Source: Marinobacterium lutimaris (lineage in GTDB: Bacteria > Pseudomonadota > Gammaproteobacteria > Pseudomonadales > Balneatricaceae). From it: a stretch of DNA of 64,000 bases. The number at the start of each line of letters is the position of its first letter. Position 1 is the stretch's first letter. The stretch spans positions 620,001 through 684,000 of the forward strand of contig NZ_FNVQ01000002.1 in the NCBI RefSeq assembly GCF_900108065.1, read 5' to 3'. Positions 1 to 64,000 of this stretch are shown here, in pieces. The translations under genes and the position numbers were made by a program. The notes under the pieces were generated by a model, which had not been told where the DNA came from, made no database searches, and worked only from the letters and a program-made list of their open reading frames with translations.

Positions 1-1112
<1,112 letters not shown>

Positions 1113-1134
1113 CTATTTATACCGATATGCGATA

Positions 1135-2640
1135 TCAGTGTGCGCGCCGAACCCGTTTATGAATTTCAAAATCGCGAATCCGCTCGCGGTAATGCTCCTT
1201 GGTCTGCGGGCGCATGACCGAGCGATCACCATCGAGCATCTCCGCTTCAAGATGACGAGCCAGGGTTTCGGCCGTTGCCAGCATACACTCATAGGCGTAC
1301 ATCGGGTCGGCTGGATCCCGCATCGACATAAAGAAGGTCACCGCGGGTGTCTCCAGTTCATCAATGCTGTCCAGGTCGAAGGTCCCCGGCTGAATCGCGT
1401 TGGCCATGCTGAACTGCAGTGAGCCCTGAGCGTTGGGGTTCTCATGACGATGATAGATCTCCATCGCCCCGATCTCCATACCGCAGGCCTCAGCGATGCG
1501 ATGAATCGCCTTGCCGGGCAGCGTTTCGCCCTGGCGGGCAACGACAAAGATCACCAGCATCTCTTCAGGATCGGCTGTAATCTCTGGAGCGGGCCGCTTT
1601 TTATCACTATCGGCAGCCCTGGCCTTAGGCTCTTTTTCATCCGCTGCAGGCTCAACCCGGGCTTGCTCCGGTTCCACGGAATCACTCAGATCCGAGACCG
1701 ACTCTGCTGCCCGGTGAGCTGCCATTTCATGCTCGTCAACGCTCTCGTAGGCGTCCTCATCAAGCGCCGAACCCAGGCGGCTGGAATCTTCCACCTTCTG
1801 AACAACCGGTTGCTCTGATCTTTGAGCTACAGGCTCTTGCGCTGTCTTACGCTGACTGGCCGCCGCTGACTCAGAATCATGTCGCGGACGCACTCTGTCC
1901 ATTAACACGGGGATCGGCTGCTCGGGGTCGAAATCCAGACTTAACGGCTCAGGTTCGGAATAACTGTCCTCATCCCGCTTGGCGGTCAAGGGTGTATCCG
2001 CTTGGCTGCTGTCAGGCTCCGGCGTGGAATCCGCTTCCTGGCCATCGATTTCATCCCACTGATCCTGCTCATCCCACTTTCCGACTGTATCGACACGAGT
2101 CTCCGCCTCGGAATAGGCACGGCGCGGCGCCCGATCGCGATCCACGGGAACATCATCGAACAGTGGGTCGAGCTCAGGCTCGTTCTCTGCTAACAGGTCT
2201 TGCTGCTGAGCGGACTGGCTGCGACTAGAGGGCTTGGGCTCCGCCCAGGATTTAGCCCTGGGCTCAGGCATCGGCTCAGGTTCGATCTCGGGCTCTGGCC
2301 AATCAGGAATACGGTCTGACTCCGCGCTTACCGGCTCAGAACGCGCACCTGTATCAAGATCAGTATCAAACCCAGCGCCAAAACTAGGCTCACGGCGTTC
2401 CTTGGGTTCGGCTTTACGCTGACTGGCTGCCTCGGCAGCGATTTTACGCGCGCCACCATTAGGCAACTCAGGGTTGGACTGGGGCGATTCTTCACCCTCG
2501 TCTTCATGCTGCATCGACCGATCGATGTTCATACGAATGCGGCTACGATTGCCGCGAATCCGGCGCCAACCATCAAAAAGGATCAGCGCTATTACCAGGA
2601 TCCCACCAATGATAAGCCATTCGCGCAGACTGATTTCCAT
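1135..2640 (-). CDS. zipA: Cell division protein ZipA
   Basis: Bitopic inner-membrane protein that tethers FtsZ to the membrane and stabilises the Z ring. Residues 7-24 form the single N-terminal membrane segment (REWLIIGGILVIALILF), followed by a basic stretch. A very long acidic, Pro/Glu/Ser-rich linker covers about residues 45-355. The globular FtsZ-binding domain is at about 360-495 (ADPEEMLVIFVVAR through the MYAYECMLATAETLARHLEAE region). At 501 residues it is clearly longer than the roughly 330-residue E. coli protein, and the extra length is all linker. ATG start at 2640. It precedes ligA. Confidence 0.96.
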   Translation of the reverse strand: MEISLREWLIIGGILVIALILFDGWRRIRGNRSRIRMNIDRSMQHEDEGEESPQSNPELPNGGARKIAAEAASQRKAEPKERREPSFGAGFDTDLDTGARSEPVSAESDRIPDWPEPEIEPEPMPEPRAKSWAEPKPSSRSQSAQQQDLLAENEPELDPLFDDVPVDRDRAPRRAYSEAETRVDTVGKWDEQDQWDEIDGQEADSTPEPDSSQADTPLTAKRDEDSYSEPEPLSLDFDPEQPIPVLMDRVRPRHDSESAAASQRKTAQEPVAQRSEQPVVQKVEDSSRLGSALDEDAYESVDEHEMAAHRAAESVSDLSDSVEPEQARVEPAADEKEPKARAADSDKKRPAPEITADPEEMLVIFVVARQGETLPGKAIHRIAEACGMEIGAMEIYHRHENPNAQGSLQFSMANAIQPGTFDLDSIDELETPAVTFFMSMRDPADPMYAYECMLATAETLARHLEAEMLDGDRSVMRPQTKEHYRERIRDFEIHKRVRRAH

Positions 2641-2652
2641 GGTTAGGCTCTT

Positions 2653-2680
2653 TTACCGTCCGGTCTATAATTCAACTTAT
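2653..2680 (-). promoter_or_regulatory. Possible sigma-70 promoter for zipA-ligA
   Basis: In the 56-bp gap between ccmI and zipA the minus strand carries TTACCC, a 17-bp spacer and TATAGA. The -10 is fair and the -35 poor (3 of 6). It would let zipA-ligA be transcribed apart from the ccm operon. Inference from spacing only. Confidence 0.25.
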
Positions 2681-2696
2681 TCTCCCGGGTAACAGA

Positions 2697-3944
2697 CTAC
2701 TCTACTACCTGATCGATCACCAGCGTGACACGCTCGCTGTCGCCCCCGGTTGCCACCGGTGACTGGCTTCCGACCAGATCGCCCGGCTGGGCAATGGCCT
2801 GACCCGAAGCACTGATCCGTGCGCCCACTTCGACTGCATCAACACTGGATAGTTCGGCACCCGGCATCATCGCCATGCTGTCATCAAGCACGACATCCAG
2901 CGGCAGATCGGAAACCTGTATGCGCACCGCCGCCAGCGGCATACGACCACCCACCGGGCGGGCATAGATAAATACCGCCTGATCAGGTGAGACCTGTGCC
3001 TTCAGCTCATCGGAAAGAGTGACGCTGACACTGATCGATGTTTTAGCCGGGGCCTTAAGTTCAGGCACCTCTTCTCCCGCTGCAGCCAGTTGTTGCTGCG
3101 CCTGTTCGATCCCGGCCCTGAGCGACTGTACTGCCTCACCATGAGCGCTTTCCATGGCATGGCTCCAGTACTCAATCGCAGCGCGGTAATCCCCGGTTTC
3201 ATAAGCGTTGATGCCCAGCAGGCCCAGCGCGGCCATATCATCAGGATCAAGCTCAAGGGTACGGTCGATCTGAGCCTGCACCTCAGGCGTCATGCTGCCG
3301 CCGGCCTGAAAATAGAGCGCCTGGGCGATCTGGCCCTGAACTCCGGCGAACTGTGGTGCATCTTCCGGCAGAATCTCGGCCACGCGGCGAAACGCCTCAA
3401 CCCCTTCGTCGAAGCGGCCCTGGTTCACATAGGTGGTGGCCAGCAGGTACCAGCCCTCCGCATTATCCGGGTTGGCCTGCAGCTCTTTCTCGAGTTCGGT
3501 AACAGCCTCTTCCAGCGTCGGCATCTGCGGAGGATTCAGCGCCAGCGCCAGATCTCCCGAGCGTCCCAGCGTGTTATAGAGCCCAAACGCGATCACCGGT
3601 ATCAATAGCGCCAGCAACACCACGGTGGTGAACTGGGCAGCGCCCGGCCGCGGGTGCTTGAGCTCCGGCGCCTGCTCTTCTGCATCGATCAGCAGATTAC
3701 GCTCCAGCTCCAGCTTGAGTACTTCGAAGTTTTCAGCGTCCAGGGTGCCCGAGTCACGCTCGTTTTCCAGCTCGGCCAGGCGCTCACGGTATATTTCGAT
3801 ATTAAGATGCTGTCTATCAACAGAGGTGTCGTCGGCCTGTTCGGCAAGGCGATCCGCTTCGCGACGGGCCCTTAGCAGCGGCCAGAACACGAAAGCCACA
3901 GCGACAAGGGTCAGCAGCGCAATGCCGCTCCAGAGTGCGATCAT
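2697..3944 (-). CDS. ccmI: Cytochrome c biogenesis protein CcmI (apocytochrome chaperone)
   Basis: Membrane protein that binds apocytochrome c and presents it to the CcmF/H haem-ligation complex. The N-terminus has a membrane segment (about residues 3-21), a cytoplasmic heptad-rich loop and a second segment (about 106-125, TTVVLLALLIPVIAFGLYN). A periplasmic TPR region follows (about 130-275; NAEGWYLLATTYVNQGRFDEG is a clear TPR). The C-terminal domain ends near 415, in line with two-domain CcmI proteins. Its ATG overlaps the ccmH stop by 4 bp. Last gene of the ccm operon. Confidence 0.93.
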   Translation of the reverse strand: MIALWSGIALLTLVAVAFVFWPLLRARREADRLAEQADDTSVDRQHLNIEIYRERLAELENERDSGTLDAENFEVLKLELERNLLIDAEEQAPELKHPRPGAAQFTTVVLLALLIPVIAFGLYNTLGRSGDLALALNPPQMPTLEEAVTELEKELQANPDNAEGWYLLATTYVNQGRFDEGVEAFRRVAEILPEDAPQFAGVQGQIAQALYFQAGGSMTPEVQAQIDRTLELDPDDMAALGLLGINAYETGDYRAAIEYWSHAMESAHGEAVQSLRAGIEQAQQQLAAAGEEVPELKAPAKTSISVSVTLSDELKAQVSPDQAVFIYARPVGGRMPLAAVRIQVSDLPLDVVLDDSMAMMPGAELSSVDAVEVGARISASGQAIAQPGDLVGSQSPVATGGDSERVTLVIDQVVE

Positions 3945-4423
3945 TGTTTCTTATCCTGTTCCAGCAGTTGCTCCAGCCGCGCCCGCTCCTCGGGAGCCAG
4001 ATTATTCCCCTCGCCACCTGCCGCGTTGCCGCGACGCCGGCTACGGGCGATGAAAAACACCACCAGCAAGCCGATACCGAGCAGAACAAAGGGGCCGTAC
4101 CAGAGCAGCCAGGTCATCTCGTTCACCCGCGGCTTGTAGAGTACAAACTCGCCATAACGGGTAACCATGAAGTCCACGACTTCATCATCGCCAGCGCCTT
4201 CATTGAGCATGCGGTAGACCTCACCGCGCAGGTCGGACGCAATCGGCGAATTGGAGTCAGCGATATTGTTGTTCTGGCACTTGGGGCAGCGCAGTTCAGC
4301 GGTCAGCTGTTGAAAACGCTCCTCGGTGGCCTTGTCGTTAAATTCATAGGCTTCGATGGTGGCATGGGCGGCACCGGCCCACATCAGGCACAGGAACAGG
4401 AGCCGCTGCATAACTCGAGTCAT
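3941..4423 (-). CDS. ccmH: Cytochrome c maturation thiol protein CcmH (CcmL type)
   Basis: Periplasmic thiol-disulfide protein that reduces the apocytochrome CXXCH cysteines for haem attachment. The redox motif LRCPKCQ has Cys46 and Cys49, followed by NNNIADSN as in the family. Residues 1-21 look like a signal peptide, and one membrane anchor lies at about 103-123 before a charged tail. At 160 residues this is the short CcmH form; the TPR part of longer CcmH proteins is the separate ccmI gene here. It overlaps both neighbours by 4 bp, so translation is probably coupled. Confidence 0.95.
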   Translation of the reverse strand: MTRVMQRLLFLCLMWAGAAHATIEAYEFNDKATEERFQQLTAELRCPKCQNNNIADSNSPIASDLRGEVYRMLNEGAGDDEVVDFMVTRYGEFVLYKPRVNEMTWLLWYGPFVLLGIGLLVVFFIARSRRRGNAAGGEGNNLAPEERARLEQLLEQDKKQ

Positions 4424-4956
4424 GCGCCCGCTCCGCTGGAGACCTGCTCCATCACCGCTTCAAGATCTTTCCAGACCCGCGCATCAACCGCGCCCACGTG
4501 GCGGTAGCGGATCACGCCTTCAGCATCGATCACGTAGGTTTCCGGCGCTCCGTAGACACCCAGATCCAGCCCCAGCTTACCGTCTTCGTCCAGAACCACC
4601 TTGTCATAGGGGTCGAGATAGCGCTTCAGCCACTCGCGCGCCTTGACCGGCTCATCCTTGTAGTTGATGCCGTAGATGGTGACGCCCTGCTTTGCCAACT
4701 GGTTAAGGAAAGCGTGTTCTTCCTTGCAGGTCGGACACCAGGTCGCCCAGATATTGACCAGCGCCACCTTGCCCTTGAAATCATCCGGCGTCAGCGTCTG
4801 TTCCGGCGCCGTCAGAGAGGCTTTCTCAAACGCGGGGAACGGCTGATTCAGCCGCGCAGAGGGCAGCTCCGTCGGATCGATGGAGAGACCTCGCCAAAGG
4901 AAAAAGCCGATGCCCAGAAAGATGGCCAGCGGTAGAAAAAGTACATAACGACGCAT
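4420..4956 (-). CDS. ccmG: Thiol:disulfide oxidoreductase CcmG/DsbE
   Basis: Membrane-anchored periplasmic thioredoxin-fold protein that supplies electrons to the cytochrome c thioreduction branch. It has an N-terminal anchor (about residues 4-21) and a thioredoxin fold with WCPTC (Cys74, Cys77). The family-typical GVYGAPETYVID segment contains the cis-proline. Length 178 is normal for DsbE. ATG start at 4956, 14 bp after the ccmF stop. Confidence 0.95.
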   Translation of the reverse strand: MRRYVLFLPLAIFLGIGFFLWRGLSIDPTELPSARLNQPFPAFEKASLTAPEQTLTPDDFKGKVALVNIWATWCPTCKEEHAFLNQLAKQGVTIYGINYKDEPVKAREWLKRYLDPYDKVVLDEDGKLGLDLGVYGAPETYVIDAEGVIRYRHVGAVDARVWKDLEAVMEQVSSGAGA

Positions 4957-4970
4957 AGCAATCTTCCTCT

Positions 4971-6932
4971 TTAAGCGCTCTGTGCCGCCATATCGCGGCG
5001 GGCCTGTTTACGGTAACGAGGATCAGTGGCCGCGAGTATGCCACCCAGGGTCATCAGCAATCCGCCCAGCCAGATCCAGCGCACGAACGGCTTATACTGC
5101 ACCCGGATTGCCCAGGCATCACCATCCAGAGACTCACCCAGCGCCACGTAGAGATCACGGAACAGACCGGGATCGATCGCCGCTTCGGTCATCACGTTGT
5201 TACGTGCGGTGTAGAGGCGTTTTTCCGGGTACATGGTGGTATAGGGTTTGCCCTTGTAGAGCACCTGGATCACACCGGTATCGGAGTGGAAGTTAGGTCC
5301 ATCCACCTTATCCATGCGCTCAAACACAAACTCGTAATCATTGAAGGCTTTACGATCACCCGGCTCCATGCGCAGATCGCTGTGCTCACTGAAAGTGGAC
5401 ACCAGCGCCACACCGACCACCAGTACCGCAACGCCCGCATGCGCGAACATCATGCCGTAGTAGGCGCGGGACTGCTTGAATACCGCCCCAAACGGGCTGC
5501 TCTTGGCGCGAACACGGTTAAACAGGTCACGCAGTCCGGTGAATACAATCCACCAGGCCAGAACCAGACCCACCGACACCCAGACTCCGGGGAACTCCGG
5601 CAGCGATACCACTGACAGGGCGCCCGCCACCAAGGCCAGCACACCCGGCAGCCAGAGCTGCTGCAGCATCAGTGCACCTGAGGTCTGCTTCCAGCGCACC
5701 AGGGTGCCGACACCGAGGCTGATCATCAGCAGCAAGCCCAGCGGTACGAACAGCGCATTGAAGTACGGCGGCCCCACCGACAGCTTGCCCAGCCCCAGCG
5801 CATCGATAAGCAGTGGGTAAAGCGTGCCCAGCAGCACCGTAGCGCAGGAAACGGTGAGCAGCACGTTGTTAACCAGCAGCAGCGTCTCGCGCGAAACAAA
5901 ACCGAAGCTGGACTCGCTTTTCACATGTGACGCCTTAAAGGCGTACAGCAGCAGCGAGCCGCCAATGGCGATAGCCAACAGCGCCAGGATAAAGAAACCG
6001 CGGTCCGGGTCGGAGGCGAAAGCGTGCACCGAGGTCAGAACGCCGGAGCGCACGAGGAAAGTCCCCAGCAGACTCAGCGAGAAGGCAAAGATCGCCAGCA
6101 GCACCGTCCAGCTCTTGAACACGCCGCGCTTTTCGGTAACCGCAAGGCTATGTACCAGTGCGGTACCCACCAGCCAGGGCATCAGGGAAGCATTTTCCAC
6201 CGGATCCCAGAACCACCATCCGCCCCAGCCGAGCTCGTAATAAGCCCACCAGCTACCCAGGGCGATACCCAGGGTCAGAAAAGCCCAGGCGATATTGGTC
6301 CAGGGACGCGACCAGCGTGCCCAGGCCGCATCCAGGCGTCCGCTGAGCAGCGCCGCGATAGCAAAGGCGAAAGCAACAGAGAAGCCCACATAGCCCATGT
6401 ACAGCATCGGCGGATGCACAATCAGGCCGAAATCCTGCAGCAGGGGGTTAAGATCAGCGCCTTCCTGCGGCATCTGCGGCAGGTAACGCTCGAACGGACT
6501 GGAGGTAAACAGCACAAACAGTATAAAACCGGTGGCGATCAGCCCCATCACGGCAAGTACGCGAGCGCGCATGTCATCCGGCAGGTTATCGCTCTTGATC
6601 GCAACAGCCACGGTCCAGCCAGCGAGGATCAGCAGCCAGAGCAGCAGCGAGCCTTCATGACCGCCCCAGACAGCGCTCAGACGGAAATACCAGGGCAAGG
6701 CGCTGTTGGAGTTGCTGGCCACATAGGCTACGGAGAAGTCGTTGCTGTAGAACGCCCATGCTAGGCACAGGAAGCTGAACAGCACAAAACCGAACAGAGC
6801 CACCGCGAGCGGTCGTGCAAAACCGCACCAGAGGGCGTTGTTCCGTGCAGCACCGATCAGCGGCACAAAGCCGAGCAACACCGACATACACAGTGAAAGA
6901 ATGAGCGCATATTGACCGAGTTCAGGAATCAT
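4971..6932 (-). CDS. ccmF: Haem lyase subunit CcmF
   Basis: Large polytopic protein of the cytochrome c haem-ligation complex; it takes haem from CcmE and joins it to apocytochrome. It has many membrane helices and the tryptophan-rich haem-handling motif [14 protein letters not shown] at residues 236-249. Histidines typical of CcmF are present, including HPP in [10 protein letters not shown] near 172. Length 653 is as expected. Its ATG overlaps the ccmE stop (ATGA). Confidence 0.97.
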
Positions 6933-7390
6933 TTATTAAACTCCTGACCACTGGGCATCGGCATCTTGCCGGCTTTTTCCAACGCTTCGGCGACTTCTGC
7001 CGGCATATAGTTCTCATCATGCTTGGCGAGCACCTCGACCGCCTGGAACACGCCCTGGCTATCGAGCTCACCCTGGGCAACGATGCCCTGTCCCTCGCGG
7101 AACAGATCCGGCAGTATGCCGCTGTAGTGAACAGACACAGTTTTCTCGTAATCGGTAATTTCGAACATCACATCAAGGCTGTCTGCGGCACGTTTGACAC
7201 TGCCGTCGACGACCATGCCACCGGCGCGGATACGGGTATCGGTAGGCGCTTCGCCCGTGGCGATCTGCGTGGGCGAGTAGAACAGGTTGATGTTCTGATT
7301 CAGGGCGAAAAGAGTCAGACCAACGGCGACGGCAACGCCGAAGACGATGAACAGCACGATGTAGAGCCGCTTCTTGCGCTTCGGGTTCAT
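6929..7390 (-). CDS. ccmE: Haem chaperone CcmE
   Basis: Periplasmic haem chaperone that carries covalently bound haem from CcmC to CcmF. It has an N-terminal membrane anchor (about residues 9-29) and an OB-fold body. The haem-attachment motif [10 protein letters not shown] contains His124 and Tyr128. Length 153 is typical. The start ATG at 7390 overlaps the ccmD stop by 4 bp. Confidence 0.96.
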
Positions 7391-7566
7391 GGACTTTGGT
7401 TCTCCCTCTGTAAACGGCGTTTAAGCTGAGCGATCAACCGACTGCGCTCCATCAGGGGCGCTGCCAGGTTAAGCAGAATGACGGATAGACCCAAGGCGTA
7501 GCTGAGCCAGACGTACAGCCCATGCCCGCCCATCGACAGGAATTCGGAAAAAGAGTTAAAGCTCAC
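7387..7566 (-). CDS. ccmD: Haem exporter small subunit CcmD
   Basis: Small single-pass protein that helps release haem-loaded CcmE from CcmABC. The likely product is 59 residues (starting [16 protein letters not shown]), with one membrane helix at about 17-35 ([19 protein letters not shown]) and a basic tail ending RRLQREN. I chose the GTG at 7566: a GAGG Shine-Dalgarno sits just upstream and the start falls after the ccmC stop. A longer reading to 7620 would run into ccmC and add unrelated cysteine-rich residues. Confidence 0.85.
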
Positions 7567-7573
7567 ATCAACC

Positions 7574-8332
7574 TCATTTCGACAGCAGCAGATCCCTGAC
7601 CCAGCCGGAGCGGCGTTCACGTCTAAGAATCTCGTTGCGCAGACGCAGCATCAGCGTCACCGCGAAGAAGCAGTAAAAGCCAACCACCATCACCAGCAGC
7701 GGCACCCACATGTCAGCCGGCATCGCCGGTCTCTCGGTCAGCTTGAAGGTGGCGGGCTGATGCAGCGTGTTCCACCACTCCACCGAATACTTGATGATCG
7801 GGATATTAACGAGCCCAACGAGAGACAGAACCGCGCTTGCCTGTGCAGCAGTTGACTCGCTCTCGATGGCAGAGTTCAGTGCCATCACCCCGAGATAGAG
7901 GAAAAGCAGGATCAGCATAGAGGTCAGACGGGCATCCCAAACCCACCAGGAGCCCCAGGTCGGTTTGCCCCAGATCGCGCCGGTAAGCAGCGCCAGCACC
8001 GCCATGGTGGCGCCGATAGGCGCACAGGATTTGGCCACCATATCGGCGACTTTCATCTTCCAGATAAGACCGATGGCGCCAGCGACGGCCATCAGCATGT
8101 AGCAGGACTGAGCCAGAATCGCCGAGGGCACATGCAGGTAGATAATGCGGAAGCTATTGCCCTGCTGGTAATCCGCCGGCGCAAACAGCAGCGCCCAGAC
8201 CATACCGCCAAGCAGCAGTACCAGCGCTGCCACCGAGAACCCGGGCAACAGTTTGCCGCAGATCTGGAAGCACCAGCGAGGAGAAGCCAGCTGGTAGAAC
8301 CAGCGCGGTAACCATTTCTTCTTCTCTACCAT
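7574..8332 (-). CDS. ccmC: Haem transporter/handling protein CcmC
   Basis: Polytopic protein that loads haem onto CcmE at the periplasmic face. It has six membrane helices and the motif WGSWWVWDARLTS, the WWD signature. I place the start at ATG 8332 (MVEKKKWLPRWFYQLASPRW), giving 252 residues, because family members begin close to the aromatic PRWFYQLASP segment. In-frame GTG codons at 8350 and 8341 are alternatives, and the first would overlap ccmB. Fourth conserved subunit gene after ccmA and ccmB. Confidence 0.94.
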   Translation of the reverse strand: MVEKKKWLPRWFYQLASPRWCFQICGKLLPGFSVAALVLLLGGMVWALLFAPADYQQGNSFRIIYLHVPSAILAQSCYMLMAVAGAIGLIWKMKVADMVAKSCAPIGATMAVLALLTGAIWGKPTWGSWWVWDARLTSMLILLFLYLGVMALNSAIESESTAAQASAVLSLVGLVNIPIIKYSVEWWNTLHQPATFKLTERPAMPADMWVPLLVMVVGFYCFFAVTLMLRLRNEILRRERRSGWVRDLLLSK

Positions 8333-8342
8333 TGTTTTCACT

Positions 8343-9056
8343 CTACCCACTCACCGAAATTCGTAATGCGGCGCCAATCGCCAGCGGCGCCAGCACGATA
8401 CCCAGTGCCAGTAACGCGCCCAGCAGCGCCAGATAACCGCCCAGCGGCAAACCGGTTACCGCAGCCTGTACCGCGCCGGTGCCGAAAATCAGCACCGGAA
8501 TATACAGCGGCAGCACCAGCAGGGAAATCAGCACCCCGCCCCGTTTCAGCCCTACCGTCAGCGCCGCGCCGATGGCTCCCACCAGGCTCAGCGTCGGCGT
8601 ACCCAGCAGCAGGCTCAGCATCAACCCGGGAACGCCCTCGGCCGGCAGGAACAACATCACCGAGATCAGCGGCGCCACCAGCGTCAGTGCGAGCCCCGTC
8701 AGCATCCAGTGCGCCAGGACTTTGGCAACCACTACCAGCATCAGCGGTTGAGGACTCAGCAACAGCTGCTCCAGCGAACCGTCATCAAAATCGGTACGAA
8801 ACAGGCTATCCATGGACAGCAGGGTCGCCAGCAGAGCCGCCACCCAGATCACACCTGGCGCCAGTTCCGCCAGGAAGCCTGGCTCCGGACTCACGCCAAG
8901 CGGGAACAGGGTAATCACCATCAGGAAGAAGATCAGCGGGTTGACCAGTTCGCTCTTGCGCCGCAGCGAGAGCTTCAGGTCACGTTTCAGGGTTGCAGCA
9001 AACAGCGCCCCCATTCCGATATCGGGCCGACGCGAAGCCCCCAACTGTTGGTTCAT
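8343..9056 (-). CDS. ccmB: Haem exporter membrane subunit CcmB
   Basis: Membrane subunit of the CcmAB ABC complex that releases holo-CcmE. It is 237 residues with about six hydrophobic helices. Near the start is the typical family segment [25 protein letters not shown]. The start ATG at 9056 overlaps the ccmA stop by 4 bp, so the pair is probably translationally coupled. Confidence 0.95.
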
Positions 9057-9691
9057 CCGCGCTCTCCCTGCCGGTCAAGATTGATACTGCGCACGGCGCC
9101 ACTACCCTGCAGGTCCTGGTGAGTGGTGAGGATGACACTGCCGCCCCGGGCTACATGCCGCCCGATCAGCGCCTCTTTTGCCGCCACGCCACGCTTGTCG
9201 ATCGCCGTAAACGGTTCATCGAGAATCCACAGTCGCGCATCGCTGAGGTAAAGACGAGCCAGGGACACGCGACGATGCTGACCAGCGGACAGCGTGTGGC
9301 AGGGAACATCTTCAAAACCGCGCAGACCCACTTGTTCCAGCGCCTCCTGCACTCTCGCCGGATCGAGGGACGCGTGCAGCGCGCAGTACCAGTGCAGGTT
9401 TTCTTCCGGTGTCAGCAGCGCTTTAACGCCCGGCTGATGGCCGAAGTACAGAAGCTCACTGCGAAACTCATCGCGCACCCGGTCCACAGGTTCGCCCTGC
9501 CAGTAGATATCGCCTTCGTAGTTGCGCGACAAGCCACTGAGTATGCGCAGTAAAGTGGTTTTGCCGCTGCCGTTGGCGCCCTCGATCTGCACGATCTCGC
9601 CGCTATCGACATCGAAGCTGAGTTGGTCGAACAGCACCCTGTCATCCCGTTCACAGAACAGGTTCTCAACTTTCAGCATCGCCTGGGACAA
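9053..9691 (-). CDS. ccmA: Haem exporter ATPase CcmA
   Basis: ATPase of the CcmAB transporter. Walker A is GANGSGKTT (residues 38-46), the ABC signature LSAGQHR is at 134-140, and Walker B LWILDEP is at 154-160. Length is 212 from the TTG at 9691, which has a GGAG seven bases upstream. The in-frame ATG at 9679 (MLKVENLF) looks more like other family starts but has only a poorly spaced AGG. First gene of the ccm operon. Confidence 0.95.
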
Positions 9692-9770
9692 ACAGCTTCT
9701 CCGTCAAGGTGTCACAACAGCCACAGCGCTACAGTTTCGCCCACACTGGCCGACTGATTTCAAACGCGCC

Positions 9771-9800
9771 ATTATAAACAGATTGGCAGCAAAGCGTCAG
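9771..9800 (-). promoter_or_regulatory. Probable sigma-70 promoter of the ccm operon
   Basis: The minus strand has a perfect TATAAT at 9776-9771, preceded after 18 bp by CTGACG (4 of 6 to TTGACA). It lies about 75 bp upstream of the ccmA start in the divergent 240-bp gap shared with the fliK-like gene. I saw no sigma-54 spacing on either strand here. Confidence 0.5.
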
Positions 9801-9931
9801 GCAAGCACAGAGCCGACAGTACCGAATCATGCCAAGGTCTGAAGCTTCTGCTACCTAGGTCCAACACGGACCCAACGTCAGTTCAATGCACATCCAACGC
9901 GGTCATCTACCGGCGTCAGGGAGCTACAACA

Positions 9932-12109
9932 GTGCCGATCAATCTACCCGTACAATCACTACAGCAGTTGCCGTCGAACAATGCCCCGCAGGGCGACGTT
10001 CGCGCCGAACTCGCTGCCGGCCGCACGCTGGAGGCAAGTGTACGGGAAGTCACTCCCGACCCACAGCGCCCCAACCTGTTCCGGATCAAGGTCGAGGTGC
10101 AAAGACAGCTGATGGAGCTGATAACCTCCCAGCCACTAAACACCGGCGCCCGTATCAACCTGAGCCAGGATGCCGCGGGTAAGCTTCAACTGGCACTGCT
10201 CAACGCCCAAAGCCAATCGCCACAGAACGCAGCAGCTCAGGCAAAAATCGCCAGCCAGCCTCCCCTGCTGCAACTGCGCATACCCAGCCAGGATCAAGGC
10301 AACACCAGCCTGTCCAGACTGCTTCCGATGGGCGAGGCGCAGATTGCGCGGGTCATCACTAACACTCCGGCGCCCCAGCCTTCCCAGGCAGGCACACAAC
10401 CACAGGCGCCACAACAGACATCCCAACCGGCACCTCAACCCGCAGCGCTCCCCTCATACCAAACAACGACGGGAAGCGGAGCCAGCTCTGCGCCCGCGGC
10501 TAGCGTGGCCAATCAAAACCAGGCGGGCGGTCCACAGGCATCCCAGCCACAGGCTGAAATCCCAGCAGCACAGGGCACGACATCTCGAGCACCCCAGCCT
10601 GGCAATGCGCCATCCAGCGGACAGGCTCAAACCAATACCAGCACGCCTGCTGCTGTTGCCGACGAGCCGGCTAACCGACCCACTCAATCGCTACCTTCGC
10701 AGCCCGCGCCTTCAAAAGCCGCTCCTTCAAACCCAACGCCTTCCAATCCAGCACTATCAGGCAGCGATACCGGCAGACCTCAGCCCTCTCATGGAGAGCA
10801 GACTGCAACGCGGCAACCGACACCGCCGCCAGCGCCTGCAACAACAGCAACGACAGCAACGACAGCCAGGGAACAAACATCGCTTCCCCGCGGTACTGCT
10901 ACGCCGCCCAGCTCTGCGACAGCCGCCGGGGAGCGCACAAATTCAGCACAGCAGCCTGCAACAGCTGCACGAGCCTCGCTGAATACCTCCAGCCCGGCGC
11001 CTCAGCCCGCCAAAGATGGTGCGGCACCACAACCGGCAACTCCGAATAACACAGCGGCGATACGCGCAAGCGCAGCACAGGGTTCGCCTGCACAGCCACT
11101 CCCTCAGCCCAGCTTTCAACCTCACACAGGCGGCATCACTCAGGTGACGCTTGCGGTCAATGGCCAACAGATCGAGCTGCTCAGCCCGAGACCACTACAG
11201 CCTGGACTCGAGGTGCAACTGACACGCACTGCGAATAACCAGGTACAGCTTCAAATTGCACCGCCCCGCAATGATAACGGTGCACAACTCAAATTACAGG
11301 AAGGGCTACAGCAAATATTGCGCGACAATTTGCCGCAGCAGCTACCTGCGGGCGATGCATTGAATCAAATGCGCCAGTTATCTGCGACAAGCCGGGGCGG
11401 CAACGATGCGGTGGCACAGGTGGTGAAATCATTACTCAGCCTGTTCAGCGTTGCGCCGAAAAGCGATGCGAAAACCACCCAGCAGGTGGTGCAGAACCAC
11501 CTCCAGTCCAGCGGTTTGATCGGCCTGACAAAAACGAATACCTCTGGCGGCAAACCTGAGCTACCGCCACTGCAGCAGCAGCTGGGAAAACTGAATCAGC
11601 TGGCAGAGCAATTGCCGCCCCAGGCACGGGAGCAGATGCTGACGCTGGTTAAAGGACTTCAGGCCCGTAGTGCCAGCCACCAGGCAACCAGCCTGCAAAA
11701 CTGGCAGGAACTGCCGGACGGCTCCCTCGAGAGGCAGTACCGGCTCGACCTTCCGATACGCCTGGATCGTGACCGTCTGGAAGACAGTGAGATCCGCATC
11801 CAGCAGCAGAAAAGACCCGATGAACAGGGGCGCTTCGTCTCCCAATGGTCGATTCAGCTGCATTTCGATCGCGAAGAACTCGGCAGCGTGGATGCCCATG
11901 TCAGCCTGCAGCAGGAGTGGCAGCTGAGTGCCCGATTCTGGGCCGAGCGGGATGACACTGCACACCTGATCCGCGAACAGCTGGACAGCTTTCAACAGCA
12001 ACTGGGCGCCAGCGGCTTCCAGGTCGAAGCGCTGCAGGTGCAACGCGGCCGGCCGCCGAGGGATACGCGCTCTCCCATCAATCACAGGCTGGTTGATCTG
12101 CACACATGA
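9932..12109 (+). CDS. Second FliK-like hook-length-control family protein
   Basis: The 725-residue product has a conserved-looking N-terminal part (about 1-110). A long Gln/Pro/Ala/Thr/Ser-rich region (about 115-395) follows, then a second folded part. The C-terminal domain (about 575-715) resembles the FliK Flg_hook domain (LHFDREELGSVDAHVSLQ). Known FliK acts as a secreted ruler that makes FlhB switch specificity. The canonical fliK is elsewhere (31825-33912), so this is a paralogue of uncertain role. GTG start at 9932 with AGGGAG upstream. Its TGA overlaps the ATG of the FlhB-like gene, suggesting the two act together. Confidence 0.75.
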   Translation: MPINLPVQSLQQLPSNNAPQGDVRAELAAGRTLEASVREVTPDPQRPNLFRIKVEVQRQLMELITSQPLNTGARINLSQDAAGKLQLALLNAQSQSPQNAAAQAKIASQPPLLQLRIPSQDQGNTSLSRLLPMGEAQIARVITNTPAPQPSQAGTQPQAPQQTSQPAPQPAALPSYQTTTGSGASSAPAASVANQNQAGGPQASQPQAEIPAAQGTTSRAPQPGNAPSSGQAQTNTSTPAAVADEPANRPTQSLPSQPAPSKAAPSNPTPSNPALSGSDTGRPQPSHGEQTATRQPTPPPAPATTATTATTAREQTSLPRGTATPPSSATAAGERTNSAQQPATAARASLNTSSPAPQPAKDGAAPQPATPNNTAAIRASAAQGSPAQPLPQPSFQPHTGGITQVTLAVNGQQIELLSPRPLQPGLEVQLTRTANNQVQLQIAPPRNDNGAQLKLQEGLQQILRDNLPQQLPAGDALNQMRQLSATSRGGNDAVAQVVKSLLSLFSVAPKSDAKTTQQVVQNHLQSSGLIGLTKTNTSGGKPELPPLQQQLGKLNQLAEQLPPQAREQMLTLVKGLQARSASHQATSLQNWQELPDGSLERQYRLDLPIRLDRDRLEDSEIRIQQQKRPDEQGRFVSQWSIQLHFDREELGSVDAHVSLQQEWQLSARFWAERDDTAHLIREQLDSFQQQLGASGFQVEALQVQRGRPPRDTRSPINHRLVDLHT

Positions 12110-12435
12110 ATGACAATAACGACTTCGATAAAGACGATGGTCTCAGCGGTGACTACAGCTCACTGAATCGCCAGGCGGTAGCGCTGAAATATGACCAGGA
12201 CGCGGGCACTGCACCGAAGATAACCGCCAAGGGTCAGGGGATAATTGCGGAGCAGATCATCCGCCTGGCGAAAGAGCACGATGTCCATATTTACGAAAGC
12301 CCGGAGCTGTTGGAAGTACTGATCCGGCTGGAGCTGGGGGACGAAATCCCTGAATCTCTCTATCGTGCCATCGCGGAGATTATCGCCTTTACCTACGGCC
12401 TTAAGAGAGAAGCAGACGCGAAGGAAGAAAGCTGA
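12106..12435 (+). CDS. Stand-alone FlhB C-terminal (EscU/YscU-like) domain protein
   Basis: The 109-residue product lacks membrane helices. Residues 24-100 (AVALKYDQDAG through PESLYRAIAEIIAFTYGL) match the cytosolic domain of FlhB after the autocleavage site. Compare SVAIRYDQSRGNAP and PLGLYKSVAQVLAYVYQL in the full FlhB at 26415-27560. The NPTH cleavage tetrapeptide is absent: NRQ stands where NPTHY would be, so the fragment looks like a pre-cleaved FlhB_CC. It is coupled by ATGA overlap to the FliK-like gene. Similar small proteins are known in other flagellated bacteria; the function here is inferred. Confidence 0.85.
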   Translation: MNDNNDFDKDDGLSGDYSSLNRQAVALKYDQDAGTAPKITAKGQGIIAEQIIRLAKEHDVHIYESPELLEVLIRLELGDEIPESLYRAIAEIIAFTYGLKREADAKEES

Positions 12436-12493
12436 AGGAGGAGGCTAGCTGAAGGGGCACTTCGCCGGTCTGAAGGGTTAACTCAACCAGGGC

Positions 12494-12910
12494 TCAATGA
12501 CGCTGCTGTGGCAGGGCCTCGCCGGTATGCAGTTCACGATGCAGCAGCGCCATCAACTCAGCTTCTGGTCTACCGATACCGCAGCTGCGCACCAGATCAT
12601 CCACATCCGCGCCCATTTCCATCAGTTTCGCTGCCTGGTTATAAGCGAGGACGCCCGGATCACGGTTTTCCAGCTCCTGCTGTTTTTCTACCGTAATATT
12701 GAGCAGGTGCTCAATCGCCAGCAATCGTTTACCCATACCGATAGAGCCATTGGTCATGGCGCGAATCTCGTTACGCAGCACATTGATCAATGCCTGCTGG
12801 CGTCGTTCCTGACGTCGCAGGCGCAGCATCAGCACGACGCAAAGCGCCAACGTCGCAAGGCTGACGAGGGAAAATAGCAAAACGATCAGATTATTGGCAC
12901 TCAGATCCAT
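12494..12910 (-). CDS. DUF2802 family membrane-anchored protein
   Basis: The 138-residue protein has one N-terminal membrane helix (about residues 7-29, NLIVLLFSLVSLATLALCVVLML). A basic, coiled-coil-prone stretch (RLRRQERRQQALINVLRNEIRAM) follows, then a short C-terminal helical domain (MEMGADVDDLVRSCGIGRPEAELMALLHRE) that looks like a degenerate helix-turn-helix. It sits at the end of the chemotaxis operon after parP, as in Pseudomonas. I chose ATG 12910; a GTG lies one codon upstream. Molecular function unknown. Confidence 0.85.
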   Translation of the reverse strand: MDLSANNLIVLLFSLVSLATLALCVVLMLRLRRQERRQQALINVLRNEIRAMTNGSIGMGKRLLAIEHLLNITVEKQQELENRDPGVLAYNQAAKLMEMGADVDDLVRSCGIGRPEAELMALLHRELHTGEALPQQRH

Positions 12911-13013
12911 CACAGGCCTGTCTCAGAAAGAACCTGCGCCCATCGACAAGACGGACGCAACGTCAATCACCCGATTGTAACCCAAGCGGCGGGTAGCGAC
13001 GAATGGATAAATC

Positions 13014-13887
<874 letters not shown>

Positions 13888-13895
<8 letters not shown>

Positions 13896-14676
13896 TAGCC
13901 TGACCCTCTCTGCGCTGTTCCAGCAGGTTTCTCAACAGCTTCGCATAGGCATGAACACCGCGGCTGCCCGCATCCATCGATGAAGGCACCAGCCCCTTCA
14001 AACTGGCGTTACGGAACTTGGTATCCACAGGCACCACCGCGGTGGAGATGTTGTCTTCATAACGCTTATGCAGCTCACGCAGACTACTGACAGAAGCCTG
14101 GGTGCGGCGGTCGTAAAACGTGGGGATAATGGTGTACTCCAACTTGTTGCGACGCGCACGATTGACCATTTCAATGGTGCGCACCATGCGCTGAAGGCCT
14201 TTCAACGCCAGAAACTCGGTCTGCACCGGGACCAGCAGGTGATTGCACGCCGCCAGAGCGTTGACCATCAGCACACCGAGTACCGGCGGGCTGTCGATCA
14301 ATACAAAATCATAGCTCTGCTTCTGGGTGGCAAGCGCCTTGGCCACCTGCAGCCCCATCCCCTCTTTACCTACAGCGCGACGTTCCAGAGTCGCCAGCGC
14401 GGTGGATGCAGGCATCAGGTCGATACCCGGCTGAGAACTGGGCAGAATCAGGCTTTTGGTGCGTTTCTCATCCACCTGCAGCTGCTCAAACAGGTCGTAG
14501 ACACTGTGCTCGAGCTCATCCGGATCAAAGCGGAAATAACTGGTCAGGGAACCATGGGGATCCAGGTCCACCAGCAGCACCTTGTAACCCACATCGGCCA
14601 ATAATCCCGCCAGGGTTACCACCGTGGTCGTTTTACCGACCCCGCCTTTCTGGTTAGCAACAGCCCACACCTGCAT
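13888..14676 (-). CDS. parC: ParA-type ATPase ParC for polar positioning of chemotaxis arrays
   Basis: MinD/ParA-family ATPase. The deviant Walker A motif KGGVGKTT is at residues 10-17, and the Walker B-like [13 protein letters not shown] follows near 33-46. Length 262 fits Soj/ParC. It lies between motD and parP in the chemotaxis operon, the standard place for ParC, which recruits ParP and chemosensory arrays to the pole. This is not a chromosome-partition ParA: there is no parB neighbour and the context is purely chemotactic. The alternative name is parA/soj. Confidence 0.88.
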
Positions 14677-14688
14677 AGCAATTTCCCG

Positions 14689-15591
14689 TTAGTCTTCCGG
14701 CCTGGCCTGACGGATCAGAATGCCGTCTTGCGTTTCAACCTGTTCCAGCGCCGGCGGCGCCTTCTCTTGTTCCTGCTCGGTCAGCATTTCGCTGACTGCA
14801 TCATTACTGACCTGCTCACTGCCGAAAGAGGCCACCGCCCGACGCACTTTCTCATCACGAGACACAACAATCACTATGCGCCGGTTCAGTCTCCGCCCCT
14901 CAGCGGTACGGTTGCTGTAGGCGGGCTGAAATTCACCATAGCCAACGGCAGCCATCTGCTGCGGCGATACGCCGTTCATCGCCAGCAGCCTGACCACCGC
15001 TGCCGCCCGTGCCGCGGACAGCTCCCAGTTGGAGGGATAGCGGTCGGTAGAGATCGGCTCGTTATCGGTAAACCCTTCGACGTGGATGGGGTTTTCAATT
15101 TCGCGCAGTTCTGCCGCGATCTGCGACAGAATCCTGTCGGCCTCAATAGCCGGTATCGCTCCCCCACTCCCGAACAGCAGGCTGGAACGCAGTTCGATAG
15201 AGAACCAGAGGTCAGAGCCCTGAACCTCTACTTCGCCACCGGCAATCTCCTTACTGAAGTCCGCTTCCAGTCGCGCCCGCAGGTCATTCAGCAACCGGGT
15301 CTCGCCCTCATCGGCGGGACCAACCAGAGTCGCAGCGGCCTGCTCCCGGCTCTCACCACCTTCGAGAATACCGCTGCCGCCCTCCACTGCGGGGCTTGAG
15401 CCTCGCATCACTCCCGGCCCGGAAAACACATCGGACAGAGCTTCCGTCATGCGCCGGTATTTCTCTTCGTTAACCTGGGAGATGGCGTACATCACAACAA
15501 AAAAGGCAAAGAGCAGAGTGACGAAATCCGCCCAGGAAAGCACCCAGCGATCCAGCGGAGCGTCCGGTTCAGGAGGCCTTCTTCGCGGCAT
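14689..15591 (-). CDS. motD: Flagellar stator protein MotD (MotB family)
   Basis: Stator subunit that anchors to peptidoglycan and conducts ions with MotC. The single membrane helix near residues 20-40 (SWADFVTLLFAFFVVMYAIS) contains the conserved ion-binding Asp22. An OmpA-like domain follows (about 150-265), with FTDNEPISTDRYPSNWELSAARA and the GYGEFQP segment. Length 300 is normal. The start ATG at 15591 overlaps motC by 23 bp. Many polar flagellates have a second stator pair, MotAB, elsewhere. Confidence 0.93.
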   Translation of the reverse strand: MPRRRPPEPDAPLDRWVLSWADFVTLLFAFFVVMYAISQVNEEKYRRMTEALSDVFSGPGVMRGSSPAVEGGSGILEGGESREQAAATLVGPADEGETRLLNDLRARLEADFSKEIAGGEVEVQGSDLWFSIELRSSLLFGSGGAIPAIEADRILSQIAAELREIENPIHVEGFTDNEPISTDRYPSNWELSAARAAAVVRLLAMNGVSPQQMAAVGYGEFQPAYSNRTAEGRRLNRRIVIVVSRDEKVRRAVASFGSEQVSNDAVSEMLTEQEQEKAPPALEQVETQDGILIRQARPED

Positions 15592-16330
15592 AATCGGTCT
15601 CCAGGTAGCCCTGCAGGCGCTGGCGGATCACCTCCGGGCTCTGGCCCTCGGCGATAAACACCAGTCCGTCCATCAGCATCTCGTGATACTGCGCACGCCC
15701 CTGCACCAGCCGTTTAATCTTATTGGCGGTAGGGATCAGCAGCAGGTTGGCCAGGGCCACACCATAGATTGTCGAAACAAAGGCGGTGGCGATGCCGTGC
15801 CCAAGGGTTTCCGGCTCAGCCAGGTTCGCCATCACCTGGATCAGCCCAAGTACGGTACCGATGATCCCCAGCGTGGGTGCATAACCACCCAGGCTTTCGA
15901 TCACCCGAACCGCCTGAAGGTCACGTTGCTCACGCGCAATCAGATCCACCTCCAGTATGGAGCGGATCATCTCCGGCGGTCGCCCATCGGCAAGTAGTTG
16001 AAGGCCATTTGCGACGAAGGCGTCCTCACACTTGCCGGCCTCGGCCTCAAGCGTGATCAGACCGCGCTTGCGGGCCTGCTGACACCAGTCGCGCAGCGCC
16101 TGGTTGCCGGCGTTGAAGTCCGGTTCATCGGTACGATAAGCCCAACCGAAGAGCCGCCAGGCACGGCGAAAGTCCTCTCGCGGCGACTGCACCATGGCCG
16201 CAGCCAGTGTGCCGCCAACGACGATCAGTGCCGCGGTGGGGTTATAGAGTTCAGACAGGTCGCCGCCGCCGACATAATTGCCACCGACTATGGCTACGAA
16301 AGCGACCAGTATCCCGAGGAATCCAAACAT
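15569..16330 (-). CDS. motC: Flagellar stator protein MotC (MotA family)
   Basis: Four-helix stator subunit that turns ion flow into torque. N-terminal helix FGFLGILVAFVAIVGG is followed by a second near residues 30-45, with the last two helices at about 145-200 (ESLGGYAPTLGIIGTVLGLI; IYGVALANLLLIPTANKI). Proline and glycine residues typical of MotA are present. I use ATG 16330, which overlaps the cheB stop as TGATG, giving 253 residues. A GTG at 16345 would extend it by five residues inside cheB. Confidence 0.93.
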   Translation of the reverse strand: MFGFLGILVAFVAIVGGNYVGGGDLSELYNPTAALIVVGGTLAAAMVQSPREDFRRAWRLFGWAYRTDEPDFNAGNQALRDWCQQARKRGLITLEAEAGKCEDAFVANGLQLLADGRPPEMIRSILEVDLIAREQRDLQAVRVIESLGGYAPTLGIIGTVLGLIQVMANLAEPETLGHGIATAFVSTIYGVALANLLLIPTANKIKRLVQGRAQYHEMLMDGLVFIAEGQSPEVIRQRLQGYLETDYAAKKAS

Positions 16331-17571
16331 CAGCTTTGCCTGCACTGTTTAGCCAACAAAGGGCCTATATCCTCTAGATCAAGAATCTCGTCCGCCAGAC
16401 CTGCATTCACCACAGCCTGGGGCATACCGTAAATTGTGCAGCTATCCCGGCTCTGCGCCCAGATCCTGGCGCCTTCGCGCTTGAGCAACTTGGCGCCATC
16501 GCAGCCGTCGGCGCCCATACCGGTCAGAATCAACGCCAGCACCTTGGCGCCGTATGCCTTGGCCGCTGACGCATAGGTCACATCCACACTGGGCTTGTAG
16601 GTCAGTTTGGTATCGCCTTCGAGAATACGGATGCGGTCGGTCTGGCGTGGATCGATCATCATCTGCAGGCCGCCCGGCGCCAGCAGGGCAACACCTGGAC
16701 GCAAGCGATCTCCATCCGCCGCTTCTTTCACCTCCAGCGCACACTGCTGGTTAAGGCGCTCGGCAAACACCTGGGTGAAGGTTTTCGGCATGTGCTGCAC
16801 CAGCAGCACGGGATAGGGAAAACCGGCCGGAATTGCTGTGAGTATTTTCTGTAACGCCGCGGGACCACCGGTAGAGGTACCGATCACGACGATTCGGCAG
16901 TCCGGAAACTTGACCTTGGCGGGGCTACTGGTCGGTACCGTCGCCACCGGAGGCGGAGCAGGCCGGGGCGCTGCGGCTCGAACGGGAACCTCCCGCGCTG
17001 CCGGCGAGGCTGTCGCAGTTGACGGAGTACGTACCGAAGTCTGGGCAGAACGCGGCACTCGGGCAGCCGGGCGCTCAGGCGTAGGGCTGTCAGGGCGGAA
17101 AACCATGCTTGACGAGGTGTTGGCTCTGGAGCGTGGATGACGATGCTCAAACACGGAGCCAGAGCGAAAACGCCGGTTAGAGCCCAGCGCCAGAATACGC
17201 TCCAGCAGCTGGGTACGGATACTCTGGCTCTTATCCATCCAGGCGCGAATATCCTTGGGCAGATAATCGGCTGCCCCCGCATCCAGGGCCTCCAGAGTGA
17301 TACGGGCGCCCTCATGGGTCAGCGACGACAACATCAGTACATTCGTGGGACATTCCCGCATGATGATCCGCACCGCGTCTATGCCGTTTAGCTGCGGCAT
17401 CTCGACGTCCATGGTGATCACATCGGGCTTGAGTTCACGGGCTTTTTCGACCGCCTCGCGGCCATTGACCGCGCTGCCGACCACTTCAACCCGTCTGTCG
17501 TCGCGCAAAATCTCTTCGATGCGATGGCGAAAAAAACCCGAGTCATCAACGACCAGAACACGAACCGTCAT
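16330..17571 (-). CDS. cheB: Chemotaxis protein-glutamate methylesterase CheB
   Basis: Demethylates and deamidates chemoreceptor glutamates to reset sensitivity. The receiver domain (1-120) has phospho-acceptor Asp55. The methylesterase domain (about 224-410) has the triad Ser233 (GTSTGG), His260 (LLVQHMP) and Asp355 (GMGADG). The linker of about 100 residues is Pro/Ala/Ser/Arg-rich and longer than in E. coli, bringing the total to 413. Located between cheA and motC. Confidence 0.96.
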   Translation of the reverse strand: MTVRVLVVDDSGFFRHRIEEILRDDRRVEVVGSAVNGREAVEKARELKPDVITMDVEMPQLNGIDAVRIIMRECPTNVLMLSSLTHEGARITLEALDAGAADYLPKDIRAWMDKSQSIRTQLLERILALGSNRRFRSGSVFEHRHPRSRANTSSSMVFRPDSPTPERPAARVPRSAQTSVRTPSTATASPAAREVPVRAAAPRPAPPPVATVPTSSPAKVKFPDCRIVVIGTSTGGPAALQKILTAIPAGFPYPVLLVQHMPKTFTQVFAERLNQQCALEVKEAADGDRLRPGVALLAPGGLQMMIDPRQTDRIRILEGDTKLTYKPSVDVTYASAAKAYGAKVLALILTGMGADGCDGAKLLKREGARIWAQSRDSCTIYGMPQAVVNAGLADEILDLEDIGPLLAKQCRQS

Positions 17572-17607
17572 CTAGGCTCTCCAACCCGGGCTTTTCCGCG
17601 CACTCGA

Positions 17608-19716
17608 TCAGGTCTGCGCATAACGTTTCAGCAGATTCGGAATATCGATGATCAGTGCAATCCGCCCGTCGCCGGTAATGGTCGCACCAGACAGCCCCGG
17701 AGTACCGTGCAGAATCGTACCCAGCGGCTTGATCACCACCTCTTCCTGGCCCACCAGTTGATCGACGACAAAGCCCACACGAGTGGTACCCACGGTCACG
17801 ATCACCACATGGCCGTGCTCCGGCAGAGCTTCATTCTGCTTGCCATTCACCAGCCAGCGCTTGAGATGGAACAGCGGTATCGCCTGATCACGCACGATGA
17901 TCGCCGCCTGCCCATCAACAATATTGGTCTTGGTCAGATCGAGGTTGAAAATCTCGTTTACGTTCACCAGCGGCAGCGCGAAGGCCTGGTTTTCGAGAAT
18001 CACCATCAGGGTCGGCATGATCGCCAGTGTCAGAGGCACCTGGATCGCAATGCGAGTACCCTGCCCCATGACGGAATCGATGCTGAGTGTACCGTTGAGC
18101 TGGGTGATCTTGGTTTTGACCACATCCATGCCCACGCCACGACCGGAAACGTCGGAAACCTCGGTCTTGGTGGAGAAGCCGGCCTGGAAGATCAGGTTGA
18201 AACACTCCTGATCGCTAAGGCGACGTGCAGCTTCTTCATCCAGCATGCCACGTTTCACCGCCAGGCTACGCAGCTTCTCCGGGTCCATACCGGCGCCGTC
18301 ATCCTGGATAATCAGCAGGATGTGATCGCCTTCCTGTTCTGCGGAGAGCAGCACATGGCCTTCACGGGGCTTGCCAGCTCGCGCACGGACATCCGGCGCT
18401 TCGATACCGTGGTCGACCGCGTTACGAACCAGGTGGATCAACGGGTCGGCCAGCGCTTCGACCAGGTTTTTATCCAGGTCGGTCTCTTCACCGCGCAGCT
18501 CCAGGCGAACCTCTTTCTGCAGGCTGCGGGACAGGTCACGGATCAGCCTGGGAAAACGCCCAAACACCTTTTTTACCGGCTGCATACGGGTCTTCATAAC
18601 GGAAGACTGCAGATCGGCCGTCACCATATCCAGCGTACCGACCGCCTTGCCCATCTCCTCGTCTTCCTGGCTGACACCGAGACGTACCAGGCGGTTACGC
18701 ACGAGCACCAGCTCACCGACCATGTTCATGATCTTGTCGAGCAGACGGGTATCAACGCGAACGTTGCTTTCCTGAGTCGGCTTATGCGCGGCTGTTGCTG
18801 CAGGAGCCGCCGCACGCGCGGCTTCAGCCGCAGGAGCTTTCGATGCCACGGGCTCTGCCGCTGCGGCCGGCTTAGCGGCTACCGGCTCAGATCGAGGAGC
18901 CGCTGCTCGCGGCGCAGGCGCACTCTCTGCAGGTGCGGCTCCGGAGAACGCCCCTTTGCCCTCTGACTGCAACTGATCCAGCAGGCTTTCGAATTCGTCT
19001 TCGGTGATCAGATCACCGTCTCCCGAAACCGCAGTTTCAGGCACACTGGCTGCCGCCACATGGGGCTTTTCATTGCCGGGAGCACCGCCGGCACCATGCA
19101 GATCATCCAGCAGAGCTTCAAACTCATCTTCGGTGATCAGATCCGATTCAGGCGTTCCAGCCGGCGCCTCGTTTGCCACGCTTTCGCTGGAGGCACCAGC
19201 GAGATCGCCAAGCAGCGCCTCGAAATCATCGTTAGGCGTGTTCGGATTCGTCGGCAGAGGCTCTTGCGGCTGAGCTGGCGGTTGTTTAGCCGCTGCAGAC
19301 GCAGCGGGCGCGGAACTGGCCGGGCCACGTCCTTCCGCGAAGTCGATCAGCCGCTGTAACAGCTCGGGCGAGGCATGATCCGGCTCGATGCCGTTGCGGA
19401 CCGAGTCGAACATGGAGTTGACCTCGTCCAGCGCCTGAAGCACCAGGTCCATCAGCTCCTGGGTAACGCTGAGCTCGCCGTTACGCAGTTCATCGAACAG
19501 GTTTTCAGCCTTGTGGCAGCAATCCACCATGGCATCGAGCTGCAGGAAACCGGCTCCGCCTTTGACGGTATGAAAACCGCGAAAAATAGCATTCAGAAGG
19601 TCGCGGTCTTCAGGGCGTTGCTCAAGGTCTACGAGCTGCTCGGACAGCTGCTCAAGAATCTCCCCCGCTTCGACAAGAAAATCATCGAGAATTTCCTGAT
19701 CGGCATCGAAACTCAT
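17608..19716 (-). CDS. cheA: Chemotaxis sensor histidine kinase CheA
   Basis: Autophosphorylates and passes phosphate to CheY and CheB. The Hpt domain has His49 (FRGFHTVKGGAGF). The linker to about residue 310 contains three copies of an acidic motif (FEALLGDL, then ITEDEFEALLDDLHG and ITEDEFESLLDQLQS). Dimerisation helices follow, then the ATPase domain with the N box (HLVRNAVDHGIE), G1 (IQDDGAGMD) and G2 (GRGVGMDVV), and a C-terminal CheW-like regulatory domain. Length 702. ATG at 19716 with AGGAG upstream. The linker motifs may be the pole-localisation region that ParP/ParC bind. Confidence 0.96.
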   Translation of the reverse strand: MSFDADQEILDDFLVEAGEILEQLSEQLVDLEQRPEDRDLLNAIFRGFHTVKGGAGFLQLDAMVDCCHKAENLFDELRNGELSVTQELMDLVLQALDEVNSMFDSVRNGIEPDHASPELLQRLIDFAEGRGPASSAPAASAAAKQPPAQPQEPLPTNPNTPNDDFEALLGDLAGASSESVANEAPAGTPESDLITEDEFEALLDDLHGAGGAPGNEKPHVAAASVPETAVSGDGDLITEDEFESLLDQLQSEGKGAFSGAAPAESAPAPRAAAPRSEPVAAKPAAAAEPVASKAPAAEAARAAAPAATAAHKPTQESNVRVDTRLLDKIMNMVGELVLVRNRLVRLGVSQEDEEMGKAVGTLDMVTADLQSSVMKTRMQPVKKVFGRFPRLIRDLSRSLQKEVRLELRGEETDLDKNLVEALADPLIHLVRNAVDHGIEAPDVRARAGKPREGHVLLSAEQEGDHILLIIQDDGAGMDPEKLRSLAVKRGMLDEEAARRLSDQECFNLIFQAGFSTKTEVSDVSGRGVGMDVVKTKITQLNGTLSIDSVMGQGTRIAIQVPLTLAIMPTLMVILENQAFALPLVNVNEIFNLDLTKTNIVDGQAAIIVRDQAIPLFHLKRWLVNGKQNEALPEHGHVVIVTVGTTRVGFVVDQLVGQEEVVIKPLGTILHGTPGLSGATITGDGRIALIIDIPNLLKRYAQT

Positions 19717-19729
19717 CGGGTACTCCTAC

Positions 19730-20560
19730 TCAAAATCCTAGGCTCGAAAGCAGCTCGTCTACATCGTCCTGGTCGCAGGCAACATTGTTGTCGCCCTTCG
19801 GTACCTGAGGACCCTCAGCCTTCACTTCTTGTGTTTTCTTATCGTCACGTTTGCTGTTTTCTTGATCTTCAGCAGCGGAGTCCGATTTACCGAAAGACGC
19901 CGTGATATCAACGCCACTAAGGCGTTCCACCTTGGACGCCATGTCCATCAGCTTGACCAGCTGGCTTTCGACCTGCGTCAGCAGGGTAATCACGCGCCGA
20001 ATCAACTGCCCGGTAATATCCTGAAACCCCTGTGATACGAGAATTTCGGTCAACGCCGAGCGCAGCTCTTCTATGGTCTTTTCCGATTCGTCCTTCAGTG
20101 AACAGGTACGGTCATAGACACCATCCAGCGCCTTGAACTCACCCTCAAGCTGACCGACCAGCATCAGCAGATCGCGAAAACGTGTGCTCTGCGTATCCAG
20201 GCGGTCAACGAGGGTCAGGGACTGGTCAACCCGGTCCATGGTCTTGTGCGCAGTTTCTTCGGTCAGCTCAATCACATAGGAGAGACGATCAGATGCATCG
20301 CTCATCGCCTCCTTGCCGGCCTGCTCATCGAGCTGACCGCCTACATCGCTGGAAAAGGATTTGATCGCTTCATGCAAACCGCGCGTCAGGTGACCGACTT
20401 CGTTGTAAAACACTTCATGCCGGGCGGTCTGCAGCTGATTGATCAGTTCGATAGCCAGGGGTAGTTGACCCGCTTCCAGCGCGGCCACCAACTCCTGAGC
20501 CTTGTCCTTCAGCATCTCTTCCAGTCCGTCCAGGTCTACCGTCTTATCCTGTTCAGCCAT
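19730..20560 (-). CDS. cheZ: CheY-phosphate phosphatase CheZ
   Basis: Dephosphorylates CheY-P to end the switching signal. A long four-helix-bundle core includes FQDITGQLIRRV with catalytic Gln185. The C-terminal CheY-docking peptide DQDDVDELLSSLGF is intact. A charged, low-complexity stretch (about 225-262) links the two. Length 276 is somewhat longer than E. coli CheZ. Located between cheY and cheA. Confidence 0.95.
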   Translation of the reverse strand: MAEQDKTVDLDGLEEMLKDKAQELVAALEAGQLPLAIELINQLQTARHEVFYNEVGHLTRGLHEAIKSFSSDVGGQLDEQAGKEAMSDASDRLSYVIELTEETAHKTMDRVDQSLTLVDRLDTQSTRFRDLLMLVGQLEGEFKALDGVYDRTCSLKDESEKTIEELRSALTEILVSQGFQDITGQLIRRVITLLTQVESQLVKLMDMASKVERLSGVDITASFGKSDSAAEDQENSKRDDKKTQEVKAEGPQVPKGDNNVACDQDDVDELLSSLGF

Positions 20561-20593
20561 AAGCCGTTCCTCTGGTACCTAATTCAGGTCCTA

Positions 20594-20980
20594 TCAGCCC
20601 TGCAGACGTTCGAAGATCTTGTCGATCTTCTCTTTCAGCGTCGCGGCGGTAAACGGCTTGACTACGTAGCCATTCACACCGGCCTGGGCCGCTGCAATGA
20701 TCTGCTCACGCTTGGCTTCTGCGGTAACCATCAATATAGGGATATGAGCGAGGTTGGGGTCGGAGCGCACCTCTTTGATCAGATCGATACCGCTCATGCC
20801 AGGCATGTTCCAGTCGGTGATCAGAAACTCGATTCGCCCCTGTTTCAGGATCGGCAGCGCTGTTTTGCCGTCGTCTGCCTCATCCACATTGGTGAACCCC
20901 AGATCCCGCAGCAGGTTTTTAATGATGCGTCTCATGGTGGAGAAATCATCCACAACAAGAATCTTGATGTCTTTGCTCAA
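20594..20980 (-). CDS. cheY: Chemotaxis response regulator CheY
   Basis: Single receiver domain; the phosphorylated form binds the motor switch (FliM/FliN). The acidic pocket is DD at 11-12, phospho-acceptor Asp56 (LITDWNMPG), with conserved Thr in VTAEAKRE and Lys in VVKPFTA. Length 128. The start is a TTG at 20980 with GGGAG upstream; there is no ATG near the N-terminus, so a rare start codon is required. Confidence 0.96.
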
Positions 20981-21034
20981 GACAGGTTCTCCCGGTTATT
21001 TACTCTACTTCGGCACCAGAAAAGGGTAGCCCCT

Positions 21035-21745
21035 TTATTGCCAGTCTCTTAAACGTGTCCTCAGCCTCGCCGCTGCCTGGCTGTGGATCTGGCTGACACG
21101 TGACTCGGTTACACCGAGCACCTGCCCTATTTCCTTGAGGTTTAGCTCCTCATCGTAGTACAACGCCAGCACCAGTTTCTCCCTCTCGGGTAGATTCTGT
21201 ATTGCCTGTGCCAGAGCCGACTTGAAGGCGCTACCCTGGGTGGAATTTTCCGGCCCCGGATCATCGCCAGCGAACTGTTCCCCAACCGTGTCTTCGCCGG
21301 ATTCGCTAAGCTCTTCAAAACTGAACAGCCGGCTATCCGATGAGTCCTGCAACAGGTTGTGGTACTCGGACAGCGAAACGCCCAATTCCGCCGCCACTTC
21401 TGCATCCAAGGCATCACGTCCGGTGCGTGCTTCAACCCGGGCGATCGCCTCACTTACCCGCCGGCCATTGCGATGCACCGACCGGGGTGTCCAGTCACCG
21501 CGACGCACCTCATCGATGATGGCGCCTCGGATCCTGATTCCAGCATAGGTTTCAAAACTCGCACCCTTGCCGGGATCATACTTGTTAAGCGCTTCGAGTA
21601 ACCCGATCATTCCCGCCTGAATCAGGTCATCAAGCACCACACTGGATGGCAACCTCGCCATCAGATGGCGGGCTATCCGTTTCACCAAGGGAGCATACTG
21701 CTCAACGAGCTCCTGGCCTGACCTGAATTCCAGCTGGTTATACAT
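21035..21745 (-). CDS. fliA: Flagellar sigma factor FliA (sigma-28)
   Basis: RNA polymerase sigma factor for late flagellar genes. Region 2 is at about 10-90 (YAPLVKRIARHLMARLP, IQAGMIGLLEALNKYDP, FETYAGIRIRGAIIDEVR). Region 3 and region 4 with its HTH (LNLKEIGQVLGVTESRVSQIHSQAAARLR) reach the C-terminus. Length 236. It is encoded after fleN and before cheY, as in Pseudomonas. Confidence 0.97.
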   Translation of the reverse strand: MYNQLEFRSGQELVEQYAPLVKRIARHLMARLPSSVVLDDLIQAGMIGLLEALNKYDPGKGASFETYAGIRIRGAIIDEVRRGDWTPRSVHRNGRRVSEAIARVEARTGRDALDAEVAAELGVSLSEYHNLLQDSSDSRLFSFEELSESGEDTVGEQFAGDDPGPENSTQGSAFKSALAQAIQNLPEREKLVLALYYDEELNLKEIGQVLGVTESRVSQIHSQAAARLRTRLRDWQ

Positions 21746-21777
21746 GCAAGCTCTGCGCTCAGTACCTTAAGTACTGC

Positions 21778-22599
21778 CTAGACCCCTTGAACCAGACGCT
21801 CAACAAAGAATTCGAGATGCCCGCGTGATGTTGCCGATACGGGCCACTCATCTACTTTATTGGCGAGCTGCCGATATGCAAGTGCTGCCTTACTGGTCGA
21901 AAACGCTTTCAAAACAGGCGTTTGCTTCTGTACAGCCTTGCGTACCGCCTCATCATAAGGGATTGATCCCTGGTATTGAAGCGTGACATCGAGGAAGCGA
22001 TCCGTCACCGTCAGCAGCTTGCTGAACATGTTCCGCCCCTCGGCTTCGCTACGTACCATATTAGCCAGCACCCGGAAACGCGTCATGCGGAAATCCCGGT
22101 TTAGTAGCTTGATCAATGCATAAGCGTCTGTGATCGACGTCGGTTCATCGCAGACTACCACAAGAACTTCCTGCGCGGCACGTATAAAACTCACCACCGA
22201 TTCAGAAATGCCCGCTGCCGTATCCACGATCAATACATCGAGCTGATCGGCGATATCATTGAAGGCGTGAATCAACTCGGCATGCTGATGCACGCTCAAC
22301 GCGGTCATCGCCTGGGTTCCCGAGGATGCAGGAACTATATGGAAGTTTTCACCGGCCCTGACCATCACATCCTGCAGACCGCAGCGGCCTTCAAGCACAT
22401 CAACAATATTCTGTTTCGGTCGCAGCCCGAGCATCACATCCACGTTGGCGAGACCCAGGTCAGCATCCATCAACACCGTACGCCGCCCCATCTCACCCAG
22501 CGCCGCAGCCAGATTGACGGACACGTTGGTCTTGCCGACACCGCCCTTGCCGCCCGTGACCGCTACTACCTTGACCGGATGTGACTGTTTCATATTCAT
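21778..22599 (-). CDS. fleN: Flagellar number regulator FleN/FlhG (MinD-like ATPase)
   Basis: Antagonises FleQ and limits polar flagellar number. MinD-family ATPase with Walker A GGKGGVGKT at residues 16-24 and VLMDADLGLANVDVMLGL next to it. Length 273 is typical. It follows flhF by 8 bp, the conserved pair that sets flagellar place and number. ATG at 22599, with a second ATG two codons later (22593). Confidence 0.95.
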   Translation of the reverse strand: MNMKQSHPVKVVAVTGGKGGVGKTNVSVNLAAALGEMGRRTVLMDADLGLANVDVMLGLRPKQNIVDVLEGRCGLQDVMVRAGENFHIVPASSGTQAMTALSVHQHAELIHAFNDIADQLDVLIVDTAAGISESVVSFIRAAQEVLVVVCDEPTSITDAYALIKLLNRDFRMTRFRVLANMVRSEAEGRNMFSKLLTVTDRFLDVTLQYQGSIPYDEAVRKAVQKQTPVLKAFSTSKAALAYRQLANKVDEWPVSATSRGHLEFFVERLVQGV

Positions 22600-22607
22600 G
22601 CTCTGTA

Positions 22608-24098
22608 TCAGCCGGCCCTGTAGAGATCACCGGAGCCGGACCGCGCCCGCTCGGTGTCGCGCTGAGCCGTCACCACCGCACGGCTGACCAGATCATGCCG
22701 CCGCGCCAGCCCGATATCGTCGGGGATTTTCTGCCCGTCTGCGACATAGGCGACCGGCAGCTGCTTTTCCACCGCCAGCGTCAACGCCTCGCCAAGGCTT
22801 CCGGACTCATCCATCTTGCTCAGCACACAACCGTGCAGCCCCAATGCCGAGTAAGTCTGCCAGGCACTCTCAAGCAGCTGCCGCTGGCTGGAGCAGGAAA
22901 GCACCAGTAGTTTCTTAACCCGGACCGACACGCTCTCAAGCATCTCAAGCTGCAGCTGACCCGAGGGATCCCGGGCATTCATACCGGCGGTATCGATCAG
23001 TACCAGGCGCTTGCCCTTGAGAGACTGGAGCACCTCATCCAGGCTGTGATTCTCATCCACGACCCGAACCGGCACGTCGAGAATCCGTCCGAAGGTTTTC
23101 AGCTGTTCATGTGCCGCGATACGAAAACAGTCGGTGGTCACCAGCGCCAGGCTGGAGCTGCCGTGCTGAAGCACATAGCGTGCAGCGAGCTTACCGATGG
23201 TGGTGGTTTTACCCACCCCGGTAGGACCGAGAAAGGCCAGCATGCCACCGCGCTCAATCAGCTCCTCGCCCACCACCGGAATAGAGTCAGCCAGGCGCGC
23301 CAGGGAGTTGCGCCAGGCCTTATCGATGGGTAAGCCAGGTTCAATCGACGCCAACAGCGAGCTGGTAAGACGCCCCCCCAGCCCCAGACGCTCAAAGCGA
23401 TGCTCCAGCTGGCCCTTCACGCCACTTGAGCGCTCTCCGGCCCTTGCCATTTCGGCATCGCCGAATGCCTGTGAACGAGGTGAAGGCTGCGGCGCGCTTT
23501 GCTTGGCTGACAGCTGCTGCTCGAGCATTGAACGCAGCTGCTGAATTTCGTTTTGCATATTGCGGATCTGGGCGTTGTCCCGCTCATCGGCAGAGACACC
23601 CACCGATCCAAGCTCCGGCTCGTGCCGGGAAGCCTGAAGCGGCGCCGCACCGGGGCTGGCCTTGTGCGCCTGCGCCTGATGCGCATCACGGCTGCGCTGG
23701 CGTTCACGCAATGATTCCAGTATCGAGTGCAGCTCTTCGTCGTCGCCGTCGAGCTGGCGATTTGCGGTACGCGAGACCTCCGACGGCCCCTGACCCTCCT
23801 GAGCCTTGGCGATATCCAGGCGGGTGCGCTCGAGTGCCTGTTCCAGCTCACGGCGTTTGTCACCGCCCTGGCCCGCTGCGCTACCGGTCAGAATCCGCAC
23901 CTGCTCTTCGCGGCGTCGGGCGCGCTCCTGCTTCAGTTCGCTCTGCGCGGCCTCGTACTCCTCTTCACGCGCAACAACGATCTCCACACCACCGGCAACA
24001 CGGTGGTTGGATACGATAACGGCGTCGGGCCCTATCTCCTCGCGAACGCGACGCATGGCCTGGCGCATGTCCGGTGCAAATATGCGTTTTACTTTCAT
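22608..24098 (-). CDS. flhF: Flagellar biosynthesis GTPase FlhF
   Basis: SRP-type GTPase that marks the cell pole for flagellar assembly. A basic N-terminal B domain (MKVKRIFAPDMRQAMRRVREEIGPDAVIVSN..., about 1-200, Gln/Arg-rich) leads to the NG domain. The G1 loop GPTGVGKTT is at 291-299, with DTAGMNARD and SKMDESGSLGE further on. Length 496 is normal. Located between flhA and fleN. Confidence 0.96.
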   Translation of the reverse strand: MKVKRIFAPDMRQAMRRVREEIGPDAVIVSNHRVAGGVEIVVAREEEYEAAQSELKQERARRREEQVRILTGSAAGQGGDKRRELEQALERTRLDIAKAQEGQGPSEVSRTANRQLDGDDEELHSILESLRERQRSRDAHQAQAHKASPGAAPLQASRHEPELGSVGVSADERDNAQIRNMQNEIQQLRSMLEQQLSAKQSAPQPSPRSQAFGDAEMARAGERSSGVKGQLEHRFERLGLGGRLTSSLLASIEPGLPIDKAWRNSLARLADSIPVVGEELIERGGMLAFLGPTGVGKTTTIGKLAARYVLQHGSSSLALVTTDCFRIAAHEQLKTFGRILDVPVRVVDENHSLDEVLQSLKGKRLVLIDTAGMNARDPSGQLQLEMLESVSVRVKKLLVLSCSSQRQLLESAWQTYSALGLHGCVLSKMDESGSLGEALTLAVEKQLPVAYVADGQKIPDDIGLARRHDLVSRAVVTAQRDTERARSGSGDLYRAG

Positions 24099-24132
24099 AT
24101 TCGTCCCTTATCGGCCGCAAAGCGGAAAACTG

Positions 24133-26250
24133 TTAACCATTTTGCCCCCCGACTGTCGCCACAATGGTGACATTTTTGTTCTCAGGGACTTCCTGATAGG
24201 AAAGCACATGGATCAGCTGCTCTCCATAACGCACGAACTTGGCAAGCAAAGGACGGATCGGCGCGGATACCAGCAGCACCGAGGGCAGCCCCTTCATCTC
24301 CTGATTCTGCGCCGCCTGCGCCAGTGATCTCTGCAACCGCTCAGCCATTCCCGGCTCAAGAACCAGGCCGTCTTCACCCTGCTGACGCTGCTGCATGGAG
24401 CTAAGCAGCATCTGCTCAAGCTGCGGATCCAGCGTAATGACCGGCAGTTCGGCAGCCGAGCCATTGATCGTCTGCACAATCAGGCGCGACAGGGAAATTC
24501 TCACCGCCGCGGTCAGCGCCAGCGGATCCTGAGTGCGGTTAACCGCCTCCGCCAGAGACTCGGTGATGGTGCGAAAATCCTTCAGCGGCACCTGTTCCAT
24601 CAACAGATTCTGCAATACCTTCAACAATACACTGATTGAGAGCTTTTTCGGCACCAGCTCTTCCACCAGTTTCGGCGACTTCTCGGTGAGCAGATCCAGC
24701 AGGTGCTGAACCTCTTCGTGTCCGAGCAGCTCATGCGCCTGTGCCTGAAGCACCTTGTTGATGTGCGTGGCCACCACGGTGCTGGCGTCCACTACAGTGT
24801 AGCCGAGGGTCTGGGCTCGCTCTTTCTGGGTTTTCTCGACCCAGATTGCATCCAGACCGAAGGCGGGGTCCTTGACCTTGATACCTTCAACCTCGCCGAA
24901 CACCTGGCCGGGATTGATCGCAAGCTCACGGTCCGGATAGATCTCGGCCTCACCGACCACAACCCCCATCAGCGTTATCCGATAGGCGCCGGGCAGCAGG
25001 TCCAGGTTATCGCGGATATGTACCGAGGGAACAAGGAAACCAAGCTCCTGGGAAAGCTTCTTGCGTACACCCTTGATACGGTTGAGCAGCTGACCGCCCT
25101 GCATCTTGTCGACCATAGGGATCAGGCGGTACCCCACCTCAAGCCCGACCATATCCACCGGCATAACATCATCCCAGCCGAGCTCGCGGTTCTCTTCGGC
25201 CACTTCGGCCTCGCTCCGCTCCGCCGGGACGGCGGCTGCCGTTTCGGCCTCCGCCTGCTTTTTCTTCTCCTGTTCTTTGACGATATACCAGGCGATACCA
25301 CCGGCGACCGCGGCCAACGACAGGAAGGCAAAATGCGGCATACCCGGGACACTGCCCATGATCGCCAGAATTATTGCGGAGACAAACAACGCCCGGGGCG
25401 AGGCAAACATCTGCCGGAACACCTGCTGCCCCATCCCCTCGTCGGAGTTGGCACGGGTCACCATGACGGCAGCGGCAGTGGAGAGCAGCAGCGATGGAAT
25501 CTGCGCCACCAGGCCATCACCGATGGTGAGCAGGGCGTAATATTGCAGCGCCTGATCGAAGCTCAGCTGATGCTGAACCATACCGATACCAAAACCGCCA
25601 AACAGGTTAATTACCAGAATCAGGATGCCCGCTACCGCGTCACCACGAACAAACTTTGACGCACCATCCATGGCACCATAGAAGTCAGCCTCCTGGGTGA
25701 CTTCGGCGCGGCGGCTGCGCGCTTCGTCCTGGCTGATCAGGCCGGCATTAAGATCCGCGTCGATCGCCATCTGCTTACCGGGCATGGCATCCAGGGTAAA
25801 GCGGGCGCTCACTTCGGAGATACGACCGGCACCCTTGGTTACCACGACGAAGTTGATGATCACGAGGATCGCGAACACGATGACACCGACGATATAGTTA
25901 CCGCCGACCACCACATCGCCAAACGCCTGGATCACCTTACCAGCCGCCCCCGTGCCCTCATGCCCGTATAGCAGTACGACTCGGGTTGAAGCCACGTTGA
26001 GCGCCAGCCGCATCAGCGTGGCGGCCAGCAAAACGGTGGGGAAAACACCAAAGTCGAGCGGCCGCATGGCGTAGATCGCCACCAGCAGAACCACTATCGA
26101 CAGCGCTATGTTGAACGTAAAGAAGACGTCCAGCAGGAAGGGCGGCATCGGCAGGGTGACCATTGCCAGCACAACAAGCAGCAACAGCGGGATACCAAGA
26201 TTCCCCTGCGAAAAGCTTCGTGCATTGTTGAGTATGGCTGTACGGTCCAA
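24133..26250 (-). CDS. flhA: Flagellar type III export gate protein FlhA
   Basis: Polytopic export-gate protein with a large cytosolic docking ring. About eight membrane helices fill residues 20-320, including the conserved FHIPEP-like segment around RISEVSARFTLDAMPGKQMAIDADLNAG. The cytoplasmic domain covers about 345-705. The start is a TTG at 26250 (MDRTAILNNARS, matching family N-termini) with GGGGG just upstream; no closer ATG fits. The leader is long (about 117 nt from the predicted sigma-54 start) and holds a 13-bp inverted repeat. Confidence 0.96.
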   Translation of the reverse strand: MDRTAILNNARSFSQGNLGIPLLLLVVLAMVTLPMPPFLLDVFFTFNIALSIVVLLVAIYAMRPLDFGVFPTVLLAATLMRLALNVASTRVVLLYGHEGTGAAGKVIQAFGDVVVGGNYIVGVIVFAILVIINFVVVTKGAGRISEVSARFTLDAMPGKQMAIDADLNAGLISQDEARSRRAEVTQEADFYGAMDGASKFVRGDAVAGILILVINLFGGFGIGMVQHQLSFDQALQYYALLTIGDGLVAQIPSLLLSTAAAVMVTRANSDEGMGQQVFRQMFASPRALFVSAIILAIMGSVPGMPHFAFLSLAAVAGGIAWYIVKEQEKKKQAEAETAAAVPAERSEAEVAEENRELGWDDVMPVDMVGLEVGYRLIPMVDKMQGGQLLNRIKGVRKKLSQELGFLVPSVHIRDNLDLLPGAYRITLMGVVVGEAEIYPDRELAINPGQVFGEVEGIKVKDPAFGLDAIWVEKTQKERAQTLGYTVVDASTVVATHINKVLQAQAHELLGHEEVQHLLDLLTEKSPKLVEELVPKKLSISVLLKVLQNLLMEQVPLKDFRTITESLAEAVNRTQDPLALTAAVRISLSRLIVQTINGSAAELPVITLDPQLEQMLLSSMQQRQQGEDGLVLEPGMAERLQRSLAQAAQNQEMKGLPSVLLVSAPIRPLLAKFVRYGEQLIHVLSYQEVPENKNVTIVATVGGQNG

Positions 26251-26263
26251 AACGCCCCCAAAA

Positions 26264-26351
26264 CGTCAAAAAAATGTCAAAACATAGCCACCCCTCCCCT
26301 ATCCTGGGAAAATTCGGTCTATGCGGCGGCTAAAACACCATTTTTTTGACG
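26264..26351. repeat. Perfect 13-bp inverted repeat in the flhA leader
   Basis: CGTCAAAAAAATG at 26264-26276 and its exact reverse complement CATTTTTTTGACG at 26339-26351 are separated by 62 bp. Both lie between the flhA sigma-54 promoter and the TTG start. In the transcript they could pair into a long-range stem ending about 13 nt before the start codon. Confidence 0.85.
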
Positions 26352-26378
26352 GAAAATGATCGATCAAGCCTAAATGTA

Positions 26379-26393
26379 GCAAAAACCCCGCCA
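26379..26393 (-). promoter_or_regulatory. Sigma-54 promoter of flhA
   Basis: The minus strand reads TGGCGGGGTTTTTGC, with exact -24/-12 spacing (TGGC...N5...TTGC) and a following T. It lies 129-143 bp upstream of the flhA start in the 164-bp flhB-flhA gap. Flagellar flhA is sigma-54/FleR controlled in Pseudomonas, and fleQ/fleSR are in this window. Confidence 0.75.
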
Positions 26394-26414
26394 ATACTTA
26401 GGGAATAATTCCGT

Positions 26415-27560
26415 TTATTCGTCCGGGTCCACCCTCAGTGCTTCAGGGATTTCAATATCCTCCTCGGAAAGGGGCTCCGGCTTTTCATCAAGCCGCTGGC
26501 GATAACGACGCAACTGATAAACGTAAGCCAGCACCTGAGCCACGGACTTATAGAGCCCCAAAGGCACCTCCTGCCCCTCTTCAGTCGCGTGATAGAGCGC
26601 GCGAGCAAGCGCTGGTGACGCCAATATCGGCACCTCATGCTCTTCGGCGATCTCACGAATCTTCAGCGCCAGGAAGTCCGCCCCTTTGGAAACAACAATC
26701 GGCGCATTACCACGCGACTGGTCGTAACGGATCGCCACCGAGTAATGGGTCGGGTTGGTGATCACCACATCCGCCTCGGGCACCTCTTTCATCATGCGCC
26801 GTCGGGAGATCTCACGCTGCATCTGACGGATTCGACCTTTCACCTCAGGTTTACCCTCGGTGTTTTTCATCTCATCCTTAACTTCCTGCAGCGTCATTTT
26901 CAGCTTTTTGGTGTAGCTATAGATCTGGAAGGGCACATCCACCAGCGCGATCAGAATCATCGCTGCGCTCATCAGCAGGAACGACCAGATAATGATATCG
27001 ACCGCATGCGCCATGGCCTGGTTAACGGACTGCTTCGCCAGCGAGGCGATCTCGGGCCGATCCCAGAGCAGCACGCCAACCGCAACGGCCCCCACCAGCA
27101 GGAACTTGGCCATGCCCTTAAGCAGCTCGGTAAGCGCGTTAAGAGAAAACATGCGCTTGATACCCGACAACGGGTTGATACGACTTCCCTTGGGTTGCAA
27201 CGCCTGACCACTGAAATTCCAACCACCCAAAGCGATAGGACCGATCACAGCGGCAGCAACCAACAATGCAAACAACCCCCACAGACTGAGAAAGCCATCA
27301 ATCATCGAGCTGACAAAGTGGATAATCATCTGCGAAGGATCGGCGATGGTCGCCTTGTCGAGAGAGAGATTGAAGCGCATGAGACCAACCATGGCGTTCA
27401 CTACCTGGCTGCCAAAAATAAAGGCCGCCGCCACCGCCGCAAACAGCAAAAAGGTGGTGGTTAACTCCTTGGAACGGGGCACATCCCCTTTTTCACGCGC
27501 GTCACGCAGCCGTTTCGCCGTGGGTTCTTCAGTTTTTTCCTGGCCCGTTTCTTCCGCCAT
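26415..27560 (-). CDS. flhB: Flagellar export switch protein FlhB
   Basis: Export-gate protein that switches from rod/hook to filament substrates. It has four membrane helices (about residues 33-215), a linker and a cytosolic domain. The autocleavage tetrapeptide NPTH is intact at 269-272 (VVITNPTHYSVAIRYD). Length 381. ATG at 27560, 2 bp after the fliR stop. The window also holds a stand-alone copy of the post-cleavage domain (12106-12435). Confidence 0.97.
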   Translation of the reverse strand: MAEETGQEKTEEPTAKRLRDAREKGDVPRSKELTTTFLLFAAVAAAFIFGSQVVNAMVGLMRFNLSLDKATIADPSQMIIHFVSSMIDGFLSLWGLFALLVAAAVIGPIALGGWNFSGQALQPKGSRINPLSGIKRMFSLNALTELLKGMAKFLLVGAVAVGVLLWDRPEIASLAKQSVNQAMAHAVDIIIWSFLLMSAAMILIALVDVPFQIYSYTKKLKMTLQEVKDEMKNTEGKPEVKGRIRQMQREISRRRMMKEVPEADVVITNPTHYSVAIRYDQSRGNAPIVVSKGADFLALKIREIAEEHEVPILASPALARALYHATEEGQEVPLGLYKSVAQVLAYVYQLRRYRQRLDEKPEPLSEEDIEIPEALRVDPDE

Positions 27561-27562
27561 GC

Positions 27563-28342
27563 TTAGCCGGCCTCCCTGATCACGTTGGTAATCAGCTCCA
27601 GCACTGCTTGAGCAAAGCGTTCATACTGACCGAGAAAGCCACCCAGCGACGCCCAGACGATAAAGATGCCAAGCACCATGGTGAAAGGAAAACCGATGGC
27701 GAAGATATTCAGCTGAGGCGCCGCCTTGGTCATGATGCCAAAAGCGAAGTTCACCACCAGCAACGCGGTAACCGCCGGCAAAGCCATCAACACCCCGGCA
27801 GAAAACAGCCAGCCGCCGGCCAGCACGATACGCCAGAGGTTTGACAGCGGCAGACCGCCCTCACCGATCGGCAATACCTCAAAGCTCATCGCCAGGGTTT
27901 CGATCACCACCAGATGCCCATTCATCGCCAGGAACATCAGCATCACCATCATCAGGTAGAACTGCCCCAGCACCACCACACTGGTGCCGTTGGCCGGATC
28001 GGTCATGGATGCAAAGCCAAGACCCATCTGGTTCGCGATCAACTGACCACCCACAGCGAAGGTTTCCATCAGGATATTGAGCGTAAAACCAATCACCGTG
28101 CCGATAACCACCTGTTCGAGGATCAACAGCCACATTTCACCGGAGAGGCCTTCATAGGCGGGAACAGGAGGCAGAACAGGCACGAGCACCGCCGTGATAC
28201 CCAGCGCCAGTCCCAGGCGCACACGGACCGGCACCAACTGGGTACCGATAATCGGCATGGTCATCAGCATGGACGCGACACGAAACAGTGGCAGCAGTAT
28301 CTGCCCCACCATCTGCTCGATCTGCGTAAGGTCGACTTCCAT
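27563..28342 (-). CDS. fliR: Flagellar export gate protein FliR
   Basis: Part of the FliPQR export-gate core. Polytopic, 259 residues, with helices throughout. Family-typical segments include FRVASMLMTMPIIGTQLVPVRVRLGLA and FAVGGQLIANQMGLGFASMTDPANG. It is 3 bp downstream of fliQ and 2 bp upstream of flhB, within the fliLMNOPQR-flhB run. Confidence 0.96.
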   Translation of the reverse strand: MEVDLTQIEQMVGQILLPLFRVASMLMTMPIIGTQLVPVRVRLGLALGITAVLVPVLPPVPAYEGLSGEMWLLILEQVVIGTVIGFTLNILMETFAVGGQLIANQMGLGFASMTDPANGTSVVVLGQFYLMMVMLMFLAMNGHLVVIETLAMSFEVLPIGEGGLPLSNLWRIVLAGGWLFSAGVLMALPAVTALLVVNFAFGIMTKAAPQLNIFAIGFPFTMVLGIFIVWASLGGFLGQYERFAQAVLELITNVIREAG

Positions 28343-28345
28343 GAC

Positions 28346-28615
28346 CTAACCGATGAGCCGCGGAATATTCATGAAGAGGAAGTTAAACTGGTCCATCAGC
28401 TCGGTGACGATCCAAGGACCAAACGCCATCAGCGCCAGCAGCGTGACGATCAGGCGGGGCAGGAAGCTAAGCGTCTGCTCGTTGATCTGGGTCGCCGCCT
28501 GAAAGATCGACACGATCAAGCCAACGATAAGGCCGGGAATCACGATAGCGGAGACGATCAACACCACTACCCAGATCGCGCTTCCGAAAAGATCCAGCAC
28601 CACTCCGGTTGTCAT
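28346..28615 (-). CDS. fliQ: Flagellar export gate protein FliQ
   Basis: Small two-helix subunit of the FliPQR export gate. Its 89 residues have helices at about 14-38 (IWVVVLIVSAIVIPGLIVGLIVSIF) and 52-75. The segment FQAATQINEQTLSFLPRL is characteristic. Located between fliP and fliR. Confidence 0.96.
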   Translation of the reverse strand: MTTGVVLDLFGSAIWVVVLIVSAIVIPGLIVGLIVSIFQAATQINEQTLSFLPRLIVTLLALMAFGPWIVTELMDQFNFLFMNIPRLIG

Positions 28616-28623
28616 GGTAGCTC

Positions 28624-29358
28624 CTAAATGCCAAAGCTGGCGGCTAAAGTCCCCATCACCATCGCCCAGCCATCCACCAGCACGAACAGCATGATCTTGA
28701 ACGGCAGCGAGATAATCACCGGTGACAGCATCATCATACCCATGGCCATCAACACACTGGCCACCACCAGATCGATCACCAGGAAGGGGATAAACAGCAT
28801 AAAGCCGATCTGGAAGGCGGTCTTCAGCTCACTGGTCACAAACGCCGGTACCAACACCTGCAGCGGAATCTCTTCGACCGACGCCACATCCGGCGTCTCC
28901 GATATCCGCATAAACAGGTCCAGGTCATTCTCGCGAGTGTTACTCACCATAAACTGGTGAAACGGCCTGCTTGCTGCTTCCAGCGCCTCCAAAGGCGCCA
29001 ATTCGTCGTTCAGATAGGGCTGCACCGCCTGTTCATTCACCCGGTCCAATACCGGGGTCATGATAAACAGGGTAAGAAACAGCGCCAACCCCAGCAATAT
29101 CTGGTTCGACGGCGTCTGCTGCAAGCCCAGCGCCTGCCGCAGGATCGACAGTACGATGATGATCCGGGTAAAGGAGGTCATCATCATCAGGATCGCCGGC
29201 AGGAAGGTGAGCATCGTCATCAGCGCCAGGATCTGAATAGTGACGCTGTAGTTGGTGGTGCCATCTTCGCCGGTGGTAACGGTCACCGCCGGAAACGCGG
29301 TATCAGCACCCCAGGCAGGCACACAGAGCAGCAGCAACGGCAGTAACAGCCAACGCAT
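28624..29358 (-). CDS. fliP: Flagellar export gate protein FliP
   Basis: Core subunit of the FliPQR gate. It has a cleavable signal peptide (about 1-17, [14 protein letters not shown]) and helices at about 45-70, 88-105, 185-205 and 210-235. Typical segments are [27 protein letters not shown] and [23 protein letters not shown]. Length 244. Its ATG overlaps the fliO stop (TGATG). Confidence 0.97.
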
Positions 29359-29780
29359 CAGGGCTTTCTCCCGCTCTGCTGCATCACCTCTTTAAGCCGG
29401 TTGGCGAACGCGCCTTGGGGCGCGTGGCGCGGCTCTATCACTGGAGTGTCGAACTTCTCCAGCAGCGATACCTGCGAGCTGCTGACTCCCAGCAACATCT
29501 GCTGCTCACCCACCTGAATCAGCACCGCTTTTTCACGCTGGCCCAAAGGCAGCACGGCCACTACCTGCATATCCCCCCGCTGCCCCGGCAGGACATTGAG
29601 ACGCCTGACCAGCCAGGCCAGCGCGAGAATCAAACCGATTACGGCGACAAGCCCCAGTACCAGTTCGATAATGGCGCCGGAGCCAAGCGGATTGGGCATG
29701 GAGGAGGATGCGGTTTCAGTGGCGGCCGAATAGCCTGCGCGGCTGATTAACAGAAGCGTGATTGCAAAGGCAAAACGCAT
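29358..29780 (-). CDS. fliO: Flagellar export assembly protein FliO
   Basis: Helps assemble the FliP ring. Its 140 residues include a likely signal peptide (about 1-20), one membrane helix (about 37-60, [23 protein letters not shown]) and a cytosolic domain with [30 protein letters not shown], the family's conserved block. Its start overlaps the fliN stop (TAATG). Confidence 0.93.
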
Positions 29781-30205
29781 TACTTCAACCGCCGGATGCG
29801 TTCCTGCGGGCTGATCACATCGGTCAGGCGGATGCCGTAGCGGTCATTCACCACCACAACCTCGCCATGGGCGATCAGCGTCCCGTTGATCTTTACGTCC
29901 AAAGGCTCACCAGCCACACGATCCAGCTCGATAACCGATCCCTGATTAAGCTGCAGCAGGTTACGGATAGGAATTTCGGTACCGCCCACTTCCATGGTCA
30001 TGCGCACCGGCACATCCAGAATAACGTCCAGCTTGGGATCACCCACGACTACGGATTCGTCCTTGAGCTCGTCCAGATCCACCGACCTGGCGCCGTCGTC
30101 GCTGATAGCTTCGGTGCCACCGGCGCCGCCTACCTGCTCTTCAAGGGCGGCAGCCCATTCGTCGGCAAGCGCCTGCTGGTCCTGATCGTTATTTTCGTCA
30201 CTCAC
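29780..30205 (-). CDS. fliN: Flagellar motor switch protein FliN
   Basis: C-ring protein at the base of the switch. The C-terminal SpoA domain (about 60-135) has LDVILDVPVRMTMEVGGTEIPIRNLLQLNQGSVIELDR and the GEVVVVNDRYGIRLTDV strand. The N-terminal acidic segment LADEWAAALEEQ is typical of Pseudomonas-like FliN. I place the start at GTG 30205 (141 residues), with GGAGAG well spaced; a TTG at 30211 is too close to it. Confidence 0.94.
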   Translation of the reverse strand: MSDENNDQDQQALADEWAAALEEQVGGAGGTEAISDDGARSVDLDELKDESVVVGDPKLDVILDVPVRMTMEVGGTEIPIRNLLQLNQGSVIELDRVAGEPLDVKINGTLIAHGEVVVVNDRYGIRLTDVISPQERIRRLK

Positions 30206-30229
30206 GTTCAATCTCTCCGCAGACGCGAA

Positions 30230-31213
30230 TTACTCGGGCTGCTTGATTTGTTCCAGAATCTTGATCGCCAGATTACCACGGGAGGTCCCCAGCTGGCAGT
30301 TGTAGATCGGTACACCGTTGGCGTACAGCTCCAGCTTGTCCGGCAGATCAACAGGGATAATGTCACCCGCCTCGAACTCGATTACATCCCTCAGCGTCAT
30401 CTCCCGCTCAGCGACAATCAGGTTAAGATCCAGCGGCGCCAGCATCACGTCGCGATTCAGCGCCGTGCGCCAACGCTCGTCCTGATGCTCCTGGGTATTC
30501 TGGTGACCCGAAACGAGAATCTCGCGGATAGGTTCAAGCATGGCATAGGGCAGCGTCACATGCAGTTCGCCGGTACCACCCTCAAGATCGACCTGAAAGG
30601 TACTAACCACCACCACATCACTGGGATTGATGACGTTGGCCATCGCCGGGTTTACCTCCGAGCCGATATGCTCGAATTTAACCTTGTAGACCGGCTTCCA
30701 GGCCTCTTCCAGATCCCTGAACAGCTGCAGCAGGGTTTTATTGACCAGCCGGGTTTCGGTCGGCGTGAATTCGCGGCCTTCGATCTTGGCGTGACGTCCG
30801 TCGCCGCCGAAAAACTGATCCACCAGCTTGAACACCAGCTTGGCGTCCATGATAAACAGGCCGGTTCCGCGAAACGGGCTGACCTTGACCAGGTTCATAC
30901 TGGTGGGAACATACAGGGTATGGATATAGTCGCCGTACTTCATCACCTGCACACCGCCCACCGTCACATCGGCGGTACGGCGCAGCAGGTTGAACAGGCT
31001 GATACGGGTGTGGCGGGCGAAACGCTCGTTGATCATCTCGAGCGTCGGCATGCGGCCGCGCACGATCCGCTCATGGCTGGCCAGGTCGTAACTGCGGACG
31101 CCGCTTTCGTCTTCTTCCCCGCCTTCGTCTTCAGCGGTGTCTACGTCACCGTCGTCGACACCATGCAGCAGGGCATCGATCTCATCCTGCGAAAGCAGAT
31201 CTTTTACCGACAT
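30230..31213 (-). CDS. fliM: Flagellar motor switch protein FliM
   Basis: C-ring protein that receives CheY-P. The N-terminal CheY-binding peptide LLSQDEIDALLHGVD is present (residues 5-19). The middle CheC-like domain (about 45-230) is followed by a C-terminal SpoA domain (about 250-325). Length 327. It is 11 bp downstream of fliL. Confidence 0.97.
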   Translation of the reverse strand: MSVKDLLSQDEIDALLHGVDDGDVDTAEDEGGEEDESGVRSYDLASHERIVRGRMPTLEMINERFARHTRISLFNLLRRTADVTVGGVQVMKYGDYIHTLYVPTSMNLVKVSPFRGTGLFIMDAKLVFKLVDQFFGGDGRHAKIEGREFTPTETRLVNKTLLQLFRDLEEAWKPVYKVKFEHIGSEVNPAMANVINPSDVVVVSTFQVDLEGGTGELHVTLPYAMLEPIREILVSGHQNTQEHQDERWRTALNRDVMLAPLDLNLIVAEREMTLRDVIEFEAGDIIPVDLPDKLELYANGVPIYNCQLGTSRGNLAIKILEQIKQPE

Positions 31214-31224
31214 GGCGTCTCCGC

Positions 31225-31734
31225 TTACTGCATTACCAGATTGGTGAACAGAATCGACTCTATACCCGGCCGACCGATCTTTTCACGCAGGATCGACTTG
31301 ACCAGGTCGGTAGCCTCGGTGCGCAACTGCTGCTTGCCCTCAATGGTCATCAGATGCTCGAAGGTCTGCGTCGAAAACAGGCCATTCAAGCGCGCGACAA
31401 TCAGTGGCATATGCAGAGTCAGTGCATCCGCAACCTCCTGATCACGGCTTTTCGCTTCGATGTAGGCCTGCATGTAATGGCGTTTACCGTCTTCAGCCTG
31501 CAGCGTAACCACAAACATCGGCTTGCCTTCGAGCGTACGGATCTTGGTGTAAATAGCCTCTTTACGCACAGGCTCGACCGGCGCTGCGGCTTCCTGACTA
31601 TCGCCGCCCAGCAGGAAAAATGCTGCTGCGCCACCGCCGCCGATCACCAACAGCGCGACCAGCGCGATAATGATAAACAGCTTCTTCTTGGAGCCTTTCG
31701 CTCCCTGACCTTCGCTCTGTGCGTCGTCCGCCAT
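31225..31734 (-). CDS. fliL: Flagellar basal body protein FliL
   Basis: Inner-membrane protein around the stators that supports torque. A basic N-terminus (SKKKLFIIIALVALLVIGGGGAAAFFLLGG) contains one membrane helix at about 18-40. The periplasmic domain follows (about 60-169), ending IESILFTNLVMQ as in the family. Length 169. A 90-bp gap with a GC-rich hairpin (31757-31779) separates it from fliK. Confidence 0.94.
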   Translation of the reverse strand: MADDAQSEGQGAKGSKKKLFIIIALVALLVIGGGGAAAFFLLGGDSQEAAAPVEPVRKEAIYTKIRTLEGKPMFVVTLQAEDGKRHYMQAYIEAKSRDQEVADALTLHMPLIVARLNGLFSTQTFEHLMTIEGKQQLRTEATDLVKSILREKIGRPGIESILFTNLVMQ

Positions 31735-31824
31735 ACCTTCCCCGTAAACTACCCACGCGCCCGGAGTTCCTTTGGGCGCACGAACCTGCCGCTAATATAA
31801 CACACTGATTTCAGGTCTAAAGCA

Positions 31825-33912
31825 TCAGGCGTAATAGTCGACGAGCCCTACCGGAGCCTGGCTGACATTGATCAGATTTTCACTTGTACCGCCGCTATCG
31901 CCATAAGCCTGAGATCCGGACTGACGGTTACGGTCGCCACCGGAATCATCCTGGCGCTCACGCGCGGATTGATCCGACACCGACGACTGGTTCAGATCCA
32001 TACCCTGCTCGGCAAACATCTCTTTAAGACGTGGCAACTGCTGTTCAATCGCCTCACGTACCTGCGGATGCGGCGAAGTAAAGCTGACACTGACCTGATC
32101 CTTGCCGTTCAGATGGACCCTCACCTGCATCGCACCCAGTTCCGGTGGATCCAGCTGAATTTCCGCCGAGCGCGGCCCGTACTGGGCCATCATCACCGCG
32201 CGTTGCCCCATCGCCCACCCCCAGGCAGGATCCTGTAGCCGCTGCGCCAGAGCGGCCGCAGCCGCCTCACCACGCGGGGTAGCCGCCCCCGGCTGCATAG
32301 CGCCGGCACTCTGCTGCTGAGCCTGGGTTCCAAGCGTGGCGGCATCGCCATTAACTCGGGCCTCGGTAGAGAATAGCGTGCCAGCATTTCTCGAAGAGGC
32401 TCCAGGCTGATCGGTATCAGCCGACTGAGCCTGAGCAGCCGCCCCGGATTGTGCCGAAACCGGCCCCTGCTGGGATAGCTGCTGATCAACCTGGGCAAGA
32501 CCTGCATTGTTCTGGCCGCCCTGCGGGTTCTGGTTAGCCGCCGGCATCAACAGATCAGCGCCAGGCCTGGCGCCCGACTGACCGCCGTCCGGGGTTCGCG
32601 CGCCCAGCAGCGCCCCGTCGTCATTTGACTGAGTCCGTATCTGCTCAACAGCCGCTGCAGCAACGGCCGGCTGGGACTGAGCTGCAAGCTGCGCATTCGC
32701 AACGGCATCACGGCCAGAGACAAGCTGTTCCGTGCGGGCCTCTACAGTTGCGACCGCCTCGATGTTTGCAGAAGACTCGATCCCCGGAGCGATCACCCCG
32801 GGCCGAGCTCCGGCTTGCTGAGATTCAACCGGCTGAGATTCAGCTGAGCCAGGCTCTGCCTGAGCCGGTAATGCCGACGCTTCAGCGCGAGCTACCTCCG
32901 CCACAGGACTGCCGGCTCTCGGAGTGGCAGGCTCCGCTTCCTGCCGAGCCTGCCCACCGTTCTGCAGCGCCGCTTCACGCACCTCAGGACGTGCCGCCTG
33001 GCCAGGCAAAGGAGGAATTTCAGAAGTCGCCCGCCCTTTTACCGAAGTATTATTGCCTGAAGCATTAACCGAGGACTCGCTTGAAACACGGCGCTCGCCC
33101 TCCGGATGACCACCCTCAGCCACTGCTGGCACTGCGGCCTCCACACCTGGCTTAACGCCGGACTCCGCCTGACCAGGGAGTTCCTGACCCTGGCCAGCCC
33201 TGCCGGCCAACCCGCCCCCTTCCACAGAGAGTGAGACCTTTGCGTCTACCTCAGCAGCCGGCACCGCCGCGCTATGGCTTTTGCCCTCACCTTTGCCCTC
33301 AACAGCTCCGTCAACAGCTCCGTCAACAGCACCCTCGGCAGCAACAAGCCCTTGCGATGGCAGATCAATCACAGGAGTCACATTCTGGCCAGCCTCTTTG
33401 GGATCTTCCCCCGCGTCATCGTCGGCAAGCTGAGCCGAGTCGTTCGACTGCTCATCGTCCGTGTTTACTATATCAGCTGCATGCTCTGGCTCTGCTTCGC
33501 CCGTTTCACCTGGCGCTTCTGCCACTGAGCCTTCTGATCTGCCTTCTGCCTTGCTCTCTTCCGCCTTGCTCTCTTCCGCCTTGCCCTCTCCCGCCCCCTC
33601 GATCCCGGACCCTGAATCGGCATGTGCTTCGGAGCCTGTCTCAGCAGTTCCTTCAGACACTGCGACCTGTGCATCCCCCGCGGAATCCTTCGATCCCTGT
33701 TGCCGCTGCGCAGGCAGATCCTTTCCGTTAGACGGCAAGGCGTCGCCGCTCTCCGGTTTCGGCGCAGTCCGGTTATCTTCGGCATGACGCATCAACTGCT
33801 GAAAACCGGCACCAGGATCAACCGGCGTGGCAACGCCAGCCGCCGCGGGCCTCGGGGCAGATACGGAAACCGAAACACTGACGGGCGAAACGGAAACACT
33901 GGGTGACGGCAT
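31825..33912 (-). CDS. fliK: Flagellar hook-length control protein FliK
   Basis: Secreted ruler that sets hook length and triggers the FlhB switch. The conserved C-terminal Flg_hook domain (about 555-650) has EIQLDPPELGAMQVRVHLNGKDQV. The N-terminal two-thirds are Ala/Gln/Glu/Ser/Gly-rich and probably disordered. They contain in-frame tandem repeats: AEESK-type near 33545-33590 and VDGA near 33300-33332. At 695 residues it is much longer than the roughly 400-residue Salmonella protein. A predicted sigma-54 promoter precedes it. This is the canonical fliK of the operon. Confidence 0.92.
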   Translation of the reverse strand: MPSPSVSVSPVSVSVSVSAPRPAAAGVATPVDPGAGFQQLMRHAEDNRTAPKPESGDALPSNGKDLPAQRQQGSKDSAGDAQVAVSEGTAETGSEAHADSGSGIEGAGEGKAEESKAEESKAEGRSEGSVAEAPGETGEAEPEHAADIVNTDDEQSNDSAQLADDDAGEDPKEAGQNVTPVIDLPSQGLVAAEGAVDGAVDGAVEGKGEGKSHSAAVPAAEVDAKVSLSVEGGGLAGRAGQGQELPGQAESGVKPGVEAAVPAVAEGGHPEGERRVSSESSVNASGNNTSVKGRATSEIPPLPGQAARPEVREAALQNGGQARQEAEPATPRAGSPVAEVARAEASALPAQAEPGSAESQPVESQQAGARPGVIAPGIESSANIEAVATVEARTEQLVSGRDAVANAQLAAQSQPAVAAAAVEQIRTQSNDDGALLGARTPDGGQSGARPGADLLMPAANQNPQGGQNNAGLAQVDQQLSQQGPVSAQSGAAAQAQSADTDQPGASSRNAGTLFSTEARVNGDAATLGTQAQQQSAGAMQPGAATPRGEAAAAALAQRLQDPAWGWAMGQRAVMMAQYGPRSAEIQLDPPELGAMQVRVHLNGKDQVSVSFTSPHPQVREAIEQQLPRLKEMFAEQGMDLNQSSVSDQSARERQDDSGGDRNRQSGSQAYGDSGGTSENLINVSQAPVGLVDYYA

Positions 33913-33956
33913 GGTCGTTCCTCAATACGAAAACTGACGACTAATACCGGAACAGA

Positions 33957-33971
33957 GCAATAAAAGGGCCA
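33957..33971 (-). promoter_or_regulatory. Sigma-54 promoter of fliK (internal to the fli array)
   Basis: The minus strand reads TGGCCCTTTTATTGC followed by T, with exact -24/-12 spacing. It is 45-59 bp upstream of the fliK ATG in the 108-bp fliJ-fliK gap. It would start a transcript covering fliK, fliLMNOPQR and flhB. Confidence 0.72.
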
Positions 33972-34020
33972 GATGGGAGAGTTCAACCGCGAAGAATGGG
34001 CTGATGTCGTCCAGGTGCAG

Positions 34021-34464
34021 CTAGATGTAGGTCGGGCGCGTATGCTGAGCGCGTTCATCAAGCTCCTGCTGCAGACGCTTGTCGCCATGCCGGCGCTGCT
34101 CTTCCTGCGCCTTATCGAGCAGTTTCTGCATCGCCTTGTGATGCGCCATCGCCTGACGCCAATAGATCTCGACCTGTTCCAGCTGAGCGCGGCTCTGTTT
34201 CAGCGCCTGTTCCTGCTGCAGACTTGTAGCACTGAGCTTGTTGATAAACGCCTGGTAGGTCTGGATACCACCACTGGAAAGGCCGTTGCGCCCTGCCGCC
34301 TGAAACTGCTGCTGGTATTCCAACTGATACTGACTGAGCTGCCTCAGACCCGCCTCAGCCTGCGCCACACGCTGCTGCGACTCGCCCAGCAGCCTTTCTG
34401 CCTCTTTACGCTTGCGCTCGGCCAGGTCCAGCAGCAGTTTGAAGCGATCAATCTTTTTCGACAT
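34021..34464 (-). CDS. fliJ: Flagellar export chaperone FliJ
   Basis: Coiled-coil stalk protein that links the FliI ATPase to FlhA. All 147 residues are predicted helical and highly charged (FKLLLDLAERKRKEAERLLGESQQRVAQAEAGL; AMQKLLDKAQEEQRRHGDKRLQQELDERA). It lies directly after fliI and before fliK. Confidence 0.93.
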   Translation of the reverse strand: MSKKIDRFKLLLDLAERKRKEAERLLGESQQRVAQAEAGLRQLSQYQLEYQQQFQAAGRNGLSSGGIQTYQAFINKLSATSLQQEQALKQSRAQLEQVEIYWRQAMAHHKAMQKLLDKAQEEQRRHGDKRLQQELDERAQHTRPTYI

Positions 34465-34481
34465 CCAACCCTCTCAGCGGC

Positions 34482-35870
34482 TCAAGGTTTACGCCTGAGG
34501 CCTGCAGCGACGGCCTGCTGCGGCTGCGCCTGGGCCGCTTGTTCAGGCTTGGCCTGCATAATCATCACCAGTTCCTGGATTGCCCGCTTCATCGGCATCG
34601 GCTCCTGCATCCCCTGCTGTAGATAGGCACGCATGGCCGGCAACAGTTCAATGGAGCGATCGATCTCCGCATCGGTTCCGCGCGCATAGGCCCCGACAGA
34701 TATCAGGTCCTCGTTCTGATGATAGCGCGCCCAGGTGCGTTTCATCTGCAGCGCGAACTGCTGGTGGGTTGGGTCGACGATCTGCGGCATGGCACGGCTG
34801 ATCGACGCCTCAATATCGATCGCGGGATAATGCCCCTGCTCAGCCAGATCCCTGGACAGCACAATATGCCCGTCCAGAATTGCCCGCGCAGAGTCCGCCA
34901 CCGGATCTTGCTGATCGTCACCCTCGGTTAGCACCGTGTAGAACGCGGTTACCGAGCCGCCGCCCGTCTCTCCATTACCGGCGCGCTCCACCAATTTAGG
35001 CAACTTGGCAAATACTGAAGGAGGGTATCCCTTGGTCGCCGGGGGCTCACCCACGGCGAGCGCAATTTCACGCTGCGCCTGAGCATATCGGGTCAGCGAG
35101 TCCATCAGCAGCAGTACATTCTTGCCCTGGGCACGAAAGTATTCAGCAATACGCGTCGACAGCTGCGCTGCCCGCATCCGCATCAATGGCGAGTCATCCG
35201 CGGGAGCCGCCACCACGACCGAACGCTGACGTCCAGCCTGACCCAGGCTCTGATCGATAAATTCACGCACCTCTCGGCCACGTTCACCAATCAACCCGAC
35301 GACCGTAATATCCGCCTCGGTGAAACGGGTCATCATCCCCAGCAGCACCGATTTCCCCACACCACTGCCGGCAAACAGCCCCAATCGCTGCCCACGACCG
35401 ACTGATAGCAGGCCATTGATTGCGCGAACACCTACATCCAGCGTGGTTTCGATGGGATGACGATTCAGCGGGTTGATGGTTTCGCCACTGAGCGACACCA
35501 TGGCATCAGCCTGAACCGGTCCAAGGCCATCCAGAGGGCGCCCTATGCCATCGATTACCCGCCCCAGCAAACCGGGTCCCACCGGTACAAGACTCGCCCC
35601 CAGACGTGGCACCACGCGGGCTCCAGGGCTCAGACCGTCGATACTCTCAAGCGGCATAAGATAGATGCGATCACCGGCGAAGCCAACTACCTCGGCTTCG
35701 GCCGACACGCCCGGCGCCACCTCGACCACGCAGTTATCGCCCAGCGCAACACGCAGCCCGATCGCCTCCAGTGTGAGGCCGATCATGCGGGTAATCTGGC
35801 CCTCGGTACCGGGACGCGGAGCCTGATAAGGAATGTTGAGATACTTGGAAAGCCGCTCGTTGAGCGTCAT
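34482..35870 (-). CDS. fliI: Flagellum-specific ATPase FliI
   Basis: F1-beta-like ATPase of the flagellar export apparatus. Walker A is [11 protein letters not shown] (residues 164-174) and the Walker B region is [36 protein letters not shown], characteristic of FliI/YscN. Length 462. Its ATG overlaps the fliH stop by 4 bp. Confidence 0.97.
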
Positions 35871-36637
35871 TCGCCGCCCTCCTCGGGCGACTCATCACTG
35901 GTCGCCGGCAGCAGGCGGCGCTTAAGCTGATCCGCAACCTGGGCAAAGCGGTTCTCGACGGAGGCATCGACGCGGGAGGCTCCTGCCAGCAGTTCACAGC
36001 CGCCAGCAGTCATGGCGGGATCTTCGATCAGCTCCCAACCCTGCAGCTCGGCCTGCTTGGCCAGCAAGGCGCAATCATCGGGGTTTAGCCTGAGGCGCAC
36101 CGGTCCAGAGTTCGGCGGCAGACAGTTCAGCGCGTCGCTGATCGCGGCGTTTAGCAGTTCCGGCCGGGCGATCAGCTCCGCCTGCACCACCGCCGCTGCA
36201 AGCTGCTCAACCAGCGTAAGAATCGTAGCCTCGAGCGCCTGATGCTGCTGCTCCAGCGGACGCTGCAGCTGGCCTATCAATGACTCCAGCTGTTGCAGCT
36301 GCGCATCGATCCTGGCCCGTCCCTCATCCAGCCCCTGCTGAAGTCCCTGCTCCAGCCCCTCTTTGCGGCCCGCTTCAACCCCTTCCTGCCGCCCCTGCTC
36401 CAGGCCTTCGGCACGCGCCTCTTCGACGATCGACTCCCACTGGGCGAGCGTCAATTTTTCGGCGTAGATCTCTTCCTCAACCACCTTCACTTCGGTGATC
36501 GGCTCAGGTTCGGGCTTCTGCGCCAGCGCAATAAGACGATCGCGCTCGGCATCGGTCATGTCTGGCAGCTTCCAGGCGCTGACACGACCGGCGTCACGGG
36601 CGCGAATAAGAACGGGAGTTGAGGCTTCTGACTTCAT
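35867..36637 (-). CDS. fliH: Flagellar assembly protein FliH
   Basis: Regulator and stator-like partner of FliI. The 256-residue protein has a charged N-terminus and an AxxxG-type helical repeat ([30 protein letters not shown], about residues 96-125). The C-terminal FliH/YscL domain (about 140-250) follows. The Gly-spaced helix repeat is the family hallmark. Located between fliG and fliI. Confidence 0.94.
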
Positions 36638-36641
36638 GGCA

Positions 36642-37637
36642 TCAGATCATATCTTCACCGCCGCCGCCGAGTACAATCTCACCCTCGTCGGCCAGACGGC
36701 GCGCCACGCCCAAAATCTCTTTCTGCGCTGCTTCCACTTCGCTGACGCGCACCGGGCCCTTGGCCTCCAGGTCATCACGCAGCAGCTCGGCGGCTCGCTT
36801 GGACATATTTTTGAAGATCTTTTCCTGCAAACCGGTATCCGCTCCCTTGAGCGCCACCACCAGCACATCGGTAGAGATTTCGCGCAGGATCACCTGGATG
36901 CTGCGATCGTCCACCTCCAGCAGGTTGTCGAACACAAACATCATGTCCTGAATCTCCAGCGCCAGCCCCTCGTCGGTCTCGCGGATCGATTCCATCAGTT
37001 CCGCTTCGATGCTGGAATCCAGGTAGTTCATGATATCCGCGGTCTGGCGCACGCCACCCAGGGTCGTCGTCTGACTGGTTCGAGTGCCGGTAAACTGACT
37101 TTCGAGCATATCATTAAGCTCCTGCAACGCCTGGGGCTGAATCCGATCCAGCGCCGCAATGCGCATTACCAGTTCGATCCGCACCTTGTCATCGAAGAAG
37201 CTGAGCACGCTCGCCGCCTGATCTGGATCCAAGTAAGCAACGATCACCGCCTGTATCTGCGGGTGCTCATAACGCAGGATCTCCGCCACCTGGCGCGCAT
37301 CCATCCAGCGCAGCGTATCCAGGCCGGATGTATTGGTGGTCATCAGGATGCGATCAATCAGCGTCTTGGCCTTTTCCTCGCCCAACGCCTGATTCAGCAT
37401 AGCGCGGATATAGCGGTCGTTGTTGATCCCTATACCCGTCTGATCACTGACCACACCAAGAAAATCGGACACCACCGTTTCCACTCGGGACTGAGGCACG
37501 TTATCAAGCTGGGTCATCGCCTCGCCGATCTTCTGTACCTCTTTCGGCCCCAGATGCTTGAGGATCTCCGCCGCATCGGATTCACCGAGGCTGATCAGAA
37601 GGATCGCCGCCTTTTCAATATCTGTCAGCTCACTCAC
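36642..37637 (-). CDS. fliG: Flagellar motor switch protein FliG
   Basis: C-ring protein that contacts FliF and the stators. N-terminal domain LTDIEKAAILLISLGESDAAEILKHLGPKEVQKI; middle domain with the EHPQ motif (RYEHPQIQAVIVAYLDP); C-terminal torque domain with conserved charged residues (MFVFDNLLEVDDRSIQVILREI). I prefer GTG 37637 (331 residues) because GGTGA is well spaced from it. A TTG at 37643 is the alternative. It overlaps the end of fliF by 8 bp. Confidence 0.96.
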   Translation of the reverse strand: MSELTDIEKAAILLISLGESDAAEILKHLGPKEVQKIGEAMTQLDNVPQSRVETVVSDFLGVVSDQTGIGINNDRYIRAMLNQALGEEKAKTLIDRILMTTNTSGLDTLRWMDARQVAEILRYEHPQIQAVIVAYLDPDQAASVLSFFDDKVRIELVMRIAALDRIQPQALQELNDMLESQFTGTRTSQTTTLGGVRQTADIMNYLDSSIEAELMESIRETDEGLALEIQDMMFVFDNLLEVDDRSIQVILREISTDVLVVALKGADTGLQEKIFKNMSKRAAELLRDDLEAKGPVRVSEVEAAQKEILGVARRLADEGEIVLGGGGEDMI

Positions 37638-39315
37638 GCTCAATCACCCACTGCCGGACCGCCTGCGCGACTTTTTCCGGATCTTCCGCCACCAGACTGC
37701 GGATCGCATTGAGCTGGTATTCAAAGCTCTCGTTCGGCGTCGCCATCATGCTCTTGTCGATGCCGCCAAAGGTCACCTTGTCATCGGACACATCGGTACC
37801 ATCAAGACCCTCAAGTTCGGCGGATACATCGCCAGCGGGGCCAAGATGGAGTTCGTTTTTCTCGCCACTGGAAGAGCTGGCCAGGCTTTTCAGAATCGGA
37901 CGCAAAACGAAAAGCACCAGGATTAGCACGAACAGCGCGGCCATCAGCTGTTTGCCAAGGTCCCAGAACCAGTCCTGCTGCCAGAAGGAAAGCTCAATAT
38001 CCTGCACCTGCTCCGGCGGCACGAAGGGCGAGTTGACCACGGTGACACTGTCACCGCGGGCCGCCGAATAACCTACGGCGTTCTCCACCAGAACCCGCAG
38101 CCGCTCCAGTTCATTCTGCTGCCACTGGGCGCGAGACTGGGAGCCATCGGCCGGATTGATGCTGACCAGGTCATCCACCACCACAGCGACGCTGATACGC
38201 TGGATACGACCCTGCTGATGCCGCGTATAACTGACGGAGCGATCCAGCTCGTAATTTTTCACCGACTGTTCGCGACTGCTTCCCGCTACTCCCGCGAGGC
38301 TTGCGCCGGCGCCATTGGCGCCCTGCCCGTTAACCTGTTCCGGCACACTGCTCGGGCCCGGCGGCTGGTTTGACAGAGCGCCCGGCACACCGCCGACCGC
38401 ATCACCGGAAGCGCGGTTTTCCTCCAGCGTTTTCTCGCTGCGCAGCGCTGGCAGGTCCGGGTTGTACATTTCGTCGGCCTGCTCGATCTGGGTAAAGTCC
38501 ACATCGGCTGAAACTTCGGCACGGAAATTCCCCAGCCCGACCACAGGCTGAAGAATACTGTTGACCCGGTTCAGCAGCGTATCTTCAACACTGCGGGTGT
38601 ATTCCAGCTGCTTGGCCGCCAGTACCACGTCGGTATCAGCATCACGCGTATTGAGCAGACGCCCCTTCTGATCGACCACGGTGACATCTTTGACATCGAG
38701 CTCAGGAATGCTGGACGCCACCAGGTTGGCGATTGCGGCTACCTGATCACGCTCGAGGCGACGCCCGGAGAACATCTCTACAAATACCGAAGCACGCGGC
38801 TTGCGCGAGTCGCGGATAAATACGGATTCCTTGGGGATCGCCAGGTGCACACGGGCATTACGCACGGCGACCATGCTGGCGATGGTCCTTGCCAGCTCGC
38901 CCTCAAGCCCGCGGCGATAGCGTGCGGTTTCCATGAACTGGCTGGTGCCCAGACCCTGGTCCTGCTCCAGCAGCTCAAAACCGACCGTTTTGTCGTTGGT
39001 AAATCCCTGGGCAGCCAGACGCAGCCGGGCCTGATGCACCTGATCCTGGGGAACCAGGATAGCGCGACCGGCGGTATCGAATTCATAGGGGATCTGCAGC
39101 TGATCGAGCTGCTCGATCACTTCGTTGGCGTCAGCGAATGTGAGGTTGGAAAACAGCACACGGTAATCGGGCGCCTGTGACCAGAGCACCACGGCAAAAC
39201 CTATGGCGATACTGGCCGCAAGCCCGACCATCAAGCCGAGCTGACGCAGCATGCTCAGGCCGTTAAAACCTGAGACCCAGCTGTTTTTCCCGAACTGTCC
39301 CGCCGTATCTGCCAT
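37630..39315 (-). CDS. fliF: Flagellar MS-ring protein FliF
   Basis: Inner-membrane MS ring, the base of the flagellum. It has an N-terminal helix (about 25-47), ring-building domains (YRVLFSNLTFADANEVIEQLDQLQIPYEF...) and a periplasmic region. A second helix is near 455-475 (LMAALFVLILVLFVLRPIL), followed by a C-terminal tail that binds FliG. Length 561. ATG at 39315; second gene after fliE. Confidence 0.97.
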   Translation of the reverse strand: MADTAGQFGKNSWVSGFNGLSMLRQLGLMVGLAASIAIGFAVVLWSQAPDYRVLFSNLTFADANEVIEQLDQLQIPYEFDTAGRAILVPQDQVHQARLRLAAQGFTNDKTVGFELLEQDQGLGTSQFMETARYRRGLEGELARTIASMVAVRNARVHLAIPKESVFIRDSRKPRASVFVEMFSGRRLERDQVAAIANLVASSIPELDVKDVTVVDQKGRLLNTRDADTDVVLAAKQLEYTRSVEDTLLNRVNSILQPVVGLGNFRAEVSADVDFTQIEQADEMYNPDLPALRSEKTLEENRASGDAVGGVPGALSNQPPGPSSVPEQVNGQGANGAGASLAGVAGSSREQSVKNYELDRSVSYTRHQQGRIQRISVAVVVDDLVSINPADGSQSRAQWQQNELERLRVLVENAVGYSAARGDSVTVVNSPFVPPEQVQDIELSFWQQDWFWDLGKQLMAALFVLILVLFVLRPILKSLASSSSGEKNELHLGPAGDVSAELEGLDGTDVSDDKVTFGGIDKSMMATPNESFEYQLNAIRSLVAEDPEKVAQAVRQWVIERE

Positions 39316-39343
39316 GCAGCCTCAAGAAACCGGAGTGCGGCGA

Positions 39344-39700
39344 TCAGATCGCCATGTTCATTATATCTTCGTACGCGCTAACCAGCCGGTTGCGCACCTG
39401 AGTCATCGCCTGAAAAGAAACCGAAGCTTTTTGCGCCTGGATCATCACCTGCGGCAGATCCACGCTGGGGTCACCCAGCTCATAGGCTGTTCTTAACCGG
39501 GAGGCTTCCGCCTGGTGATTGTTGACCTGATCGATCGCCATCTTCAGCAGGTCGCCAAATTCGCTCTTCTCGGTCGCGTTGACCTGATTTGGCGACTGGA
39601 CCGGGTTCGGCATATCGATCTGACGTACGCCCTGCTGTGCCTGAGCCCTGAGCTCACGCATCTGCGCCAGAACGCCGTTGATGTCGGCTCGATCGACCAT
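39344..39700 (-). CDS. fliE: Flagellar hook-basal body protein FliE
   Basis: Rod-MS ring adaptor. Of 118 residues, the C-terminal half (FGDLLKMAIDQVNNHQAEASRLRTAYELGDPSVDLPQVMIQAQKASVSFQAMTQVRNRLVSAYEDIMNM) is the conserved FliE domain. ATG at 39700 with a strong GGGGGAG Shine-Dalgarno. It is the first gene of the long fli operon and has its own likely promoter. Confidence 0.96.
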   Translation of the reverse strand: MVDRADINGVLAQMRELRAQAQQGVRQIDMPNPVQSPNQVNATEKSEFGDLLKMAIDQVNNHQAEASRLRTAYELGDPSVDLPQVMIQAQKASVSFQAMTQVRNRLVSAYEDIMNMAI

Positions 39701-39732
39701 AACTCCCCCTGCCCGAGCGGCAATATTTTGAC

Positions 39733-39760
39733 ATTATAGGCTGAACACCTTGCACATCAA
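39733..39760 (-). promoter_or_regulatory. Sigma-70-like promoter of the fliE operon
   Basis: The minus strand has TTGATG, a 16-bp spacer and a perfect TATAAT, about 33 bp upstream of the fliE ATG. No correctly spaced sigma-54 element was found here, although fliE is sigma-54 dependent in Pseudomonas. A terminator lies upstream (39834-39860), supporting a new transcription unit. Confidence 0.5.
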
Positions 39761-39833
39761 GCTCATCGACTCGCGAAAGCGACAAATAAACGTCACCTCA
39801 GCGCGAAAAGCCTGACCCAGATTGGATTAAAGC

Positions 39834-39860
39834 AAAAACCGGACCAAATGCCCGGTTTTT
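39834..39860. terminator. Intrinsic terminator after the exonuclease gene
   Basis: AAAAACCGG (39834-39842), a 9-nt loop and CCGGTTTTT (39852-39860) form a perfect 9-bp stem with T-runs on both strands. On the minus strand it follows the exonuclease operon and precedes the fliE promoter. Confidence 0.8.
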
Positions 39861-39863
39861 TTT

Positions 39864-39952
39864 ATGGGAGGCACGACGGCGTGCCGATTCAAGCTGGCAC
39901 GGCGGTCTTGCAATGCACCAGCGGGTGATCGCGGCGGGGCGCAGTTCCGCCA
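39864..39952. repeat. REP-like palindrome pair
   Basis: A plus-orientation unit (about 39864-39887) contains GCACG-ACGG-CGTGC and ends in CGTGCCGA. A degenerate minus-orientation unit (about 39928-39952) reads GCGCCCCGCCGCGATC on the minus strand. Both fit the pattern GTAGGAGCGGCGCCCCCGCCGCGA seen best at 58920. The layout, and part of the spacer, match the cluster at 51503-51630. Confidence 0.6.
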
Positions 39953-39961
39953 GATAACGAC

Positions 39962-40591
39962 CTAATGCGTGCTGGTGGGCGCCTGACCGTGCTTGAGGCG
40001 GACATACATCAGCGCCACGGTGATGGCGTCGCCCAGCGCGGTATGGCGCTGAATGATCGGTATATCCAGCTTGCTGGCGATGGTATCGAAGCGCAGATCC
40101 ACGTCGCCGCCTACGTGCTTCCACTTGATGATGTCGTGATAGACATGGGATAGCTCGATCGACTTGTTGGGTAAACCGAAGCCGTATTTCGGCCGCAGGA
40201 ATTTATCGATCATGCGGATATCGTAATTCACGTAATAACCGAGGATCGGCCGATTGCCGATAAACGCCAGCAGCTTGTCCAGCGCCTCGTCGAGTTCTAT
40301 GCCATCACTGAGATCGGTGGCGCGGATCTTATGTACCTTGATCGATTCCCCGGTCAGGCTTGCCGGCGGCTTAAGACGGATATCCAAGCGGTCGCTGGTC
40401 TTTACCTTTTGCCCCTTGATACGCACCGCGCCGATGGAGAGGATCTCGGCCTTGGACACATCCAGACTGGTCGTTTCACAGTCCAGAGAAACCACCTCAT
40501 CTCCGCTGTAAGACTCGAAAAGTTCTGCCCATGGGCCATTTTTATGGACTCGGCGCTCCTGCAAGCGCCGGATGGTTCTTGGAATTATCAT
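39962..40591 (-). CDS. DEDDh-family 3'-5' exonuclease (DnaQ-like)
   Basis: Probable 3'-5' exonuclease resembling the DNA polymerase III epsilon subunit. The catalytic residues are visible: Asp37 and Glu39 (SLDCETTSLD), a middle Asp124 (YVNYDIRMIDKF), and His183 with Asp188 (HTALGDA). Length 209; a short basic leader precedes the domain. It lies 6 bp downstream of the cNMP/CBS gene, so the two are co-transcribed. The same pair lies beside an acetate symporter in Pseudomonas. Substrate unknown. Confidence 0.88.
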   Translation of the reverse strand: MIIPRTIRRLQERRVHKNGPWAELFESYSGDEVVSLDCETTSLDVSKAEILSIGAVRIKGQKVKTSDRLDIRLKPPASLTGESIKVHKIRATDLSDGIELDEALDKLLAFIGNRPILGYYVNYDIRMIDKFLRPKYGFGLPNKSIELSHVYHDIIKWKHVGGDVDLRFDTIASKLDIPIIQRHTALGDAITVALMYVRLKHGQAPTSTH

Positions 40592-40597
40592 GAAAGA

Positions 40598-42415
40598 TCA
40601 GCCTCCCAGGTGGTAGCGGAGTGACAGGTGTTTCTTAAAGCCCTTAACGATCTGCAGAGCGTCCCGCAGCAGGTCGCGCTCCATCTTGTTGAGCTTGTGC
40701 AGTTCGATCAGGTTAGGGGTCGGATCAAAGCCATCGTCGCTCTCTTCGACGCGGCGAATCTGCTGCCTCAGACGCAGCTGGATGAACAGAGATAACGCCT
40801 CGGATATATCCTTGCCGTTCTGCTCCTGGAGCTGCCCCGCATCCACCAGCGCCTGAATGCGCTCATACGTGTTGGTGGCGAGAATACGCTGCTCCAGCGC
40901 GAGGGTGCGGATGCCATGCACGATGGGAAAGATCCCGCCCTTCTTGATATCCAGCTCGCCCTTGTCGCGCAGGTTACCGAAGAAGGTCAGCGGTGTATCG
41001 AACTCGATAGCGGCCTTGGCAAAGTGAGAAAAGAACACATCGTTATTGCGCAGGTGGCGCAGAAACCAGTTTCTCGCCACCTTGTACAGCGCCTGATTAC
41101 CGGCCACTGGCTTCGCATCCACGGCGATCGCCAGATTCATCTGCGCTTCGCCTTCGCAGCTTTCGGCCCAGTCGTTAAGCTTCTGGGTCCAGTCGCCCAC
41201 GGAGTTCACCCACTGCGGGTTGGACACCATGATATTGCCCGGGCAAGGCGGGAAACCGAAGGAGATCAGGGTTTCGCTGAAACGATTCATTGTGGCCTGC
41301 ATATCCTTCCAGGAGAGACCATCACGAAAGATCAATGCGTTGTCCTGGTCGGTTTTCATAATCTGCTCACCGCGTCCCTCGGAGCCCATCACGATCAGGC
41401 AGACATGAGGCTGCATATCGCTGGGAATCGTCAGATCAAACAGCTTGGCGATGATGCGGCCATTCATCGCCGCCAGCAGATCCATGGTGAAGCGGATCTT
41501 CACACCGGTAGAGATCAGCGCCTTGATCAGATCGTGCAGACCCTGGGCCGCTTCTTTCAGCTCACCGATGGAGGAGGCGCGTTCGATACGCAGGCCGATC
41601 ACATGGGAATGGCTGGAGAAGTAGCTGAGCACATCGGTCAGCTCGACGATACCGACCATCTGCTGGCCGGACATGACGACCACACGCTCGATCTGCTGCT
41701 GCGTCATGGTAATCAGAGCGTTGAACAGGTAATCCTCGGGGTCGGCCGTCACCAGGCGATACGAGGCGATCTGGGAGACATCGCTATCCAGGGGCATCTC
41801 TTTCAGTACAACCGCATCCAGCAGGTCGGTGCCGGTGACCATGCCATAGCGACCGCCCTTACGCGCCAGCACACAGTCCGCCTTGTGCTCCCGCATCAGG
41901 CGGGTCGCATCGCGGATGCTGGTACCCTCTTCCACCACCAGCGGCTCACGCACGGTGGCGCTGCTGATCTTGGAAAGCATGAACTCAGCCATATCCTGGT
42001 TACGGCTGTGCTGCTCGACTAGCTCGCTTTTGGCGCTGAAATTCTGCTGGAAGTAATCGGCGAACAGGGCGTTACTCTGAATCAGCTCCACCAACACCTG
42101 GGTCGGCAGGATATGACAGATCGTCTCCTCTTCGGCGGTAAAGTCGTGAATCGCCCGACCTCTCAGGGATGACCAGCCACCGAAGTAGTCCTCGTTCTGG
42201 TAGTGCACATAGATGTGCTGTTCCTCATCGGCGCCCTCACTCTCGCGAACCCGCCCCTTGAGGATGATATAAACACCTTCCGGCGCCTCGCCGGCGGTAA
42301 TGATCTTCTCGCCCTGCTGGTAGTATCCCAGGTCAAGACTCGCTTCTACCGTCGCCTGCTCCTGGGGCGTCAGCAGACTGAACGGGATGTTATCCATCTT
42401 GAATGAATCGGACAT
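40598..42415 (-). CDS. cNMP-binding/CBS/DUF294 nucleotidyltransferase protein
   Basis: The 605-residue cytosolic protein has four modules. A cyclic-nucleotide-binding-like beta barrel is at about 10-135 (GEKIITAGEAPEGVYIILKGRV). Two CBS motifs are at about 150-275 (VEEGTSIRDATRLMREHKADCVLA; ALITMTQQQIERVVVMSGQQMVGIVEL). A DUF294 nucleotidyltransferase-like domain has MGSEGRGEQIMKTDQDNA (343-360; Asp356 and Asp358 are the probable metal ligands, as in GlnD). A DUF294 C-terminal domain follows. The substrate is unknown; a nucleotide-sensing role in acetate or sodium-symporter control is inferred from its place beside actP. Confidence 0.88.
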   Translation of the reverse strand: MSDSFKMDNIPFSLLTPQEQATVEASLDLGYYQQGEKIITAGEAPEGVYIILKGRVRESEGADEEQHIYVHYQNEDYFGGWSSLRGRAIHDFTAEEETICHILPTQVLVELIQSNALFADYFQQNFSAKSELVEQHSRNQDMAEFMLSKISSATVREPLVVEEGTSIRDATRLMREHKADCVLARKGGRYGMVTGTDLLDAVVLKEMPLDSDVSQIASYRLVTADPEDYLFNALITMTQQQIERVVVMSGQQMVGIVELTDVLSYFSSHSHVIGLRIERASSIGELKEAAQGLHDLIKALISTGVKIRFTMDLLAAMNGRIIAKLFDLTIPSDMQPHVCLIVMGSEGRGEQIMKTDQDNALIFRDGLSWKDMQATMNRFSETLISFGFPPCPGNIMVSNPQWVNSVGDWTQKLNDWAESCEGEAQMNLAIAVDAKPVAGNQALYKVARNWFLRHLRNNDVFFSHFAKAAIEFDTPLTFFGNLRDKGELDIKKGGIFPIVHGIRTLALEQRILATNTYERIQALVDAGQLQEQNGKDISEALSLFIQLRLRQQIRRVEESDDGFDPTPNLIELHKLNKMERDLLRDALQIVKGFKKHLSLRYHLGG

Positions 42416-42600
42416 CGGCCTCGCACCTCTCCTCGCACCGCTGCATCAAACCCGTCCGGTATAACCCGGCTCTTGTTGTTTTGTTCTTTTCAGCTGGATC
42501 ACGCCAGTTTTTTCCAGCCGCCACATCGAACGGCAATCCATCAAATATAGAGGCTGGAAAACCCTTGCGTTGGAAACTCTCGCTAATAAAAAGCGCTCGT

Positions 42601-42640
42601 TAGTAAAAAGGGCACGCCAACTTCCGCCGGCGCGCCCTTT
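42601..42640 (-). terminator. Terminator after actP
   Basis: On the minus strand AAAGGGCGCGCC, a 10-nt loop and GGCGTGCCCTTT form a 12-bp stem with one G-T wobble, followed by TTACTA. It is 25 bp after the actP stop. The 249-bp gap to the cNMP/CBS gene also holds two adjacent similar 17-mers (CTCGCTAATAAAAAGCG and CTCGTTAGTAAAAAGGG) at 42574-42612; nothing else is recognised there. Confidence 0.75.
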
Positions 42641-42664
42641 CCGCTTTTACCTACTGATCAGCGA

Positions 42665-44443
42665 TCAGTGAGAGTGTGCTGCACCAGCGCCACGCGGGAT
42701 ACGGATATCCTCAACGATATGCTGGATTTCAGCCGGCGGCGGCGCAGTCACTTTGGAGATAACAGTGGCTACGACGAAGTTCAGGATCATACCAACGGTA
42801 CCGAAACCTTCCGGAGAGATACCCATGAACCACTGATCGGAAGAACCGCCCATGAACTTGAAGTAGATGATGTAAGCCATGGTAGAGACCAGACCCACCA
42901 GCATACCGGTCACTGCGCCCTGGGTATTCATACGGGTATTGAAGATACCCATGATGATCGCCGGGAACACCGAAGATGCCGCCAGACCGAAGGCCAATGC
43001 CACCACCTGAGCCACGAAGCCCGGCGGGTTGATACCGAAGTAACCGGCCACCAGGATTGCCACGACCGCCGCAAGACGTGCGTACATCAGCTCCTGTTTG
43101 TCGGTGATATTCGGGTTGATGGTCTTCTTCATCAAGTCATGCGAGATCGAGGTCGAGATTACCAGCAGCAGACCCGCCGCGGTGGACAGTGCCGCCGCTA
43201 CCGCACCCGCGGCCACCAGGGCGATGACCCAGTCAGGCAGCTGCGCGATTTCCGGGTTAGCCAGTACCATGATGTCGCGGTCAACGTAGACTTCGTTCAC
43301 GCTGTCGGACGCATTGGTAGTGATACGCTGCATGTTCGGATCGCCGTTGACGTTACCTTCACCGAAGGCTGGCTTGCCGTTGAACGCGTTACCCGCTTCG
43401 TACTTGACCTTGCCATCGCCGTTCTTGTCAGCCCAGGCGATAAGGCCTGCAGCTTCCCAGTTTTTGAACCAGCTCGGCATTTCAGCATATTCAGTACCCG
43501 CGTTATCCGGACCGTTAATGGTCTGAATCAGGTTTACACGACCAAAGCCGGCAACACCCGGTACGGAGGTGTACAGAATCGCAATGAACAGCAGCGCCCA
43601 ACCAGCGGAGATACGCGCATCCTTAACTCGCGGCACGGTGAAGAAACGTACGATTACGTGCGGCAGACCCGCAGTACCGCACATCAGAGCAGCGGTGAAG
43701 AAGAACATATCCAGCGTGGACTTGGTGCCCGCGGTGTACTGCGCAAAGCCCAGTTCCTGAGACAGCTCGTTCAGCGTGGTCAGTACCGACTTACCGTTAT
43801 CCAGGGTTGCACCCAGACCGGTCTGCGGCAGGAAGTGTCCGGTTACCTGCATAGACAGGAAGATCGCCGGCACCATGAACGCCAGGATCAGTACGCAGTA
43901 CTGCGCCACCTGGGTGTAGGTAATACCTTTCATACCGCCGAGTACGGCGTAGAAGAACACGATCGCCATACCGATGATAACGCCGGTATTGATATCCACG
44001 TGCAGATAACGGGAGAACACGATACCGACACCACGCATCTGGCCCGCCACGTAGGTGAAGGAGATAACGATGGTACAGATAACCGCGATGGTACGCGCAG
44101 TGTTGGAGTAGTAACGGTCACCGATGAAGTCAGGCACGGTGAACTTACCAAACTTACGCAGGTAAGGCGCAAGCAGCATCGCCAGCAGCACGTAACCACC
44201 GGTCCAGCCCATCAGGTAAACCGCACCGTCGCGTCCGATGAACGAAACGATACCGGCCATGGAGATAAACGATGCAGCGGACATCCAGTCAGCGGCAGTC
44301 GCCATACCGTTAGCCACCGGCGGTACACCGCCACCAGCCACGTAGAACTCTTTGGTGGAACCCGCACGCGCCCATATCGCGATAGCGATATACAGTGCGA
44401 ACGACCCCCCGATAAACAGGTATGTGAGCAGATCAAGACTCAT
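42665..44443 (-). CDS. actP: Acetate/solute:cation symporter of the SSS family (ActP type)
   Basis: Sodium:solute symporter, about 13 membrane helices, probably importing acetate. The N-terminal YVAGGGVPPVANGMATAADWMSAASFIS is the family signature and contains ion-site residues. Between helices near 300 and 405 is a soluble insert with an EF-hand-like loop, DKNGDGKVKYE (339-349). Length 592. ATG at 44443, 28 bp downstream of its small-subunit gene. A CrbR-like dyad and the sensor kinase lie upstream, supporting acetate as substrate. Confidence 0.88.
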   Translation of the reverse strand: MSLDLLTYLFIGGSFALYIAIAIWARAGSTKEFYVAGGGVPPVANGMATAADWMSAASFISMAGIVSFIGRDGAVYLMGWTGGYVLLAMLLAPYLRKFGKFTVPDFIGDRYYSNTARTIAVICTIVISFTYVAGQMRGVGIVFSRYLHVDINTGVIIGMAIVFFYAVLGGMKGITYTQVAQYCVLILAFMVPAIFLSMQVTGHFLPQTGLGATLDNGKSVLTTLNELSQELGFAQYTAGTKSTLDMFFFTAALMCGTAGLPHVIVRFFTVPRVKDARISAGWALLFIAILYTSVPGVAGFGRVNLIQTINGPDNAGTEYAEMPSWFKNWEAAGLIAWADKNGDGKVKYEAGNAFNGKPAFGEGNVNGDPNMQRITTNASDSVNEVYVDRDIMVLANPEIAQLPDWVIALVAAGAVAAALSTAAGLLLVISTSISHDLMKKTINPNITDKQELMYARLAAVVAILVAGYFGINPPGFVAQVVALAFGLAASSVFPAIIMGIFNTRMNTQGAVTGMLVGLVSTMAYIIYFKFMGGSSDQWFMGISPEGFGTVGMILNFVVATVISKVTAPPPAEIQHIVEDIRIPRGAGAAHSH

Positions 44444-44471
44444 GGTGAGCGTCCTTCGTATTTATTTATTG

Positions 44472-44732
44472 TTATTCGTGAACGTCATACTTCTCGTCGA
44501 GCTTGTTCATGCTGAACACGTATGCCCAGATCAGCCCGAGGAAGACGAAGATTGCACCCTGCTGAGCAAACCAGAACCCCAGCGGGAAGCCGAAGAACTG
44601 AATCTGATCGAGAGCGTCAACGAAGAGGATGCCGCATCCGTATGACGCGACGAACCAGATCGCCAGGTAGGTCATGATGATTCGCAGGTTTTCCTTCCAG
44701 TACGCCTGCGCACTGCTGTTGTTGCTAGACAT
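44472..44732 (-). CDS. DUF4212 sodium/solute symporter small subunit
   Basis: The 86-residue protein has two membrane helices (about 16-38 and 51-73) and the family segments YWKENLRIIMTYLAIWF and GFPLGFWFAQQGAIFVFLGLIWAY. Such proteins are encoded directly before ActP-like symporters and are thought to be their small subunits. It heads the minus-strand symporter operon. ATG at 44732 with GGATGG nearby. Confidence 0.9.
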   Translation of the reverse strand: MSSNNSSAQAYWKENLRIIMTYLAIWFVASYGCGILFVDALDQIQFFGFPLGFWFAQQGAIFVFLGLIWAYVFSMNKLDEKYDVHE

Positions 44733-45047
44733 GGCACCATCCTATCTATTGTTTTTATTTCAGTTGGTGGAAGCAGACAGGCTGAATCTAACAAAGGAGT
44801 CGCAAGATAAAATCCCCGACTTTAGTCGGATTCATAGTGTCGACAATCCAATCCCCAGCGCCGCAACTACCGCGCCAGTAGCATCAATCACAGATTAGAT
44901 GTCGATCTGGTCAAAAAACAACCTAGACCAAGGTCTTACGATATGTAGGGCTTTGCACTCAGGCTTGTTTCGCGACAGTCCCCAGGCAGACCTTGGCGAG
45001 TTACACTGTGTGCCATATTCACGTTGAACAGATTGGAAATTGTCGAC
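44733..45047. other. Divergent control region between symporter operon and sensor kinase
   Basis: This 315-bp gap codes for nothing recognisable. It contains the TAGAC-type dyad at 44924-44937 and a small hairpin CCGACT-TT-AGTCGG at 44816-44829. A weak plus-strand promoter for the kinase (TTGGCG, 17 bp, TATTCA) lies at 44994-45022. A possible weak minus-strand -10 (TAATCT, 44897-44892) for the symporter operon places the dyad near -45. Confidence 0.6.
44924..44937. promoter_or_regulatory. Candidate operator TAGAC-CAAG-GTCTT (actP/kinase control region)
   Basis: Dyad with perfect inner arms AGACC/GGTCT. On the minus strand it shares the 13-mer AGACCWW[TG]GTCTA with the acs dyad at 54554-54567. 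Proposed as the site of the LuxR-type acetate regulator; inference. Confidence 0.5.
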
Positions 45048-48000
45048 ATGTTATCGGGCTGGACCATCATACTGATCTCCCTCGCCTACCTGTGCCTGCT
45101 GTTCGGGCTGGCCTACTACGGCGATAAAAGCGATGCGGGTAAAAAGTGGGCGAGCAATCCGGTGGTCTACTCCCTGTCGCTGGCGGTGTACTGCTCTTCA
45201 TGGACCTTTTACGGCGCGGTAGGCCGGGCTGCGTCCACCGGCTGGGAGTTCATGGCCACCTACCTGGGCCCGGTGCTGGTGTTTCTGCTGGCGTGGAGAG
45301 TGATCGAGAAGATCATCCTGATCAGCAAGCAACAGAACATCACCTCGATCTCCGACTTTATCTCCTCCCGCTACGGCAAGAGCCAGAGCCTGGCGGTGCT
45401 GGTCACGCTGATCGGCGTACTCGGCACCATTCCCTATATCGCGCTACAGCTGAAAGCGGTGGCGATCAGTTACAACGCCCTGGCGCCAGGGGCCACCGAG
45501 GCGCTCAGTAAGGGCAGCGACACCGCTCTGTTCGTGGCGCTGGCGATGGCGGTATTCGGCATACTTTTCGGCACCCGCCATATCGACGCCACCGAACATC
45601 ATGAAGGCCTGGTACTGGCGGTCGCCTTCGAGTCGATCATCAAGCTTACCGCGTTTCTGTCGGTGGGCCTGTTCGTCACCTTCGGTCTGTTCGGCAGTCT
45701 CGATACCATGCTGCACAGCCTGCAGAGCCAGCTGGTGAACAACCCTAACTTCACCGCACCGCTGGGCGACAGTTTTTTGACGGAGATAATTCTCGCCTGT
45801 GGCGCGGCGATCTGCCTGCCACGTCAGTTTCACGTCACCATCGTGGAGAACACCCGCAACCGTAACCTGCGCACGGCGCGCTGGCTGTTCCCGCTCTACC
45901 TGATACTGCTGTCGCTGTTTGTGCTGCCCATCGCCACTGGCGGCATCATGTTCTTCGGCCCGAATAGCGCCGATGCGGATATCTTTGTCTTGCTCCTGCC
46001 GCTGGTTGGCGGTCATGAATATCTGGCCACCTTCGCCTTTATCGGTGGCCTCTCCGCCGCAACCAGCATGGTCATCGTTGCCAGCATCACCCTGGCCACC
46101 ATGGTGTGTAACGATATCGTGATGCCGGTGCTGCTGAGGATCCCGCGACTGCGGCTGGCGGAAGCCGCAGACCTGGGCGCACTGCTGCTACGGGTACGCC
46201 GCATCACCATCGTCACACTGCTGCTGCTCGGCTACTTCTATTACCGCATTCTCGGCGATCAGGGTTCGCTGGCGTCATTCGGTCTGCTGGCCTTTGTCGC
46301 CGCCATTCAGTTCCTGCCCGCCATCCTCGGAGGTATCTACTGGAAACGTGGTAACCGACGCGGCGCCCTGGCTGGACTGAGCGCCGGGTTTCTGCTCTGG
46401 GTCTATACCCTGGTTCTGCCGGCCATGCAGTCCGCACATCTGATTCCCACTCAGCTGCTGCCGGGCTGGGACACTCCCTTCTGGGCGACACCAACTTCGC
46501 TGTTTGGGCTGCAATTTTTTGACCCTCTGACCCATGGCGTAATCTGGAGCCTGAGCATCAACCTGCTGCTCTACATCGCGGTGTCCATGCTCACCAACCA
46601 GCGTCTGGTGGATCGCATCCAGGCCAGCGCATTCACCAATGTGCACACCAAGCATTTTGCCGAACCCGGGCGTATGACGCGCCAGGTTTCCGTGGGCGAT
46701 CTGCAGATGCTGACTGAGCGTTTCCTCGGCATCAGCCGCACCCAGCACGCCTTTACCACTTACGCCCTGCACCGCGGTGAAGACCCGGCCCTGCCCGGCG
46801 CCAAGGCGACACCGGAGCTGATCCAGCACACCGAGCGTCTGTTGGCCGGCGCCATCGGCTCCTCCTCCGCCCGCATCGTGATGGACTCGACCCTGCGCGG
46901 CAAGGAGATGGAGATCGGCGATGTGGTGGCAATTGTCGATGAGGCCTCCCAGGCACTGAGATTCAGCCGCTCTCTGCTGCAATCAACCATCGAGAACATT
47001 AGCCTGGGCATCAGCGTGGTCGATCAGAACCTGCGCGTGGTGGCCTGGAACCAGCGCTATATCGATATGTTCAATTACCCGGAAGGGCTGGTCTGCGTGG
47101 GGCGCCCTATCGAGGAGATCTTCCGCTATAACGCCGTGCGCGGTGAATATGGCCTCAGCAACGGCCCACTCGACGACCAGGTCGCCGAACGCCTGGCGGT
47201 GATCAGCTCCGGCGAGCCGCACGCGTTTGAACGCTACCGCCCCGATGGAACGGTGCTGGAGGTGCGCGGCAACCCCATGCCCAACGGCGGTTACGTCAAC
47301 ACCTACATGGATATCACCGAGCATAAGCGCACCGAAGAGGCACTGCGTGAGAGTGAGCAGAACATCCGTGTCTACACCGATAACGTGCCGGTACTGATCG
47401 CCTACCTGGACCCGGACCGCAACTTTCTGTTCGTTAACAAGGCCTATGCCGATACCTTCGGTATCGACCGCCACACTATCGCCGGCACCCCCTCACGCGC
47501 GATTCTGCCGCCGGACGAGCATGAACATCGCCACCACTATATTCGTAAGGTGCTTAACGGCGAGCGCCAGCGCTTTGAAACCCGCATGCCCACCAGAGAT
47601 GGCTCTGAGCGCTATGCCGAGGTGACCTATATTCCCCATGTCGGCGAATACGGCGACCTGCTCGGCTACTTCACGCTCTACCAGGACATCACCGAACGCC
47701 GTAAGGCCGAGATCGCGCTGCAGGAAACCAACGAAAACCTGGAGCAGCGCGTGCGCGAACGTACCCACGCCCTGTCGGTGGTCAATAAGGAACTGCGCAA
47801 GGAGAACACCGTACGTGCCCTGATGGAGGATGAGCTGCGCCAGGCCAAGTCCGATGCAGAGGCCGCCAACCTGGGCAAGACCCGCTTCCTTGCCTCAGCC
47901 AGCCATGACCTGCTGCAGCCTTTGAACGCCGCTCGGCTGTTTACCTCAGCGCTGGCACAGCAGTCCCATGAACCGGAAACCACCCAGCTGGTCAGCAACC

Positions 48001-48977
48001 TGGACAACGCCCTGCACGCGGCCGAGGAGCTGATCACCGCAATTCTGGATATCTCCAAGCTCGATGCCGGTGCGCTGGAGCCAAACTTCAGTCACTTTGC
48101 GCTGGATTCGATGTTCCAGCACCTGTCCACCGAGTTCAACGCAGTGGCTAAAGAGAAGGGGCTGAACTTCCACCACGTCAACTGCAAACAGGTGGTCTAC
48201 TCCGACCAGGCGTTGCTGCGCCGCATTCTGCAGAACTTCCTCTCCAACGCCATCCGCTACACCGCCAAGGGCAAGGTCCTGCTGGGTGCGCGCCACCAGG
48301 AAAACAGCCTGCGGCTGGAGGTCTGGGATACCGGTGTGGGTATCCCGGAAAGCAAGCTCTCCGAGGTGTTCGAGGAGTTCCGTCGCATCGACAACCCGAA
48401 ACACAGCGAAGTCAAAGGGCTGGGCCTGGGTCTGGCCATCACCGAACGTATCGCGCGGATGCTGGACCACAGCGTTAACGTACGCTCCTGGCCCGGCCAG
48501 GGCACGGTATTCAGCGTCAGCGTGCCTCTCGGTGATCCCAGCAAGGCGCAGAAGCCGAAACCGGAGCAGCGCGGCTGGATCCGCAGCAAGGGACTCAACG
48601 GCATCAAGGTGCTGGTGATCGACAACGAGCCGAAGATTATCGAGGGGATGTCAGCCCTGCTGAAAGGCTGGTCCTGCGAGGTGATGACCGCACTCTCCGG
48701 CCCCGAAGCTTTGCAAAAGGTGCAGGCGGAAAACTGGGAACCGGACATCATGCTGGTGGATTATCACCTGGGGGAAACGGAAACCGGCATCATGGCGCTC
48801 AACGACCTGGCGCCCTGCTGGGAGCAGCCGATTCCCACGGTGGTGATCACCGCAGACAGAACCGATGAGGTCCGCGAAGAGATCCTCGCCTGCGGCGCCC
48901 AGCTGCTAACCAAGCCGGTCAAACCCGCCGCCCTGCGGGCGTTGATCAACAAGATGATCGCTACAGCGCGCGCCTGA
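45048..48977 (+). CDS. crbS: Transporter-like hybrid sensor histidine kinase (CrbS/MxtR type)
   Basis: The N-terminal half (about 1-500) is a full SSS-family transporter module with 12-13 helices. Two PAS domains follow (about 650-770 and 780-900), then a coiled coil and HisKA with phospho-acceptor His953 (FLASASHDLLQPLNA). After the ATPase domain (about 1065-1165; WDTGVGIPESKLSEVFEEF) comes a C-terminal receiver with Asp1238 (IMLVDYHLG). Residues count from ATG 45048 (MLSGWTIILISLAYL); a TTG at 45024 is an alternative start. CrbS/MxtR proteins control acetate use through CrbR/ErdR, matching actP, acs and the regulator here. Confidence 0.88.
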   Translation: MLSGWTIILISLAYLCLLFGLAYYGDKSDAGKKWASNPVVYSLSLAVYCSSWTFYGAVGRAASTGWEFMATYLGPVLVFLLAWRVIEKIILISKQQNITSISDFISSRYGKSQSLAVLVTLIGVLGTIPYIALQLKAVAISYNALAPGATEALSKGSDTALFVALAMAVFGILFGTRHIDATEHHEGLVLAVAFESIIKLTAFLSVGLFVTFGLFGSLDTMLHSLQSQLVNNPNFTAPLGDSFLTEIILACGAAICLPRQFHVTIVENTRNRNLRTARWLFPLYLILLSLFVLPIATGGIMFFGPNSADADIFVLLLPLVGGHEYLATFAFIGGLSAATSMVIVASITLATMVCNDIVMPVLLRIPRLRLAEAADLGALLLRVRRITIVTLLLLGYFYYRILGDQGSLASFGLLAFVAAIQFLPAILGGIYWKRGNRRGALAGLSAGFLLWVYTLVLPAMQSAHLIPTQLLPGWDTPFWATPTSLFGLQFFDPLTHGVIWSLSINLLLYIAVSMLTNQRLVDRIQASAFTNVHTKHFAEPGRMTRQVSVGDLQMLTERFLGISRTQHAFTTYALHRGEDPALPGAKATPELIQHTERLLAGAIGSSSARIVMDSTLRGKEMEIGDVVAIVDEASQALRFSRSLLQSTIENISLGISVVDQNLRVVAWNQRYIDMFNYPEGLVCVGRPIEEIFRYNAVRGEYGLSNGPLDDQVAERLAVISSGEPHAFERYRPDGTVLEVRGNPMPNGGYVNTYMDITEHKRTEEALRESEQNIRVYTDNVPVLIAYLDPDRNFLFVNKAYADTFGIDRHTIAGTPSRAILPPDEHEHRHHYIRKVLNGERQRFETRMPTRDGSERYAEVTYIPHVGEYGDLLGYFTLYQDITERRKAEIALQETNENLEQRVRERTHALSVVNKELRKENTVRALMEDELRQAKSDAEAANLGKTRFLASASHDLLQPLNAARLFTSALAQQSHEPETTQLVSNLDNALHAAEELITAILDISKLDAGALEPNFSHFALDSMFQHLSTEFNAVAKEKGLNFHHVNCKQVVYSDQALLRRILQNFLSNAIRYTAKGKVLLGARHQENSLRLEVWDTGVGIPESKLSEVFEEFRRIDNPKHSEVKGLGLGLAITERIARMLDHSVNVRSWPGQGTVFSVSVPLGDPSKAQKPKPEQRGWIRSKGLNGIKVLVIDNEPKIIEGMSALLKGWSCEVMTALSGPEALQKVQAENWEPDIMLVDYHLGETETGIMALNDLAPCWEQPIPTVVITADRTDEVREEILACGAQLLTKPVKPAALRALINKMIATARA

Positions 48978-49001
48978 GGCAGGCTTCACACCCTCAGGCG
49001 C
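48970..49001 (+). terminator. Possible terminator hairpin at the end of the sensor kinase gene
   Basis: GCGCCTGAGG and CCTCAGGCGC form a perfect 10-bp stem around a 12-nt loop that spans the stop codon. Only AGTGTTTAA follows, so the T-tract is weak. Confidence 0.45.
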
Positions 49002-49026
49002 AGTGTTTAAAGTTAAGGCATATCAA

Positions 49027-49093
49027 TTACCTGCCACTGCTGAATTGCGTATAGTTGGGCCGGTAAGAGGTGAGCGCCAATGGATGGCGCTCA
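49027..49093 (+). promoter_or_regulatory. Putative promoter and leader hairpin of the phosphotransferase operon
   Basis: TTACCT, 17 bp and TATAGT (49027-49055) could start transcription near 49062. A perfect 9-bp hairpin, TGAGCGCCA-ATGGA-TGGCGCTCA (49071-49093), then lies in the leader 44 bp before the ATG. The -35 is weak. The hairpin is certain as sequence; its role is unknown. Confidence 0.4.
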
Positions 49094-49136
49094 CATAAGT
49101 GCAGCAGAAAGCACGCACAAGACTAAATGGACTTAG

Positions 49137-49739
49137 ATGACCCTCTACGACTTGAAACCCGCTTTTCAGAACCTGCTACGCCCCTTGGTCGGTCGGCTAG
49201 CCGCTGCAGGTATCACTCCCAACCAGGTGACGGCTGCGGCCTGCATAGCGTCGATCGCTTATGGGCTGGCACTCTTCTTTGTCGACACACCGCTCCTGTG
49301 GCTCGGCCTGCCCGTGTTTCTGCTGTTACGGATGATGCTGAACGCCATCGACGGCATGCTGGCCCGAGAGCACAACATGACCAGCCGCGCCGGCGTCGTC
49401 CTCAATGAAACCGGCGACCTGATCTCCGATGCCGCCCTCTACCTCGCCTTTATCGGCATCGCCACGTTGAACGACTTTTCAGTGGTACTTTTCGTACTAT
49501 TCGCCTGGCTGGGTGAGGTGGTGGCCATTCTCGGCTACAGCCTGTGCCAGCAAAGAATCAATTCGGGTCCGCTGGGCAAAAGCGACCGCGCCTTTGTGAT
49601 GTCCGCAATTGCCCTGCTGTTCGCCGTTGCACCAGACCTGCTGAACAGCATCGTCAATTTCCTGTTTATCGCTCTGAATATCCTCGCAGCTCTCACCCTC
49701 ATCAACCGCAGCCAGAAGGTGATTAAATTCCATGGATAA
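49137..49739 (+). CDS. CDP-alcohol phosphotransferase family membrane protein
   Basis: Integral membrane enzyme family that joins a CDP-alcohol lipid to an acceptor alcohol. The 200-residue protein has about six helices. The signature D-x2-DG-x2-AR-x8-G-x3-D-x3-D is present with two changes. It reads N69-AI-D72-G73-ML-A76-R77 ... G86-VVL-N90-ETG-D94, so the first and third Asp are Asn. The last, catalytic Asp is kept. The reverse gene order and fused partner set it apart from pgsA or pssA. Overlaps the next gene by 8 bp. Substrates unknown. Confidence 0.85.
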   Translation: MTLYDLKPAFQNLLRPLVGRLAAAGITPNQVTAAACIASIAYGLALFFVDTPLLWLGLPVFLLLRMMLNAIDGMLAREHNMTSRAGVVLNETGDLISDAALYLAFIGIATLNDFSVVLFVLFAWLGEVVAILGYSLCQQRINSGPLGKSDRAFVMSAIALLFAVAPDLLNSIVNFLFIALNILAALTLINRSQKVIKFHG

Positions 49740-51486
49740 GGACAAACTTGCCACCCCGCTTGAGGACAGGCTCGACCAGTTTTACGCGGCAGACGGCACC
49801 AAGATCGTATTTCGCCACTGGCATCCTGAAACATTTAACCAGCGTATTCTGGTGCTGCTGCATCGCGGCCATGAGCACTCTGCCCGCATGGCGGAGATGG
49901 CCGATTTTTTCGTCCAGCAGGGCTACAGCGTTTACGCCTGGGATGCGCGCGGTAACGGCCTGTCCGAGGGTGAACGGGATCACGCCGACAGTTATGCCCA
50001 GCTGGCGCACGACCTGGATCTGTTTATCCAGCGCATCGAGGAAGAGAGCGGTATTAACCGCGATCAATTCGTAGTGATCGCCAGCAGTGTGGGCGCGGTA
50101 ATAGCCACAGCCTGGCTGCACGACTACGCACCGAAGATCCGTGGCATAATCCTCGCCACTCCAGCCTTCAAGATTCGCCTGTACATACCGTTTTCAGAAC
50201 CGTTGCTGGCAGTGGCGCAGAAATTCAAACTCATGCCCCGGGTCAGCAGCTACGTAAAATCGCGCATGCTGACCCACGATCGCCAGCAACAGCAGATCTA
50301 TAACGAAGACCCGCTGATCTCCACGTCGATCTCTACGCCCCTGCTGCTGGATACACTGAAAACCGGCCGTCGGCTGGTGGATGACGCCGGCGCTATCACC
50401 ACCCCGCTGTTACTGCTCTCTGCCGGCAAGGACTGGGTGGTGCACCGCTCACCTCAGCGCAGGTTCTACGAGCGCCTGAGCTCAGAACACAAGGAGTGGC
50501 ACTACAACCCGAACGCCCACCATGCCCTGTTTATCGAAGATGACCGCAACGCCACCTACCAGCGCTGCCTGACATTTATAGAATCGGTATTTGAGCGCGA
50601 ACCCCGGGTGCCCGACCTGTGCAACGCCGATCAACACGGTTACAGCCGCGATCGCTACGATGCCATGGCGCTACCCTGCTACAACCCGTCTTATCCGCTA
50701 ATGCGCTGGACGATCAAACAGTTCGGCGGCATTAGCCAGGGGATTAAAATCGGCCGCGATCTGGGGTTCGATTCCGGCGCTTCGCTGGAGTACGTCTACA
50801 ACAATACCGCCACAGGCAAGAGCCCCATCGGCCGCTGGATCGACCGGATCTATCTGGATTCACCAGGCTGGCAGGGCATACGCCAACGCAAGGTGCTGCT
50901 GAAACAGCAGATCAACCGGTGTATCGACTCACTCAAGGCAAGGCAGGAAAACGACGACTCAGCACTAATCCGCATCGTTGATATCGCCGCCGGTAACGGC
51001 CAATACCTGTTCGAACTCGCCGCTCAGCATGCCGATATGGAACTGGAACTCCGCGACCTGAAGAGCAATAACATCGATATCATGTCGCGCGTTATCAGCG
51101 AACGAAACCTCGACGAACGCGCCCAGGCGGTAAAGGCCGACGCCTTTGCCGCTCAAACCTATTCCAGCGAAGAGCGCTACCAGATCGCCGTGTCCTCCGG
51201 CGTATTTGAGCTGTTCAGCACTAATGCCTTTATCACCGCCGCCATCAAAGGTATCCACAGCCAGCTCGGTGATAACGGGTTTTATGTTTATACCAATCAG
51301 CCCTGGCACTCGCAGCAGAAGCTGATCGCCAAGACGCTGAACGACCACCAGGGCAAGCTCTGGAGCATGCGCTGCCGTACTCAGGCGGAAATGGATGCCC
51401 TGGTTGAAGCGGAAGGGTTTAAAAAGATAGGCATGCTGATCGACAACACCGGCATGTTTACCGTATCGATCGCTCGGAAAGGCTAG
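49732..51486 (+). CDS. Fused alpha/beta hydrolase - SAM methyltransferase
   Basis: A 584-residue, apparently cytosolic two-enzyme fusion. The N-terminal half resembles monoacylglycerol lipase-type hydrolases. Its nucleophile elbow is ASSVG (Ser119, with Ala in place of the first Gly), with probable acid Asp234 (AGKDWVV) and His264 (NAHHALFIED). A linker (about 280-390) leads to a class I methyltransferase with VDIAAGNGQYL at 416-426 and a terminal GMFTVSIARKG strand. Translationally coupled to the phosphotransferase, it suggests a lipid head-group or acyl modification pathway. The product is unknown. Confidence 0.82.
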   Translation: MDKDKLATPLEDRLDQFYAADGTKIVFRHWHPETFNQRILVLLHRGHEHSARMAEMADFFVQQGYSVYAWDARGNGLSEGERDHADSYAQLAHDLDLFIQRIEEESGINRDQFVVIASSVGAVIATAWLHDYAPKIRGIILATPAFKIRLYIPFSEPLLAVAQKFKLMPRVSSYVKSRMLTHDRQQQQIYNEDPLISTSISTPLLLDTLKTGRRLVDDAGAITTPLLLLSAGKDWVVHRSPQRRFYERLSSEHKEWHYNPNAHHALFIEDDRNATYQRCLTFIESVFEREPRVPDLCNADQHGYSRDRYDAMALPCYNPSYPLMRWTIKQFGGISQGIKIGRDLGFDSGASLEYVYNNTATGKSPIGRWIDRIYLDSPGWQGIRQRKVLLKQQINRCIDSLKARQENDDSALIRIVDIAAGNGQYLFELAAQHADMELELRDLKSNNIDIMSRVISERNLDERAQAVKADAFAAQTYSSEERYQIAVSSGVFELFSTNAFITAAIKGIHSQLGDNGFYVYTNQPWHSQQKLIAKTLNDHQGKLWSMRCRTQAEMDALVEAEGFKKIGMLIDNTGMFTVSIARKG

Positions 51487-51502
51487 CTCAGAACGAGGGT
51501 TT

Positions 51503-51630
51503 GTAGACAGCACGCCCCGTGCCGATTGAGTTGGCGCGGGCCAATCAGAACCACCCAGGCTAATCGCGACGGGGCGTCGCTCCTACGAATAGTGTGATAA
51601 CACCATCGCAGGAGGCGTGCCCTCGCGCCG
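51503..51630. repeat. Cluster of three REP-like palindromes between convergent genes
   Basis: Plus unit 51503-51525 (contains GCACG-CCC-CGTGC), minus unit 51564-51586 (GTAGGAGCGACGCCCCGTCG on the minus strand) and plus unit about 51607-51630 (GGAGGCGTGCCCTCGCGCC). They lie in the 156-bp gap between two convergent genes, a usual place for REP elements, and may serve as a bidirectional 3'-end structure. Confidence 0.7.
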
Positions 51631-51642
51631 CTAAGACTTGGC

Positions 51643-52308
51643 TTAAACCTGGGTCTTCGGCGGCTCGACACCAAGGCGCTGCGCCGCGATCACGGCCTGG
51701 GTGCGGCTATGGACACCCAGTTTGCGCAGGATAGCGGTAACGTGTGCCTTGATCGTGGCTTCGGATACGCTGAGCTCGTAGGCGATCTGCTTGTTCAACA
51801 GGCCTTCGGTCAGCATGGTCAGTACGCGGAACTGCTGCGGTGTCAGGGATGCCAGCGCTGCAGCAAACTTCTGATCTTCTTCGGTGACCAGGTCATCCAG
51901 GGTGTCGGAGATCTCCTGCGGCAGCCACTCATCCCCCTGGAGCACAGCGGTAATCGCTTCAGAGATCACTTCCAGCGGTGCTGATTTGGGAATAAAGCCG
52001 GAGGCGCCGTAATCGATCGCCCGCTTCATCACGTTGGGCTCTTCGCTGCCGGAAACAACCACGACGGGAATTCCAGGATGCTGACCTCGCATAAAGACCA
52101 GGCCAGAAAAACCCTGGGCGCCGGGCATGTGGATATCGAGCAAAACCAGGTCGGCATCGCCATGCGCCTCAGCGGTTTCTTGCACGGCTGCCAGTGTATC
52201 CGCTTCCAGAATGGCGACTCCCGGCACTGCCTGCATCACCGCCTGCTTCAGTGCTGCACGAAACAGCGGGTAGTCGTCAGCAATGATGATCTTCTGGGCC
52301 AGCTGCAT
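51643..52308 (-). CDS. crbR: LuxR-type response regulator of acetate metabolism (CrbR/ErdR type)
   Basis: The receiver domain (1-120) has the acidic pair DD at 11-12 and phospho-acceptor Asp58 (ADLVLLDIHMPG). The LuxR HTH is at about 150-212 (LTPQQFRVLTMLTEGLLNKQIAYELSVSEATIKAHVTAIL). Length 221. It lies next to acs and near a CrbS-like kinase, so acs/actP activation is the likely role. A TATGAT -10 at 52382-52377 suggests its own promoter, with a TAGAC dyad centred near -45 inside the acs terminator. Confidence 0.87.
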   Translation of the reverse strand: MQLAQKIIIADDYPLFRAALKQAVMQAVPGVAILEADTLAAVQETAEAHGDADLVLLDIHMPGAQGFSGLVFMRGQHPGIPVVVVSGSEEPNVMKRAIDYGASGFIPKSAPLEVISEAITAVLQGDEWLPQEISDTLDDLVTEEDQKFAAALASLTPQQFRVLTMLTEGLLNKQIAYELSVSEATIKAHVTAILRKLGVHSRTQAVIAAQRLGVEPPKTQV

Positions 52309-52376
52309 ACCTCGTTCCCCTTTGCCTGCGATCCTGCTTCGGGATCTTGCCTGATTCCGGAATTTCCAAGCTGAGG

Positions 52377-52382
52377 ATCATA
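52377..52382 (-). promoter_or_regulatory. Possible -10 element of the response regulator gene
   Basis: TATGAT (5 of 6) on the minus strand, about 70 bp upstream of the start codon and just after the acs terminator. No good -35; the dyad at 52408-52422 occupies the activator position near -45. Confidence 0.35.
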
Positions 52383-52400
52383 TCAGGATTGAAAAAAAAA

Positions 52401-52429
52401 CGCCCTGTAGACAGTGTGTCTACAGGGCG
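52401..52429. terminator. Strong terminator after acs, containing a TAGAC dyad
   Basis: CGCCCTGTAGACA, loop GTG and TGTCTACAGGGCG form a perfect 13-bp stem flanked by nine A on one side and five T on the other, so it can work in both directions. It lies between the acs stop and the regulator gene. The stem includes TAGAC-AGTGT-GTCTA (52408-52422), close to the proposed operator. Confidence 0.92.
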
Positions 52430-52465
52430 TTTTTATCTGCAAAACTGTGAGCGACTAGACGCCTG

Positions 52466-54421
<1,956 letters not shown>

Positions 54422-54522
54422 GGTTTTGCCCCTAGCCTTGGTATTTTGTTTTTATACAGATCTGGCTCTGGTCTTATGTTGTTATAGGTGACCAGAGATT
54501 GAGTGTTCATAATCTGCATAGA

Positions 54523-54580
54523 GTTATACTTGAGTGGTGCTAAGCCCCTGAATTAGACATTGGTCTATCGATTCTTAGAC
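54523..54580 (-). promoter_or_regulatory. acs promoter with candidate regulator sites
   Basis: A TATAAC -10 (54528-54523) would start transcription near 54516, leaving a leader of about 95 nt. In place of a -35 there is the dyad TAGAC-ATTG-GTCTA (54554-54567), centred near -44. A second half-site TTAGAC (54575-54580) begins 22 bp from the first, on the same helix face. The positions suit an activator; its identity is inferred. Confidence 0.5.
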
Positions 54581-54672
54581 TAAAGAACTTGGTTATTGCA
54601 AGTATGTGAACACTTACAAACAGAGGTATAGCGCTCAAGCCTGACTATGAACAACATTAATGACAAACTGAG

Positions 54673-56043
54673 TTAGAACTCGATCCCTTCCTCCCGCATC
54701 CTTGCCAGTTTGTACCTGAGGGTGCGTGGACTGATCCCCAGTTTCTCCGATGCATCCTTGCGACTGCCACCACAAGCGTTGAGCGCATCGATGATCAATT
54801 GATATTCACGCTGACGCAGATCCTGGCCGAGTACACCGGCCTGCTCCTCGGTTTCTGCCGCTACAGCGGGTGCTGAGACGGCCGCCACTGAACCGCCGGC
54901 GAGCGGAATCGCTCCGCCGGACAGATGCAGGTCAGCGCCATCGATCAGGCTGGCCGGCTGCAGAATCAACGCTCGCTGAATCGCGTTATCCAGCTCCCTC
55001 ACGTTGCCGGGCCAGTCGTGCTCACGCAGGATCGCCTCAGCCGCGGGGGTCAGCTGCACCCGGCCACGTTTCATCTTGCCGCCATGACGGGCAAGAATTC
55101 TGCGCGCCAGCGGAACGATATCCTCGCGCCGCTCACGCAGCGGCTGCCACTGCAGCGGGAACACGTTCAGACGGTAATAGAGATCCTCGCGGAAGCGGCC
55201 CTCGGCCACGTACTCCTCGAGCTTGCGGTTACTGGTGGCCAGCACGCGCACATCCAGCTGAATCGTCTTGCGCCCACCGATCCGCTCCACCTCCTGCTCC
55301 TGCAGCACGCGCAACAGTTTCGCCTGCAGGCCAAGATCCATCTCACTGATCTCATCAAGCAGCAGCGTGCCACCGTTAGCCTGCTCAAACTTGCCGGGAG
55401 CGCTGGTGTAGGCGCCGGTAAAAGCGCCCTTCTCGTGACCGAACAGCGTGGCTTCGAGCATATTTTCCGGGATAGCCGCACAGTTAATCGCCACGAAAGG
55501 CGCTTTGCAGCGCGGAGAGTGGTCATGAATATAGCGCGCCAGCACCTCTTTACCGGTACCGGATTCACCGGTGACCAGCACGGTGGAATCGGTCTGCGCC
55601 ACGCGCTGTGCCAGTTGCAAAAGCTGCTGGCTACCGGCCGACTCCGCCACCGGTGCTTCTCGTTCGCCACGTTTATCACTGCCCATGCCGGCATGGTTGT
55701 GGATCAGCTCGATCAGCTGTTCCGGTTCGAAGGGTTTCATCAGGTAATCGACGGCGCCGTTGCGGATCGCATCCACCGCTTTTTCCACCTGTCCGAACGC
55801 AGTGATCAGCGCCACGGGGATCGCCGGATAATGTTTACGCACCTGCGCCAGCAACTGATGGCCGTCGATACCCGGCATGTTCACATCGGAAACCAGCATC
55901 TCAACGGGCTGCTTTTTCAGCAGCTCCAGCGCTTCCTCACCACTGCCGGCGGTCAGATGCTCGATATCGGCCAGCTCCAGCGTGTCCGCCAGCGCTTCGC
56001 GCAGTTCCAGATCATCTTCGACGATGAGTACACAAGGTGTCAT
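54673..56043 (-). CDS. fleR: Flagellar sigma-54 response regulator FleR (FlrC)
   Basis: Activates sigma-54 flagellar promoters when phosphorylated by FleS. The receiver has Asp53 (MLVSDVNMPG). The AAA+ domain has GESGTGKE (159-166) and the sigma-54-contact loop GAFTGA (206-211). A Fis-type HTH is at the C-terminus (DALNACGGSRKDASEKLGISPRTLRYKL). Length 456. Its ATG overlaps the fleS stop (ATGA). Confidence 0.95.
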   Translation of the reverse strand: MTPCVLIVEDDLELREALADTLELADIEHLTAGSGEEALELLKKQPVEMLVSDVNMPGIDGHQLLAQVRKHYPAIPVALITAFGQVEKAVDAIRNGAVDYLMKPFEPEQLIELIHNHAGMGSDKRGEREAPVAESAGSQQLLQLAQRVAQTDSTVLVTGESGTGKEVLARYIHDHSPRCKAPFVAINCAAIPENMLEATLFGHEKGAFTGAYTSAPGKFEQANGGTLLLDEISEMDLGLQAKLLRVLQEQEVERIGGRKTIQLDVRVLATSNRKLEEYVAEGRFREDLYYRLNVFPLQWQPLRERREDIVPLARRILARHGGKMKRGRVQLTPAAEAILREHDWPGNVRELDNAIQRALILQPASLIDGADLHLSGGAIPLAGGSVAAVSAPAVAAETEEQAGVLGQDLRQREYQLIIDALNACGGSRKDASEKLGISPRTLRYKLARMREEGIEF

Positions 56044-57122
56044 AAATCCGTTCCGCTCTCTTCAGCCGCCGAACCGTCGGCAGCCATTTCCATAAGGGGT
56101 AGTAAAAAGGTAGCGCAGGTGCCAGTACCGGGCTTGGACAGAATCTGGAATTCACCGTGATGGGCACGGGCGATCACCTGGGCCACGGCCAGGCCCAGCC
56201 CGGTGCCATGGGATTTTGTGGTGTAAAACGGCTCCAGCGCCTGGCGCACCTGTTCCGGGCTCATACCCGGCCCGGTATCGACCACATCCAGACGCAGCCT
56301 GCTGTTCTCTTCGGCCAGGCGAATGGTCAGTTCGGCCCCGTCACCACCGGCCTGGAGCGCATTGTTGACCAGGTTCATAACCGCTCCCAGCAACGCTTCC
56401 AGGTTGCACTGGACCACGGCATCAGGAGCCTGATTGACCAGGTGGCAGTCCGCATCGGCGCTGGCCAACGGCATATCCAGCAGATCATCGATACGCATTT
56501 CCAGTTCTCGCCCGGTCACCCGGTTTTCAAGCTTGGTTTCACCGCGGGCAAAGATCAGCATATCGCGTACCTGCTGCTCCAGGTGAGTCAGGCGTGACTT
56601 CACCTTGCCGGCAAAGCGTATCCGCTTGTCATCATCCAACTGGGGCGCGCCAAGGTGGCTGGCGTAGAGCAACGCAGCCGAGAGCGGTGTGCGCACCTGA
56701 TGCGCCAGCGAGGCCATCATCCGGCCCATTTCGGAGAGGCGCTGATAGTGATGCAGTTTATTCTGCAAAAGACGTGTATCGGTCTGATCCGAGAGAAAGA
56801 CGAGCTGGCCGGGCTCTCCCTCCAGCGCCCGGGTGGCGAGGCTGACCCTCTTGCCGTTTTTCAGCGAAACTTCGTGGCCATCATCGGGCCGCGGCGCAAA
56901 ACAGGCGTTGATCACATCCACCCAGCGCTGGCCGCTGAGCTCGACACCCAGCAGCTCCCGCGCGGCAGGATTGCTCTCGGTCACCAGACCGCGATTATCG
57001 ATTACCAGCACACCACTGGGCATCTGGTCGATCAGGCGTCTTAGCCGCGCTAAAGCCTGGCGCTCCTGTTTGAGACGGGCAACCTCCGCTTCCAGCTCGG
57101 CGATCCGCTGTTTGTCACTCAT
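56040..57122 (-). CDS. fleS: Flagellar sensor histidine kinase FleS (FlrB)
   Basis: Cytosolic kinase for FleR. It has an N-terminal coiled coil (about 5-30) and a PAS domain (about 30-115; GVLVIDNRGLVTESNPAARELLG). HisKA has His141 (ASLAHQVRTPLSAAL), and the ATPase domain includes VDTGPGMSPEQ and KSHGTGLGLAV. No membrane helix. Length 360. ATG at 57122. A tandem repeat array lies just upstream. Confidence 0.94.
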   Translation of the reverse strand: MSDKQRIAELEAEVARLKQERQALARLRRLIDQMPSGVLVIDNRGLVTESNPAARELLGVELSGQRWVDVINACFAPRPDDGHEVSLKNGKRVSLATRALEGEPGQLVFLSDQTDTRLLQNKLHHYQRLSEMGRMMASLAHQVRTPLSAALLYASHLGAPQLDDDKRIRFAGKVKSRLTHLEQQVRDMLIFARGETKLENRVTGRELEMRIDDLLDMPLASADADCHLVNQAPDAVVQCNLEALLGAVMNLVNNALQAGGDGAELTIRLAEENSRLRLDVVDTGPGMSPEQVRQALEPFYTTKSHGTGLGLAVAQVIARAHHGEFQILSKPGTGTCATFLLPLMEMAADGSAAEESGTDL

Positions 57123-57178
57123 TGCATAGAACTCATTCTGCGGCGCTCACTGCTCGGGAATTCTCACCGGATACCTAT

Positions 57179-57262
57179 TAATTTAGCCAAATAATTTAGG
57201 CGAATAATTTAAGCGAAAGTACCTTGGGCGAAAGTACCTGGAACTTAAGTACCTGGGGCGTA
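57179..57262. repeat. Six-unit tandem array (3 x 13 bp + 3 x 15 bp) between fleQ and fleS
   Basis: Three 13-bp units near TAATTTAGGCGAA (57179-57191, 57192-57204, 57205-57217) are followed without a gap by three 15-bp units near AGTACCTKGGGCGAA (57218-57232, 57233-57247, 57248-57262). On the minus strand most units begin TTCGCCYAA. The array fills over half of the 151-bp gap between the fleQ stop and the fleS start. Confidence 0.9.
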
Positions 57263-57273
57263 TTAGTTGGCAC

Positions 57274-58710
57274 TTATTGCCGGGAGATGCCGTATTTGCG
57301 CATCTTCTCCACCAGGGTGGTGCGGCGAATCCCAAGCTCATCAGCGGCCCGGGCCACCACATTGGTACAACGCTCCAGCGCCTGATTGATCAGCGAGCGC
57401 TCCAGTTTTTCCAGGAAACGCTTCAGCTCTATCCCTTCAGGAGGCAGCTGTACCCCACCGGAAGCCGGCAGAGCCTGGGTATAAATCTGCGTTTCCTCCA
57501 CCAGAGACAACTGCCTGGCATCCTGTGCATAACGACCAGGATCAGGTTCTTCAATATGGCGGAATTTTGGCGGCAGTTCAGAAACCCCGACAATCCCATC
57601 CGGATAGATGATAGCCAGACGCTCCAGCAGGTTGGCCAGCTCTCGCACATTACCCTGCCAGGGGTGCTTTTTCAGAGATTCAAGCGCCGAGGGGTGAAAG
57701 CGAAAACTGCCGATACCTTCAAGCTTCAGACGCTCGATCAAACCATTGACCAATAACGGCAGATCATCAAGGCGCTCGCGCAACGCAGGCATCTCGATGG
57801 GAAATACATTCAGGCGGTAGTAGAGGTCCTCGCGGAACTCGCCCGCCTCGATCATCGTTTCGAGATCCTTATGGGTCGCCGCGATAATACGTACGTCGGC
57901 TTCCTGGGTTTTAGTGCCGCCAACACGCTCGAACTGGCGCTCCTGAATCACGCGCAGCAGCTTCACCTGCATCGGTAGCGGCATATCGCCGATCTCATCC
58001 AGAAACAGTGTGCCGCCTTGGGCCAGCTCAAAACGCCCTGCCCGGCTGGAGATCGCACCGGTAAAAGCACCCTTCTCGTGGCCGAACAGCTCACTCTCCA
58101 GCAGTTCCGCAGGAATGGCGCCGCAGTTAACCGGCACAAAAGGCCCTTCCGCCCGGGCCGACTGCTCGTGCAGACAGCGCGCCACCACCTCTTTACCGGT
58201 ACCGGATTCGCCGGTGATCAACACACTGATATCGCGCGGCGCTACCTGTGCGATCAACCGCTTTACCTCAATGATCGACGGGCTTTGACCAACCAGGGAT
58301 GAGAGTTCAGGGTGGGACGGGGAATGCTGCTGCGTGGAAAACACATAGCAGTGATGCAGCAGATCAAGCATAGCCGCGTAGCTGTAAGGCTCCTGTAGAT
58401 GCCCCACCCCGCCGGCGTTTTCAAAGTCAGATTCGGACAGCTCCGGCCAGTCGCACACCAGCACCTTGGGCAGAATCCGCTCCTGATCATTGAGATCGGC
58501 AATCAGCTTGTTAAGAGAGATCGGCAGGCTACTTTCGCCAAGAAACACCACCGAAGTGGTCGACAGATCAAAGGACTTGCCCTGCTGCAGCCAGGTCACA
58601 AAGTCAAAAACATGACACTGGAGCTCGAGGAACTCGCAGATCCCCTGCAGATGGTCGCGCCGCTCCAGGGCATCATCGATGATCAGAACATTAGATCCGC
58701 TGAGGTGCAT
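57274..58710 (-). CDS. fleQ: Flagellar master regulator FleQ (FlrA)
   Basis: Sigma-54 enhancer-binding protein at the top of the flagellar hierarchy; in Pseudomonas it also responds to c-di-GMP and FleN. The N-terminal FleQ domain (about 1-120) is receiver-like but has Gly58 where a phospho-Asp would sit (VVFLGESS). AAA+ has GESGTGKE (167-174) and GAFTGA (214-219). The C-terminal HTH is [26 protein letters not shown]. Length 478. It precedes fleS by 151 bp. Confidence 0.95.
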
Positions 58711-58741
58711 CGGTCGATCCGGGTTGCGTCAGTATTCTGAC

Positions 58742-58779
58742 AAGTTACTCGACCTCAGGGGATTGTCAAGGAATTGACA
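58742..58779 (-). promoter_or_regulatory. Possible fleQ promoter with an overlapping inverted repeat
   Basis: TGTCAA-GGAA-TTGACA (58764-58779) is a perfect 6-bp dyad. Its left arm read on the minus strand is a consensus -35, TTGACA, followed after 16 bp by a weak TAACTT, about 32 bp upstream of the fleQ ATG. A protein bound there would cover the -35. Confidence 0.35.
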
Positions 58780-58798
58780 GATTAAAGCGGACGCCCGT

Positions 58799-58943
58799 GT
58801 AGAAGCAGCGCCCTCGCCGCGATACCCTCTGCGGGTTGAACAACCACCCCGCCTGCTTCAACCGGCGCGAAGCGCGCCTCCTACAGCAGCCCCCGAAACC
58901 TCGGCAGAGCACCTTATCGGTAGGAGCGGCGCCCCCGCCGCGA
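58799..58943. repeat. Cluster of three REP-like palindromes upstream of fleQ
   Basis: Plus unit 58799-58822 (GTAGAAGCAGCGCCCTCGCC...), minus unit 58863-58884 (GTAGGAGGCGCGCTTCGCGC on the minus strand) and plus unit 58920-58943 (GTAGGAGCGGCGCCCCCGCC...). The orientations alternate, as in bacterial mosaic elements. They lie between the rlhA stop and the fleQ promoter. Confidence 0.78.
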
Positions 58944-58965
58944 ACACTGTCAAAGGCTGTCTGAC

Positions 58966-60960
58966 TCAATCACTGCTGGTAGCAATCAAGCTGGCAGGGT
59001 CAAAGCTGTGAGCAGAGCCACTGGCATAGCTGCCCGGCAGAGCGCTGTTAAAGATATGTGGCTTGATCTTGCCGACCACATGCATTTCACAGGGCTTGCA
59101 GTCGAACTTCAGGGTCAGCACCTCATCACCATGAACCAGCTGCATATCGCTGACCTTGGTTCTTACGCCGGTCACGCCCTTGGCCTGCTTGGGGCAGAGG
59201 TTGAACGAAAAGCGCAGGCAGTGCTTGGTGATCATCACCGGCACATCGCCGGTTTCCTGATGGGCTTCAAACGCCGCTTCAATCAGCTGTACGCCAAAAC
59301 GTTTATAAAAGGCGCGGGCCTTGTCGTTATAAACGTTATCGAGGAACGACAACTGAGTATCCGGGTATACCGGGGCCGGCTCGCTCACCGCCTTGCGGAA
59401 TCCGCGCGGGTGAATTTTCAGTCGCGCCTCTGAAAGCTGCTCGATCATATCCCGGCGCAGCGCTTTCAGCTGTGAGCCTGGAATAAAGCGAGCGTCCCCG
59501 CTGATACTGATCTCTTGAGCGTAGTAGATGGTATTGCCCAGCTTGGCGAAAGCATCGTGCAGTTGCTGCTGCGCCTTTTCGACGTTCTTGGCAGCTTCAA
59601 ACGGACCGGCCAGTTCTGCGCTAATCTCAACGCCCTCTTCACTGACCAGCCTTGCGCTGAGCCTCTCTTCGCTGGAATCCAGCTGCCAGTTCACCAGCAC
59701 CTTGCGCTCGGCAGAGGTCTTGGTCAGCGCCTGCTGCCAGTCATGGTCCAGGTTGCGGTTCAGTTTCAGCGGCGGGCGAACCTTTGCCAGCTCCTGCGGC
59801 ATTTCATTGGGCACCACCCGGTACTGCCAGAAATGGACGCCGTCATCCTCACCGGAGGGGAAGTCACACAAGGGGTAGACGTTATTCACCCGGAAACCCA
59901 CCACCTCGCGCTTCACCAGCACATTGAGGCCATCGCCGTTGTTAAGCTGCGTCGTGGTCTGAACGGTCAGATCCTTTTTGCCAACACCGATCAGCTCACC
60001 AACCGGCAGCCCCACAAACTTGGGTGAATCGAAGGCGCCGATATCGATCTTGCGCTCGGAGACGAAATAATCGGTGCTACCGCGATGGAAGGTCTGGTCC
60101 GGATCCGGCTCGAAAAAGTGCTCGGTCACACCGCTCGACGCCCGTTCAAGATCAGGGCGCTCCGCCAGGATCTCATCCAGCAGTTTGCGGTAATGGGCGG
60201 TGATGTTTTTGACGTAGCTGACATCCTTGTAGCGGCCTTCGATCTTGAAGGAGCGTACACCGGCATCAACCAAGGCACGCAGATTGTCGCTCTGGTTGTT
60301 GTCCTTCATCGACAGCAGGTGCTTGTCATAGGCCACCACCTGCCCCTTGTCGTCTTTCAGCGTATAGGGCAAGCGGCAGGCCTGGGAGCAGTCCCCACGG
60401 TTGGCACTGCGGCCGGTCTGGGCGTGGGAGATATTGCACTGCCCCGAGAAGGCCACGCACAGAGCCCCGTGGATAAAGAACTCAACGGCCGCATCAACGC
60501 TGTCGCTGATATCACGAATCTGCTGCAGGTTCAGCTCACGGGCCAGGACGATCTGCGAGAAGCCAGCCTGCGACAGAAACTCCGCCTTCTCCTGACGGCG
60601 GATATCACACTGGGTGCTGGCGTGAATCTCAATCGGCGGGATATCCATCTCCATGATACCCATATCCTGCACGATCAACGCATCGACGCCGATGTTATAC
60701 AGCTGATGAATCAGCGCCCGTGCAGGCTCAAGCTCGTCTTCATGCAGGATGGTATTTAAGGTCACGAACACCCGCGCGTGATACTGATGGGCAAACTCCA
60801 CCAGCCCGGCGATATCCTCAACAGAGTTAGCCGCGTTATGGCGGGCACCAAAACCCGGACCACCGATATAAACGGCGTCAGCACCGTGAAGAATCGCTTC
60901 CCTCGCGATACCGGCATCGCGGGCGGGGCTAAGGAGTTCGAGCTGGTTTTTCTTGAGCAT
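58966..60960 (-). CDS. rlhA: 23S rRNA C2501 hydroxylation protein RlhA (peptidase U32 family)
   Basis: U32-family protein required for 5-hydroxycytidine at position 2501 of 23S rRNA in E. coli (YdcP). The N-terminal LELLSPARDAGIAREAILHGADAVYIGGPGFGARHNAANS closely matches YdcP. Cysteine motifs for cofactor or metal binding are at GDCSQACRLPY, HCLRFSFNLCPKQAKG and KFDCKPCEMH. I use ATG 60960 (664 residues); a TTG at 60978 would add six residues. It lies between the fleQ and fliS units and is unrelated in function. Confidence 0.92.
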   Translation of the reverse strand: MLKKNQLELLSPARDAGIAREAILHGADAVYIGGPGFGARHNAANSVEDIAGLVEFAHQYHARVFVTLNTILHEDELEPARALIHQLYNIGVDALIVQDMGIMEMDIPPIEIHASTQCDIRRQEKAEFLSQAGFSQIVLARELNLQQIRDISDSVDAAVEFFIHGALCVAFSGQCNISHAQTGRSANRGDCSQACRLPYTLKDDKGQVVAYDKHLLSMKDNNQSDNLRALVDAGVRSFKIEGRYKDVSYVKNITAHYRKLLDEILAERPDLERASSGVTEHFFEPDPDQTFHRGSTDYFVSERKIDIGAFDSPKFVGLPVGELIGVGKKDLTVQTTTQLNNGDGLNVLVKREVVGFRVNNVYPLCDFPSGEDDGVHFWQYRVVPNEMPQELAKVRPPLKLNRNLDHDWQQALTKTSAERKVLVNWQLDSSEERLSARLVSEEGVEISAELAGPFEAAKNVEKAQQQLHDAFAKLGNTIYYAQEISISGDARFIPGSQLKALRRDMIEQLSEARLKIHPRGFRKAVSEPAPVYPDTQLSFLDNVYNDKARAFYKRFGVQLIEAAFEAHQETGDVPVMITKHCLRFSFNLCPKQAKGVTGVRTKVSDMQLVHGDEVLTLKFDCKPCEMHVVGKIKPHIFNSALPGSYASGSAHSFDPASLIATSSD

Positions 60961-61095
60961 GGGTCCACCGGCAGCCAAGGGTGTGGCCGCATCTTTGTTG
61001 AGGTATCAGGATGTGGGCAATTTTAGCTGGATTTGCGGTGAAACCCTAACCCGGTGTTTGAGGAGCCGCACACCCGGCCTCGTACCCATAAACGA

Positions 61096-61120
61096 AAGCC
61101 GGCTCACAAGGAGCCGGCTT
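61096..61120. terminator. Intrinsic terminator after fliS
   Basis: AAGCCGGCTC, loop ACAAG and GAGCCGGCTT form a perfect 10-bp stem 26 bp after the fliS stop; on the minus strand TCGTTTATGG follows. It ends the flaG-fliD-fliS unit. The 185-bp gap between fliS and rlhA holds nothing else recognised. Confidence 0.8.
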
Positions 61121-61145
61121 GGGATATCGCAGCAGCCAGAACGTT

Positions 61146-61550
61146 TTACTTTACGGAGGTCTTGTTGTGCTCTTCCGCCGGGATGGCAGCCCAGCCCTGA
61201 AAGACCTCAGATAGGAGACCTGCGACTTCAGTGACTTTCTCCGCACTGTTTTCGCGATTTGCCTGCATCAACGTAGTGACCATGTAGTCGTAAAGTGTAT
61301 CCAGGTTAGCGGCAACTTCTCCGCCATTCTCAAAGTCCAGCGAGCCTTTCAGGTTTACGATAATAGAGGAAGCCTTGTTGATCTGCTTAACTCGCAGCTC
61401 AACATCCTTACGCTCAATTGCACCGTTCGCCTTGGCAAGTGCTTCCAGCGCGCCCTTGAACAGCATACTGATCAATTCATGAGGGCTGGCAGAGTTAGCA
61501 GCAGTATTCAGATCGATGCTCTTGTATTGAGCCAGGGGGCTTGTATTCAT
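61146..61550 (-). CDS. fliS: Flagellin export chaperone FliS
   Basis: Binds flagellin's C-terminus and keeps it unfolded for export. Of 134 residues (ATG 61550, MNTSPLAQYKSIDLNTA), the helical core matches the family: SPHELISMLFKGALEALAKANGAIERKD and ASSIIVNLKGSLDFENGGEVAANLDTLYDYMVTTLMQAN. An upstream in-frame start would read through an intergenic hairpin (61570-61587) and is unlikely. It follows fliD, as usual. Confidence 0.95.
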   Translation of the reverse strand: MNTSPLAQYKSIDLNTAANSASPHELISMLFKGALEALAKANGAIERKDVELRVKQINKASSIIVNLKGSLDFENGGEVAANLDTLYDYMVTTLMQANRENSAEKVTEVAGLLSEVFQGWAAIPAEEHNKTSVK

Positions 61551-61569
61551 TTTCACTCTACCTTGTTGA

Positions 61570-61587
61570 CCGGTGCCTACGCACCGG
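61570..61587. other. Hairpin between fliD and fliS
   Basis: CCGGTGC-CTAC-GCACCGG, a perfect 7-bp stem in the 41-bp gap between the fliD stop and the fliS start, with no T-run. It may shape processing or translation of the fliD-fliS message. Confidence 0.6.
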
Positions 61588-61591
61588 ATTA

Positions 61592-63664
61592 TCAATTCTG
61601 TGCGGTAAAGGGCAGTCGGTCCAGAAGCCCTTCCAGCGAATCACCGGTATCATTCAGGCTGCTGACAATCTGCTCCATCGCGAGAAACTGCGCACTCAAA
61701 CGGGCTTCATACCTTTCCATTCGGCGATCGAGTTCATCCCTGTCCTCTTCCAGCCCATCCAGCTGGTTACTCATATTCTCTTCACGCAGAGCGATAACAC
61801 CCTCGTTTGACATGAAGCGACTGAGCAGGCTGTCCATGGTACCGGCCACGCCCCTCGAGAAGCTGATATCGAACGGCCCGGTTCCCGCAGCGCCCGGGGA
61901 CACCGTCAGGTTTAAACCGTATGCATCGGAAGATAGCTCAGGTAGCAGAACATTGCCGGATCCAAACGCGGCCACACCATTTATCGTGCCCTTTACGTCT
62001 TGCCCATTTTCAGCGGTTATCGCAGAGGTCGCACCCAAGCCAATGCTGGCCATATCGGCCCCCTGAAGACTCAGAGTCACCTTGGAGTCCTGACCAAATT
62101 CCCTGGATTCAAAAGAGAACTGCCCGGTAGCCTCATCAAATCGAACATCCACTGCTGCGTTGACGCCTTTGATATTGTCGTCACCGTTGATCTGCGACTG
62201 CAGATCGCTACGCAGCTCTTCAGCGTTCGCATAAGTGCCACTGAGCTGGATGATACTGGATATAGTTCCGTTAACGTTGACGCGGAAGCTGTAATCACCG
62301 GCGCTGGCATCAATCGGGCCTCCGCCGAACAAGGTCGCTGCATCGAACGCTTCGCCTGTCAGATAACCTTTGGCCGCGTCCTGAGTCACTTCCACTTCGT
62401 ACTTGCCGGGCTGGGTTGCACCGATACGCGTTCCCATCCCCACTTCAACATAGCCGTTTTCTGATGACGTTTTACGTGCAAACAGATCGGCGACCTCGTC
62501 AAAATTATTGCTGATGGCAGAGCTGAACTCACTTTCTTCAATGGAAAGCGTGCCATCTCTTTCAGTACGAATACCCAGGTTGGTCAAGGCGGTGAAACCA
62601 GACTCAAGTCCCGCAACTTCAGACGTAAGGGAGCTTCGTAACTGACGCACCAGCGACTTGGCTGAGCTGTCTGAAGCCAAATCGCCACGCACCAACACGT
62701 TCTCTTCATCACGACTGTAGCCGGTCAGGTTTTCGGCCACTTCCTGAAATGCGTTATAGGCATCGACGAAATCCCGGATCGCCTGTTCAGCCACCGAAGA
62801 ATCTGCCTCTACCGAGAAATTAATCTTCTCGCCAACAGATGCCTTGTTCACCGTGAAATTGAAGCCCTCGATAACATCAGTCATCTTGTTGCTTTCGCGA
62901 CGGATCTCAAGGCCGTTCACCTTCAGCACTGCATCACTGGCCTGCTGGGTTTCGGTGACGCTGGCGGATTGGCCACTCTGATTGAAATTGAAACCCTGCA
63001 GCAGCGCCGGCGCAGACCCCGTTCCATCATCATTACCGGTGACAGACAGCGCGTTGGCTTCTCCTGAAGGAGAACTCAGCATCAGCTGATACTGATCACC
63101 CACACGCATAACGCTGGCCTGAATACCTGAATCCGTGCCGTTGATCTTATCTGCAATATCCTCAAGAGAATCGGACTCCTGGATCTCGATACTCAGCGCG
63201 GGCTTATCTGCATTGGCTGCGAAGCTATCAGGATCTGTACCCGCATATGTCCAGGTGCCAAACTGAATATCCAGCGTACCGCTGCCACCGAGCGCGGCAT
63301 TTGCATCGCTATTGCTACCCATGACCAAAGTCTGGGCACTGGCAACGTCAAGGACTTCGATCTGGTAACTGCCGGTCTGAGCCCCGGGATCGAGCGAGTC
63401 TGGAGTAATCAGATCGGTTTCTGGAAACGCCACCGAGCGGGCCGAAAAAGTATTAGGGTTGGCCAGCGGTGAAAGCATGCTCTGAAAATCGGACAGTGCA
63501 CTTTTCAGCGTTCCATAAGCGGAAATCTGGGCACTGAGTTCTTCCGACTTTCTATCGATCCTTTGTTCCTGCGGGGCTCGTTCGGCTTCTACCAATGAGG
63601 TAACGAGGTTAACGGTATCGATACCGGACCCTCCCCCAAGGGAAGAAATAATGTTATTCGCCAT
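61592..63664 (-). CDS. fliD: Flagellar filament cap protein FliD
   Basis: Cap that folds flagellin at the filament tip. N-terminal FliD_N domain (SSLGGGSGIDTVNLVTSLVEAERAPQ, ISAYGTLKSALSDFQSMLSPLANPNTF) and a flagellin hook-IN-like segment. FliD_C closes with coiled-coil helices (REENMSNQLDGLEEDRDELDRRMERYEARLSAQFLAMEQIVSSLN). At 690 residues it is among the longer FliD proteins (E. coli 468), with extra outer-domain sequence in the middle. GGAGG precedes ATG 63664. Confidence 0.95.
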   Translation of the reverse strand: MANNIISSLGGGSGIDTVNLVTSLVEAERAPQEQRIDRKSEELSAQISAYGTLKSALSDFQSMLSPLANPNTFSARSVAFPETDLITPDSLDPGAQTGSYQIEVLDVASAQTLVMGSNSDANAALGGSGTLDIQFGTWTYAGTDPDSFAANADKPALSIEIQESDSLEDIADKINGTDSGIQASVMRVGDQYQLMLSSPSGEANALSVTGNDDGTGSAPALLQGFNFNQSGQSASVTETQQASDAVLKVNGLEIRRESNKMTDVIEGFNFTVNKASVGEKINFSVEADSSVAEQAIRDFVDAYNAFQEVAENLTGYSRDEENVLVRGDLASDSSAKSLVRQLRSSLTSEVAGLESGFTALTNLGIRTERDGTLSIEESEFSSAISNNFDEVADLFARKTSSENGYVEVGMGTRIGATQPGKYEVEVTQDAAKGYLTGEAFDAATLFGGGPIDASAGDYSFRVNVNGTISSIIQLSGTYANAEELRSDLQSQINGDDNIKGVNAAVDVRFDEATGQFSFESREFGQDSKVTLSLQGADMASIGLGATSAITAENGQDVKGTINGVAAFGSGNVLLPELSSDAYGLNLTVSPGAAGTGPFDISFSRGVAGTMDSLLSRFMSNEGVIALREENMSNQLDGLEEDRDELDRRMERYEARLSAQFLAMEQIVSSLNDTGDSLEGLLDRLPFTAQN

Positions 63665-63695
63665 AACGAACCTCCTTCAACGCTTCGCCTTTCAA

Positions 63696-64000
63696 TCAGG
63701 CGCGTTCATCAAATATCAAGCCAACCATGCCCTCTAGAAACTCAGAGAACTTGAGCTGCTCTTCCGTGGGAATCTGACGTACTACTTCATCCGTGGTCAT
63801 ATCGATCACTTTGACAACCATTTCGCTCGTGGAATCATCCACAGCAAAACGCAGCGATCGATTAGTATTATCCATCAATTGATTCATCTTCTCGACAGCA
63901 GCCTGCAGATCCTCTGCTGTGGGACCAGGCTGCTCAGCAGCTCCGCTTTGCTGAACCGCCTCGGTGGACGCATTCAGGGTACGCACGGGAACACTGGCAT
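63696..64000 (-). CDS. flaG: FlaG family flagellar protein (5' end off the right edge)
   Basis: FlaG-like protein that tunes filament length in polar flagellates. The visible C-terminal domain (VEKMNQLMDNTNRSLRFAVDDSTSEMVVKVIDMTTDEVVRQIPTEEQLKFSEFLEGMVGLIFDERA) is typical. The frame stays open to the window edge (ASVPVRTLNAS...). The GTG at 63986 could be a start, but an upstream start outside the window is more likely. It precedes fliD by 31 bp, so a flagellin gene is probably next to the right. Confidence 0.88.
   Translation of the reverse strand, partial: ASVPVRTLNASTEAVQQSGAAEQPGPTAEDLQAAVEKMNQLMDNTNRSLRFAVDDSTSEMVVKVIDMTTDEVVRQIPTEEQLKFSEFLEGMVGLIFDERA

What the first reader, a model, noticed from the sequence alone, without database searches (positions are those of the whole stretch)
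44924..54580. Shared dyad TAGAC-N4/5-GTCTA near -45 of acetate genes
Seen: dyads at 44924-44937 (actP/kinase gap), 52408-52422 (before the regulator gene) and 54554-54567 (before acs). With the best -10 boxes (TATAAC for acs, TATGAT for the regulator, a weak TAATCT for the symporter) each dyad is centred about 44-46 bp upstream of the start. This is an activator position and none has a good -35. Inference: this is the binding site of the CrbR/ErdR-like regulator, which would also control itself.
Basis: partly seen in the sequence, partly recalled or inferred. Interest (0 to 1): 0.7.

Follow-up and report, generated by a model that had tools for sequence, protein, structure and literature searches.

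The report
Known acetate-switch sites, one mistaken terminator
Two of the three reported DNA palindromes match the published motif of the acetate regulator CrbR, the third is part of a transcription stop signal, and a better-placed site at the transporter promoter had been missed.

Summary
The dyads exist, but they are not one thing. The acs dyad (54554-54567) matches the published CrbR/ErdR "ACTU" motif: in 80 non-redundant relatives TAGAC-N4-GTCTA leads an unbiased dyad search (50 of 80; shuffle maxima 6-8), centred 31-33 bp before a TATAA-type -10, the geometry published for Pseudomonas fluorescens. The dyad at 52408-52422 lies in the 18-bp stem of the acs intrinsic terminator: its spacer is N5, none of 7 genus relatives keeps TAGAC there, and 0 of 76 acs-erdR gaps hold an ACTU-like site, so regulator self-control is unsupported. 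The dyad at 44924-44937 is conserved (27 of 39 crbS/yjcH gaps) but lies about 200 bp from the symporter gene. Genome-wide the bare dyad is no commoner than an N5 control (24 against 29). Extra lead: an ACTU-like dyad near the likely start site of malate dehydrogenase in 14 of 21 family members, suggesting repression. Mostly ordinary: a known motif in a lineage not yet described for it in the papers I saw.

The parts
54554..54567 (-). ACTU dyad of acs (20-mer on - strand CGATAGACCAATGTCTAATT), centre 139 bp before the acs start codon
   Evidence: best profile hit of the genome, E 0.03
54523..54528 (-). acs -10 box TATAAC, 32 bp from the dyad centre (dyad at about -44.5)
   Evidence: offset 31-33 holds a TATAAT-like hexamer in 32 of 72 scored relatives
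   Evidence: core at 75-100 bp in 28 of 28 loci with yjcH at least 67% identical; scores only -0.5 on the acs-trained matrix
44785..44790 (-). actP-operon -10 TAGATT, with TG one base before it (extended -10)
   Evidence: TGnTA at offset 30-32 in 24 of 26 non-redundant loci
44924..44937 (.). distal ACTU dyad between crbS and yjcH, 108 bp upstream of the proximal one
   Evidence: 27 of 39 divergent crbS/yjcH gaps have a site of at least 9 at 187-223 bp from yjcH
52466..54421 (-). acs, acetate--CoA ligase
   Evidence: TIGR02188, 1021 bits
51643..52308 (-). crbR/erdR-like response regulator
   Evidence: receiver + GerE; best NCBIfam hit ErdR NF041830 at 276 bits, below its 390 cut-off
45048..48977 (+). 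crbS-like hybrid kinase with N-terminal symporter domain
   Evidence: SSF, PAS, HisKA, HATPase_c, receiver
44478..44732 (-). yjcH-like small symporter subunit (DUF485 type)
   Evidence: TIGR03647
42665..44443 (-). actP-like sodium/solute symporter
   Evidence: TIGR03648, 848 bits

Best explanation
Phosphorylated CrbR/ErdR-type regulator, switched on by the symporter-kinase CrbS, binds ACTU dyads (GAC or TAC, 4 bases, GTC) centred at about -44.5 upstream of acs and of yjcH-actP and recruits polymerase to promoters with a usable -10 and no -35 (class II activation). In the window the acs site is 54554-54567 and the actP promoter site is 44816-44829. The 52408-52422 dyad is part of the acs terminator and no operator. 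Shown here: sequence, conservation, spacing, co-occurrence with erdR. Inferred: binding, activation, role of the distal site.
For: Unbiased dyad search, acs 50 of 80; matrix sites in 72 of 80; fixed -10 offset at acs (32 of 72) and actP (24 of 26); proximal actP core in 28 of 28 close relatives; co-occurrence with ErdR, 72 of 80 against 1 of 15; published mutational proof for the same motif in P. fluorescens at -52 to -36 and ErdR gel shifts in P. putida; positive control: 15 of 25 Halomonas-group gaps between the pflu5625-like gene and yjcH hold a site of at least 9; terminator.
Against: No binding or expression data for this organism. Bare dyad not enriched genome-wide (24 against 29). The proximal actP site scores -0.5 on the acs-trained matrix, so it is called by its GAC-N4-GTC core, position and conservation. 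8 of 80 acs upstreams have no site of at least 11, and the matrix was trained on these upstreams. In P. putida no ErdR shift of acsA-I DNA was seen. One Acs paralogue (L347) and one orthologue (L330), both in a genome with only distant ErdR-like proteins, have sites.
Confidence: 0.83

Rival explanations
1. One reading: three equal operators, including self-control of the regulator through 52408-52422.
For: The N5 dyad is perfect and lies at a plausible distance from a TATGAT box.
Against: It is the stem of a hairpin with T-tracts (-29.5 kcal/mol). None of 7 genus relatives keeps TAGAC; in the closest one (L128) one stem base changed so that a G-U pair remains in RNA while the DNA dyad is broken. 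0 of 76 gaps have a site of at least 9. ACTU spacing is N4.
Confidence: 0.03
2. The distal dyad 44924-44937 is mainly a crbS (kinase) operator, giving feedback on the sensor.
For: It lies 117 bp before crbS; the 2017 paper lists a predicted, non-significant ACTU match at P. fluorescens crbS (q 0.6).
Against: Distance to yjcH is steady (187-223 bp), to crbS variable (56-334 bp). crbS genes not divergent from the yjcH orthologue: 1 of 44 has a site, and there a second yjcH copy starts 201 bp away; 2 of 29 further crbS loci, at other distances. The crbS TTACACT box is 38-39 bp away in some loci and about 71 in others (read by eye).
Confidence: 0.2
3. The dyads are bound by a paralogous LuxR-type regulator, or by several, and not by CrbR.
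For: The genome has many LuxR-type paralogues, the nearest at 44% identity.
Against: acs sites follow ErdR orthologues, which lie beside acs; the published link for this motif is to CrbR.
Confidence: 0.07
4. Chance dyads without function.
For: Bare dyad no commoner than the N5 control; window counts reached by 12 of 100 shuffles.
Against: Conservation, fixed -10 offset and co-occurrence with erdR at acs and actP.
Confidence: 0.03

Closest known systems
ACTU motif of CrbS/CrbR (MxtR/ErdR), Pseudomonas fluorescens SBW25 (PMC5715377)
   Same: Imperfect inverted repeat with GAC/TAC-N4-GTC core, centre about -44, before acs and actP; the actP site shares ACTAAnGTCG with the window's proximal site
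   Different: Here acs, crbR, crbS and actP lie within 12 kb; actP has two sites about 108 bp apart; an ACTU-like dyad at mdh
Intrinsic (rho-independent) terminator
   Same: 18-bp stem, 3-nt loop and T-tract directly after acs
   Different: Happens to contain TAGAC/GTCTA in its stem; T-tracts on both strands, so possibly bidirectional
Class II activation by LuxR/NarL-type response regulators
   Same: Operator at about -44.5 next to a promoter without a -35 (recalled principle)
   Different: Not tested biochemically here

Membership tests
ACTU motif (acs dyad 54554-54567) | Inverted repeat with N4 core spacing, GAC/TAC...GTC | tested here: met
   published sequences
ACTU motif (acs dyad 54554-54567) | Position just upstream of the promoter, about -52 to -36 | tested here: met
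   -10 at 32 bp from the centre, conserved; start site itself not mapped
ACTU motif (acs dyad 54554-54567) | Occurs with CrbS/CrbR | tested here: met
   72 of 80 against 1 of 15; relatedness of the genomes not corrected for
ACTU motif (acs dyad 54554-54567) | Needed for CrbR-dependent induction | not testable with these tools
   needs reporters
ACTU motif (actP proximal 44816-44829) | Core, spacing and position at actP | tested here: met
   28 of 28 close relatives; -10 offset 30-32 in 24 of 26
ACTU motif (actP proximal 44816-44829) | Score on the acs-trained matrix | tested here: not met
   -0.5; outer letters differ (CC...GG)
ACTU motif (distal 44924-44937) | Core and N4 spacing | tested here: met
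   matrix score 17.4
ACTU motif (distal 44924-44937) | Position at about -44 of a promoter | tested here: not met
   no conserved -10 at 31-33 bp on the yjcH side; variable on the crbS side
ACTU motif (52408-52422) | N4 core spacing and conservation before erdR | tested here: not met
   N5, score -22.6; 0 of 76 gaps
Intrinsic terminator (52396-52434) | Stable GC-rich hairpin followed by a T-run, 3' of a gene | tested here: met
   termination itself not tested
CrbR/ErdR response regulator | Receiver plus LuxR-type HTH and ErdR family score | tested here: inconclusive
   Domains present; NF041830 is the best hit but at 276 of the 390 bits needed

The most novel reading that the evidence does not exclude
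In this marine family one regulator works in two directions through one motif: it activates acs and actP from -44.5 and represses malate dehydrogenase from an ACTU-like dyad lying at the mdh start site, while actP uses a pair of sites about ten helical turns apart.
Probability: 0.25. Interest if true: 0.5.

Novelty: new member of a known kind. Interest (0 to 1): 0.32.

Why it matters
It carries the published ACTU motif into the Nitrincola/Neptunomonas/Amphritea group and Halomonas relatives with a fixed promoter geometry that makes targets predictable, and it removes a false claim of regulator self-control. The mdh dyad, if confirmed, would link acetate sensing to the tricarboxylic acid cycle, for which the 2017 paper had only non-significant predictions at isocitrate dehydrogenase and fumarase.

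Tried and rejected
Genome-wide counting as evidence: rejected, N4 and N5 dyads are equally common. icd (monomeric isocitrate dehydrogenase) as a target: 7 of 8 genus members have a TAGACTTA(G/T)GGCTA site with the GTC half broken; 4 of 30 upstreams score at least 9; weak. scpC/pflu0110-like gene (PF13336): own copy best 5.2; of 9 upstreams examined (of 18 loci) one has a clear site (L321, 16.3) and L315 has 9.0 inside the called frame. Isocitrate lyase by PF00463: 3 of 57 genomes passed the strict cut-off, so not usable. A sequence-profile search of the own genome listed only acs (E 0.03) and one site inside a reading frame (E 0.97); the mdh and distal sites were not listed. crbS self-control: 1 of 44 and 2 of 29. 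The CATGG dyad that leads the acs-erdR gaps looks like a Halomonas-group promoter block (by eye).

Rows dropped before counts: near-duplicate upstreams (89 to 80 acs, 71 to 61 yjcH, 89 to 78 gaps); two gaps under 20 bp (78 to 76); acs sites under 11 in the -10 profile (80 to 72); yjcH upstreams without the proximal core in the spacing analysis (61 to 26); three low-identity Acs paralogues (L345-L347, 41-44%; L347 has a site of 17.2) left out of the 1 of 15. The 28 of 28 and 27 of 39 counts include near-duplicates. The crbS start codons were called automatically and some may be wrong.

Full report
WHAT IS THERE. The window holds, on the - strand, yjcH-actP (symporter subunits), a crbR/erdR-like regulator and acs, and on the + strand crbS, a symporter-fused hybrid kinase. 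The three dyads are at the stated places. By number alone they are unremarkable: within one mismatch the window has 2 N4 dyads against 0.63 expected and 1 N5 dyad against 0.67; the 5.57-Mb genome has 24 N4 and 29 N5, of which 12 and 11 lie outside reading frames of 120 aa or more, the N5 figure including the window's own terminator dyad.

ACS. I gathered 80 erdR loci of named genomes (a capped list of the best) and 40 stretches of unnamed relatives, located acs, erdR, crbS and yjcH by tblastn and thinned near-duplicates. Asking for any 5-base half-site with any spacer of 0-12, TAGAC-N4 leads in the acs upstreams, 50 of 80, while the best dyad in ten Markov shuffles reached 6-8. A matrix trained on these same upstreams finds a site of at least 11 in 72 of 80; the window's CGATAGACCAATGTCTAATT scores 23.6 and is the best profile hit of the genome (E 0.03). 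TATAAT-like hexamers pile up 31-33 bp from the centre (32 of 72; no other offset has more than 2). In the 16 genomes whose best ErdR match is 4e-58 or weaker, 1 of 15 acs orthologues has a site of at least 9; Fisher p 2e-10 against 72 of 80, relatedness ignored. The exception, L330, and a paralogue with a site (L347, 17.2, left out) are both in G040, which has ErdR-like proteins of 40-43% identity.

ACTP. The alignment shows a stronger constraint nearer the gene: GACTAAAGTC or close variants 80-95 bp from the start codon, in the window CCGACTTTAGTCGG at 44816-44829, with TGnTA 30-32 bp from its centre in 24 of 26 non-redundant loci. The core is at that place in 28 of 28 loci whose yjcH is at least 67% identical. 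It is the geometry of acs and of P. fluorescens, whose actP site (TAATACTAAGGTCGTCT) shares ACTAAnGTCG with it; its outer letters differ, and it scores -0.5 on the acs matrix. In L136 and L146, where other genes precede yjcH, the proximal site remains and no distal site was found; L148 also lacks a distal one. Distal and proximal centres are 105-109 bp apart in 15 of 23 loci that have both, although the sequence between is poorly conserved; this hints at paired binding. A kinase operator is less likely: 1 of 44 crbS genes not divergent from the yjcH orthologue has a site of at least 8, and there (L046) a second yjcH copy starts 201 bp away; 2 of 29 further crbS loci have one, at other distances.

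REGULATOR GENE. 52408-52422 lies in AAAAACGCCCTGTAGACA-CAC-TGTCTACAGGGCGTTTTT followed by Ts (fold -29.5 kcal/mol), the acs terminator. Of seven genus relatives none has TAGAC in the acs-erdR gap. Five keep a 15-16 bp ACGCCC...GGGCGT hairpin with other inner letters; the closest, L128, keeps the stem with one base changed so that RNA can still pair (G-U) while the DNA dyad is broken (by eye); in L131 the scan found no hairpin. By the same scan 34 of 78 gaps of all relatives have a terminator-like hairpin. No gap of 76 long enough to score has an ACTU-like site of at least 9. In the Halomonas group the gap holds a conserved promoter-like block without an ACTU site. Self-control of the regulator is not supported.

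WHAT IS KNOWN. Sepulveda and Lupas 2017 (PMC5715377; abstract and sections 11, 13, 15, 16 and 19 read) named the ACTU motif, found it in 91 of 112 promoters of 31 species, placed it at -52 to -36 of acs and showed by mutation and in E. coli that CrbR needs it. Passages of PMC8402216 report ErdR gel shifts on scpC, PP_0354 and actP-I but not acsA-I DNA. A word search in PMC5436829 found none of binding site, motif, palindrome or footprint. Literature searches; of other papers I saw listings only. A word search for malate in PMC5715377 gave none. I saw no report of paired actP sites or of an mdh site, but did not search the literature for these by name.

A LEAD BEYOND THE WINDOW. The only other perfect N4 dyad of the genome (C18:1026100) lies 59 bp before malate dehydrogenase. 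Among 21 family members with a close mdh, 14 have a site of at least 9 (shuffles: mean 0.18, largest 2); of 9 more distant ones 0 have (12 more distant matches were not fetched). The unbiased dyad search gives 9 of 21 against shuffle maxima of 3-5, and 5 of 13 (AGACT-N2: 6) after thinning by eye against maxima of 2-3. In the genus the surroundings change while the dyad stays. In most genus members it lies just downstream of a possible TTGCAT-N17/18-TT(G/C)AAT promoter, and in several other genera its left half reads TATAC(T), itself -10-like (both read by eye); both suggest a block on transcription. Against it: five family members have no site of at least 5 (L226, L228, L233, L235, L237), four of them from genomes with ErdR, and binding by another LuxR-type regulator is not excluded. 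Positive control for the matrix: in 15 of 25 gaps where a pflu5625-like gene is divergent from yjcH, a site of at least 9 is present.

VERDICT. A known motif in a lineage new to it, correctly sensed at acs, half right at actP, wrong at the regulator gene. Organism: the nearest named relatives are Nitrincola, Pontibacterium, Neptuniibacter, Amphritea and Neptunomonas; the genus itself is named by no call.

Noticed in passing
L002/L217 (G000:C18:1026100-1026113): Perfect ACTU-like dyad 59 bp before malate dehydrogenase, conserved in 14 of 21 family members and placed where it would block transcription.
   Followed up: partly
40598-42415: cNMP/CBS/DUF294 protein like PFLU5625, a published CrbR target, lies downstream of actP here; in the Halomonas group it is divergent from yjcH and 15 of 25 such gaps carry a site.
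   Followed up: partly
44732-44765: A-rich AATAAAAACAATAG leader just before yjcH, conserved in the family and like the AAnAAnAA Crc motifs that the 2017 paper reports after the start sites.
   Followed up: no
L055, L056, L072, L078-L081 (acs upstream): In part of the Halomonas group the best site lies about 200 bp before acs (CAGACCTTGGTCTAT) and not at 93-136 bp.
   Followed up: no
L055-L086 (acs-erdR gaps): Conserved CTTGGG...CATGGGGTAACATG block 73-140 bp before erdR, probably its promoter.
   Followed up: partly
G000:C18:316812-318740 and G000:C14:19869-21215: Two further crbS-like symporter-kinase homologues in the same genome.
   Followed up: no
L046:14926-16962, L136:3031-5125, L126, L049: A second, divergent yjcH-actP pair (yjcH 44-49% identical) sits beside crbS in several relatives.
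   Followed up: partly
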